Below, piece after piece: positions 1-64,000 of a stretch of 64,000 bases of DNA (position 1 is the first letter of the stretch; the number at the start of each line of letters is the position of its first letter). The stretch is from Antedon mediterranea (lineage: Eukaryota; Echinodermata; Crinoidea; Comatulida; Antedonidae). Where the stretch lies: assembly GCF_964355755.1 (NCBI RefSeq), contig NC_092672.1, positions 3,720,001 through 3,784,000 of the forward strand, written 5' to 3'. The translations under genes were made by a program, and so were the position numbers. Below the pieces are notes generated by a model. The model saw only the letters and a list, made by a program, of their open reading frames with translations, was not told the DNA's origin and ran no database searches.

Positions 1-260
1 ACAAATTAGACACATAAGTTTATGTGACAAAAAAATGTTATGTGTCCATATATGGTATGATGATGTCATATCACTACTATATTTAAGCATATTTGGACAT
101 ATCACACTTTTTTATCAAACTAATTTGATAGTGTAGACAGAGCTTCTGTCCACGCTATCAAATTAGTTTGCCAAAAATGTTAATAGACACATACATTGTT
201 CATGTAGGAGATACAAATGTTAGTGTAGACAGAGCTTCTGTCTACACTAACATTTATAGC
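1..260. repeat. Family-A MITE copies, two head-to-head, left one cut by window edge
   Basis: Ends in GATAGTGTAGACAGAGCTT at 127-145, followed at once by an inverted partial copy (CTGTCCACGCTATCAAATTAG) and a third end pair near 212-250 (TGTAGACAGAGCTTCTGTC). Internal words TGATGTCATATCACTAC and GACATATCACAC match the family. Confidence 0.75.
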
Positions 261-320
261 TCCTAAATGACCAATATGCTCAAAAACAAGTATTTATGAA
301 AATAAAAACCTCTACTGTAC

Positions 321-1210
321 CTTTGCATTTTGATAGTTACTATGGTTAAGAAGGCCAGGTCTGTCAAAAGTCTGACAGATGGATTTGAAACGACTATAGA
401 ATGCCGCTTTACACAATCTACTTGCACCAGAAGTGGAACTACGAAATGGGGAGCTGAAAAAAAAAAGGATTACCAAGTCAAGTAAATTTAATAACACCAT
501 ACATTTAAAGATATATTGTCCCCCAAAAACATGAAAAATGAAGATTAATTAAATCAGACATTGAATAGGTTATTTTGTAGTTTTAATAAAGTGAACCACT
601 TCCGTAGAAAAAAAAAAAAAATAATAATGTTTTCACTTATAAAATAACATGATAAATGGTTAAATTCAACCAAAAATTTGACAATCTTTTGCTTTAAATT
701 CCATTTTTTTCAGGTAAATAAATTTGTTTTTTCGATCCAATTTCTGGTCGAAGTTCAAAGTTCATACACCTCCAACAGCAAGTAGCTTGGCAATAACAGG
801 ATGGATAAACTATTTAATAATTTATCGTGCTTATAAACCAAGTCTCATTTGAGGCTAGGGAGTGAAGTTGAAAGAGTTCTAGCTAGCTTGCTAACTAGGT
901 CAGGATTGAACCCTGGACCTTGGATTGGAAGGCAAGCACGTTAACCACCAAGCTACAGCTCCACTCCTATATTTCACTTACTATTCAGTACTGCAACCCG
1001 TCTTGGCATCTATCACTTCGTACTGGCCGTCCCCAATGCACCAGTTTACACTGGTGAAATCTTTGCTGTCATCTAGATTTGCCGTGTATGTAGTGACTCG
1101 GCCAATCAGAAGATGGTTTATAAAATAATCCGGAGGCAGGTTTACTTGGAAATCGTCGGATAGACGACAGCACATGGCTCTGGAGAGATGGCCATGATGG
1201 AACATATCAC
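321..1210 (-). CDS. ADAD-like gene, C-terminal deaminase exons (incomplete)
   Basis: Exons 982-1210 and 321-453. The first encodes [24 protein letters not shown] and [11 protein letters not shown], matching the ADAR C-terminal segments SQGHLTRAICCR, VNHPKVGRV and TSVNWCLADG. The second encodes a helical stretch ending NYQNAK, equivalent to the DYETAK region near the ADAR C-terminus, then a GTACAG donor. One short terminal exon is expected below position 1. Confidence 0.8.
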
Positions 1211-4200
1211 CTGAAAAGATATAATATTATGAGAACTTATCAACATCATTATTGTAATATGTAAGCATATACGAATGAAGCATCAGATGTTTATTCTCAA
1301 CTAAAATAAGGACAAAGAAATGAGAGTGAGGTGTCTTTGATTTTTTGTTTTGTTTTTATATATTTAGGAAAATTGCCAAGGATAACCATAAGCAAAATCA
1401 TTCACTATCCTCCTTAAAGGTGACAAGCCTGTTGTTCACAAGACAAACATACACAAGATGCTCTACATAAACAAAGTCTTACTACAAGTCTTTGGGAATG
1501 GAGTTGTAAATTGTCATGGTCATTAGAAAAAATTCTGACATGACAGGACTTGAACCCAGGATCCTTGGATATCGTACTACCTATCTTAGATGGCCTGTTC
1601 TTCCTTCATAAATTGTGAAAACTAAAGTGCAAAAGATATGACATATAGCCGAAGTTAACACTTTATTTAACCATTTTTAGGCCCCCTTACCCTTTTAATA
1701 AATGAAACTTGTACAGCGCCGGTGTCCCCCACCCATGTGGAGCTTATGGCGCTTTGTAACGTGCGAGTACATCAGCGAATAGCGATGTCTTCAGGTTTAT
1801 AACAATATTTATTTTATTTTATTTATTCTTTCTTTTGACTGGATTGCATTTGAACGCAGTACTGCTTTCCAAAATGGTCCAGTTACAAATTTAAAAGTAA
1901 AGGAAAATTATAACATATAAAATACTGAAAGATAAAAGCATAGTAGGCCTAATTTAAAAGATATATACAGAGAAGTTAAAAACAATTTTTGTTTCTATAA
2001 AAAACATACAGTACATACAAAAAAAAGGAGCATTTAGATAACATTAGAGTTGTTATATTTTTTAGTTTATAAATATTTTTCCGAATTACTTTTGTTCTAG
2101 TTTCAGTTGGTAAAAGATTCCATTCTTTTGTTGCTCTGTCCGTATTTGAAGGTTCTTTTACCTTGTAATGAATAGGATGTGATAAAAGACAATGACATTT
2201 CTTCATGTGTAAATGTTTGCTTACCAACAGTGATAGACATAAGATACACAGGTTTAATAAAGTAACTCAGCAAAGCCCCTTGTAGACCAATCACGTTCCA
2301 GCAAAGCAGCTTGTCAGAATCGCTCATCAATGGTATCTGCGACTGCCAGAAGGAAGAAAATAAAGTAAATCTTAAAGTACAATAAAAATCCAGGAAAATG
2401 AAGTGAATAGGGTTGTGGCTGTAGTGTTAATTAAAAATAGTTCATTCTTGTATAGCGCATAGCTCTCAATGCGCTGCACATTATTACCCTGGTCATTTTT
2501 TCAATCAGATACCTTTGGACTGGCCAAATATGTCTGGTTTTCCAGAAAGTCTGGTATTTGAAATGTGTTTTTAATAGTAAAAATGAATTTGGGACTGTTT
2601 GGAAAAGTCTGGTATTGGGAGAGTTGACTTATGTGAATAATAATTATAATAATAACCTTACAAAATGCACACTATCTAAAAAAGTGACTAAATGCACTTA
2701 CTTGCTTTGACAGAAAAGCAAAGGTCATTTCAACTTTGCTCTGAATTTTATCCACACCTAAAACGTTACCTAAAGAAATATGGCAAAATAGAGATAAATA
2801 CACGCTTTACTATACCAAGCTGTATCAAATGATATAAATTTATTTATATGTTCTCTGCGAAATCATGGCAGCTTCAGGTACAGCATTTATCATGATCAGG
2901 GAATCCAAACTCTTTCAGAATAGCATATTTTTTATAGGAGCTATCTAAAGGCTGAGGTGTAATGAGAATAAACCATCTTGTACACTCATTTAAAGCTTGT
3001 GCTTTCTCACATGTCAATTATCACTTTAAAGAACCCAGTACATCTTTCGGAAGAGTAGAGAGCTACCCCAGTGTACTTGTTGATTTAGCCCATGTCGCTG
3101 TAGACAGACGAACGGGCGCCATTTAGTGGAAGCAATCGACACGAAGGGACCCTTTAGGGGTGAAGAAAGTTGTGGTATGTGTCATCCACACCAGTGTGCA
3201 ATTCGGCCCAGTAGGCTGCTTTTCATGGTTATTCCCCATTTACATAATGTAATGTACAACATATAAACTGACAAACTAGCTGCATAGACTTACCGGTATT
3301 TGTTTTAACTGTTAGTCTTGATGAGTCCACAAGAATTTTGGGTATATGTTCTCCGGTACTCATCAAACACATGTCTTCTTTAGTTGCTTCTTTGTGATTT
3401 TCATTTCTGTAAAGTTAATGTAACAATTGTAAGTAGTAATTCATATTTATATTAAGGAAATAAAGAGAAAATTTTTTTTTAATACCATGATTATTATTAT
3501 ATCAATTTATTTAATTTTTTTCTACATGCAGTAGTTAACTTTAACAGCAATATTTGAATTTTAAAAATATTGATAAATTTCAACTTCACCTATTTATTAT
3601 TATATTAGTATAATTTTATTGTATAATAATAATAATAATAATAATAAACTGTGACGTTTGCTCCTAAATGGAAGAAGAAGGTACTTATTAGTTCTCTCTA
3701 CTTACGGATTAACAAACTGTGTTGCATCACCACTGGGGGCTCTGTTCATATAGAGGTGAAAGGTCACACCATCCTTGATGGAAAGCAAGTGTGATCCAGG
3801 CATATGTACAAATATAGAGTCTGCTGCTTTTTCCTCCATATATGATTTTAATTCTCGATACAAAAATCTGTAACAAAAATGAGTCAAATTTAGTTATATT
3901 AGCAGTTGTCTCTAAAGCTCTGTCTACACTATCAAACTTTATGCAACAGAAAATGGGACGTGTCAAATTCTTACCTAACAAATGACCTTCTTGTAATAGT
4001 CAACCCAAAGTTATCAATGTTGACACGCCCATCTTTCTTCAAATGTAGGCCCTGAATTGACGAATGACCGGTTCCTAAACATATTAGTTGCCCAGGATCC
4101 TCTGGACCTACAAAAAAAAAAATTATCCGTGACAGTATATCAATATTAAATCTAGCAATATTTAAAAATATTATATTCTAAACTGCAGTAATCATAGCAA

Positions 4201-5134
4201 ATGTTGTGACATGGACATTACCTCGTTTCATAACGATAGAACAGTAGCTGGTTTGCTTACTGAGTTCCTGACAGCCTTGAAATGGGTTGCCAATTTTTGG
4301 ATGTGCTTTGGCAACCTTAGCAATTTGGTCATCCTCTGTTTCACCCCCTGCAGTGTATGCATCTACTGGCGAAGTTATATGGTCTTCTACTGGCGCAGAG
4401 GGAGGCTGAACATATCCTGACACAGGTTGTGTCTTTTGCTGTTGTTTTTTTGTTTCCTCCTCCCTCTTCAATTGGTACTCAAGATAATTTTCCTGGCTCG
4501 GTAAATTCCACATATCTTCTCCTGGTAACGGCACATTCTGGTTGTAGTTTACCTGATAATGGCCACCACCACTCGCAACAGTTTCTTGCTCAGCTGCTGC
4601 AAGAGTTTCTTTATCAGTAGGATCTGGTTCTACATAAATTGTCCGACCACGAGAATCCGTAATCATATTTTCCATATTTTTCGAAGGATTATCTTTTGGA
4701 AGGCCAAGTAAAGCTCTCAGTGCTTTTGTTGAAGCATCATTCTTTGCGTCTTTCTTCGATCTACCGACACCAGTTTCGTGATCAACACCATCAATGACTG
4801 GCTTGCTGCCAAATGATTGTAAAGAATACACGGATGGGGGTACGTCCGCCTCCTGAAATTTTATAGTTAACCTCTGAAGTGAACAGAACTCATTCAAGCA
4901 TTGTGTTGGATTCTTCACTCCATGAAGAAAATCGTGAATCAGTTGTTCTGGAACTTTTTTTGGTAGTGCTCTTCCAATGATAGGATTCACACCACCACCT
5001 GTTGTTGCATGGTCACCAGCTGCTGTGGTCTTTGAGTGGATCAATTTTATTTTATTTAGTGGATCATTATACGTAGGTCTTGTCGTCTCTTGAACATGTA
5101 GCTTGTGACGAAGATATTCACTTTGCTGATTGAC
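321..5134 (-). CDS. ADAD/ADAR-like protein: dsRNA-binding domain plus catalytically dead adenosine-deaminase domain (3' end outside window)
   Basis: Eight exons join in phase: 4222-5134, 3975-4107, 3706-3867, 3294-3406, 2702-2757, 2225-2342, 982-1210 and 321-453, giving about 619 residues. The first listed exon is preceded by an acceptor, so a 5' exon is missing, and the last ends at a GT donor, so the C-terminus lies left of the window. The N-terminal half has one dsRNA-binding domain; the C-terminal half follows the A-to-I editase fold ([47 protein letters not shown]). The zinc and catalytic positions of ADARs are all replaced: HAE reads FGL, PCGD reads PSGD, MSCSDK reads MSDSDK. That state matches the ADAD1/ADAD2 (testis nuclear RNA-binding) families, thought to bind RNA in germ cells without deaminating it. 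ADAD-like is preferred over ADAR; ADAD1 versus ADAD2 is not resolved. Confidence 0.85.
503..752 (+). repeat. Family-E TIR element copy
   Basis: About 250 bp sharing order and words (TTAAAGATAT-TGTCCCCC end, AAATGGTTAAATTCAACC, TTTGCTTTAAATT, AGGTAAATAA) with copies at 11838, 25868 and 36612. The right end is cut by the SINE at 757. Confidence 0.7.
757..966 (-). repeat. tRNA-derived SINE (type S3)
   Basis: On the minus strand the right end has a tRNA-like head: A box TAGCTTGGTGGTTAACG and B box GGGTTCAATCC. The body (CATCCTGTTATTGCC, CTGTTGGA) recurs at 5287-5450 and 11336-11375, and the head at 54075-54165. Confidence 0.7.
1535..1600 (-). repeat. tRNA-like SINE fragment
   Basis: The minus strand reads a B-box-like CCTGGGTTCAAGTCCTGTC preceded by an A-box-like TAGGTAGTACGAT. 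No full cloverleaf is evident, so a SINE head relic rather than a tRNA gene. Confidence 0.45.
2225..3406 (-). CDS. ADAD-like gene, middle deaminase exons
   Basis: Exons 3294-3406, 2702-2757 and 2225-2342. The last reads [20 protein letters not shown]; the corresponding ADAR segment is MSCSDKIARWNVVGLQG, whose Cys is the third zinc ligand and is Asp here. The 3294-3406 exon covers the variable loop ahead of it ([14 protein letters not shown]). All three use GT-AG borders and keep the frame. Confidence 0.8.
2435..2505 (+). repeat. Fragment of SINE type S4
   Basis: Words TATAGCGCATAGC, CGCTGCACATTATTACCC and GGTCATTTTTT match the left part of the S4 repeat at 49848-50147. Confidence 0.45.
2990..3235 (+). 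repeat. SINE type S1, body fragment
   Basis: CACTTTAAAGAACCCAGTAC, ATCTTTCGGAAGAGTAGAG and CTACCCCAGTGTACT match the body of the full S1 copy at 32965-33255. The tRNA-like head is missing. It lies in an intron of the ADAD-like gene. Confidence 0.6.
3706..4107 (-). CDS. ADAD-like gene, deaminase-core exons with lost HAE and PCG motifs
   Basis: Two exons, 3975-4107 and 3706-3867, joined across an AG/A codon (Arg). The first reads [12 protein letters not shown] then [15 protein letters not shown]; ADARs have VNDCHAEIISRRGF here, so the zinc-binding His and proton-shuttle Glu are Phe and Leu. The second reads [16 protein letters not shown] where ADARs have FHLYISTAPCGD, so the second zinc ligand Cys is Ser. 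The RR pair that contacts the buried inositol phosphate in ADAR2 is retained, suggesting the fold is kept although chemistry is lost. Confidence 0.85.
3916..3965 (+). repeat. Family-A MITE end fragment beside ADAD-like splice donor
   Basis: AGCTCTGTCTACACTATCAA is present, followed by about 30 bp of diverged sequence, ending within 10 bp of the donor of exon 3975-4107. Confidence 0.65.
4222..5134 (-). CDS. ADAD-like gene, large exon with dsRNA-binding domain
   Basis: Open from the acceptor at 5135-5137 to a GT donor just below 4222. It encodes a dsRBD-type stretch ([15 protein letters not shown], then [20 protein letters not shown], then [10 protein letters not shown]), with the alpha-beta-beta-beta-alpha order and the basic [10 protein letters not shown] start of helix 2 typical of dsRNA-binding motifs. 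A low-complexity linker rich in E, Q and P follows, and the exon ends in YCSIVMKR, the start of the deaminase fold. The next exon continues the codon (G, then GPEDPGQL). Basis: direct reading plus family knowledge. Confidence 0.85.
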
Positions 5135-5286
5135 CTGTGTGTTAAAATAAGTTATAGAAATTAAAATATAAATTCTGTACTCCAATGACCACTAGAATTA
5201 CATTACACATTTTAAACACTACAGTTACTGTATGTAGTACAAGAGAAAGAATTATTTAAAATTCAATAAATAAGTGTTAATTTATT

Positions 5287-5450
5287 TTCTACACATCCAA
5301 CAGCGAGGTACCTGCCAATTGCAGGATGGATAAACTTTTTTTATACTTGATCATTCTTAAAAACTAAGTATCAGGCTTAGGGAGTGGAGTTGAAAGAGTT
5401 GAGTTACAACCCTGGCAATTGGCAATGATAGAACCCAAGGACCTTCACAT
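5287..5450 (-). repeat. tRNA-derived SINE (type S3)
   Basis: Shares ACATCCAACAGCGAGGTA, GCAGGATGGATAAACT and GGGAGTGGAGTTGAAAGAG with the copy at 757-966; the tRNA-like end is degraded. Confidence 0.6.
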
Positions 5451-5655
5451 TGTCAATATTTAATCTTCTTTTCAAGCAAGTAAACATGAATCAATTAGTA
5501 GGTAGGCTAGGCCTATGCCTATTGTATCTATTATTAATTGTCTACAGTACCTTCGTTTGGTCATGTGGTTTATATCGGTTATCTTCAATCATTTCTGGGA
5601 AAAAAAACAAGGAAGTTATTACACAAAAGTAATATAATATGGCTAGCCTAGGCCT

Positions 5656-6587
5656 AGGTAGTCGGCGCTAGTTCCGTTTCGCACCTGTTTTTATTTCGAC
5701 TTCCTTTTGACTCCAAATTGTTAAGCAACTTATTGTGAATACCACACCTTAAAATTGGGCCTCATAAGTACTTTTATGAAGAAGAATCACATAAAAAGTA
5801 ACTAATAAATCCTTAAATTGATGATTTTACCATGGAGTAACTCCATGATTTTACAGACATTTTTCTCGCATACCGTTCGCGAATTTAGCATACTCGAAGT
5901 TCAATATTTTCGTTTCTATGGAGCGCCAAAAGAGCAACAACAATAGATGGTTAAAAACTCAGTGGAATGCGTCTTCTTTTAATGCATTTATTATTGAAAT
6001 ACACGTTTAATTTTAATATATTTTGTCAATAAAAATGCTGTAACATTTTACTGCTAATAATTTGCTGTTTTCAAATAGCAACCAACCCTAGACCTAAGAG
6101 TAAGACTAAGTAAGAGGAATATTATTTAGATCAGGTATACCCCTACAGTACATGTAATATGATGATGAATTTGTCGATTTTCATTCCTAAAAGTTCCTGC
6201 AAAAACCATGTACAGTATCAACAGTAATATTTTTGTTGCATTGACATTGACAAAATATGATAAAATTGAACGTAATTTTCACCAATAAATGCATTAAATA
6301 TACGCAATTTATTGAGTTTTTAGCCCTCTATTATGATTGCTCTTTTGGCGCTCCATAGAAACAACAACATTGAACATGGAGTATGCGAAATTCACGAACC
6401 GATGTGCGAGAAACACGTCTGTAAATTCATCAATTTAAAGGATTTATTTTTTACTTTTTGTGTGATCTCCTTCGTAAAAATATTTTTGAGGCCTAATTCT
6501 AAGGTTTGGTACTCACGATAAAGTTACTTAACCAATTTTGAGTCGAAATAAACGACAGGTGCGAAACGGAACTAGCGCCAGGTAGTC
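5656..6587. mobile_element. 916-bp palindromic DNA transposon with 8-bp target duplication
   Basis: The element at 5664-6579 begins GGCGCTAGTTCCGTTTCGCA and ends with its reverse complement. Complementarity continues inward for over 300 bp on each side (for example TGGCGCTCCATAGAAAC at 6348 pairs with GTTTCTATGGAGCGCCA at 5911). It is flanked by direct repeats AGGTAGTC at 5656-5663 and 6580-6587. No transposase frame is present, so it is a non-autonomous foldback-type element; an 8-bp duplication suits hAT-like or related superfamilies. Confidence 0.85.
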
Positions 6588-7661
6588 TAGGGAGGTCTAG
6601 TAGTAGGATAGGATAGGCCTACAAAACAAATACAGTAATTATAAATAATAAGACATGAGAAAGGCTATTTTAGGCCTAATTATTTCCTAACTAGGCATAG
6701 GCTAGGCCTACTAGAATTCAAGATTCAAATGAAATTATGTGAAGTACCAGTCACTTGATTTTTCTTCCACTTCAAGCAACCTTGCTCAACCTCCAATTCA
6801 CGGTTCCAAACAATTGGTGTTGAAAAATTCCTAAATCTATTATTGGAGCATGACAAATTTTGATTTATTTATCAATCAGGAATAGACCATTATTATTACC
6901 AATATAGTTTACTTGCTGAAACCCTTTTTTCCTCGTTATTTAAATGAAACTCAATATTATGTACAATATATCTCATGTTAAACTATTATTATTAAGTGTA
7001 AACGTTAATTAGCAATACCTCGTATGGTATACCAATAAATATTTCTATGTTTATGTGTACATAATTCTCCCTAAACAAAAGTCGACATGTCCGATTTGGT
7101 TTGCAAATTGTATGGAACGCCGATTACGTAATATTAAAGTTATACGTAAGCGTATTTTAAATTACCTGTCATAAAAAAAATTGGATAAAACGGGGAAAAA
7201 AATAGCTAATTAATTGATTAATTAATTAATGGCAAAAAATTCAGGATGAATGCATGTGGTCATTTTGCAGGCACACTCTTCCTCCTCTCTCTATGATGAC
7301 GGTCACCCTCCTCAAGCACTATCTGTGCAACAGGTTCTAGGACACCTACCCCCTAGACAGTTACCCCCCGGATGTTTACCACCCGGACAACTACCCCCTT
7401 AGGACAACTACCCCCCGGACAACTACCCCCCGGACAACTACCCCCTTAGGACAACTACCCCCTTAGGATAACAACCCCCCGGACAACTACCCCCCGGACA
7501 ACCACCCCCTTAGGACAACTACCCCCTTAGGATAACTACCCCCCGGGTAACTACCCCCCGGTCAACTACCCCCGGTCAACTACCCCCCGGTCAACTACCC
7601 CCCCCCCCATCCAAAAGTAGACAAATATATAGGACCGGTTTCTGTAAAAATGAAATCATCT

Positions 7662-8148
7662 GTTTTTAACGGGTGTTTCGAAACTAGAGACCCGAAACCA
7701 GAGACCTGACACGAGACCCAATACGAAAAGGGAGACCTATATTTGGGTCTCCCTTTTCGTATATTAGGGTCTCCCTTTTCGTATAGTGTGGTCTCTCTTT
7801 TCGTATAGTGGGGTCTCCCTTTTCTTATAGTGGGTCTCCCTTTTCTTATAGTGGGTCTCCCTTTTCGTATATTTGGGTTTCCCATTTTGTATATTTGGGT
7901 CTCCCTTTCGTATAATTGGGTCTCCCTTTTCGTATATTTAGGTCTCCCTTTTCGTATATTAGGGTCTCCCTTTTCGTATAGTGGGGTCTCCCTTTTCGTA
8001 TAGTGGGGTCTCCCTTTTCGTATAGTGGGGTCTCCCTTTTCGTACGTGGGTCTCCCTTTTCGTATATTTAGGTCTCCCTTTTCGTATTGGGTCTCGGGTC
8101 TCTGGTCTCTGGTCTCGGGTCTCTAGTTTCGAAACACCCGTTTTTAAC
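7662..8148. mobile_element. Nested 469-bp foldback element with minisatellite core and 9-bp target duplication
   Basis: The element at 7671-8139 starts GGGTGTTTCGAAACTAGAGA and ends with the exact reverse complement. Direct repeats GTTTTTAAC flank it at 7662-7670 and 8140-8148. The core (about 7730-8090) is a tandem array of a roughly 21-bp unit (GGGTCTCCCTTTTCGTATAGT), which gives an open minus-strand frame of low complexity that is not a gene. Confidence 0.88.
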
Positions 8149-8189
8149 CGATTATTCTGTTTAACAGCACGCTAGACCCTAGATGTGCT

Positions 8190-8410
8190 AGATTTAAAGT
8201 ACCGTATTTATTGAAAAAACGGCCTGGGCTGTTTATTGTTTAGGTGGTTTTTAGGTGGACATTTATTGGAAGAAAGTTGTTTATTCAATGGGAGGGGTAT
8301 AATCTAATGGAAATAGACGCCGATTATTCCATATGATGTTTCATGGGAGTGACATGGTCACCGTTTATTTGAGGGGAATTTATTTAAAGATCGACGTTTA
8401 TTCGGTGAGT
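8190..8410 (+). repeat. Dispersed repeat with GTTTATT phrases
   Basis: GTTTATT/ATTTATT phrases recur with GAGGGG and ATTGGAAG words between the nested element and the G-rich arm. It looks like a short internally repetitive element; class not recognised. Confidence 0.35.
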
Positions 8411-9384
8411 GAACATTGAGGTCAAATATCAAAAGTCATATTATTCTTCAAGTGTACAAAAATACATATATGACAAATTTGAGACAAAAATTAATTCTTT
8501 TAAGACCAGTGGTTATCGAAGCATTGTCCTGACGCAAAAATTATTATTATTATTAGCGAACCCAGTCTTTACAGTAAATACAGGAAGTACTATATAATAC
8601 GTTCGACTATCCTATGATCATGTGTGACAATCTTCAGTTTATACCAGGCTATATTTATGTTCAATCTTTTACTTTTGTTTACAATAATGAATAGTAATTC
8701 GTCATTAAAATATAGTTATTAATTCCTATTATACACTGTTGCAGAGTAAGGTTGTTGAATGGTCTGGGTGGTTAGGGTGTTCTAAAGGGATAGTTTTCTG
8801 GGTGGTAATTGTCCGGGGGGTAATTGTTCCTAGGGGGTAATTGTCCGGGGGGTAGTTGTCCAGGGGGTAGTTGTCCTAAGGGGGTTGTTGTCCTAAGGGG
8901 GTAGTTGTCCGGGGGGTATTTGTCCGGGGGGTAGTTGTCCTAAAGGGGTAGTTGTCCTAAGGGGGTAGTGGTCCAGGTGGTGGTTGTCCGGGGGGTAGTT
9001 GTCCGGGGGGTAAATTTCCAGGGGGTGAATATCCGGATACGGTGCAACAGCCTCCTGTAGTGTGTAATGGATGGAGCTGCCGAGGCAGCCATGACATTTG
9101 GCTTGACTTTTTCTAAAGTATGTTTAAATAAACAGAATTCATTATTATTTGTAGTTTTAGTATTTTACTGATATTTTAATATTTTGTGTTCTCCAGGCCT
9201 ACCTTCTTCTTGCAGACATTATGCGGAGATTTATAGCCTATACCACCACGTGGTAAAAAAACGTGTTTAAACATGCATGTGTTCCTTACTTACTGGTGTC
9301 AATCATGCATCACCATGATGATGCGCGCACATGAGACGAGTTCAGATTAAATTTGGTAATGTTCTCAGAGGGCGTCCTTAATTT

Positions 9385-10040
9385 AATAATAATAATAATT
9401 TAATAATTTATTTCGGAACTTCACTTTTGTAAGTGCGTCCAACAAAAAATATATAAGAAGAAAACACAAAATAGACAAAAACATTAATCTTACTTAAACT
9501 ACATACGGTAACATGCAATAAAACCCATTCATTCCCCTCCCTCCCCTTCTCCAAAAATAACAAGTACAATATATTAAATTATAAATACAGTACATGATTA
9601 TTACTCTTAATCTACAAACCAATCACTAATCACCACTACCCACCAGACGCCTTTTAATTTATCTATTTTTTGGGATTAAATTAATTGAGAGCGCTTTTTC
9701 CATAATCTTTTAACATATGCTTTACAAAACCTATCAAGAATATTCATAACTTCTTTGCTGAAGAGATAATTATCACTTCCCAGAGTAAGATGTAATTTAA
9801 CGTCAGTGTTCCCATTAATGAATAACTCCCAAATTTCATTATAATCAAATGATTGCAGTTGTAGGAGGCCTAACTTACCTTGTATTTTCATCGGTCCTTA
9901 TCTCATTGAACGCAGGACATTCAAATAAAAAGTGTCTGATATTTTCTTTACAATTATCACTACAACGTGTACACAAACCATTACATTCTGATGTCCAATT
10001 ACATCTACCTTCAAGCGGGAGAGTATTTGATCGTAACTAA
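9385..10040 (-). pseudogene. 5'-truncated LINE remnant (C-terminal end of a reverse-transcriptase polyprotein plus 3' UTR)
   Basis: The minus strand at about 10036-9890 reads CNGLCTRCSDNCKENIRHF then LFECPAFNEIR, the zinc-knuckle-like C..C..H..C tail found after the reverse transcriptase in several LINE clades. A frameshift near 9890 moves to the frame reading LDRFCKAYVKRLWKKR and a stop. The 3' UTR-like part (ATTTATTTCGGAACTTCACT at its end; ACATACGGTAACATG; CATTCATTCCCCTCCC) recurs at 59790-60080. Non-functional: frameshifted and lacking the polymerase core. Confidence 0.75.
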
Positions 10041-10614
10041 AACTTAAGATTTACCCCCTCAAAGTCTTTATTGAATGTGTAAATTTGATATTCCAGAATC
10101 GGATACTTTAGTTAGTTCATGATCAGACAAAAGATCATCCACCATTTCTTCCTAAAACAAATACAAATTGTATGCATCCCTGACATATTATTTATTAAAA
10201 CAAATATTTTTGCATCATCACTATGTCTATTCAATAATTTAAATATTGTTGAAATGATAATTATAAGTATTCATACTCATAGGTGCTAGGAAGAATGTTT
10301 TTCATTCTTTTATGAGGACCAGAGAAAGAGAAAGTCAGTTTTAAATTTTCCTCTGGTCGAGTTTGTTTCTGCCAAATATGCCACCAACAATCACATATAT
10401 TATGTATATGTATTTCGCGAACGTGTTGCGTTCAAAGAGGAGATAGCCGGATGAGATAGTTGACGAGATCTTTGGTTGCGTTTCAAATAAATTGTATAAT
10501 ATAAAATGCACCTTTTGCGGTCCATAATTTTTAATTTATACGCATGACCGATCAATCTATAAATAATCATTTTCGTTTTTTCCAGAAACTATTGTGCGTG
10601 GTGCTCTTATAAAT

Positions 10615-12367
10615 ATGGTTCTCAGATATTTTGTACTTTCTCTGGTATTTTTATATGTATTTACTTTATTTCCGAGGGATATTGAAGGTTCATTTTTAAG
10701 TGATGTATCCGATGGTATTTCACAACAAATTAATGCAATCAGTCAATCAGATTTTCTTAAGCGAACTCAAGTGGTAAGTGTCGCGGAGCAAGCCGCCTAT
10801 ATTATATAATATTACTAACTTCTTCACTATAAAACGCCGTATGTCCGCCTGCTAATCAGAATTTTGTTTAGCAGGCTTTTAGGCCTAGAAGAGAAGAGGC
10901 TATTGGCACGGCTAACCGTGTCTGTAATTTATTTTCTATAGGTATGGTCGACCGTGCATCAAAATTATTTTCAATCAGGAGGGAAGTTAACCATATTTTA
11001 CTAGGCCTAGATGCATTCAACTGTCTTGGTCTACTCTTTTAATATAGATAGAACAAATTTAATTTGTTTAAAAACATTTTTATTTTCGAGTTATTATATT
11101 GACAGACTACTTTTTTAATTTTAATCTATTTACATTTTTTAGAAATGGGGTAGCGCCGAAAGGAAAGCCAAAAAAGTTGTGAGCTTGGTACAGGATGGGA
11201 AGCTTGGATTAGAAATTCAACAATTTATCAGCAAAAATTTGAAATCTACTATTGGAGTACCAAGTTTGTACTTTTTTGTTTAATAATATTTATTATAATA
11301 AACTAAAAACATTTTATTTGATATCACATACCCTACATCCAACAGCGATATGCCATACAATTACAGGATGCCTTAAAGACATCAGCATAATTATAATTAA
11401 TTCAGCTTTTAGAAGTTTCTGAATTATTATTTTAAAGTACTGGTATAATATTAATAAGTAAAGTATGAAAATGATGAATACAAAAAACGAGTTTAAAAAA
11501 TGAATAAAATACCAAATAATATAATCAAGTTTCTTTTACTGTCCAGTATGAAGTTTTATTAATCAAATTCCTGTCTTTTATTAACTTACGTCTTGTTGAT
11601 TGACAGTTACCCAGCTAGAAGATTTCTTGAAGTTTTTGGACCGGTCCTTACTAGAAATATGCCTCCTGATCTGCTGGATTCTCTCTGGTGTTTTGTTAAG
11701 TAAAGTGTTTAGCGGATCAAGTACGCTATTTGCCATGTGTGTCAGTCTTTTACTACATGCCATATATGGCCCTGTATGGAGTATGATGCAGTTTATCATT
11801 ACAATAGGTGAATATTTGTTTAAAACATAAAAAATTAAAATTTAAAAATCAGACTTTGAATAGGCAATTTTGCATTTTTTTTTAAATTAATCACTTTCCA
11901 TAGAAAAAAAACACTGATTTCACTTCTAAAATGACAATAAACTATTAAATTTAACCAAAAACCCATTGTCAGTCAGACAATTTGACTATGTTTTGCTTTA
12001 AATTACAGTATTTTTTATGTAAATAATTTATTTTCGATACAATTTTTAGTGAATAACTAGTATGGCATATTCAATAAAAAAACAAATTTAAGGGGACAAT
12101 ATCTTTAGGCATTACATATTTTATATAATATCTTTCCATTTTTAAGGGACGTTTGGATACTGTGTTAGTCTAATTGCAAACAATCTTGTTCTTCTGACTT
12201 TGACGTTTTCAACGCTTTTTGTGGCACACAAGTTTTTCGGTATCCTACGAGGGGCGCCAGAACCAACTCTATCCGATATTAATCTTCGTATTTGCAACCT
12301 TCAAACACGACAAATTGATTTAGATTCACGGCTCCAAAATATTGAAGAATTATTACAGAAGAAATAG
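10615..12367 (+). CDS. Four-exon membrane protein, probably TMEM109/BRI3BP-like
   Basis: Exons 10615-10773, 11143-11263, 11607-11807 and 12147-12367 join in phase to a complete 233-codon frame ending TAG. The ATG at 10615 is chosen because it opens a signal peptide (MVLRYFVLSLVFLYVFTLF) with cleavage plausible near residue 25. A luminal helical segment follows to about 105, then hydrophobic segments near 108-128, 131-150 and 151-190, and a C-terminal coiled coil near 200-231 (INLRICNLQTRQIDLDSRLQ). Length, signal peptide, about three membrane spans and terminal coiled coil match TMEM109 (mitsugumin-23) and BRI3BP, cation-channel-like proteins of endoplasmic reticulum and nuclear membranes. 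The family call rests on architecture, not on a diagnostic motif; gene structure is firmer than identity. The exon 2 donor (A/GTTTGT) is weak. Confidence 0.6.
11336..11377 (+). repeat. SINE type S3 fragment
   Basis: CATCCAACAGCGATATGCC and ATTACAGGATGCC match the S3 body; located in intron 2 of the TMEM109-like gene. Confidence 0.45.
11838..12103 (+). repeat. Family-E TIR element copy
   Basis: Shares CAGACTTTGAATAGGCAATT, TTTTGCTTTAAATTAC and the right end GGGGACAATATCTTTAGG with copies at 503, 25868 and 36612. It fills most of intron 3 of the TMEM109-like gene. Confidence 0.7.
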
Positions 12368-15300
12368 AGGAAATAACTGTTTGTAATTTTATATTTTCTT
12401 TGATATTTATAAATGTATAAAATACATTACTGTTTTTATACAAGTTTATCTCCTTTTTACAATATTTTTGGGATTATTTAAAGCATAAAACACAAATTTA
12501 TCTAGGTTTATCGGTTGTGATTAATTAAGGAAAACCTACCTACAAGTTCATCATTCGCGGTACTATATACGTACCATTTATTTGTATCAACAACAAAATA
12601 ATACAGTATTTCTTTCACAAGAATATTTCTATAAACTTATTTGATACAAAACGGGTATGCAATGAGCCGAAGCTCTTAAACGCATTACCCTATAAGTTTA
12701 ATAGAATAAACCAGTAAAATTGGAAACAATGAAAATTAATATTAAGCTATTCAGACGAATAGGCTATATATCTTTTACAGATAGATAGACTAGTAGTTTT
12801 TAATTTTCTAACAATCATTGATAAATAAGAACATTGTCTTTAATTTTAGATCTGTAATATAAGAAACAATTCCAACAACTGCAAGACGATAGCTTTACCA
12901 TTACATTTCAATTATGTATTTGACAAACTTGAATTAAGCATCTTTCACACCTTCTCCGACACGGTTCCAGTCCGGCAAATCAAATCAAACATCAATGTTT
13001 TGTTTTCACGCAGCTACACGCATATCGATTGGTGCATAGCCGCGTATAGCTTTGTGAAAACGAAACATTGACGTTCGATTAATATTCATTCTGAATAGTA
13101 CATCCTTAGTAGCTACGTGTCTCTTTTGTGTATTCCATAATTGATATGTCAGTAAGTTAATAAATTACATAATTAATTATTTACCAGGTGCAGTAGTAAC
13201 AAGCATTTATGTATTATGCAGGTATCAGTCTGAATGTGCTAGGAAGAGGCTAAAAATAGGTTTTGTAAAACAGCCACATAAGTGGGGAGGGCATTTGGTT
13301 AGACTAGAGTATCTTAGGAGGTTAATTATTGGTTATTTAAGAGGTACCCATGAATATCAGGATATATACATCCATCTGAATGTATTAGGAAGAGGCTACA
13401 AATAGGTTTTTTAAAACAGCCACATAAGTGGGGGAGGGCATTTGGTTAAACTATCTTTAGGAGGGTAATTATTGGTTATTTAAGAGGAACCCATGAATAT
13501 CAGGATATATACATCCATCTGAATGTATTAGCAAGAGGCTACAAATAGGTTTTTTAAAACAGCCACATAAGTGGGAGAGGGTATTTGGTTATTAACTACC
13601 TTTAGGAGGGTAATTATTGGTTATTTAAAAAGGACCTCTGAATATCAACTCACTACTTTTTCCAGTAGGAAGGGTTACACAACTATAGTTGACATTTTTT
13701 ATAGCAGATTTTTTAATTAATCTGCCTTGCTCCAGATCTACAATGCTGCTATTTTTAGTTTGATTTAGTTGAATGTACTACTGTATAAATATGAGGTTGA
13801 CAATTTCATATTTCCCCTAGCCATTGTTTCACTTTTTTTGACTCTTTCTTCCTCTAGCTCCCCCCAACCCCTAACTGCTGATCTGTGCCATTATAATACT
13901 CATGTTTTTAATTTTGTAAAGTAATAACATTAATCAATCAATGTATTATTATAATGTTGTAAAAAAAAGTATAGTTGTATGTACAGTGGATGGATAAATT
14001 AGTATGTCAATGTTTTACATCCTTTTTAGTCTAGTATAGAAATAATGTACCTGGTAAATATTTGTTGTACGACAATGTATTGTATATCATAAACAATTCT
14101 ACATATTTATATTTAGGTGATATTATATTATAATGTAAGCAAGAAAATCTAACAACAGGATCAAAGGGTTTATCTGTGGCTGCGACACAATCAGTTCCAC
14201 AAAGCAGAGCATGTACATGATAGTACAATACTGTTGGTATTTGTCGCATTCAGACATACGATCACAGGACTGTTGCAAGTACATATCTTGGCAAGGCGAG
14301 CCCAGTGTCCTGTTGTTAGATTGCCTTGATGTAAGCAGGGAGTTGGAACTAAATTACAACTCCCTGATGTTAAGTAAGTAAGTTAATTAGTAGTGATCAT
14401 TGAAATGTAATGATCAAATGTTTTTTTAATTGTAGTATCACTATCACCAATAATTTCTGAGAAAATTGCTGTTTCATAAGCTTATACAGGTATTAGTTAT
14501 ATTATACAGTATGAAAATATCCAAGTTCTGTATATCAAAATAATTAATTACAGTACTGATGTAAGTATTAGCCAAATAATTCACAAATTTCTATCTGAAA
14601 AATGCTTTTGAATTTCCCATTAGGGTTAATGAACATTTCCACTATGCATGCAAATTAATTTGTGTGTAGGCTTTATTTTGGTGCTACCCCTCATAACCTA
14701 AATCATACAGTGTATTATATTACATTTGCTGTATCTTTTTCGAGGGATAACTAATTAAATACTGTAATGTATAATACATTATAAGAAAAGATGTTTGCTG
14801 TGTGTTGCTTTGATTGAAATTACGGTGTCAAAGTTATAATTTGGTTGTGTTGTTATTTGGTACAGATTTTTACAGCAAAAAAATAGGTTGGGTTTAGGAG
14901 GGATAAGCTTATACTGTACCAGGTTCAGTACTGTGTTAAAGAAATTTTCTTTTTAATTTAATCACGTATTTTAAATTAACATTTTAGTACAGAATAAAAC
15001 ATAAATAGGCCAATGTTTTGTAGAAAGAATATATTTGTTTATTAAATTTATTGGACGTTCATTCATATGAGAAAGTGATCAATGGTAAAGTGTGAACCTA
15101 AACTTAAAAATCTCATCGTTTACAAAACGTATTCACCCAGAAAGACAGTTTAATGTGAATATGTAATGCTGGAAACAATACACGACTATGAATACTTTGG
15201 GGTACCATAGACAGGGCAAAATTACAGGCAGTATAGCCACATCTCTGACTGTATTTAGCAATGTTTTGGTACTAAGGTTTTCCAAATTCAGGATCTGAGA

Positions 15301-15626
15301 TAGAAGCACCGATACAACATTAATGTGTTCTACTAGACACTACTGTGAGGTTTGAATACCATTTGTTATATTACTTCTTTGTGATCAATCACAGAACCGG
15401 GTCAGTTGACTGACCTTTACATCTGTCTGGTATGTAGACTGGGTTATGATGTCATTAGGATTATGTCATTGGGAGAATCCAGTAGATCAAATAGTGCAAC
15501 ATAAACCATAGAAAAACCCAAGATAAATTCAATTTTTTGTTTGTTTTTAATTATTTCACTCTGTACATAATTAATTCAGGTTTGGTTCAAAATCGCATAA
15601 CAAAAATGCACATATACAATAACTCT
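12368..15626. other. Intergenic spacer between convergent genes
   Basis: No coding potential seen on either strand. AT-rich, with a minisatellite at 13228-13650. The 3' UTRs of the plus-strand membrane-protein gene and the minus-strand EFCAB5-like gene must lie here; a TTTATT (AATAAA on minus) occurs near 15040. Confidence 0.6.
13228..13650 (+). repeat. Minisatellite, about 144-bp unit, three copies
   Basis: CTGAATGT(GC/AT)TAGGAAGAGG begins near 13231, 13376 and 13519; each unit also contains ACAGCCACATAAGTGGG and GTAATTATTGGTTATTTAA. The copies are nearly identical. Confidence 0.9.
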
Positions 15627-26908
<11,282 letters not shown>

Positions 26909-27795
26909 TTATATACTGTACTGTGGCTACGGTAATTATAATTAATAAATAATATCTCACCATCAAAATGTTCCTATATAAATAAATGACAAACAAGTAT
27001 AACAAATTATCACCATGAATATTATATTATAATTTTTAATTAAAGCTATAAAATAAAAGGCTGAGTATGATAGAACTAGGCCTAGCTATCTGACACCCCA
27101 GCCACGCTGCTCCTCTCTCTCTCTCTCTCTGCATGCTGCTGCTGAAGCTAGGCTAGGCAACAACCAAACCTCACCTCTCTTTCTCTCTAAAACATGTTCA
27201 ACTAATTACTAAGTAAATGAGACATTCTTAATGTACATAAAATTATGAAATGTTAAACAAAATTTTAGAGGCCTATCTAACCTTTCAAAGAGAGTTTTAA
27301 CTTCATTTTTGTAGTCGTATTTGGTTGTGGAACGGTGGTGGTAAGTGTGTTTTGTGTTCAGTTGCCAAGGTACAATTATACAAGTGCGCATGTGTATGAA
27401 CTCTTTTTGACCTCTTTCAGTCTTTCTGTTGATTATGGGACGCCGATAAAATATGTTTTTTTATAAATTTGATCACATCATTCCTTGTGTTTTCCACTTG
27501 CTATTCAACGCTCAATTACGACTTTCATTAAAGCGCGTCAGTAAAAATTAAGAAGATAATATGGAAACTAGCCTAGGAAATAGGAGGATTGATGGACGTT
27601 TGTGTCTCTTTTGTATGTATATTATTTTGGCACTTTCCTACACCCATATTTGAAGTTGACCTGCCAAAAATCAACAACACTTCCGGATTCTCCAACTTTT
27701 AGCGAAAGAATTGTCTGGGCGGAGAGTGTGTGAGGAGTTTGTATGTTTATAAAGGATTTTATTTGAGAAAAAAATATCAAAAATTGCATATAAAT
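26909..27795. promoter_or_regulatory. Divergent promoter interval between EFCAB5-like and slingshot
   Basis: The two start codons are 887 bp apart on opposite strands with no other gene between, so promoters and 5' UTRs of both must lie here unless upstream non-coding exons exist. The interval holds a short CT run near 27113-27130 and GCTGCTGCT near 27137. No convincing TATA box was identified. A shared promoter is inference from spacing. Confidence 0.5.
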
Positions 27796-27861
27796 ATGTC
27801 GTTAGTAACAGTTCAACGTTCACCTACAAATTCAAGTAACAGTTCAACAATATCCGTCTCG
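27796..27861 (+). CDS. SSH: Slingshot exon 1 (start codon)
   Basis: ATG at 27796 opens 22 codons, MSLVTVQRSPTNSSNSS and on, close to vertebrate SSH1 (MALVTLQRSPT), and ends at GTAAGT. Intron 1 is about 9.35 kb and holds a foldback-like element, SINEs and MITEs but no other exon that I can see. Confidence 0.85.
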
Positions 27862-30800
27862 GTAAGTAAATAGTTTGACGTTTGTGCTAGGCCTAGGCTA
27901 GGCCTAGGCCTTTTGATTTTACCTGTCCGGTCGGGGCAACGCAAACCGGGAAATTATGCAGACGATAGGAGGGCGTAGGGTGAGTAAACTTTGAAAGGGT
28001 GAATGGCGCATCGAAGTGTGTAGTATTTGATAAACACCTGATAAAAATAATGTATGTATAACTAATGTTTATTTAAGAAGAAAAAAAATCATGCCTATGT
28101 TAATTTATCAATCAATTTCTTCTTTACTGAAAACGATTTAAATTAAAATCAATCTTAAAATAAATTAAAAGCAAAATCTTTATAAACGAAATTATAAAAA
28201 ATGACAGCATACAAAACTGTCATTACATCAACTAGGCCCTATACATGGTGATAATTTTTGATCATACATAGATAGTTTGGTTTGGTATATTAAACCAATA
28301 TTAAATAACGATAGCCCTAGAGACCCCAACAAAATCATTGACATTTTATTTATTTACATTGTACAATTAATTTACGCATATGCGCCGTGGTTAGGATTCC
28401 GGCACCGGAACTCAACTGCCCACCGTTAGGGAATCCGACACGTTATTGCGCATGCCTAGAGCGAAGTAATTATAGCTTGCACTAGTGCCACAGACCGCAC
28501 ACCGAGAGTCGGAGTGTTAACTAGCCTAGTTAGTCGTCGGGCAAGCGAGCGATGGATGAAACTTGTCCTAGGCCATACATGAATTTATAATTAAAATACG
28601 ACTACTCCACGCGTTAAAATAATTATTATGATATTGATAAGAATCCGTATCTATCTAAGAATCGTAATGCTGTAATTTTATTAGACAGAGGAAGTATGAA
28701 GTTCGGAACGGGAGAAAAACACAGGCCTGCCCTAGTGTCATAACGCTTGCATATTTTAAGAAATGTACGAAAGAAGTGAATAGCGTAGCGTTGCGACCCT
28801 GACTTCCCGAAGAAAAACAGTTCTGATTTTTTTCACATCCGCGCGTCGGCTGCTGTCAACAATTAAATCAACTTGTATACGATTGCATGTTATGTACAGT
28901 AAATGCGTTATATGAAATCTTTTATTTTGTACTTGAAAAATCATAAAACTAGTCATGTAATTATATGAAGTTTATATATGAATGAAGCAACCACTTTTTT
29001 AATTACGAAATAAATAGGCCCACTGGTCACATCTAGCTGGTAGGCCTACTAGTATTATTTAGTAGGCACCTAGGCTAGTTCGCCGTGGCGCAGCTATTAA
29101 ATGATCCATCGTTGTTGTATGGAGTCGCCGATTACCTCGCTCTGGGCATGCGCAATAGCGTGTCGGATTCCCTAACGCTGGGCAGTTGAGTTTTGGTGCC
29201 GGAATCCTAACCACGGCGATTAATTTATATCATGGTTCTAGATTTTAATTTGTATTTTTAAAAAAAGTTAAACCTAAATAGCTACCTGGCCTAATTAGCA
29301 CAGTTACAGTAACTTGTTTCACCAAATAGTTTTGAATGTTTTCCCATTTTCAATAAATTTTTTTCAAATATACTTTAAAATATGTTTTAGAATTATAGAT
29401 AATAATATTCAAAACATATTTTAAATTAATAATTAGTTAATTAATATTATTGGCATTTTATTTATTTTTATTGTTTCTCACATAACAATTTTGTTATTTA
29501 TATGTTGTTGTATACAGCATGAAATAAAAAATTATATAAAATAAAGTTAATTAATAAGACTTTTTTTAAAAGGGCATGCCTTAGAGTACATAATCAGAGA
29601 TAAGATCACAGATCAATCATATCCCATCAGTGACATTTAGGCCCGTAGATAGCGGGGTTTTTATGCCTTGGGCGAATCCCCCTTAACCGACTGCGAACCC
29701 CCATCCCCAACATGCCCAATACCTCACCCTCAATCCTCCAAAAACGTGCCTCACAGTACAAAAGGTTATTTGTAAATTGAACAATTTGGGGGTGGGAATA
29801 CTTGGTGTCTTTTTTATTATTTATATTCAAACAGGTGAATCAGAATTGTACATTGTACCAACTCCTCTATCTTAAACGTGTATACATTTTTGGTATCTCC
29901 TTGCATTATTTAGCTAATTTTGTTTGTAACTTATTCAACTTGTTCACGGTGCAAACCAAGTGGTTAACACATAACTGTATTAATTAATGTAACATAATTT
30001 GATTTGTTAGAGCCACTATTTTGCATAATGTACAGTATGACATGCTGTAATTGGTGCATTTAACCTCTAGTTCACCTTTATACAGGAAAACTTGACTTGA
30101 TTTAAATTACCAACTAGTCAACTAGTTGCCTTAATATTTTAAATTCAAAATGATATATTGTTGATTGTAAAATAATACTGACCCAGTGGAGTATTAAAGT
30201 TTCATTCCCAGGGATTTTAATCTATCAGAAAATTGCTTTTTTTTTGCCTTCTGTAAAATCAATTTGTGGTGGTAAATTTCTTTTCAGATACCACAATTCA
30301 CCATAATACATTTTTAGCATTCATACTGTATACTAACGGTTGTTTGCGATCAAGACCAGAATTAATTGGGGTTTTTAAAACCGTTTTAAGATTGGTTCTT
30401 TTTTGTGGAGATCCATTTATGCTGGCAAGAAAAAACCGTTCTTGAAAAGAACAGTATTCAAAACCATATTTTCTGCTCAATAGAAACAGGCCCTAAAATA
30501 ATAAGTTTTCTGTCAATTCCAAGCCCTTCCATAACTTAGATAATACAATAATATAAATAATTTTACTTAATATTTCTTTTAATCCAAAGGAGCCCTTCCC
30601 TTATGTGGTTTTTACAATATCCTATTTTTAAGGTCATAGCACAAGGAAGCTTCTAGTTAAATAACATTTATAAACTAACCTTTGAAAATGTACTTTCAAC
30701 TCACCAAAGACTGTTATAATTGCATTGGCACATTAGCTTGGTGTTTTCAGACACTTGCTTGTTATACAATGAAGTCATGGTTCGATCTTTTTTTGGTCAC

Positions 30801-33800
30801 AGTACTCTATGATTTAAGAAATCTAGAGATCGATGGCTATTTATATAAAATGAATAACTATTCAATCTATGTAAACACAAGGGTCAGAAACTTGTTTTTA
30901 ATTATATAATCCGGGTTCGATCCTGTTTGTAGTCGTGAACAAGGAAGTGTAATTAGTGTTAGATTTACTGTCTAAAGGAACAGTAGATTTTATTTACACG
31001 TTTTAACGTTATGCATTGTTGATGGTACTTTTTAATTCTACACAGTACAGTCTGTGTTTGGTCTTAATTACCTGCACTGTAGTGTACATTAAAGGTCATG
31101 AACATCACAAGGAAGATGTACAGTATATAACTGTACAGTACTATACAACAGTAGATTTCATATTTAAAGACCCTTTCCCTACATTTTTTAGATCTATTTT
31201 TTAAGGTCACAAACTACTGTACATTTGATGTAAAAATAAATACTATATAGTCCTATTGAGATAACTTTACTCGTCTTTAAACGGTTAAAAATGTGAAAAA
31301 TAAGTCGATTCTGATAATTTTAGCGGCCCGCTTTAAATGCCAACATGCATTGCGCACGGATTGATATTTCTGTTTTTCTTCACTTTTCGATCAATCATGA
31401 GGCCAAAATAAATGAAAGACTCCTAACATTTCAGCAAAAATACTGGGTTTCCCCTAATTTGTATCAAGTCTGGCAAAAACAGAAAGACAATTAATGCAGC
31501 AACTATACAACGTCAAGTTAGGCCTATAGCTAGTCTATGTTATCGATGTTTACCAACTAGGCCTACAAAACTAAGCCTAGCTACTGTAGGCTAGGCCTAA
31601 AGACCGCCCACGAGAGTACATTCACCGCAAGCTCCTTAGGAGTGCATTGTTTCTCTCTTTTTATCATAATTTACCATAAAACGTACATTTAAGACAAGGA
31701 ATGACCTGGTTTAATGTTTTTAAAGTAAAATGCATTATTTCTACAAAAAGTCATAAATTGTAGGAAATGGGTCTTTAAATAATACATTATGATGTAAACA
31801 GTAGGCCTACAATAATTGCCATAAAGCAGTTTAATTCTTCTACTTGGGCTTATACTGTATTCCAGGGTGTACTATTTATGTATATCCCAGGGTAGGCTTG
31901 TATATCTCAGTGTGAGATTAATTGTACTGATCCCCATCCTAGTTTCGACTATAATATCCGATGCATGCGTTATATTTTCGGTTCTATATGAATATGATAT
32001 TCACAGAACAACAATTATAATGATATGTGATTCTTATTTAGCAAGAAACTGTTTTTCCTATTAGTTTTGAATTTATTCATTTCTCTATAATCCTAGTGAA
32101 TCCAAGTCATGACCTACGGTAGATGAATATGACATTAATGTTTACATGACGGTTCTTATTCATATCCAGTCAGAGATAAATGGTGATATATAAATGTATA
32201 CTGTAAATTGAAATTGTACAGCGTAAAAATGAAATTGAAAGGAAAAGGTGTAGTTAGTTCATATTAATACACATTTATTCAGTTATTTTACTATTTAACT
32301 GAGGCCCACATAAGAAGCAATACAGCTTGTCTCATCATACAATATAAATATGCAAAATACATAAAAAGAAATACTTTCTTTGTTGCAGTACAAATTTACT
32401 GATTGTACAGTAACTGTATGTGCTGTACTCTGTCTATTTTGGTCTGTTACAAGGGGTTAAACCGTTAAAACCAACACTACTCGCTATATTGGGTGTTGTC
32501 AATAGATATGTGCTTATTAATGCCATGCTCGATATATTTAACACAATGAACTTAGTAAGACACCTGTGTTGTGATTCTGTTTTTAGCTACTGTTAGTACC
32601 TGTTGTTGAGGACTAATCCTACATACAGCACTATACAGGTAGATATAGTAGCTGTGTTGTTTAAAACTATATTTAAATGGTGAACGTTTAATAAGTACAC
32701 GTACATTACTATTAAAAAAACAATACTTCGCCATACATCCTGAAAACTGTTTGCTAAATGTCGGTAAAGAACATACTTATGATGTTCTAATGTGCTGAGA
32801 GAAGGGTGGGGTGTGCTGAGAGGAGGGTGGGGTGTCCAGAGAGAAGGGTGTGGTGTCCTAAGAGGAAGGTGGGATGTCCTGAGAGGAGGATGTGGTGTGC
32901 TGAGAGGAGGCATGTGCCCAGTGGATAGTTGGTTTGTTTCTCAACACTATCATAGACAACAGATTGAGTGAGTGAGTGGCCGAGCGGTTAAGACAGTGGA
33001 ACCGTAATTACGTAGCCATAACATCGGCAAGGGTTCGAGGCTCACTCGCTCCATGGTTCTGATGGTAGAACGAGTCTTCTCGGATAAGGACTATAAACCG
33101 TAGGTCCAGTGTACATATCTAGCTCGTGTGCACTTTAAAGAACCTAGTACATCTTTCGAGACGAGTAGGGGGTTACCCCGGTGTATTAGTACATCACAGC
33201 CACTGATCACCAACTGGGCCCTCTGGGAGACCAGTCTTTGACTGAAGAGGTTACCCAGTATAAATATAAATTTCAATCAATAGATCCCTGGTAAAGATAG
33301 TAGTTATATACTGTAGCTAGAACAAAGATAGAACAAAGGTTAAATTTCAACTCTTTTTAATTTTTTACAATTTAATTTGCTACTGATTATTCTAGATAGA
33401 GTTACAGTATATGTCAAAGCAAAGAATTTCATTTTGTGTTTTTTGATGTCCTATTCTAAATATCACAAACAATGAACACATTGTTATTATTATGATCTAA
33501 ATCGTGCTACGAAACAGTTTAAATTGATTGATTTTATTACAAGCATAGGCTTTTCCAAGGTCTCATACAGTAAGTGCTTTGAAAAGATAAACATGGTTCA
33601 ATCAGGGAAGAGTTCTAACTCTTCCCTGGTTGAATTGTATTTTATCAATAATGGAACAGCAACAATTCAATGTCAAACAATCTATGGGCTTGTTTCTGCT
33701 AGGGAAAAAAAAACGGATTACTGTGTGAATAAGTCTATTTTGTGCCTAGTTTACCTGAATAAACTGACAAAAGCCCTTTCCAACATCCCTCTCCACAAAT

Positions 33801-36800
33801 AGTATAATCCATGAACTATCCCCTCAGAGCCTCTCCACAAGCCACAATAAACCAGATAAATATCCAATCATGTTATAATAATGCAATAAACGGTTATTTG
33901 ATTGACCGTTGTTGACCTGTAGCATCTTGAATGTTTGACCGTCTGAGCGTATTACATTTTTGTTTATGTTAACATTGTGCGATTTGTACAGTAGCATCAT
34001 GACCGCCTGAGCATAATTCATTTTGGATAATTTGTTAATAATCACCACTCACTGTTTTTAATTGTTTTTTGGGGGAACAACAGTCGATTATAAAAATTAC
34101 ATTTTTTTAATCTATTTTTATTTGTATGTAGAATAGAATAGAAACAGGCTCTATAATTGAACATACAATAATTCAATGTCAAACAATCTAGGAAATGATG
34201 AGTATAGACAATGAAACAAATTACCTTTCGTTTTTGTTGATTGATGACCTTCTTATGCAATCAATACCGGAATGATCGCTTTTTCATGTTGGTTTTCAAT
34301 GATACTGCATGTACACAGTAGTAAATGGCTAATTCTGTAATTTTCATTAGTGGGCATTGGATTGTTTGTTTCTGTTTGTAATGTAGAGTATTTTACTTTA
34401 AAAAGAACCAAGAAACCAAAAGCTCTGTCTACAATATCAAACTAGTTTGACAAAAAAAGTGTGATGTACCCAAATATGGTAGTGATATGTCCAAATATGG
34501 TAGTGATATGACATCGTGTCTATATATGGGCACATCACATTTTGTTGTCACATAAAGTTTTTTGATAGTGTAGACAGAGGTTTAGAAACACCTGAGAATG
34601 TATCTAATGGTATTATACCAATAAATTGACAGTTTATAAATGATTTGAGAAAGAAAAATTATATTGTGCCAAACATTATACAGTACATGTACCTATTTCC
34701 TTATCCACATACCAAGTGAACTATGGTATTATTTTTATTTGAAAGCTTTTCCTTTTTGTCAACAAATAGTATGCTTTATATGGAGTTGCTACCAGCCATA
34801 TTTCAGGGGGTTTTAACTATTTTTTATGAATTACTGTAGAATAGTAAGTTATTCATTCGTTGGTACAAAGGGCCGCTTTATGTTGGGTGGTTTCAATTTA
34901 GAGAGGACCTGGTTTTTAAGGAATTTACTTAGGTTGGAAATTACTATAAAAGACTGGTGTTAAGCCTGGAGAGCACTGGACTTAATTTGGTCAAATTAAA
35001 ACACTCACTAGCTAAATTTAAAACAATAGTTAAGATTCCCTTTTGGGGTTAAATATACCAAGCCCCAACAGTTGACTTTACTGACCACTGTATGCTCATT
35101 AGAACTGAACTTACAGTACCGCGGTCTTCGTAAAACTAAACCATGCTATAAAATAAAGTCCAATACCATAATGAAAAATAATGATTGGCCATGTTTAGTT
35201 TGAATAAAGTTATTCACTCTTATTGCAAACAATGACTTAGATTTAACATTTTTTAAACCAGTCCAGTGTGAACAAAGGTTTAGTTCAACAGGTACACAGT
35301 ACTCATTAAAATAAAGAGGGTGTGGTTTTTTTCACCTGTAGCTAGTTATCAAGAAAGTGCAGGTACTGTAATTACAGTAACATTTCCTCAATAAGTCAAC
35401 AGGATTCTTTGCAGACCTACTTTCATACTGTGTTCTTTGTTTGGTCACTATACTGTACTCGTAAACATTTTTTTAAATTTATTTGTAGTACAGTAATAAT
35501 AACAATGAAAATAATACCTTTTGTATTCAGTTTATTTATTGATATTTACTATTAAATATGTTTATTAACTAGACTTCATGTTTATTGTTAGACATTTATA
35601 TCGCCTAAAAAGGAGAGAATAAACTACAGTAGAACCAGAGAAGAGTTAAATTACAATTAATTACAATGTAATTTAACTTTTCCCTGGTAGAATTTATAAC
35701 TACAGTATATGAATATCCCCAATTGCGTAATTAACCCCACCCTCTTATTAGTGACCACACCCATAAACTATACAGTAGCTCTGAACATTAATGTTGTTGA
35801 TAATTCTGTTAATAATAATTAATAATTTTGTTGGCCCGAAATATACGTTTATTTGGTTTCCTGTCATTTATTAAAAATAATTTTAATGGTTTTTAGTATG
35901 AACATAACTAAACATTAACAACATGATAGAATTCTTCTAAGAAATTATATTTTTTAACACATTTTGAAGTGAATTTCACTATAGTACTGTATAAGCAATA
36001 TAGAATAGTCACTGAATCAGTTGTACAACATGAAATTACATGTTCACCTTTTCATTTACCTGCGCTACATCATTGACCTCATGTTGACCTCAATCCGTGT
36101 CTGCTTCGCATATCTACTTATCTATAATGAATGACTAATAGATATTTTTTTTCTGATTATAATGTTTTTTAATGATAAAGTAGAAAGATACCAAGAATTA
36201 AACAACAATAAAATGGTAGATAAGTATCTCCAGAGATTACAAAGAAAACATTAATATCAATACTAAACTGTACAGTACTGGCTTTGTCTAGCATAACATG
36301 TAATTTACATAATGCGTTTCTGTGTGATATATCTGATTGTACATTTGCTTCAAGATTGTATCATAAATAATAATAATATGTAATGCATTATGAACATCAT
36401 TACTACAGGTCTTCGATATATTTAATTAACTATAAAACTACAGTTGTGAAATTGCAATTTAATTTTGCAATATTACTGAGATAACGTTTTTTGCGTACAT
36501 AAGAAATAACATTAACAAGAGTCAAGAACGGAGATATGTATTTTGCAAGCTTTATTCATAATAATCTAAGATAGGATGTAGTATTTTTTATGAATACATT
36601 TTGTCATCATTAAAGATGTATTTCCCCCTACACGCCTCTCCCCCAAACAAATTAACATGAAGATTAATAAAAGACCTTAAATGGGCCATTTTGTAGTTTT
36701 AATTTTTTTAAATGACAAAAAATAATAATCCACTAAAATGACAAAATAAATGGTTAAATTCAACCAAAAACTCTTTGGCTAGTAGTAGCCAATTGGACTA

Positions 36801-39800
36801 TTTTTTTGCTTTAAATTACATTTTTTTAGGTAAAGAATTTTTTTGTTTTTTTAAGATTCTCATTTTTGGTCAAAGTGAATAACTATCGTGTTACATTAAA
36901 ATGGCATATTCAACAACAAAAATTGTATAAAAAAAAACCAATATCTTAAAGTATACAGATTATAATAAAAAAATAATAATTTTGTTTTCTTTTGTAAGTA
37001 TAGTAGTAACCTGCACTACTGTACAGTGGCAACAGTAAAATTTATTTTCACCAAATTTACTTCCTAATCCTATGGTTCAGTAGAATTACAATTAAAATGT
37101 ACACATATTTTTGGTTCAAATCAGAACAGAATTTATGCAGATGGCAGGTCCTACATTTCCTTATAAATTATTTTAATTTTTATGATATAAATGAAATAAA
37201 TCTTATCATTACAGGATAATGAAGATGAGGTAGATAATGAGAAAAGAATCAAGAAAATCAGGTACAGTAATCTAATTATCAATTTATTTCCAGATAAAAT
37301 CGCCTCAATGTTTTTTGTCAATAATAACCTTTATAGGGTCTGGGTTTAAATAATGACATGTTATTGTTAGTGTACTAAATAGCACTGTATTGTTCTTTGA
37401 GCTGATCCTGTTAATTGTATGTTTCCATAAATATACAGTAAAACCTCGGAAAGAAACCCAGGGGCTTAAACCTCAGGCTTCTTTTCAAGACAGTATGGGC
37501 TTCATTTCGAGACAGACTACTCATACTGTATTGAGATGATGACGAAATTTTTGTATTTGACGGTGAATCATAGGACTGTTTTTTTGCTTTTTATAGTGTT
37601 TTTTAATTGGTATATTAAACATAATTTCATGGTTGAAAAAATGTCTCAAAAGTCACATTATTGTAGTAGAAATTCACAAAATTTACAGCATTCATTTCGA
37701 AAAGAAGCCCCCCTCTACAGTTTGCAAAAGTACTCTCGAAAAGAAGCCCATCTCGAAAAGAAGCCCATCCAAGAGCACTAAAAAAAGAAGAAGCCCATGG
37801 GCTTCTTTTCGAGGTTTTACGGTATGACAAATGTAAAATCAAAATATGTTTCTGCTGCATTATATTAATACTGTTTATAATGACCATAAAATTATTAAAA
37901 AATAGATTTTAAAATGTATATTTTTATATATCGACCGCAAGTTTTTTCTCCCAAAAACTGATTATCAATGTGCTCGGGCGTGCGATCAAGATGACTCAAG
38001 GTCACAGCGATCAATCAGTTGTGCTGTGGTAATATTTTTATAAATTCTGTGATCACTAAAACACACAATAATATTTGTTGAATTTCTTAATTGATTGTTG
38101 TTATCCACTAATTATATTTCTACAGTGTTAATGAAAGCTTCTTTGCCGTTAAAGGAGCAGCGCTAGTTCTTTCACATAGTAGTGAAATACCTGTAAGACA
38201 TATCACTAAACATCCAGGTAGGTATCCTGTATGACTCCTTTAATTCTGGATTCTCAATAAATGTAATATACTGTGATGAAGGCAATCTAACGCCCGTATT
38301 CTTAAACCGGACTTTAGTCGTAGTTCGAGCTAAAACTAAAAAAATGACGTCATTTTAATTCATAAACCGAACTTCAACTAAATCACCGACTAAATCAGGC
38401 CAACCTCGACTAAATCGAGACGGATTTTGATCGATTTTTTTAGTCCTGGAGGGGGAAGACTAAATGGTCGACTAAATGGTTTTTAAACGATGTTTATAAA
38501 AAACGTAACAGTCATTGAGTTGTTATATTGGCCAGATATTGAAGAATGAAATATCTATATTTATATTAGCTTAATTAAATATACATTATAATAATGAAAA
38601 TCATCTTTATTTACAACTGTATACAAATTACATTATTTTCTTCGCGCAAGTCCGACTTGAGCTACGTCACGCCATAGCAACAATGGGAGATGCGGCAATG
38701 TTTAGGGGGCCTAGCGCTTTCTTGTCACGCTATGAAGTGCGTGGTTCGTGGCGATCATAGTTTGTTGGGGGCCTAGAAAATATAAAAGTTACCGTACCGC
38801 CATGGTTCCTAAATATATTTTTAAGATTTTATTTGCTGTTAATCAAATATACTTCACTGTTAAATTAATACTGATATTGTTCTAATAATTAACGATTAAA
38901 ATTATTTTTCGTGTATATAGTCCTGATGCGTAAAAAGTGTTGTAAGAAATGGAAAGTAATATCAATGCGCAAAATTTCGTCTGCTCCTCAATACTCTCTT
39001 GTCATTGGCCAATGTATAGCCTTTGTTACCCAGACGTGTGCAACTCGACTAAAAGCTCGACATCATTAAGTCGAACTGCAAACTTCGACTACTTCGTTTT
39101 TTAATCGAATTTGAAGTAATAGCTCGAACTACGACTTTTCCAAGTCGAACTTCGAACTACGACTAAAGTCCGGTTTAAGAATACGGGCGTGTAGCTCTGT
39201 CTAAACTATCAAACTAGATTGACAAAAAAGTGTTATGCGCCCAAATATGGTAGTGATATACCCATATATGGTAGTGATATGATATCATCTTTTCCATACA
39301 GTATATGGGTACAGCACATTTTTTTGTCACATAAAGTTTTATAGTGTGGATGGAACGTAATGGTTTTTTTTTACATTGAGACCATTTGATAATACTCTAG
39401 CGAATTTTCCTCAGTTTCCAGTTCAACTGGAGGACCAGAATAATACATTTAACATTTTAACATGATTTCCACAAATATTCTGTGGCATATCCAGGGTTCT
39501 GAAAAGATATTATATTTTTGGTGGTTTGTGGTGATGCACCCACTTGAGGGTTTTTTATGTTTTCGACCATGTTTGGAGAAGGTGTGAATGAATTTGTTAC
39601 TTTTCGAGTTTATAGTTTTGCTACCGGTTTGTCTAGGTAAAGTGACTACCATCCCAACTGGTGTTTTGCTCATTATGTACATTATCCTTGGTAGGATTTA
39701 ATAAATGATTTCAATAAGAAAGGGTGTTGGTTTTCAAGGACAAAGTGTGCACTCTATCCCCCAATCCATCTCTTATTTAAATTCAAAATGTTATTACCAT

Positions 39801-42800
39801 TTAAAGCCTGGGTGAATACTCAATGCAATATGGCATTTTAAGGTAATATGACCTGCACATTTTATATAAACTACTTTTAATATTACACTATTACTATATA
39901 ATAACACTGTCATAAGATACATTCTGATTCTAATGATACCTTTTAAGGAAGGTGCTTAAAAGAAATTTAACCAAGAACAATAGCACATATAGAGTTCAAG
40001 GGATGTAATGAACATCTGGTCAAAAATCGAAACAATAATGACGATATATTTTACCACAGTTTATAACGCCATAAAGAATCAATTTATGTTAGATTGCCTC
40101 TTTTCATATCAAAAATGAATCTCAAACACCAGTGTTTGTGAAATAAGTTCCACATAAAGCTTTTAAAAATGTTTGTTACCATACCAGGTCAATGATCGTG
40201 GGTCTCCTTTCCAAATTGTAACAAATTTTGATGGTTCATGATAAATTTGTAAAATGCCTTTCTTTCTTTTTTTCTATCCCTCTTTTTCTTTCTGTTTCTC
40301 ATTTCTTCCTTACTGCCATGTTATCTTTTAATAACCATGACCTTAATGGAACCTAAAGGCAAATTTACACAGACAAGTAGTAACGGTAATAAAAATATAG
40401 AATCTTATGTTATTCCTTAACACAACACAGAGCAGACGCGCTCAAGATAGATACAGATTCTACGTGGGATAAGCTACAATGGGCTTACGTTCATATACAG
40501 TCTGTATATGAACGTAAGCCCATTGTAGTCAGTACTACTGTATGGAAAAACATAATACTATTATTAAGCCACGTCTAGACAAACAGAGGTGTATAGACAG
40601 TCCTTCAAATGGTTACTATGTACATTTTGAAAACAAAGCACAAAAGCATTCAGATAGCAATGTTTATTTTTTTGACTTTTTTCCTATACTATATCCTGTT
40701 CAGTATTTGTTGAACTCTGGTTCAAGGAATTCAAATGACTCTGTCTACACATAGAGATATTATATCTCTATGGTCTACACTATCAAACTAGTTTGACAAA
40801 AAAAGTGTGATGTGCCCAAATATGGTAGTGGAATTCCCAAATACATTTATTTCAATAGTTAAATTCTTTTCATGTTGCGCTGTAAGACTCCGGTAAAGAG
40901 CGCTTTATAAATGTTCGATATTATTATAATTGTACATTATGATATAATAATTATGTTGTTGAATGAGTACATAGTTTTTACACTACACATCTCTACCAAC
41001 CAAAGGAAAAAAAAAAAATGCTATATCATTATGTATTATATTTATGAATACCCTTAGACTGTCCCAATAATTCATTGTTTAAAATCTTTGTTGTCTTTTC
41101 GTTTGAACATCCTATTGACTCATTCCCGGATCATGAATAATTTGAAGTGAGCCCTCTATTTTTTAGACCTAGAATAGTTGTTTATTTTTCGTATGTTGCT
41201 CTTATTGACTGTATAGAATTATTTGATTAACTTTGTTGTTTTTTTTTTTTTAATAGTAATTGGAGAACTTCAGTTTCATTTACAGAGTATATTTTATCTT
41301 CTACGTTCAAAGGATTCAATCAAATTAGTAAGTTTATAATTTTTAAGAAAATGAGTAGAAAACAAGTATTATAAATCCAACATAATCTCATAATCCCATC
41401 ATTGTAGTTATCAAGTTGAATCTAGTTTTAAAATACCTCTATGTATACATGTTGAAGAAGAAGAAAATGAATGGGATCACCTTAGAATATATTTAGAAAA
41501 CGATATATAAACTATGCTATGTTTTAAAGAAATACAAGGAATGGGATCATCTCAGAATATCCAACCATATTTTAAAGAAATGCAAGGAATGGGATTTCTT
41601 CAGAACATTTTTTTTAAAGTATAATACTTGCTTTGTTTTTTAGCACGATAGCATCCACAATATTTAAGTTATCGTCCTGAATGTTTGGGTGTTAATACTA
41701 ATAGCTATACACTTACAAAACATGCCTATTTATTTCATAAAAATTGATATATTGGTCATGTCACAAAAGATTATATAATCTAACTTACCTGTATCTTTCA
41801 TACAAGATATTAAATAGCTCGCCCTCTGTATTCTTTTAACATGGACCGAAATATCAAGTAGTGAGTTCTCGGTTTTTGAATATAGTTTTCCTTGATATAT
41901 TTAATACTTCATTCAGTTTTCGAGTGCTTTCATTTTTAGTATTAAGAATTACAATATGGTATATATGTTTTTTTTATTTCAGGCTGTCCGCCTGGAGAGC
42001 ATTCATGAGGGCCGACTTCGATACATGGTTCTAGTTTCGTGTATTGGTCGTGAAGACACTGAAGAGAATGTTATATTGGGTATAGATATAGGAGAGAAGG
42101 GTTCTACAATTGGCTTAGTGCAAGAGATATATACAACTACTTGTATTGTATTAGATGGCGATGGGTAAGAAATCAGGTCAACATTATTCTAATGCAGTTA
42201 CTGCAGTAATAATTTTATTATTAGTACTATCATACGATTTCAGTTGTTGAGACCATCACTACAGTATGATTGCAAAAAAAAAGACGATTAAAAATATCGG
42301 AAACCTCCCACGATTTTCAGGAGACTTGAGAGGACCGACAGTAATACTATTTATCTATTTCGTTCTATTCACAATATGTTTCTGTCTACACTATCAAACT
42401 AGTTTGACAAAAAAGTGTGATGTGCCCAAGTAGTGATATGCTTAAATATGGTAGTGATATGACATCATCATGTCCGTATATGTGGACATCACAATTTGTT
42501 GTCACATAAAGTTTGATAGTGTAGACAGAGCCTTAAACTTTCCTGAAATTTAGAATATTTATTTAGGTTTATCGTTTATTTTTTATTTTTAGTGGTTTTA
42601 GTGTTTCAAATCAAGCGTCTACTCGCATATACAAACCAGTATCAGTACAGGCAATGTGGTTAGTAGTCTTTTTTTTACGTCAAATAAACAAACTATGGTA
42701 TAGATCCTCTACCATACAATGTTTGGCTTCAAATGTTTTGTATATACTGTACGTTTGAACCCATGGGTTTACAATTTTTTAATAAATAATAAACAAAGAC

Positions 42801-45800
42801 GCTCCACAATGCAAGAATTCATTTTGAATACACCAGAACCTCTCCTTTTGGTGAGGGACATCACTATTTATGGGAACTCTTTCCTGGATGAGGGTAAATA
42901 TATATGAGACACCCGTATTAAGAGGACACTTTCTTATGTCTCAAAATTGTCCCCTTAATAAGTGCTCTACTGTACTCTTAATAGCCTAAAGCTATACATT
43001 AATTGGCAGATCTACTCATAAAACTCTTTCTTCTCATCACAAATGTATGGCCAGTATGCCTTTTATATGTACTGTTGATTCTCTTAGGTCAGCATTCCAA
43101 GCCTTGCACAGAGCGAGTATGAGAGCCAGACGAAACAATTACATCCCAGATGGACTAAACCATTCCTGGACAGGGTATTACAGGAGCAGTGTTAGATCGA
43201 CTGAGTCATGTATCAACGAATGGGATTACATCAAGGATATTGTTGTTCTTCGTCCTGAACATCACACTATTCTTAGCTTTGTGTATGTTACAATGAAAAT
43301 AAACATTTCTGTTTAAAACTCTGTCTACATGAACTTTATGTGACAAAAAATGTGATGTGATGTGCCCATATATGGACATGATGATGTCATATCACTACCA
43401 TATTTGGGCATATGACTACCATATTTGAGCACATCACACTTTTTTTATAGTGTAGACAGAGCTTAACAGTGTTTTCATAGGATGACACCCAAACATCATG
43501 GTTACATGATGGTAGCAGGTACTATTTTGCATTGAGGTCAAGGTAGAGGTCAACTCTCATGGTGCTTGGTGCACATAAATACTGCCCTATTCAGTTCAGT
43601 CATGTTTTAAAATTGATAGATAGAGATAACTCTCTACCACCAATATTATTTATTTACAGTACTTTTAATGGGACACATCTATATAGGGGACATCCCTATT
43701 AAGAGGACGTCTTCCTACTGTAAAACAAATAATAGGCAACATATTCTTTTAAACTACAGCAAACACGTATTCAGGTAACACCCCCTTTAAGTGGGCACTT
43801 TGTTGAGTCCTGAAGGTGTACTCTTAATAGGGGTATACTGTCATTTTGAAATAGATTACTCTTTAAACTGTTTTTCCAATTTTGTTAACAATATTTGTAT
43901 AATTATACAGCTTATACAGTGACTACAGCTGCCTTATTATAAACTTCTACATAATTTTGAAACGGTAAATTCCTTCTAAAACTGATTATTTTTGTTTTTC
44001 AGCAAAGAAATCTATGCAGGTCTATGTCGACCGTCCGAGAAAGACATTCTACACCGGTTGATCCGAGTGAAGTTAAAAGAAATCATGTTGGAGGTTGACC
44101 TCGACGAAATAACATGTAGACAGGTGAACAAATTTAGACCAATAATTTGGTATTTAAAGCTCTATCTACACTACCACTATGTGATGTGGCCATATATAGA
44201 CACGATGATGTCATATCACTACCATATTTGGGCATATCACTACCATATTTGGGCACATCACACTTTTTTTGTCAAACTAGTTTTATAGTGTAGACAGAGC
44301 TTAATGCTAACTTCTTGATAGATATCTGACCAAGGATATCTGACACTTTTCTTGCCAAACTCAAAATTTTTTCAGTTTACAAACTAAAGTTTGCCACTGT
44401 AGACTATGGTTTAATTTCCTTGCAAATAAATGAATTCTAGATTTGTTTGACCTTCTTCTGTTTAAATTTTTTCACTTTCTCTTTTCAGATTCGGCTACAG
44501 TTGGAAGATCGAATGGATAAAGACTTAAAAGAATACAAAGGCTTTATTGACGAGCAGATGCTGTTGATATTGGGTCAGATCGATGCTCCTTCACTTATAT
44601 TTGACTACTTATACCTAGTAAGCCTTTTTATCCTATACATTAATTCTATATTGCTGATACCATAAGGTCAAAGGTTATTATCTCTTATAAAAGCTAAAAT
44701 AATTTTATGTATTTTATTTCAGTAGACAGGTAAGGTAAAGGTGAGTGCCGTGTTCATTCTGAACGTAGGGGAATGAGCTGTTAGGAGCTCATTGTACTAA
44801 GCCTCGGCATTATGTGGTAGGGTGGCCAGTTCCTTTCCACGCCGCCTTTTTTCTCCTTAGTATTTTCAACCAGGTACTCATTTACAGCTGAGTGGACTGG
44901 GAGTTGTCGGGAATTGAACCCGGGTCTATCTGTATGACAGTTAAGTGTCCTAACCACTCGGCTATCCAACTCCTGTTGCAATTGATACCATAAATTATAT
45001 ATTTCACCATATGGCCTGGCTACAAAATTTAGTAAAAATTACTACACTTTAGCTTGGTATCTGAATTCTAGCCTAAATTAGGACATTGGATTTAAAGAAG
45101 GAATCTACTATGTCTAAAGGCAAATTTACACAGACGTATAAAAATATAGAATCTATGTTATTTCTTATGACCATTTATACAAAATGCGGAGAGGATGGGC
45201 GTTTTCCACTCAGGTGGATGCAGTTTCCGCTTTCCATTACCGCTCCTCATCTATGTAAATTGGCTTTAATGCAGATCTGTTTTTATTATTCCAGGGTTCT
45301 GAGTGGAATGCATCTAACTACGATGAGTTAGAAGAAAATCAGTAAGAATTGTTTTAAACCTTAAAGCACTATGTAATAAATCATTGAAATAGTAGTAACA
45401 GGATTCAGTGTACACGCTCTCTTTTGACAGCTAAAATACATTGTAATTGAAACTACTGTGGAGTAGCTTGTGTCAGGGTGTTGAGTAATTGGTCAGATGT
45501 TTTGCCCTACTCTGACGTAATGTGTACTTTATACTAAGTACATTAAGAATATTTGCGAAAATGTAATTCTCAGGTGGGACTCGAACCTACGACCTCCAGA
45601 ACACTGACGTTCATACCTCTAGACCACCAGGCTTGCGCTAATGACTAGAGGTTAGATTTTAGCCCAAGTAAGCAGCGGGTACTGCACCACAGGATTGTAA
45701 TTGTTTGTAACTACTTGAGAGTTTGTTGGCATTATTGTCAGTGTACTTAGTATAAAATACAAATTACGTCAGAGTAGGGCAAAAAATCTGACCAAAAGCT

Positions 45801-48800
45801 GAAATAAAGTTATGAACTATTTGATATCTATTTTTGGCAGGTTATTAACATTAAATTAACAATATGTACTGTTGTTTGTTATCTAGAATTGGCTACATTC
45901 TGAATATTACCAAGGAAATCGACAACTTTTTTCCATCAACCATAACATATCATAATGTTCGGGAATATGATATTGAATCCACATATCTACTGAAATACTG
46001 GGATGATACATATAAGTTTATCAAAAGTGCCAAGTAAGTTAACCTATTTCATTTGTTTTGTTTCGTTGATTTTGTTAATTGATTATTCATTAATTTACTC
46101 ATTAACAGACTAAAAAAATTAAGCTCTGTCTACACTGTCAAACTAGTTTGACAAACAAGGTATGATGTGGCCATAAATGGTAGTGATATGCCCAAATCTG
46201 GCAGTAATATGACATCATCATGTCCATATATGGGCACATCACATTTTTTTTAACATAAACTTTGATAGTGTAGACAGAGTTTTAAACTAATGTATGTATT
46301 AATGATTTTGTTCAAATGTATTTTTAGAATGGCTGGGTCCAAAATATTGGTGCATTGCAAGATGGGTATCAGTAGATCTGCTTCCTCTGTAAGTAATATT
46401 TCTACATAAGATTGGTTCTCACTAGAACATAACGCAAGGACGTAAACGCAACACAAGCGTTTTAACCAATGACAAGCAAAGTTATAGACAGTTAGCAATC
46501 ACAAGTGAATAAGCCATCGCTTGTGATTGGTCAATTCACTTGCGTTGCGTTACGTCCTTGCGTTGCGTCGCTAGTGGGAACCACGCTTTAGAGACTATGT
46601 AGAAATGATTCTTCTGCAGTTACTGCAGTATTAACTCTTTAACCTGTTTTCCAATTATTTAACAATATTTGTATAATCATACAGAATATACAGTGACTAC
46701 AGCTACCTCATAAACATCTAAATTAAAACTAAAATCATACATTACTGCAGTATTACTCTGGCTACTGCAGTAGAATAATTTTAACATGATTCCTTAGTAA
46801 TTTCAACCTGTTGGTTGGGAACTGAATAAAATAAAAATAAATAAAGTTACTAAAAAATACAGTGCTTGCAAATACAAATACATTTATTCATCAAATCACA
46901 AATCACAAGAAAAAGATAGTATGTACAATGTTTCAGGAAAATTATGAAATGGGGTCTCAGGAAACTAGGAGGATTGTATGATATAGACCCCAGATTACTT
47001 TAAAAAAGATTATATAGAATAGAGATACTGTAACTGCATTAATACAGGTACAACCCACTTTGGTAGAGTGCCGGAAACTAATATATTGACTAACATTTTG
47101 AATCTTATTTTGTTTGGTTTCATTTAGGTGATAGCTTATATCATGAAAGAGTACAAATGGCCAATGAAGCGGGCATTCGATTTTGTAAAGGGTAAACGAA
47201 AATGTATCAAACCCAACAGTGCCTTTATGAACCAGCTAGTTGAGTACCAAGGAATTCTAGATGCCAGGTAAAATCTTCTGTTTGATTTCAGTTATATGCT
47301 TTGCAATCACATCTATGTCAAATCTTTTGATAAAAAATAAGGTTTCGGTTTTTTTTCAAAAGATGTACCAAAATATATATCATGTATATTTATATATTAA
47401 CTGAAAAAGAAAATATGAACCAGTAATAGTAATATTAATACAGTCAATACAAAACGATACTGGACAACTTTGGGCTGGCCTAATATGTCTGGTTTTCCAA
47501 ATATTCTGGTATTACGGCATGTGTTTTTAATGGTTAAAAAAATTGGGAGATAATTGGAATCTTTTGGGCCCCAAAAATAGTCTGGTTTTTGAAGACCTGT
47601 TGTGCTGTCTGTTCAAACTCAATTGGATATTTACAACTTTTTTTCATTTATATTTATATTTATTGTGTAATAGTAACCAACGACTTAACCCACTGTGGCG
47701 TAGCAAGTCTGAGAGTTCACTTAGTGCCTGTAGCTCGGAAGCTCATGACACATCGGAGATCTTTTCCAGCACCGAAGACCTTCTACTTACTCCTGAAGTA
47801 AATGTACCGCATCGTTCTAAATCTTGGTGCAATAGAAAAGACTTCCCTGTACAAGAACCGTGTTTGGAAGATCGAAATTCTGCACCGGCAGAGGAAGTCA
47901 TCAGCTTCCAAGTGGAACCAACAAAGTGCGATAGTGACAGCAGTTCTGAGACTGTGTCACTGGACGGAAGCTGTAAAACCAGTGAAGACATAACTGCCAA
48001 CAGATTAAGTGTGGGTGAGGTTGTTAAACAAATTGAACAAAAAGGAAGTGAACCTGATACCTTAATAATTACCAAACGACCAAATTCATTAGGAGATGCT
48101 CTGGTGACCGTCACTGAAAACGCTCCATCGTTACCCACACCAGATGTGTTCAGTCCGGAGGATGTAGACACCAGTAAAGTGCCAGAATGTGATGCTGATG
48201 CCACCATCGAGGGTGACACAGGGGATGTGCAATTGAATGCCACAAAGAAATATGAACTCGAAAGCATTCCATGGAATCCAGGAACTGTTCTGAAGCAAAA
48301 GCAAGACATTGAGGAACGGTTGAAAGACGTCAAAGAGGCGAGTCCTCCGGCAGTGCGCTCGGAGAAAATGAGGAGTCGTCCCGGAAGTGAAGAGATCCAA
48401 AATGTGGACAGTGATAACATTTTAGCTGGAGAGGTCAAACGAATGAGTAGTGAACTTGCGAAAATGAGAGTTGAAGAAGAAAGTGGTGATGACACAAACC
48501 CTGCAATAATAATTCAATTAGGTAACCAGGAGCAACAAACTGATTACAATGTAAATAAAGTAGAATCAAAAGATAAACTAAACCCGCAATCGACTAATTC
48601 AAATAGCTCAGATCAACCACCATCTAAAGTACTCTCCCCGACCATTTGTGGTCTTGAACCAGGAATTGTTAAAAAGAAGACAGAACGTTTTTCTTCCATA
48701 ATTGATGGTTTTGAGGATTCAACGACCAATGAAAAACCAAAAGATTTAACAGAAGATTTTGATAAAGAGGAAACAAGTAATGACTCTACACCTACAGAGG

Positions 48801-49630
48801 AAAGTAGTAAGAAAGAATGTAAAGAATCGGAAGATGTTGAGAGTAAAGAAGAGGAATGCAGTTCAGAGCAACGTTTAAGTAAAGTTTTTGCCACTGGAGA
48901 GATTGTTCCATTGCCAGAGGGAACTGTTAGAAGACAGACAAAAGACTATGAACAGTTACTTAGTGATGTTGATAAAACATTATTGGACCAAGCTGGTGAT
49001 AAAGACTGCAGTAAAAAAGGTATTACAAAGCTAAGGCCTAAGAAAATTGTTGGCCAAGGCCAACTGACCCAAAATTTGAAAAAATCTGTGTTGCCTTTCT
49101 TTTTGGTTTTGTTACAATTCAATTCAATTCAACTTTATTTCAGACAAACTGTCCATATGAAACACATAAAGTTTACAAAAACAACACATATTATGGCTTT
49201 ACTGATACTAGTTAACACACGTAAAAGTATACATGAGATTAATTACGTTTTACAGAATTTGTTTTAACATTAACTACTCACACTTTGCCTAGACCTAGAT
49301 CTCTCGCCCCACTTGGATGAATGTACGTCTTTTTTTAAAGTTGTAAATTGCATGCATGACTGAGTTTTCTATTTCACCATCTATTTTTCATTACATCCAT
49401 GTCATCGGCAAAAACATACAAACTTGACCCAATTAATGTTTTTGACACCAGAAACAACCAGGTAGGGATGATGCAGATAAAAATGTAATTGTTGATATTT
49501 TTTTTACAAGGGACTGTTGAAAATACGCTAACCCCTATTGAAGTTAGTGAGATCCGTGATCTTGGCAAGATAATGTTATGTCGAGAGCCATCTGACGAAG
49601 ATTCTGAAAGTTTACAGGGAGGCTGCAATC
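27796..49630 (+). CDS. SSH: Slingshot protein phosphatase (cofilin phosphatase), 15 exons seen, 3' end not found
   Basis: Exons: 27796-27861, 37215-37261, 38126-38217, 41257-41327, 41983-42164, 42593-42658, 43088-43282, 44003-44123, 44489-44617, 45295-45341, 45887-46033, 46328-46388, 47128-47267, 47674-49019, 49511-49630. All phases agree; 943 codons so far. The start MSLVTVQRSP matches the slingshot N-terminus. Order: SSH-N domain (SFFAVKGAALVLSH; RYMVLVSCIGREDTEENVIL; INEWDYIKDI), DEK-C-like helix (LKEYKGFIDEQMLLILGQ), then the dual-specificity phosphatase (LIFDYLYLGSEWNASN to VEYQGILDA) with nucleophile loop HCKMGISRS and general-acid Asp in YDIESTYLL. Slingshot removes phosphate from Ser3 of ADF/cofilin and so promotes actin turnover in the cytoplasm. 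Exon 14 is the disordered Ser/Glu-rich tail. Exon 15 ends in a good GTAAGT donor, so at least one more exon follows. SSH1 versus SSH2 orthology cannot be set; invertebrates often have one. Confidence 0.93.
28366..29227. mobile_element. Long-TIR DNA transposon in slingshot intron 1
   Basis: CGCCGTGGTTAGGATTCCGG at 28384 is mirrored by CCGGAATCCTAACCACGGCG at 29199-29218, and the inverted match runs about 85 bp (TTAGGGAATCCGACACG, ATTGCGCATGCC). ATTAATTTA occurs directly at 28366-28374 and 29219-29227, a possible 9-bp target duplication, although the left side carries 8 to 9 extra bases before the repeat. No transposase frame. Confidence 0.75.
32790..32912 (+). repeat. Short tandem repeat, about 20-bp unit
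   Basis: GTGCTGAGAGGAGGGTGGG and GTGTCCTGAGAGGAGGATG variants, six or so copies. The open minus-strand frame (PLSTPHPPL and so on) is a product of the repeat. Confidence 0.75.
32965..33258 (+). repeat. tRNA-derived SINE (type S1), near full length
   Basis: The head GTGAGTGAGTGGCCGAGCGG with A box TGGCCGAGCGGTTAAG and B box GGGTTCGAGGC resembles tRNA-Leu/Ser; the body reads CTATAAACCGTAGGTCCAG and ATCTTTCGAGACGAGTAGG. Fragments occur at 2990, 21085 and 56575. Confidence 0.8.
34421..34581. mobile_element. Family-A MITE copy (slingshot intron 1)
   Basis: AGCTCTGTCTACAATATCAA on the left and GATAGTGTAGACAGAGG on the right, with the duplicated internal phrase AAATATGGTAGTGATATG. Confidence 0.85.
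36612..36957 (+). repeat. Family-E TIR element copy
   Basis: TTAAAGATGTATTTCCCCC at the left and CCAATATCTTAAAG at the right; interior ATGGTTAAATTCAACC and TTTTGCTTTAAATTACAT. It ends about 250 bp before slingshot exon 2. Confidence 0.7.
37436..37822. mobile_element. 387-bp TIR element with TA flanks
   Basis: Begins CAGTAAAACCTCGGAAAGAA and ends TTCTTTTCGAGGTTTTACGG between TA dinucleotides, as in Tc1/mariner-type insertions. Interior repeats of GAAAAGAAGCCC occur in both orientations. Slingshot intron 2. Confidence 0.75.
38288..39191. mobile_element. About 900-bp TIR element in slingshot intron 3
   Basis: ACGCCCGTATTCTTAAACCG at the left and CGGTTTAAGAATACGGGCGT at the right are exact inverses; complementarity extends through GACTTTAGTCGTAGTTCGA, about 40 bp exact then degenerate. 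No transposase frame; no clear target duplication. Confidence 0.8.
39193..39357. mobile_element. Family-A MITE, diverged, abutting the 900-bp TIR element
   Basis: AGCTCTGTCTAAACTATCAA starts 2 bp after the preceding element ends; the right end is eroded (ATAGTGTGGATGGAACG). Confidence 0.7.
40352..40490. repeat. Family-C MITE, partial, next to a short perfect palindrome
   Basis: CTAAAGGCAAATTTACACAG and AGTAACGGTAATAAAAATAT match the copy at 45114. The right terminal repeat is missing; instead ATGGGCTTACGTTCATATAC is followed by its reverse complement around 40501. Confidence 0.65.
40773..40845. repeat. Family-A MITE, left half only
   Basis: GTCTACACTATCAAACTAGT and GTGATGTGCCCAAATATGG, then the match ends. 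Confidence 0.7.
41983..43282 (+). CDS. SSH: Slingshot N-terminal regulatory domain exons 5-7
   Basis: Exons 41983-42164, 42593-42658 and 43088-43282. Encoded landmarks: AVRLESIHEGRLRYMV, GREDTEENVILGIDIG, DGDGGFSVSN, IYKPVSVQAMWSAFQALHRA, STESCINEWDYIKD. These follow the PH-like N-terminal region of slingshots, needed for F-actin binding and activation. A family-A MITE sits in the intron after exon 5 and another after exon 7. Confidence 0.9.
42381..42532. mobile_element. Family-A MITE copy (slingshot intron 5)
   Basis: TCTGTCTACACTATCAAACT at the left, AGTTTGATAGTGTAGACAGA at the right, internal ATGACATCATCATGTCC. Confidence 0.85.
43318..43463. mobile_element. Family-A MITE copy (slingshot intron 7)
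   Basis: ACTCTGTCTACATGAACTTT at the left and TATAGTGTAGACAGAGC at the right. TTAA-like flanks (GTTTAAA on the left, CTTAAC on the right). It begins 35 bp after the exon 7 donor. Confidence 0.8.
44158..44301. mobile_element. Family-A MITE copy (slingshot intron 8)
   Basis: AGCTCTATCTACACTACCAC at the left and TATAGTGTAGACAGAGCTT at the right; TTTAA before and TTAA after. It begins 34 bp after the exon 8 donor. Confidence 0.8.
44489..47267 (+). CDS. SSH: Slingshot DEK-C-like and dual-specificity phosphatase exons 9-13
   Basis: Exons 44489-44617, 45295-45341, 45887-46033, 46328-46388 and 47128-47267. Exon 12 carries the signature ILVHCKMGISRSASS with catalytic Cys and P-loop Arg. Exon 11 carries YILNITKEIDNFFP and the general-acid loop. 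Exon 13 carries VIAYIMKEYKWPMKRAFDFV and ends LVEYQGILDA. All catalytic residues are present, so an active enzyme is predicted. Confidence 0.93.
44735..44975 (-). repeat. tRNA-derived SINE (type S2)
   Basis: The minus strand has GAGTTGGATAGCCGAGTGG then GTTAGGACACTTAACTG and B box CCCGGGTTCAATTCCCG, a tRNA-Leu-like head, then the body AAGGAACTGGCCACCCTACC. Second copy at 62219-62455. Confidence 0.8.
45114..45269. mobile_element. Family-C MITE copy ending 25 bp before slingshot exon 10
   Basis: TAAAGGCAAATTTACACAGA at the left and CTATGTAAATTGGCTTTA at the right are inverted repeats. The exon 10 acceptor (TTTTTATTATTCCAG) starts almost at once after it. Confidence 0.8.
45489..45795. mobile_element. 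tRNA-like SINE unit enclosed by terminal inverted repeats
   Basis: TTGGTCAGATGTTTTGCCCT at 45489 pairs with AGGGCAAAAAATCTGACCAA at 45776-45795 and the match continues inward (CTACTCTGACGTAAT, TACTAAGTACA). Between the arms, the minus strand carries an A box (TGGTGGTCTAGAGGT) and B box (GGTTCGAGTCC) of a tRNA-like head at about 45570-45640. Confidence 0.8.
46122..46280. mobile_element. Family-A MITE copy (slingshot intron 11)
   Basis: AGCTCTGTCTACACTGTCAA at the left and TTTGATAGTGTAGACAGAG at the right. It ends 47 bp before exon 12, which encodes the catalytic loop. Confidence 0.85.
46408..46588. mobile_element. Family-B MITE copy (slingshot intron 12)
   Basis: AGATTGGTTCTCACTAGAAC at the left and CTAGTGGGAACCACGCTTTA at the right; starts 20 bp after the exon 12 donor. 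The interior is nearly the inverse of the copy at 57791. Confidence 0.8.
47674..49019 (+). CDS. SSH: Slingshot exon 14, long disordered tail exon
   Basis: Acceptor TAATAG before 47674; the exon opens SNQRLNPLWRSKSESSLSA, the segment that follows the phosphatase domain in SSH1/2. It is rich in S, E, K and T. The donor is placed after 49019 (AAAAAAG/GTATTA) because exon 15 at 49511 then continues the frame (KKG then TVENTLTP). The frame itself stays open to 49267, but that extension reads into repeat-like sequence and ends hydrophobic, so it is taken as intron. Confidence 0.85.
49511..49630 (+). CDS. SSH: Slingshot exon 15
   Basis: Acceptor TTTTTACAAG precedes GGACTGTTGAA; the exon encodes GTVENTLTPIEVSEIRDLGK, then IMLCREPSDEDSESLQGGCN and ends at GTAAGT. 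Acidic and Ser-rich like the tail before it. Phase 1 at its end requires a further exon not recognised downstream. Confidence 0.75.
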
Positions 49631-49770
49631 GTAAGTAAAATTTTAGTTCATATTTATCGGAGTTTTAATCATATTTGTTTACAATTGTGCACTATACATT
49701 ATGTGTTTCAATTCAGTGTTTTTTTTGCAAATTATTTTTTAAATAAAAAAGAAAATAAGAACGTTAATAA

Positions 49771-50192
49771 AGCTCTGTCTACACTATCAAACTTTATGTG
49801 ATGTTCCCACATATGGACATGATGATTTCATATCACTACCATATTTAATAATAATAATATCCTGGATTTATATAGTGCCTGTTGTGAAACCTCTAAGCGC
49901 TAAACATTTTTACCCCAGTCATTTTTTTGGATCAAACATGTTGAAACATACGCCCATAATACAGCTAGTAATCAGCGCAAAGTTGTGTCTTCATCTATTA
50001 CCGGGTACCCATTTATACACCTGGGTGGAGAGAAGCAAACGTAAGTATCTTGCCTAAGGATACAAGTAATGCGACGAGAGTTGGATTCAAACCTCGATCT
50101 CACAATCAGAAGTTGAACATCCCAACACAATGCGCCACACGCCTTACTTATATTTGGCCATATCAAACTAGTTTGATAGTGTAGACAGAGCT
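49771..50192. mobile_element. Family-A MITE split by a SINE (type S4) insertion
   Basis: The left half 49771-49847 (AGCTCTGTCTACACTATCAA to CACTACCATATTT) and the right half about 50148-50192 (ATATTTGGCCATATC to GTGTAGACAGAGCTT) are separated by about 300 bp. ATATTT occurs at both junctions, a plausible target duplication. Confidence 0.8.
49848..50147 (-). repeat. tRNA-derived SINE (type S4)
   Basis: The minus strand carries the tRNA-like head (GGCGCATTGTGTTGGGATG, then B box GAGGTTTGAATCC), a body with CACCCAGGTGTATAAATGGG, and a tail GCACTATATAAATCCAGGAT then ATT repeats. Fragments at 2435 and 50505. Confidence 0.75.
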
Positions 50193-50504
50193 TAAGAAAT
50201 AAATGTTGTTCTATGGTATACAAGTTCTTGTATGCTCCTCCTCCTTAACCTGTGTTGTACTTGGCTCTCTCACTCGCATCAAGTGTTTCTTTCCAATTCC
50301 AAATATGCAGAAGTTCAACAATCTTTCTAAGCAGATTTACAGTATTATGGAGATTTCATTTTTGTCAACCTAGAATTTATATCACAATATTGAGTCGCGA
50401 TTCGCATACATATTTGTTTTCTTTTTGCGGACCGTGTAAAATCAGCTCACGCTCGCTGGATCACCTCTTAAAATACTGTATGGTCGTTAAATATGTTCAG
50501 CGCT

Positions 50505-50560
50505 TAAAAGGTTTCACAACATTAGGCGCTATATAAATCCAGGATATTATTATTATTGTT
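50505..50560 (+). repeat. SINE S4 tail fragment
   Basis: GGTTTCACAACATTAGGCGC then TATATAAATCCAGGATATTA and ATT repeats match the tail of the S4 copy in the other orientation. Confidence 0.6.
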
Positions 50561-50899
50561 GTTAATACTAACAATAAAAACGTCAAATAATTTCAAACAC
50601 AATTTTAACATAAAAATAACAATCAATAATAAGAAAACGGGTCAAATATACTATAGCATATATATTGAAATATGAAAACTGTTTAAACTTTGAATATGGG
50701 TCGGGGTTGCATCGTACCGTGAGATGATGGATGAAAATTCTCACTTTAGTAATTACTTACATATACATTTAAAAAATCTGTGAACAACTGATTATGACTT
50801 AAATAATGGATGTGAATATGCACTCCAGTAATATGATCATGAATAAGAAAATATGCATCATTATTATCATAAGTATCAACCATATAATGTTGTGATTAT

Positions 50900-52275
50900 G
50901 ACGAATAAAAACGATACAATAAATGATGAAGAATAAAACAATACAATAAATGATGATGAATAAAAACAATACAATAAATGATGATGAATAAAAACAATAC
51001 AATAAATGATGATGAATAAAAACAATACAATAAATGATGATGTATAAAAACAATACAATAAATGATGATGAATAAAAACGATACAATAAATGATGATGAA
51101 TAAAAATGATACAATAAATGATGATGAATAAAAACAATACAATAAATGATGATGAATAAAAACGATACAATAAATGATGATGAATAAAAACAATACAATA
51201 AATGATGATGAATAAAAACGATACAATAAATGATGATGAATAAAAACAATACAATAAATGATGATGAATAAAAACAATACAATAAATGATGATGAATAAA
51301 AACAATAAATGATGATGAATAAAAACAATACAATAAATGATGATGAATAAAAACAATACAATAAATGATGATGAATAAAAACGATACAATAAATGATGAT
51401 GAATAAAAACAATACAATAAATGATGATGAATAAAAACAATACAATAAATGATGATGAATAAAAACAATACAATAAATGATGATGAATAAAAACAATACA
51501 ATAAATGATGATGTATAAAAACAATACAATAAATGATGATGAATAAAAACGATACAATAAATGATGATGAATAAAAATGATACAATAAATGATGATGAAT
51601 AAAAACAATACAATAAATGATGATGAATAAAAACGATACAATAAATGATGATGAATAAAAACAATACAATAAATGATGATGAATAAAAACGATACAATAA
51701 ATGATGATGAATAAAAACAATACAATAAATGATGATGAATAAAAACAATACAATAAATGATGATGAATAAAAACAATAAATGATGATGAATAAAAACAAT
51801 ACAATAAATGATGATGAATAAAAACAATACAATAAATGATGATGAATAAAAACGATACAATAAATGATGATGAATAAAAACAATACAATAAATGATGATG
51901 AATAAAAACAATACAATAAATGATGATGAATAAAAACGATACAATAAATGATGATGAATAAAAACAATACAATAAATGATGATGAATAAAAACGATACAA
52001 TAAATGATGATGAATAAAAACGATACAATAAATGATGATGAATGAAAACGATACAATAAATGATGATGAATGAAAACGATACAATAAATGATGATGAATA
52101 AAAACGATACAATAAATAATGATGAATAAAAACGATACAATAAATGATGATGAATAAAAACGATACAATAAATGATGATGAATAAAAACAATACAATAAA
52201 TGATGATGAATAAAAACGATACAATAAATGATGATGAATAAAAACAATACAATAAATGATGATGAATAAAAACAA
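50900..52275. repeat. 28-bp tandem satellite array with 471-bp higher-order repeat
   Basis: About 49 copies of AATAAATGATGATGAATAAA + AACAATAC (28 bp), with A/G alternation in CAATAC/CGATAC. A 23-bp short unit at 51301 recurs at 51772, and the variant GATGTATAAA at about 51040 recurs at about 51511, both 471 bp apart, so 16 full units plus one short unit were duplicated as a block. Since 28 is not divisible by three and the reverse unit has no stop, all three minus frames stay open for over 450 codons; these are not genes. Confidence 0.95.
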
Positions 52276-54060
52276 ATTATGATAAATAAGAATCATGAAA
52301 TATAATTATTTCATTTACATTTATTAATATCAACAGTTCTCAGCATTTTGAAGATAAGGAAAACTCAAAAATGATAAATACACTCAGAAATGAATTCACT
52401 CATGACTGAATTGCATGATCTTGTTATGAGTGTGATTGAAATAAAGAAATAAAAAACAATAATACAATAATTATTATACATAACAACCATATAATAACCA
52501 TACAACTGTATCATAAATAATCGCATAAAATATAAATAAAGCAATATTATTATTATAAATAAATTCCATGCAATAAAAGTTTCATAAATATATACAGTTA
52601 TGATTAAATATTATGATTACAAATTTAATGGAATATGATTATTATTATTAATACGTAAATCAATTCATTTATTATGACTACTATTTTTAATATCATAAAT
52701 AATACCATTATAGATAAAACTTAATCATACAGAAAACCATAAATATAATATGAGTAATTTAAGAAGTGACATAAAAATCATAAAACCACAACAATATTCT
52801 ATCATAAGTTAAACAAGTACTGTGTACCATATATCGTAAATATTGAATCGCATAAATATTGTCACCATAAAATAAAGTATCCATTACAATTACATTCGTT
52901 ATTTCAAATGTATGTTAATGATAATTATGTACTTTTTACAGCGTTACATCCTTTAAAACATAACCATCTAGAGAATTATAAATTTATTTATTTATTATTT
53001 TAACATTTATAAAGCATTTAACATAATCAAATATCGACAACAATCTGTTTTGCATATATGGTTCTGTGTTAAATATATATATTGTACATAAAAAATATAT
53101 TGTATTGAAAGCTTAACTATTAACATAATTATCAGCAATACTATGAAGCCATTATGCACCAAATACATTATTTATGTAAATTATAAGAGAAAGAGAAAAA
53201 AAATTTGAGAGTACATCGTCGTTCATTATTCTAAAACTGCTCAATGATGACAGATTATCTTGATTAAACTAGCGAGATTGCATTGTGGTAGAATTGAACT
53301 TGTTTTTCCTACAAGTTTCTCCCTGGTATCTTATTACCTCGTCCTTTGGATGAGATGTTAAGTGTGTTGGTTGCCGTGGGCTGGATAATCGTGAGTGATG
53401 AGCGTGTTGGTTGATGCAGTGATATAGATAATGTATATTGATAATGTTATTACCATTAATGTGTACTTATTGTGGTTGAAACATGGTTTTAATGTGACAT
53501 AAAAAAAATGCTCAACTACACAATGTTCTTAATATAAATATTCTGTTACTATGTTTAGGTAATGTTTTGCTAGTATTTATTACAGTTTGTTTCTCCCAAG
53601 AGAACTATAATTAATCTATTTAAATCTGGAGGATTTTGTAATTGTTTAATAACGGATAAATAAATAGAATTTTGTGTTAAGTTAATCTAGGTAGTGTAAT
53701 ATGCTGACCCAGCTAATGTGCAGCTCTAGTCAAAAACAATAGTACTTGTATGCATTTTAGTAGCCTCTTGTTGTAAATTTTGTTGACATTTTATACAGAA
53801 ATAGAAAATCACCTGTTCGAGGAAAAAAATAATTTTGATAGTGTATAGATCATTTAACAATAAAAAAAAACTTCTTATGGTCAGCAGATGACCTACTTTG
53901 AGCAAAACTTAAATTATTTGATTATTATTGATTCTAACTAAGTTCATCACAAATATATTTAAATGTCTCCATATTTGTAAATATATAAATAATAGGTACA
54001 TATTTTCAAAGAATTAGTATTTTTCAGTTTAATTATCTGCTTAAGTTTAAAGTTGTTTTT
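52276..54060. other. AT-rich non-coding DNA
   Basis: Rich in CATAAA/ATAATTAT words and poor in GC; no coding frame or named repeat recognised, apart from a SINE-like phrase near 53340 (CCTTTGGATGAGATGTTAA). Confidence 0.5.
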
Positions 54061-54069
54061 CTTGTGAAA

Positions 54070-54170
54070 AATGATTGTATTGGAGCAGGTAGTTTGTTGG
54101 ATAAAATGCTTGCCTTCCAATCCCTGGTCCTTGGGTTCAATCCTGGCCTCCATCCTAACCCCTCCACTAC
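54070..54170 (+). repeat. tRNA-like SINE head (type S3)
   Basis: TAGTTTGTTGGATAAAATGC (A-box region) and GGTCCTTGGGTTCAATCCTG (B box) match the head of the copy at 757-966 in the other orientation. Confidence 0.6.
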
Positions 54171-55710
54171 ACGTGACAATTGTTTAGTTCATCTTTTTTT
54201 TGTCTTTTATTATTTCATTTCCAAAAACACAACACGCCACCAGCTGTGGCATTTAGTTCTATCCTGTATTGGCGAGTTACTTGCTGTTAGATGTGTATGA
54301 AATATTTAAATGATGAGTTTCTTAACTTCTAATTTGATCCCTAAATAGAATATGACTTTAAATATCATTGTTATTGTGGACACATTTTTTAATTTAATCA
54401 ATCAATAAAGACTATTTAAATGTTGCTTTGAATTTATATGTTACAGCTAAAAACTGTACTAAGAATATATTAGTTAAGTGATCAAATCCATTTTAAATGT
54501 TGACAAAGGCAAAAAAACCTAAAAGATGGTATTTGACAGAAGGAAGTGGCTTCTTTGCAAAAATGTTGTTGTGTTTGCCACTGAAAAATGAGGGGGACCA
54601 CAAACAAGTAGTAGTCCCCAGCCAACCCAACACCCCCCTTCCTCCCCCATTATGTTCACCAATCCATTCAACAATTTATTTCATATAAGTGTGATCGCAA
54701 AATAATTTATTATTTAATAATCGTACATTATGTAACCAAATTGGTGTCGTTCCTGCCAACAATAACATTTCATTTTTACTAATTTTATTCTATGGTTTTA
54801 TCAGCTTAAGAAGAACGCTGTTAAAATTATTCTCAAGTTCGATGATTTTATCACGTTACTCCGTGTTTACACTTGAAATTGTCCGTTCTTCATTAGCGAA
54901 TTACTTTGCGGCTACATCTAAAAAAGATTGTTGGAAAGTTACATCTCGTAATTTGACAAGTTTTTTGCTGCTGGCTATCAAACATCAAAATAAACAAAAT
55001 ACTGTTTGAACACAACAGAAAGTTGACAGGGAACTAATTATTGAAAATTGTCTTTATCAAGGACACATAGTAAGGTTTGCCATTTCAGATATTGTACATC
55101 GTATATATTTAGTTTACATAAATTTGTTTTAAAATTTCATTTATAATCTAGGTATATAGCCTTGACATATTAAAGAGAATGTTACAAATTAAAAATTAAA
55201 AATCCATTTGAGACTTTCTTTCTATATCCATTAGAATTTAAGTAATTTATTTTAAAGTCATAAATATTTGTAAATACTATACAGTATTTATTATCTGCTG
55301 TAGAGTTTAATTTTTAATTCAGTAGTATCTTCCCAGTACAATTGCAGTCAATTTAATACTCCTTGTGTATGGATTCATGCAATAGAAAACATTTCTTTCA
55401 CGAACAAACAACCTGAAGTGGGGAAGTTAGGTTCAATTTTGGCTGCAATATTGGACCCAAAATTGCAGATAACAATAAACATACAACCTCTATCTCAACC
55501 CCTCTTTCTAATAATAGATATTTATGTACTGTAAGTGTATAATAGTACTACAATATACTGTTGTTATATCTTACATTTTCAAGGTCTCCCAAGTGTTTTT
55601 GATTATGCAAATCAAAAGATCTATCAGTGTTTAATTTTCCAATTATTCTTTTCCAAAAATTCAATTTTTGCTAGGTTTTTCTGTGAAAGAAAATGCAAAA
55701 ATAGAGTTAT

Positions 55711-55860
55711 ACTCTGTCTACACCACCAAACTGGTTTGACAAGAAATTCCCAAATAGGGTAGTGATATGACCAAATATGGTAGTAATGACATCATCATGT
55801 CCATATATGGGCACATCACATTTTTTTTGTCAAATAAAGTTTGATAGTGTAGACAGAGCT
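55711..55860. mobile_element. Family-A MITE copy
   Basis: ACTCTGTCTACACCACCAAA at the left and TTTGATAGTGTAGACAGAGC at the right, with AATATGGTAGTAATGACATC inside. Confidence 0.85.
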
Positions 55861-56159
55861 TTACAATAGGAAAATGAAGTTGGTGTGAGAATATATACTT
55901 GAACAGATTAAGAACGACAAGGCTTTTAGACAAGTTGCTTTTAATATTTTACTTTGCATGCTTGGCAGCTAATCCAAGTAAATGCATCATACATTTCATT
56001 GAATTTGCATTGTAAAATAGCGCCTTTAGCTGTGCTTTAGAAAGCATAGCCAGCATACAATAGTTCTTGAAAAAAACAAGAACCTAAACAAATATTGTTT
56101 TTATTATTTCAGTATGTTATTCTACTCGGCGATGGATCCAGGGGGGTTGCGCTTGGAGC

Positions 56160-56495
56160 GCATGCTTCTCTTTTTGACTGTTAACTGGAATTATGAACTA
56201 TTTTTTAATGTCTATTTTTGACAGACTATTTAAACATAATGTAGCGGGCTTCTCTCTTTGACTGTTAACTGGAATTATGAACTATTTTTTAATGTCTATT
56301 TTTGACAGATTATAAACATAATGTAGCGGGCTTCTCTCTTTGACTGTTAACTGGAATTATGAACTATTTTTTAATGTCTATTTTTGACAAACTATTTAAA
56401 CATAATGTAGCGGGCTTCTCTCTTTGACTGTTAAATTGAATTATGAACTATTTTTTTATATCTATTTCTTACAGACTATATTAACATAATGTTAG
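56160..56495 (+). repeat. Tandem repeat, about 86-bp unit, four copies
   Basis: TCTCTTTGACTGTTAACTGG, ATTATGAACTATTTTTTAAT, GTCTATTTTTGACAGACTAT and AACATAATGTAGCGGGCTTC recur four times with minor changes; the last copy is the most diverged. Confidence 0.9.
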
Positions 56496-56574
56496 CGCTC
56501 CTGATCCCGCCCCTGCTACCTTGTTTATTTATTTTATTTTATTTCATGTCTTTAGGCAATGTGGCCAAGTATTA

Positions 56575-56785
56575 CCAATAGTGAATTAATCACTGTCCTA
56601 TCAGATAGGTTGTAATCCCCCTGATACAGGGGCTATTTTGTGAACCAGTTCACCAGGGTAACCCCCTACTCTTTTCGAATAATGAACTGGGTTCTTTAAA
56701 GTGCACACAGGTTATAACTGTGTACACTGGACCTACGGTTTATAGTTCTTATCCGAGAAGACTTGTTCCACCACCAGAACTAGTT
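56575..56785 (-). repeat. SINE type S1, inverted fragment
   Basis: AACCCCCTACTCTTTTCGAA, TGGGTTCTTTAAAGTGCACA and GGACCTACGGTTTATAGTTC are the reverse complement of the S1 body at 33060-33200. Confidence 0.75.
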
Positions 56786-57239
56786 AAAGTTAAACTTATA
56801 TTTAACAATTTGATATTTCATGATTAATTTATTGATGAAAAGTCATAGTATTTTTAAATTTGTACAGGCTATAAAAGGCAGACCTAGAGAACTGCGTTAT
56901 ATCGATTTATTGAACAGAATGTACCAATACACTCCAGCATACAGTCAGTGTAATCCCATATTTTAATTTGTTAATACCCCAGGTATCCTTGTCATATACT
57001 CTTTGTAATAACAAATAATTTATAAGAAAAAAATTAATTAAGCAAAACAAATTGATCATTTATTCGCATCATGCCCAAAGCAAAATTTTTTTTAAATTAT
57101 TTAATTTCCATAAATTAAATTCTGGCAAGCAGTAGATTGAATAATTTTATTATCATCTTCTTATTAAGGAAAATTAGATACTGTATCATGTTACGGTATA
57201 ATAGCTGAAGAGAGCAATGCATTTTAATCTGTTCATTAA

Positions 57240-57790
57240 TGCTGTACTTAAACTCTTTTCACACAGAATTGTAGCAATATTGTTATAAGAGTGACCAGGA
57301 GGAAACATCATGTTACAGTATAATTAGCGAAACTGAGGCAAGTACTTCATCGCTGAAGGCTTGGTTTGCTTTCATGTGTTCTAATGCTGAGCTTAAAGCC
57401 CTTTTCACACAAGATTTCGCCAATGCTTATAGTCCAAATCCCTTTCACAAAAATCAGGCTTCTGACTGAGAGTAATAATGGAAACTACCTAACTACTGAA
57501 AAAAAAAGTCTTCCTGGTTTTTATAGCAAAATGTGTTGTATTTGACCATTTTAATGGAAATTCATGTTTTTTCATCTTGATTTCTATTACAACTATTTGA
57601 GTTATGTACAGTTAACCAGATATTATATTTCACATTCATGTCTGTATCTGAGCTTTAAGCCCTATTTGACCAGGGAGGAGATGTAAATTTCCTTGTTTTG
57701 ACATAGAATTTTACCAATGCCAGTCAAAGGGAAGCCCTTTCACACAGATCAGGCTTCTGACAGTGATAGTAATGGAATTTGACTAGGTTC
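57240..57790 (+). repeat. Dispersed repeat fragments with CCCTTTTCACAC phrase
   Basis: TTTTCACACAGAATTGTAGC, CCTTTTCACACAAGATTTCG, and CCCTTTCACACAGATCAGGC with GCTTCTGAC recur at about 57255, 57400 and 57740. Class not recognised. Confidence 0.45.
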
Positions 57791-57970
57791 AAGCGTGGTT
57801 CCCACTAGCGACGCAACACAAGGACATAACGCAACGCAAGTGAATTGACCAATCACAAGTGATGGCTTATTCGCTTGTGATTGCTAACTGTCTATAACTT
57901 CGCTTGTCATTGGTTAAAACGCTTGCGTTGCGTTTACGTCCTTGCGTTACGTTCTAGTGGGAACCAAGCT
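57791..57970. mobile_element. Family-B MITE copy
   Basis: AAGCGTGGTTCCCACTAGCG at the left and CTAGTGGGAACCAAGCT at the right; interior GCGTTGCGTTTACGTCCTTG. It is the inverse of the copy at 46408 with high similarity. Confidence 0.85.
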
Positions 57971-58608
57971 TTAGAAGCGGTCTTACAAAAGCTTTTGGGT
58001 CCTTTTTAAACAGATAAGCTGGCCATATTAAAGCACAACTCTCTGTGTGAATAGGAGTTTATTTCTTTTCTTCACAGCTTGGAATGATGCCTGATAATAT
58101 TATTCTGTCTGCTCTATGTTAATGAATATGTTGTTACATTTTATTTTAAATCAGCTATAACTGATTTGCATATATTCAACCATTAAACTTTGATAGTTTG
58201 ATATCTACCATCATCTCCTTCATGTCATTGTCACATTATTTTTTGTAATCATTCAATTTGAAATTCTGTATAGATAAAAACATTTCTAACATTAAAATGA
58301 TTGAAATAAATAATTTATTGTAAAACAAGTGACAGACTTATTATGCATTCAATCAATCAATTAATGATATCATAATGACGTTTAATGTTATTTAATGACA
58401 TTTAATGATAGTTAATGACATTTTTAAGTGGATTTGTAAAGGTCAATCTTTCTTTCTTGTCTTGTCACTTTAGCAACTCAAAATACTTTGTCACACTATC
58501 AAGTTTATTATGAGATCTAGAACAATGATAAAGAATGACAATGACAAGAATGACAATGGTATAAAAAAAACTTTTTTCTTCAGTATATCATACAGTAAAC
58601 CTTCCTAA

Positions 58609-58775
58609 AGCTATGTCTACACTATCAAATTAGTTTGAAAAAAAAAGTGTAATGTGCCCAAATAAGATAGTGATATGCCCAGATATGGTAGGGATATGAC
58701 ATCATCATGTCCATATATGGACACATCACATTTTTTTGTCAAATAAAGTTTGATTATATACAGTAAACTGAGCTT
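58609..58775. mobile_element. Family-A MITE, right end diverged
   Basis: AGCTATGTCTACACTATCAA at the left; the right end (GTTTGATTATATACAGTAAAC) carries a short change before GAGCTT. Confidence 0.75.
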
Positions 58776-59714
58776 AAATTGAATAATTTGATTTTTAAAT
58801 GTTTTCTTTATTATACCTTGTGAAGTAAATCAGTTTAGTTTTTACTTTGCAAAATAGAATTTTGATTAAAAAAAAGATTGAAAAATGTCTTGGCAAGGGA
58901 AAAGTATTAAATTTATTATATTTTATTTTAATATCAAAGCAATATAAAAATAGTCAAAAAAATATTTGGATATTTTTTTGCAGCGGATGTAATTTTTATG
59001 TTTTCATGTGGAACAAGCCAATCCATAATGTAACTCTGATAGGCCGCAATTTAAATCCGATAGGGAAAAAAGCGTGTAAACATAGCCGTCCTTTCCGAGA
59101 CATCTGTGTGTGCAAACCTTAGTAAACAGTATCAAATGACACGTTCTATACACTCGCAATCATTTTGTTTAATCTTTTATACTGTAATATAGTACACACC
59201 GAGGAGTTTATACCTCTCAATTTAAAAATAAATAATTGCTTAAGGAAATACCTATATAATCCAACCTACTTTGTTTCGGATTTATATCGTCTTATATTCA
59301 ACAAAATGTGTTGCAAAGGAACTCTTTAGTGTATATCAGATGATGAAAATAAAACTAGGGCTTACGCCGCCACATGGGGAGAATCGATTTATTTGAAGTA
59401 GCATGGAAAGTGGTTGGTAAACATCATCTTCATCATTGTACAATATATTTCAGTTTATGTTAATGCAAATATTTTCAACATATCAATAAAGTACAGCAGT
59501 TGGCGATGCTAATTTTGTTTGAATACATTTTTATGGAACGCAGGCATATTAAATAGGATGTTTTATGGCTGTGGTATAAAGTCTAATCATTGTGTATTTA
59601 TTATTATACAAATCTGTGATTAATTTATTTATGTACATTTCTTATTATAACTGAATATATAATGTTACATAATGGTATTACTAGTTCAGTACTCAATGCA
59701 ATATATTACATAAA

Positions 59715-60085
59715 GAGAGAAGTACATAGTTATTTATAATTCATAATTTATTTATATTTCATAATTTATTTATAATTCATAATTTATTTATAATTTATAA
59801 TTTATTTCGGAACTTCACTTTTGTAACAGTGGCACACTTCACATTTTGAAGGTGCGTCCAACAAAAAATGTATAATAAATGAAAGCATAAGATAGACACA
59901 AACATACTTTAACACTTACTTAATCTACATACGGTAACATGTAATAAACTCATTCATTCCCCTCCCTTCCTTTCTCCAAATATAACAAGTACAACATGTA
60001 ATTTAAATACAGTACATGATTACTACGGTAGTCTTAATCAACACAACCAATCACTAAATTCAACCCCCCCCCCCCCCCCCACCTT
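59715..60085 (-). repeat. LINE 3' UTR copy plus poly(C) tract
   Basis: ATTTATTTCGGAACTTCACT, GGTGCGTCCAACAAAAAATG, ACATACGGTAACATGTAATA and CATTCATTCCCCTCCC match 9400-9600. Tandem TTTATAATTCATAA phrases precede it (59730-59805), probably the LINE tail. A run of about 16 C lies at 60065-60081. Confidence 0.7.
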
Positions 60086-60172
60086 ACACCTTACTTACTT
60101 AATATAAACATACAGTAGTTGTAGGTACTTTAAAAGAAAAATAAAGAAGGCAGGATCAAAGAAAGATCTTAA

Positions 60173-60336
60173 AACTCTGTCTACACTATCAAAAAAGTGT
60201 GATGTGCCCAAATATGGTAGTGATATTCCAAAATATTGTAGTGGTATGACATCATCATGTCCATATATAATAATAATAATAAAAATAATAAATACTTTAT
60301 TTTAACACGGAATATGGGCACATCACATTTTTTTAA
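60173..60336. mobile_element. Family-A MITE interrupted by an AT-rich insert
   Basis: ACTCTGTCTACACTATCAAA at the left; after GTCCATATAT an insert with ATA repeats and TACTTTATTTTAACACGG precedes ATATGGGCACATCACATTTT. The right terminal repeat is missing. Confidence 0.7.
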
Positions 60337-60556
60337 ACAAATTAAAATATAGAAACAATAATAGGACACTGCATAAGAAACTTTAAATTTTATTGTTTGT
60401 TTTTGCAGACAATATTTATAAAATGTGAGTCAATATTTGTTTTCTGGAAATTAAATTTCATGAATGGAGTTTATACAATAGACCCTCCACCTTATTTCAA
60501 TGTATAGAGTATAGAAATATAGTTGATATACTATTTTTATAAAGTTTGTATTACAG

Positions 60557-60728
60557 TGACAGTGGTCCTCCAACGTCTTTTGCCACTCCAGGCACACTAA
60601 TACCCTTTTCACATCCGCGTAAATTCAATTTTACAAGTTGGGACATCTCAGAAGAAAAGAACAGGCCTCTCATCAGTGTGTTTCTCTCCCGAGATTTCAA
60701 AGGGGTCCCCAGGAGATTTTACAGATAA
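60557..60728 (+). other. Possible exon or repeat fragment downstream of slingshot
   Basis: A good acceptor (TTGTATTACAG) is followed by a frame reading DSGPPTSFATPGTLIPFSHP and ending in TAA at 60728. It needs a phase-2 donor, whereas slingshot exon 15 ends in phase 1, so at least one more exon would be needed between. The second half resembles phrases repeated in spacer DNA near 57400 (CCCTTTTCACA), so it may be a repeat. Weak call. Confidence 0.2.
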
Positions 60729-60827
60729 TTGTTTTCACACTACAGTATATGCAAACCTGGTTACAAGTTGTTACATTTTGCAGCTGTGAAAATGGTATTG
60801 ATGAGTGTTGTTTTTAATGTGGCTGAA

Positions 60828-60900
60828 ATGAATAAAATAAATAAAATAAATAAAATAAATAAAATAAATAAAATAAATAAAATAAATAAATAAATAATAA
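60828..60900 (+). repeat. Microsatellite, 9-bp AATAAAATA-type unit
   Basis: ATAAAATAA repeats about six times, then ATAA repeats. Confidence 0.9.
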
Positions 60901-62218
60901 TGGTACCTTTTAAGTACTCTCTCTATTCACCAAAATATTGTAATTAAAAATTAATGTTGTTTAGGACAATGAGTACATTGTTTATAACTGTGTTGATTGA
61001 CCTAGATTAGCAATAATCCTTTAGTCTTTGCCTCTAATAGCCCTAAAGTGGTATACTTGATAATGATTAGAAATTTAGTCACATCTTAAGCCAAATTCAT
61101 TATGGAATAATGAAATAAGCTTAGGCCTATGACATCAAATGTTTTTAACGCTTGTAGAGTGGCTGTAGTGCGTAGAGCCTGTAAACCTTGGGCTATTTTC
61201 TATTTTTAATGCTTTAAATAGTGAATAGTTTGATATAAAAAAAACGTTTTAATACATTTCGTTTTAATACATTAGTTGTGTGTCATTCATAGATTGTTGA
61301 AAGTTATACAAATTATTATGTATAACACACCTAATGTGTACTTAGCATTTGATTGGTTGATTCAAATTTACATATCAGGTGCCATCCATTATTTGAATCC
61401 ATCCTCAATATTGATTAAACAGTTATATTGCAAGTTCAGGGGGTACATTGCATGTTAGTCAACAACTTTTGTTCAAAAGCTGCGGCAAAATTGTGGGCAC
61501 TGTAATTTTTGTGGGCCTGGGGCCTAGCTTTCGCTAATCACATTAGATGTGTTATGAAACACATTACTTCCTATAAACTTACTACACCCACGTCTATTCA
61601 CCATACAAACAGTCAAGAATACTTAATCATTTTTTAAAACTTCTTGGCTGTTGCACTCTGATTGAAATAGTACTTAGGATTGAGTATGTGTCGGTTGAAA
61701 ACGAATCTCAAGTTCATGAATTTCTGTGTTACCTTGCATCTTAAATAACCTGTTGACACCATCACACTTTACACTGATGATTGTTACTTATATCACTATA
61801 GCAACAACTCTTTAAGTTTGGTCATTGACTTTATAACAACCCTCTAAAAGCATTAGGATCCATGTGGAATTGAAAAAATATATAAGTTGGATTATTGTAA
61901 TTGAAAAATAAAAATACAATCGGCTGAAAGAAAAGTGTGTAAGAATTTTAATTTGCGTTCCATTGAGGAGGAACACATTTTTTAAACTAAATACGGTGAT
62001 TAAAATCATGAATAAGTAATTTAAAACACTGTCTATTATCTGCAGTGTATCATAATATAATGATGAGTTGTTCACACTGTGTGCCCTAAAGCCTTTAAAA
62101 CAATAGATGTGCAAATCTGTGTATGTATAGCTTTTCGTTTGGTTTCCATTTCAGTGTTATTTTGTGTGTTGTTATTATTATTATTTGTGTAGGTCTACTG
62201 TTAGTGTTAGTGTTAAGC

Positions 62219-62455
62219 GGAGTTGGGTAGCCGAGTGGTCAGGACACTTGACTGTCATACAGAGAGCCCCGAGTTCACTTCCCGACAACTCCCAGTTCAC
62301 TCAGCTGTAAAAGAGTACTGTACCTGATTGAAAATGCTAGGGAGAAAAAGTCGACGTGGAAAGAAATTGGCCACCCTACCACATAATGCTAAGGCTTAAT
62401 ACAATGAGCTCCTAAAAGCTCCTTTCCCTACTTTCAGAATGAACATGAGACTTGC
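62219..62455 (+). repeat. tRNA-derived SINE (type S2)
   Basis: GGAGTTGGGTAGCCGAGTGG then TCAGGACACTTGACTGTCAT, B-box region CCGAGTTCACTTCCCG (degenerate), and body AATTGGCCACCCTACCACAT. Same family as 44735-44975, opposite strand. Confidence 0.8.
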
Positions 62456-63256
62456 CTTTTTTTTACTGTTAAGCCACCCTAACATCAAATATTAGTATTT
62501 ATATAAACAATAATTTCATTGAAATTGTTGTTGAAAGTTATCCTGAAGTTAAAATAAACAAAAATGGTATCAACACCTATACAGTAATCATACATACTGT
62601 AAGACATTTTGATCATCATTTTTGCGTAGGTATGTATACTGTGATGCATACCAAATTACAGTAGCTCAAATATGTTACGTAAGTCTACAAACTGTTTAGG
62701 GTTCTATTCAATGGTGGTAGGCCTGATCTTAAGTCTTGTACAAGACCTGAAGGATTATTTTTTCTGTGATTTTTTTGTTGGATTTCCCCGTCATCAGATT
62801 CGTATTCTACCTAATGTTTAATAATCATAATCATGTTGTGAATTTGCCTATGCTTTTAGAAATATTTTTTCAGATCTAGATTGCTTTAAGTAATTCCCAA
62901 GCAAGTGCTTGTAACTTCTTGAGATTTCTAAATTTGATTTTATGATAGAAATTATTTATGAGTTTTTTAACAAAATATGTTTATAGCCTATAAAATATTT
63001 TTGTCTTATGGTATATTTTATGAGTTTCATTGAATGAGTTGACTCTTCGATCTATGTTCGTTATTTTCACAATTTTGTAGGTCTTTGAATTGTTATTATT
63101 ATTGAATATTATTGAATAATCTGTATCACAGCATTTAAATGTTTTTCCAGGAATGGAGTTTAAGAGAGGATTTAAAAAAAAAAACATTTAGTTGAAAAAT
63201 ATTATCTCTATTCTACTTTTTGATTTTGAGAATTAATTAATTTCTGTTGTACAGTA

Positions 63257-63646
63257 GTATAGAGTATCACGGTGCTGACGTCACGACGGTAGGTGGCGCT
63301 GCGTGGTTGCTAGCGCAACCAAAAATACGTTCAACCTGCCTGAGTGACTCCAAGGTCACCAATGGTTTGGCATAGGCTTATTGAAGTAGTCATTTTAAAA
63401 CTTAATAATTTTCAATAAAAACAAACTAAAATTTCAAAAGATCACTAAATATTTGTTTTTAATAATCTATTTATTCTTCAACTACAGTTTAAATTTTTGT
63501 TTAATTAAGCTAAGATACATAATTTGATAGAAATACAGATCTTTACAGTTTATCAACATAGTAGCGCTGAACGCATTTTTTGGTTGGCTAGCAACCATGC
63601 AGCGCCCTCTGTTGTTGTGACGTCACACCGTGATACTCTATATAGA
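63257..63646. mobile_element. About 385-bp TIR element with 75-bp inverted repeats
   Basis: TAGAGTATCACGGTGCTGAC at the left and GTGACGTCACACCGTGATAC at the right; the inverted match continues through TGGTTGCTAGC and CAACCAAAAA. TATA flanks allow a TA or TATA duplication. Confidence 0.8.
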
Positions 63647-64000
63647 TCTCTTTTTGTCGCTTTTGTTTCAACGTTGAATTATTGTTGAGGAGTTTTTACC
63701 ATTGACACCAATTTCAGGAAAATATTGTGTTTAAATTATGGTTCTGACCTGTTTTAAACTAAGTTCAGTAATGTAAACAAAGAAATAAAAACATATTTTG
63801 TTGAAAATAAGTTTGATGCTGTAAGTTCAAAGAAAGTGAAAGATTTACATGTCACCCCTTTCAAAACAATATGTTCCAAACATCTTATCTTATGAGATCA
63901 AAGAAAATAGCAACAAAACGTGTTCCTATTGTCCAGTTATTACATGAGGTCATTCCTTGGTCATTTAAACCTTTTTGTACTAATGCGTACTATATATAAT

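Follow-up and report, generated by a model that had tools for sequence, protein, structure and literature searches.

A young foldback family of probable Mutator type and an embedded second foldback element in the crinoid Antedon mediterranea

Nested foldback elements in the window

The window, a stretch of 64,000 nucleotides of the Antedon mediterranea genome, contains two foldback elements, one of which lies inside the other. An overview of their features is given in Table 1. The outer element is a copy of a dispersed family, termed family A, whereas the inner one derives, in shortened form, from another family, termed family B. Both had been placed correctly by a first-pass annotation from the sequence alone, the outer one with GTGCAACAG as duplication and inverted arms of tandem units, the inner one with GTTTTTAAC as duplication and inverted ends. 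The tandem core that was described for the inner element is present as well, with a period of 22 bp rather than 21 bp.

Table 1 Features of the two nested elements (window positions)
Feature	Position	Strand	Remark
Outer element	7333..9041	+	family A, foldback, most likely MULE-type; copy without transposase gene
Left target-site duplication of the outer element, GTGCAACAG	7325..7333	.	8-bp reading: 7325-7332
Right target-site duplication of the outer element, GTGCAACAG	9042..9050	.
Left-tip imperfect palindrome of the outer element, GTTCTAGGAC	7334..7343	+	self-complementary at 8/10 positions
Left C-rich arm	7340..7603	+	16 units of approximately GGACAACTACCCCC(C/TTA), spacing mostly 15 or 17
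Inner element	7671..8139	+	short foldback derivative of family B, probable cargo of family A
Left duplication of the inner element, GTTTTTAAC	7662..7670	.
Right duplication of the inner element, GTTTTTAAC	8140..8148	.
Left terminal palindrome of family B, perfect, GTTTCGAAAC	7675..7684	+
Right terminal palindrome of family B, perfect, GTTTCGAAAC	8126..8135	+
22-bp minisatellite array of family B	7738..8087	+	16.1 copies
Subterminal 7-bp GGGTCTC array of family B	8089..8123	+	5 copies
A core common to the MULE-bearing form	8140..8544	+	junction at core position 405
Stretch replacing the ~3 kb MULE region of the longer A form	8545..8777	+
Right G-rich arm	8787..9026	+	14 units, counted on the complementary strand
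Right-tip perfect palindrome of the outer element, TATCCGGATA	9030..9039	+

The arms of the outer element are inverted with respect to each other, being 91% complementary over as many as 172 nt; the spacing of mostly 15 or 17 bp applies to the units of both. The family A tip on the right is self-complementary at 10 of 10 positions. Perfect 10-bp palindromes start at 134 of 63,991 positions of the window and those with at least 8 of 10 matching positions at 1654, so the left tip taken alone carries little weight. The inverted ends of the inner element extend over 59 nt at 86%, flank included, and the family B tip is self-complementary at all ten positions. Long terminal inverted repeats (TIRs) with tandem-repeat domains of varying unit number, which define foldback elements, are present, and the combination of a palindromic tip with subterminal tandem repeats known from the Muta1 element (see below) is found in both families. 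The outer duplication can alternatively be read as the 8 bp GTGCAACA (7325-7332 and 9042-9049), in which case the element spans 7333-9041 instead of 7334-9041. The shorter reading may apply, since other A copies begin with GG and many of them have 8-bp duplications.

Several other repeats are found in the window. The 21-bp unit CCCAAATATGGTAGTGATATG occurs at 20 places between positions 67 and 60248 (≤3 mismatches, 0 expected), with several head-to-tail doublets (e.g. 34469-34510 and 44212-44253), and is perhaps part of a dispersed repeat. An inverted pair (5664-6030 and 6246-6579; ~372 aligned nt, 77% identity) is located upstream of the outer element. Tandem arrays are a 28-bp minisatellite at 50898-52275 (49.6 copies, 95% matches) and a 102-bp array at 23321-23955 (6.2 copies, 96% matches).

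Copies of family A and their target sites

The whole genome (354 Mb in 18 contigs) was searched for the ends of family A with patterns allowing up to three mismatches. The search returned 305 matches for the left end (control 6) and 306 for the right end, a count that is inflated in view of its high control of 123; some of the left ends are internal duplicates. Judged from these end counts, family A comprises roughly 200-300 copies. Among the matches listed, 60 left and 55 right ends were combined into 56 pairs, with 4 left ends remaining unpaired. An exact duplication of at least 8 bp flanks 38 of the 56 pairs (23 of nine, 13 of eight, one of ten and one of twelve bp). The 18 pairs without exact duplication include near matches and evident mispairings, namely spans of 17-21 kb and one left end that is an internal duplicate. 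When flanks were shuffled, 0 of 10,929 pairings shared at least 6 bp, compared to the 38 real pairs sharing at least 8 bp, and the duplications are therefore not due to chance.

A similar picture is obtained from the fetched DNA together with the window: exact duplications are found in 29 of 33 A elements (18 of nine, 10 of eight and 1 of twelve bp), where among several left ends the one with the longest duplication was taken, which slightly favours rearranged copies. Three of the other elements have one mismatch (L024+, L063 and L064, the latter two with common flanks) and L069 has no duplication. The 9-bp duplications proposed in the first-pass annotation are thus borne out at most other copies, with lengths of 8, 9 and once 12 bp, but are lacking in exact form in 4 of the 33 elements and 18 of the 56 pairs.

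An empty site was analyzed for one A copy other than that of the window. This copy, L022, is inserted in an apparent LINE reverse-transcriptase frame. Its flanks, joined with one TATGTTAAC to a query of 280 bases, gave 35 matches: 19 span all 280 bases, a further 3 partly cross the junction, and two correspond to the halves of L022. All six paralogous empty sites that were read (6/6) have the exact junction with the duplication present once. At least at this locus, the duplication therefore arose with the insertion, and the flanking repeats did not precede it, the condition named for refutation at first pass.

These data also bear on the idea that the arms are minisatellites expanded in place, with direct repeats that arose by chance or as array units and without any transposition. 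The arms are indeed tandem arrays, with 10-17 units in 28 left arms (the shortest being an internal duplicate). We nevertheless consider this idea barely credible, as it is at odds with dispersed copies that have unrelated flanks and exact duplications and is contradicted by the empty site of one copy. The mean divergence of the A core among 28 copies is 0.87%, which indicates a recent burst.

A rearranged form of family A, in which the left end is repeated inside the inner array with the flank GGGTCTCCCTTTTC, accounts for 8 of 100 left-end matches listed. Three such copies have duplications of their own (GTATTTTTG, AGGCTATAT and, in L021, GTTTTATT); the rearranged form thus seems to have moved, too.

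Family A and Mutator-like transposases

A genome-wide search for the Pfam MULE domain PF10551, in which all 97 candidates were scored, gave 36 matches. The best match, C2:22961653-22961928, is located between a left and a right end of family A. The corresponding A copy, L028 (C2:22959617-22964275), is 4659 bp long and flanked by the duplication ATTTAAAAG. It follows the A core up to position 405 (window position 8544), continues with ~3 kb of MULE frames and ends with the G-rich arm. A 106-residue piece matches PF10551 with an E-value of 3.7e-16 and has no match among phage records; three other ORF pieces, scanned as pieces only, are without Pfam match, FLYWCH included. The gene region is divided into short frames of 91-181 aa, for which introns and decay are both possible explanations. 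A dispersed repeat of ~110 bp within the MULE region (L028:2141-2253) has dozens of genome matches at ~81-91%.

By eye, no other PF10551 match was found within the listed A ends, so that L028 is the one MULE-domain A copy found; these lists are complete genome-wide at 0 mismatches and, at up to one mismatch, for C1-C2 (left ends) and C1-C3 (right ends), and more such copies are possible. One further PF10551 match, C4:20195859-20195972, is located ~7 kb from an A core match (C4:20187659-20188602). Four further loci (L040-L043) retain 314-527 bp of the gene region, joined to the A core exactly as in L028, and are 97-98% alike; we read them as probable deletion derivatives of the longer A form. 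The insert of L031 was considered as a transposase and discarded, as it reads LINE-like (endonuclease/reverse transcriptase).

The MULE region of L028 could instead be nested in, or captured by, an A element, and family A could be moved by another, unseen transposase. A single full MULE copy with its gene in short frames fits this possibility, as does a related MULE (L044, ~75% DNA identity), which was tried as an arm-bearing relative of family A and rejected because the 7.5 kb fetched contain no A arms. Against it, the 3-kb region has no inverted repeat except 12-base palindromes, and within 40 bases on either side of its junctions the longest shared direct word measures 7 bases, with no direct repeat of at least 8 bp and no shared 7-base inverted word. 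Nothing therefore marks the region as a separate insertion, a very degraded one being possible. The exact core junction is moreover common to four loci, and duplications of 8-9 bp suit MULEs. At another related MULE locus, L045, ~2.5 arm-like CTACCCCC/GACAAC units are found ~1.1 kb from the matched MULE stretch, a weak and at best suggestive link between MULEs and the A arms. On balance, a transposase other than that of L028 appears unlikely.

Family A is most likely a foldback transposon of the Mutator superfamily, like Muta1 and Tm1. A MULE-domain transposase region lies between the element ends (in one copy, in short frames), and target duplications flank 29 of 33 elements and 38 of 56 pairs, all within the Mutator-type range of 8-11 bp except one of twelve bp in each set. 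The likeness to Drosophila FB or Mutator-like elements noted at first pass is upheld in that both families are foldback elements with 8-10-bp duplications and that a MULE domain lies between A ends. FB/NOF elements have long TIRs with tandem domains, as does family A. In the TU elements of sea urchins, the outer domain of the arms consists of 15-bp repeats and the duplications measure 8 bp, and by this description they resemble family A in both respects.

Foldback MULEs with tandem-repeat TIRs are already known (Muta1, PMC5225508; Tm1, PMC3169594; Tetris, PMC4079207; Phantom, PMC6446971). Muta1 of Aedes aegypti is a MULE described as a 'type 2 Foldback' that moves in yeast and makes 8- or 9-bp duplications; its 145-bp TIR consists of a 10-bp imperfect palindromic tip and nine 12-bp tandem repeats with 3-4-bp spacers, and there are more than 300 non-autonomous derivatives with varying unit number (PMC5225508). 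Family A agrees in the 8-9-bp duplications, the palindromic tip followed by subterminal tandem repeats and the many non-autonomous copies. It differs in its longer arms (a left array of 264 bp vs the 145-bp TIR), its different ends and its fixed inner foldback. Tm1 of root-knot nematodes has a composite TIR in which the number of 13-15-bp tandem units varies and the outermost bases are unequal. Its duplications are 8-10 bp long, mostly 9 bp, and it comprises many short forms and one element with a Phantom-type MULE transposase, for which a FLYWCH domain is described (PMC3169594). It shares with family A the variable tandem-unit TIR, the 8-10-bp duplications, the single MULE-bearing element and the many short forms. 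The units are different, and FLYWCH has no match in the A pieces scanned. Nested insertions are noted for single Tm1 elements and not as a fixed domain (PMC3169594), in contrast to the inner element that is fixed as a domain in family A.

Phantom MULEs (group 20, including Muta) are described with animal hosts, 8-10-bp duplications and TIRs of 18-613 bp, with a minisatellite in some (PMC6446971). By description, family A is similar in host, duplications and minisatellite TIRs. For Drosophila Tetris, ~220-bp units, 8-10-bp duplications and no known transposase are reported, a Mutator affiliation is suggested and a sea-urchin foldback is cited (PMC4079207). Tetris and family A share long TIRs with tandem domains and 8-10-bp duplications, Tetris having the units of ~220 bp. 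Family A is hence classed as a probable new member of the foldback MULEs, and the composite is its unusual part. In the open-licence literature, searched by titles and abstract openings, no foldback element fixed inside another and co-amplified with it was found.

By analogy with Muta1, the arm units would be transposase-binding repeats and the palindromic tips the cut ends. A longer A copy would make the MULE transposase, which would bind the 15/17-bp arm units and the palindromic tips, excise A elements and reinsert them with 8-9-bp target duplications; the outer element of the window would be one of the non-autonomous copies of this young family.

Family B and its position within family A

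The ends of family B have 640 matches (295 + 345; control 97). Among those listed, at least seven are at non-A sites, as judged from the flanks by eye. A B pattern excluding the A flank base has 12 matches; one of them, C3:8350073, belongs to an A copy in which a base is altered. Away from A, full-length B copies measure ~1.6-1.7 kb (L046: 1620 bp), and each of their arms contains a 22-bp array. Both ends are present at 7 of the 15 B loci examined (L046-L060); L035 and L039 have one B end each and were read as 0.9-kb pieces. At the seven two-ended loci, read by eye, exact duplications of 9-10 bp are found in three (ATGTTACAGT in L052, TGTACTGTAG in L053, ATCATGCAC in L055) and near-exact ones in three others, with one change in L056 and L058 and a G run blurring L051; in L046 the duplication is absent at the boundary. 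The target sequences differ among B copies away from A. L058 is a 549-bp foldback that resembles the inner element and is located at its own site. Family B is a family in its own right, ~1.6 kb long with 9-10-bp duplications, and distinct from family A. The earlier notion of an active lineage that builds elements from minisatellites is supported in part: both are foldback DNA transposons, but two families are involved and not one lineage.

A partner transposase sharing the ends, to be looked for according to the first-pass annotation, has a candidate for family A in the MULE domain, but no counterpart was found for B: by eye, none of the PF10551 matches comes closer than 100 kb to the B places that were listed, and family B is accordingly left without assignment to a superfamily. 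The insert of L051 was rejected as a B transposase, its frames being read, without family search, as LINE-like endonuclease/reverse transcriptase. Several B copies (L035-L038, L047-L050) have one recognisable end and an array that starts abruptly opposite. A Helentron, considered in view of one-ended copies with arrays, was dropped, as two-ended B copies with 9-10-bp duplications exist.

Within family A, the inner element is located at the identical base and in the same orientation in 20 of 20 fetched copies (the best-scoring 20 after the window), and likewise in all of the 28 full A elements, which stem from 25 sources. The latter set is partly selected, many of its members having been picked via inner-element matches; 11 were picked independently of the inner element by core or end matches (L023, L025-L027, L070-L075 and L077). 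Among ten further A loci, inner borders are found at the identical base in nine (both borders in 7, one in 2). The MULE-bearing L028 belongs to the seven, with the inner element partly rearranged. One A copy without the inner element, L078, measures 255 bp, has a 9-bp duplication and has lost nearly its whole interior. A genome-wide search for an empty A site with a single GTTTTTAAC at up to three mismatches gave none, its 9 matches being right borders of filled copies, and no exact footprint with both GTTTTTAAC duplications within 30 bases was found. Two independent fresh events in one place, as first proposed, are not supported by this fixed position in nearly all copies checked and by the lack of an empty site.

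The inner element might also have inserted repeatedly and independently into one A base. In favour of this, family B is also found away from A, where its insertions are flanked by duplications of 9-10 bp. This site-specific nesting is nonetheless very improbable given one base and orientation in all 20 and all 28 copies, the lack of an empty A site (≤3 mismatches) or footprint, and the differing target sequences of B copies elsewhere. The composite probably goes back to one event, in which a B derivative entered an ancestral A element and was subsequently amplified with it. Before the burst, a short B derivative with 22-bp repeats and GTTTCGAAAC tips would have inserted once, duplicating GTTTTTAAC, and would since have been copied as a passenger of A to roughly 200-300 places. 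We infer this single nesting event together with an L028-type MULE that moved the 1.7-kb copies. The account as a whole, a young foldback MULE family A whose non-autonomous copies carry a once-nested B derivative as passenger, is considered likely.

The inner element is 423-469 bp long in 27 of the 28 full A elements and 1038 bp in one. Its distances are uncorrelated with those of the core (Mantel test on 28 copies: r -0.098, reached or exceeded in 1450 of 2000 permutations); with A cores this alike, the result speaks neither for nor against joint descent. The first 50 bp and last 60 bp of the inner element vary by 2.6% and 9.2%, respectively, compared to 0.9% in the A core, which simple joint descent does not explain; unit exchange or repeat misalignment are possible reasons. 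A composite that is doubly mobile, with permanent B ends inside A and two transposases acting, appears distinctly improbable, and the same applies to the help that B arms could then give to A as extra hairpins, repair templates or by unit exchange. Such help would account for the failure to find an A copy that lacks B but is whole in other respects.

Under the preferred single insertion, one foldback transposon hitch-hikes in another and is multiplied by its host element, a clean case of this kind, and an insertion that looks 'nested' in one stretch of DNA may turn out to be a composite that is old and fixed. Family A is a young and well-sampled foldback family of probable MULE type; it comprises a few hundred copies, one of them with an empty site, and has a likely transposase. 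By copy counting, it could be used to test whether transposition is enhanced by tandem arm units and in what way composite transposons originate.

Other arrangements of family A are tail-to-tail pairs, 8 bp (L021), 711 bp (L022) and 30 bp (L024) apart. These three loci were taken from the top of the hit lists and represent insertions near family members, with overlapping targets in L021. In addition, A ends flanked by CAGGCTAGCAGTAC or ATTTGGATGCATGAC recur as pairs 17-21 kb apart without matching duplications (e.g. C1:9017043-9036058 and C1:11813087-11833736), where A parts are perhaps contained in a larger repeat.
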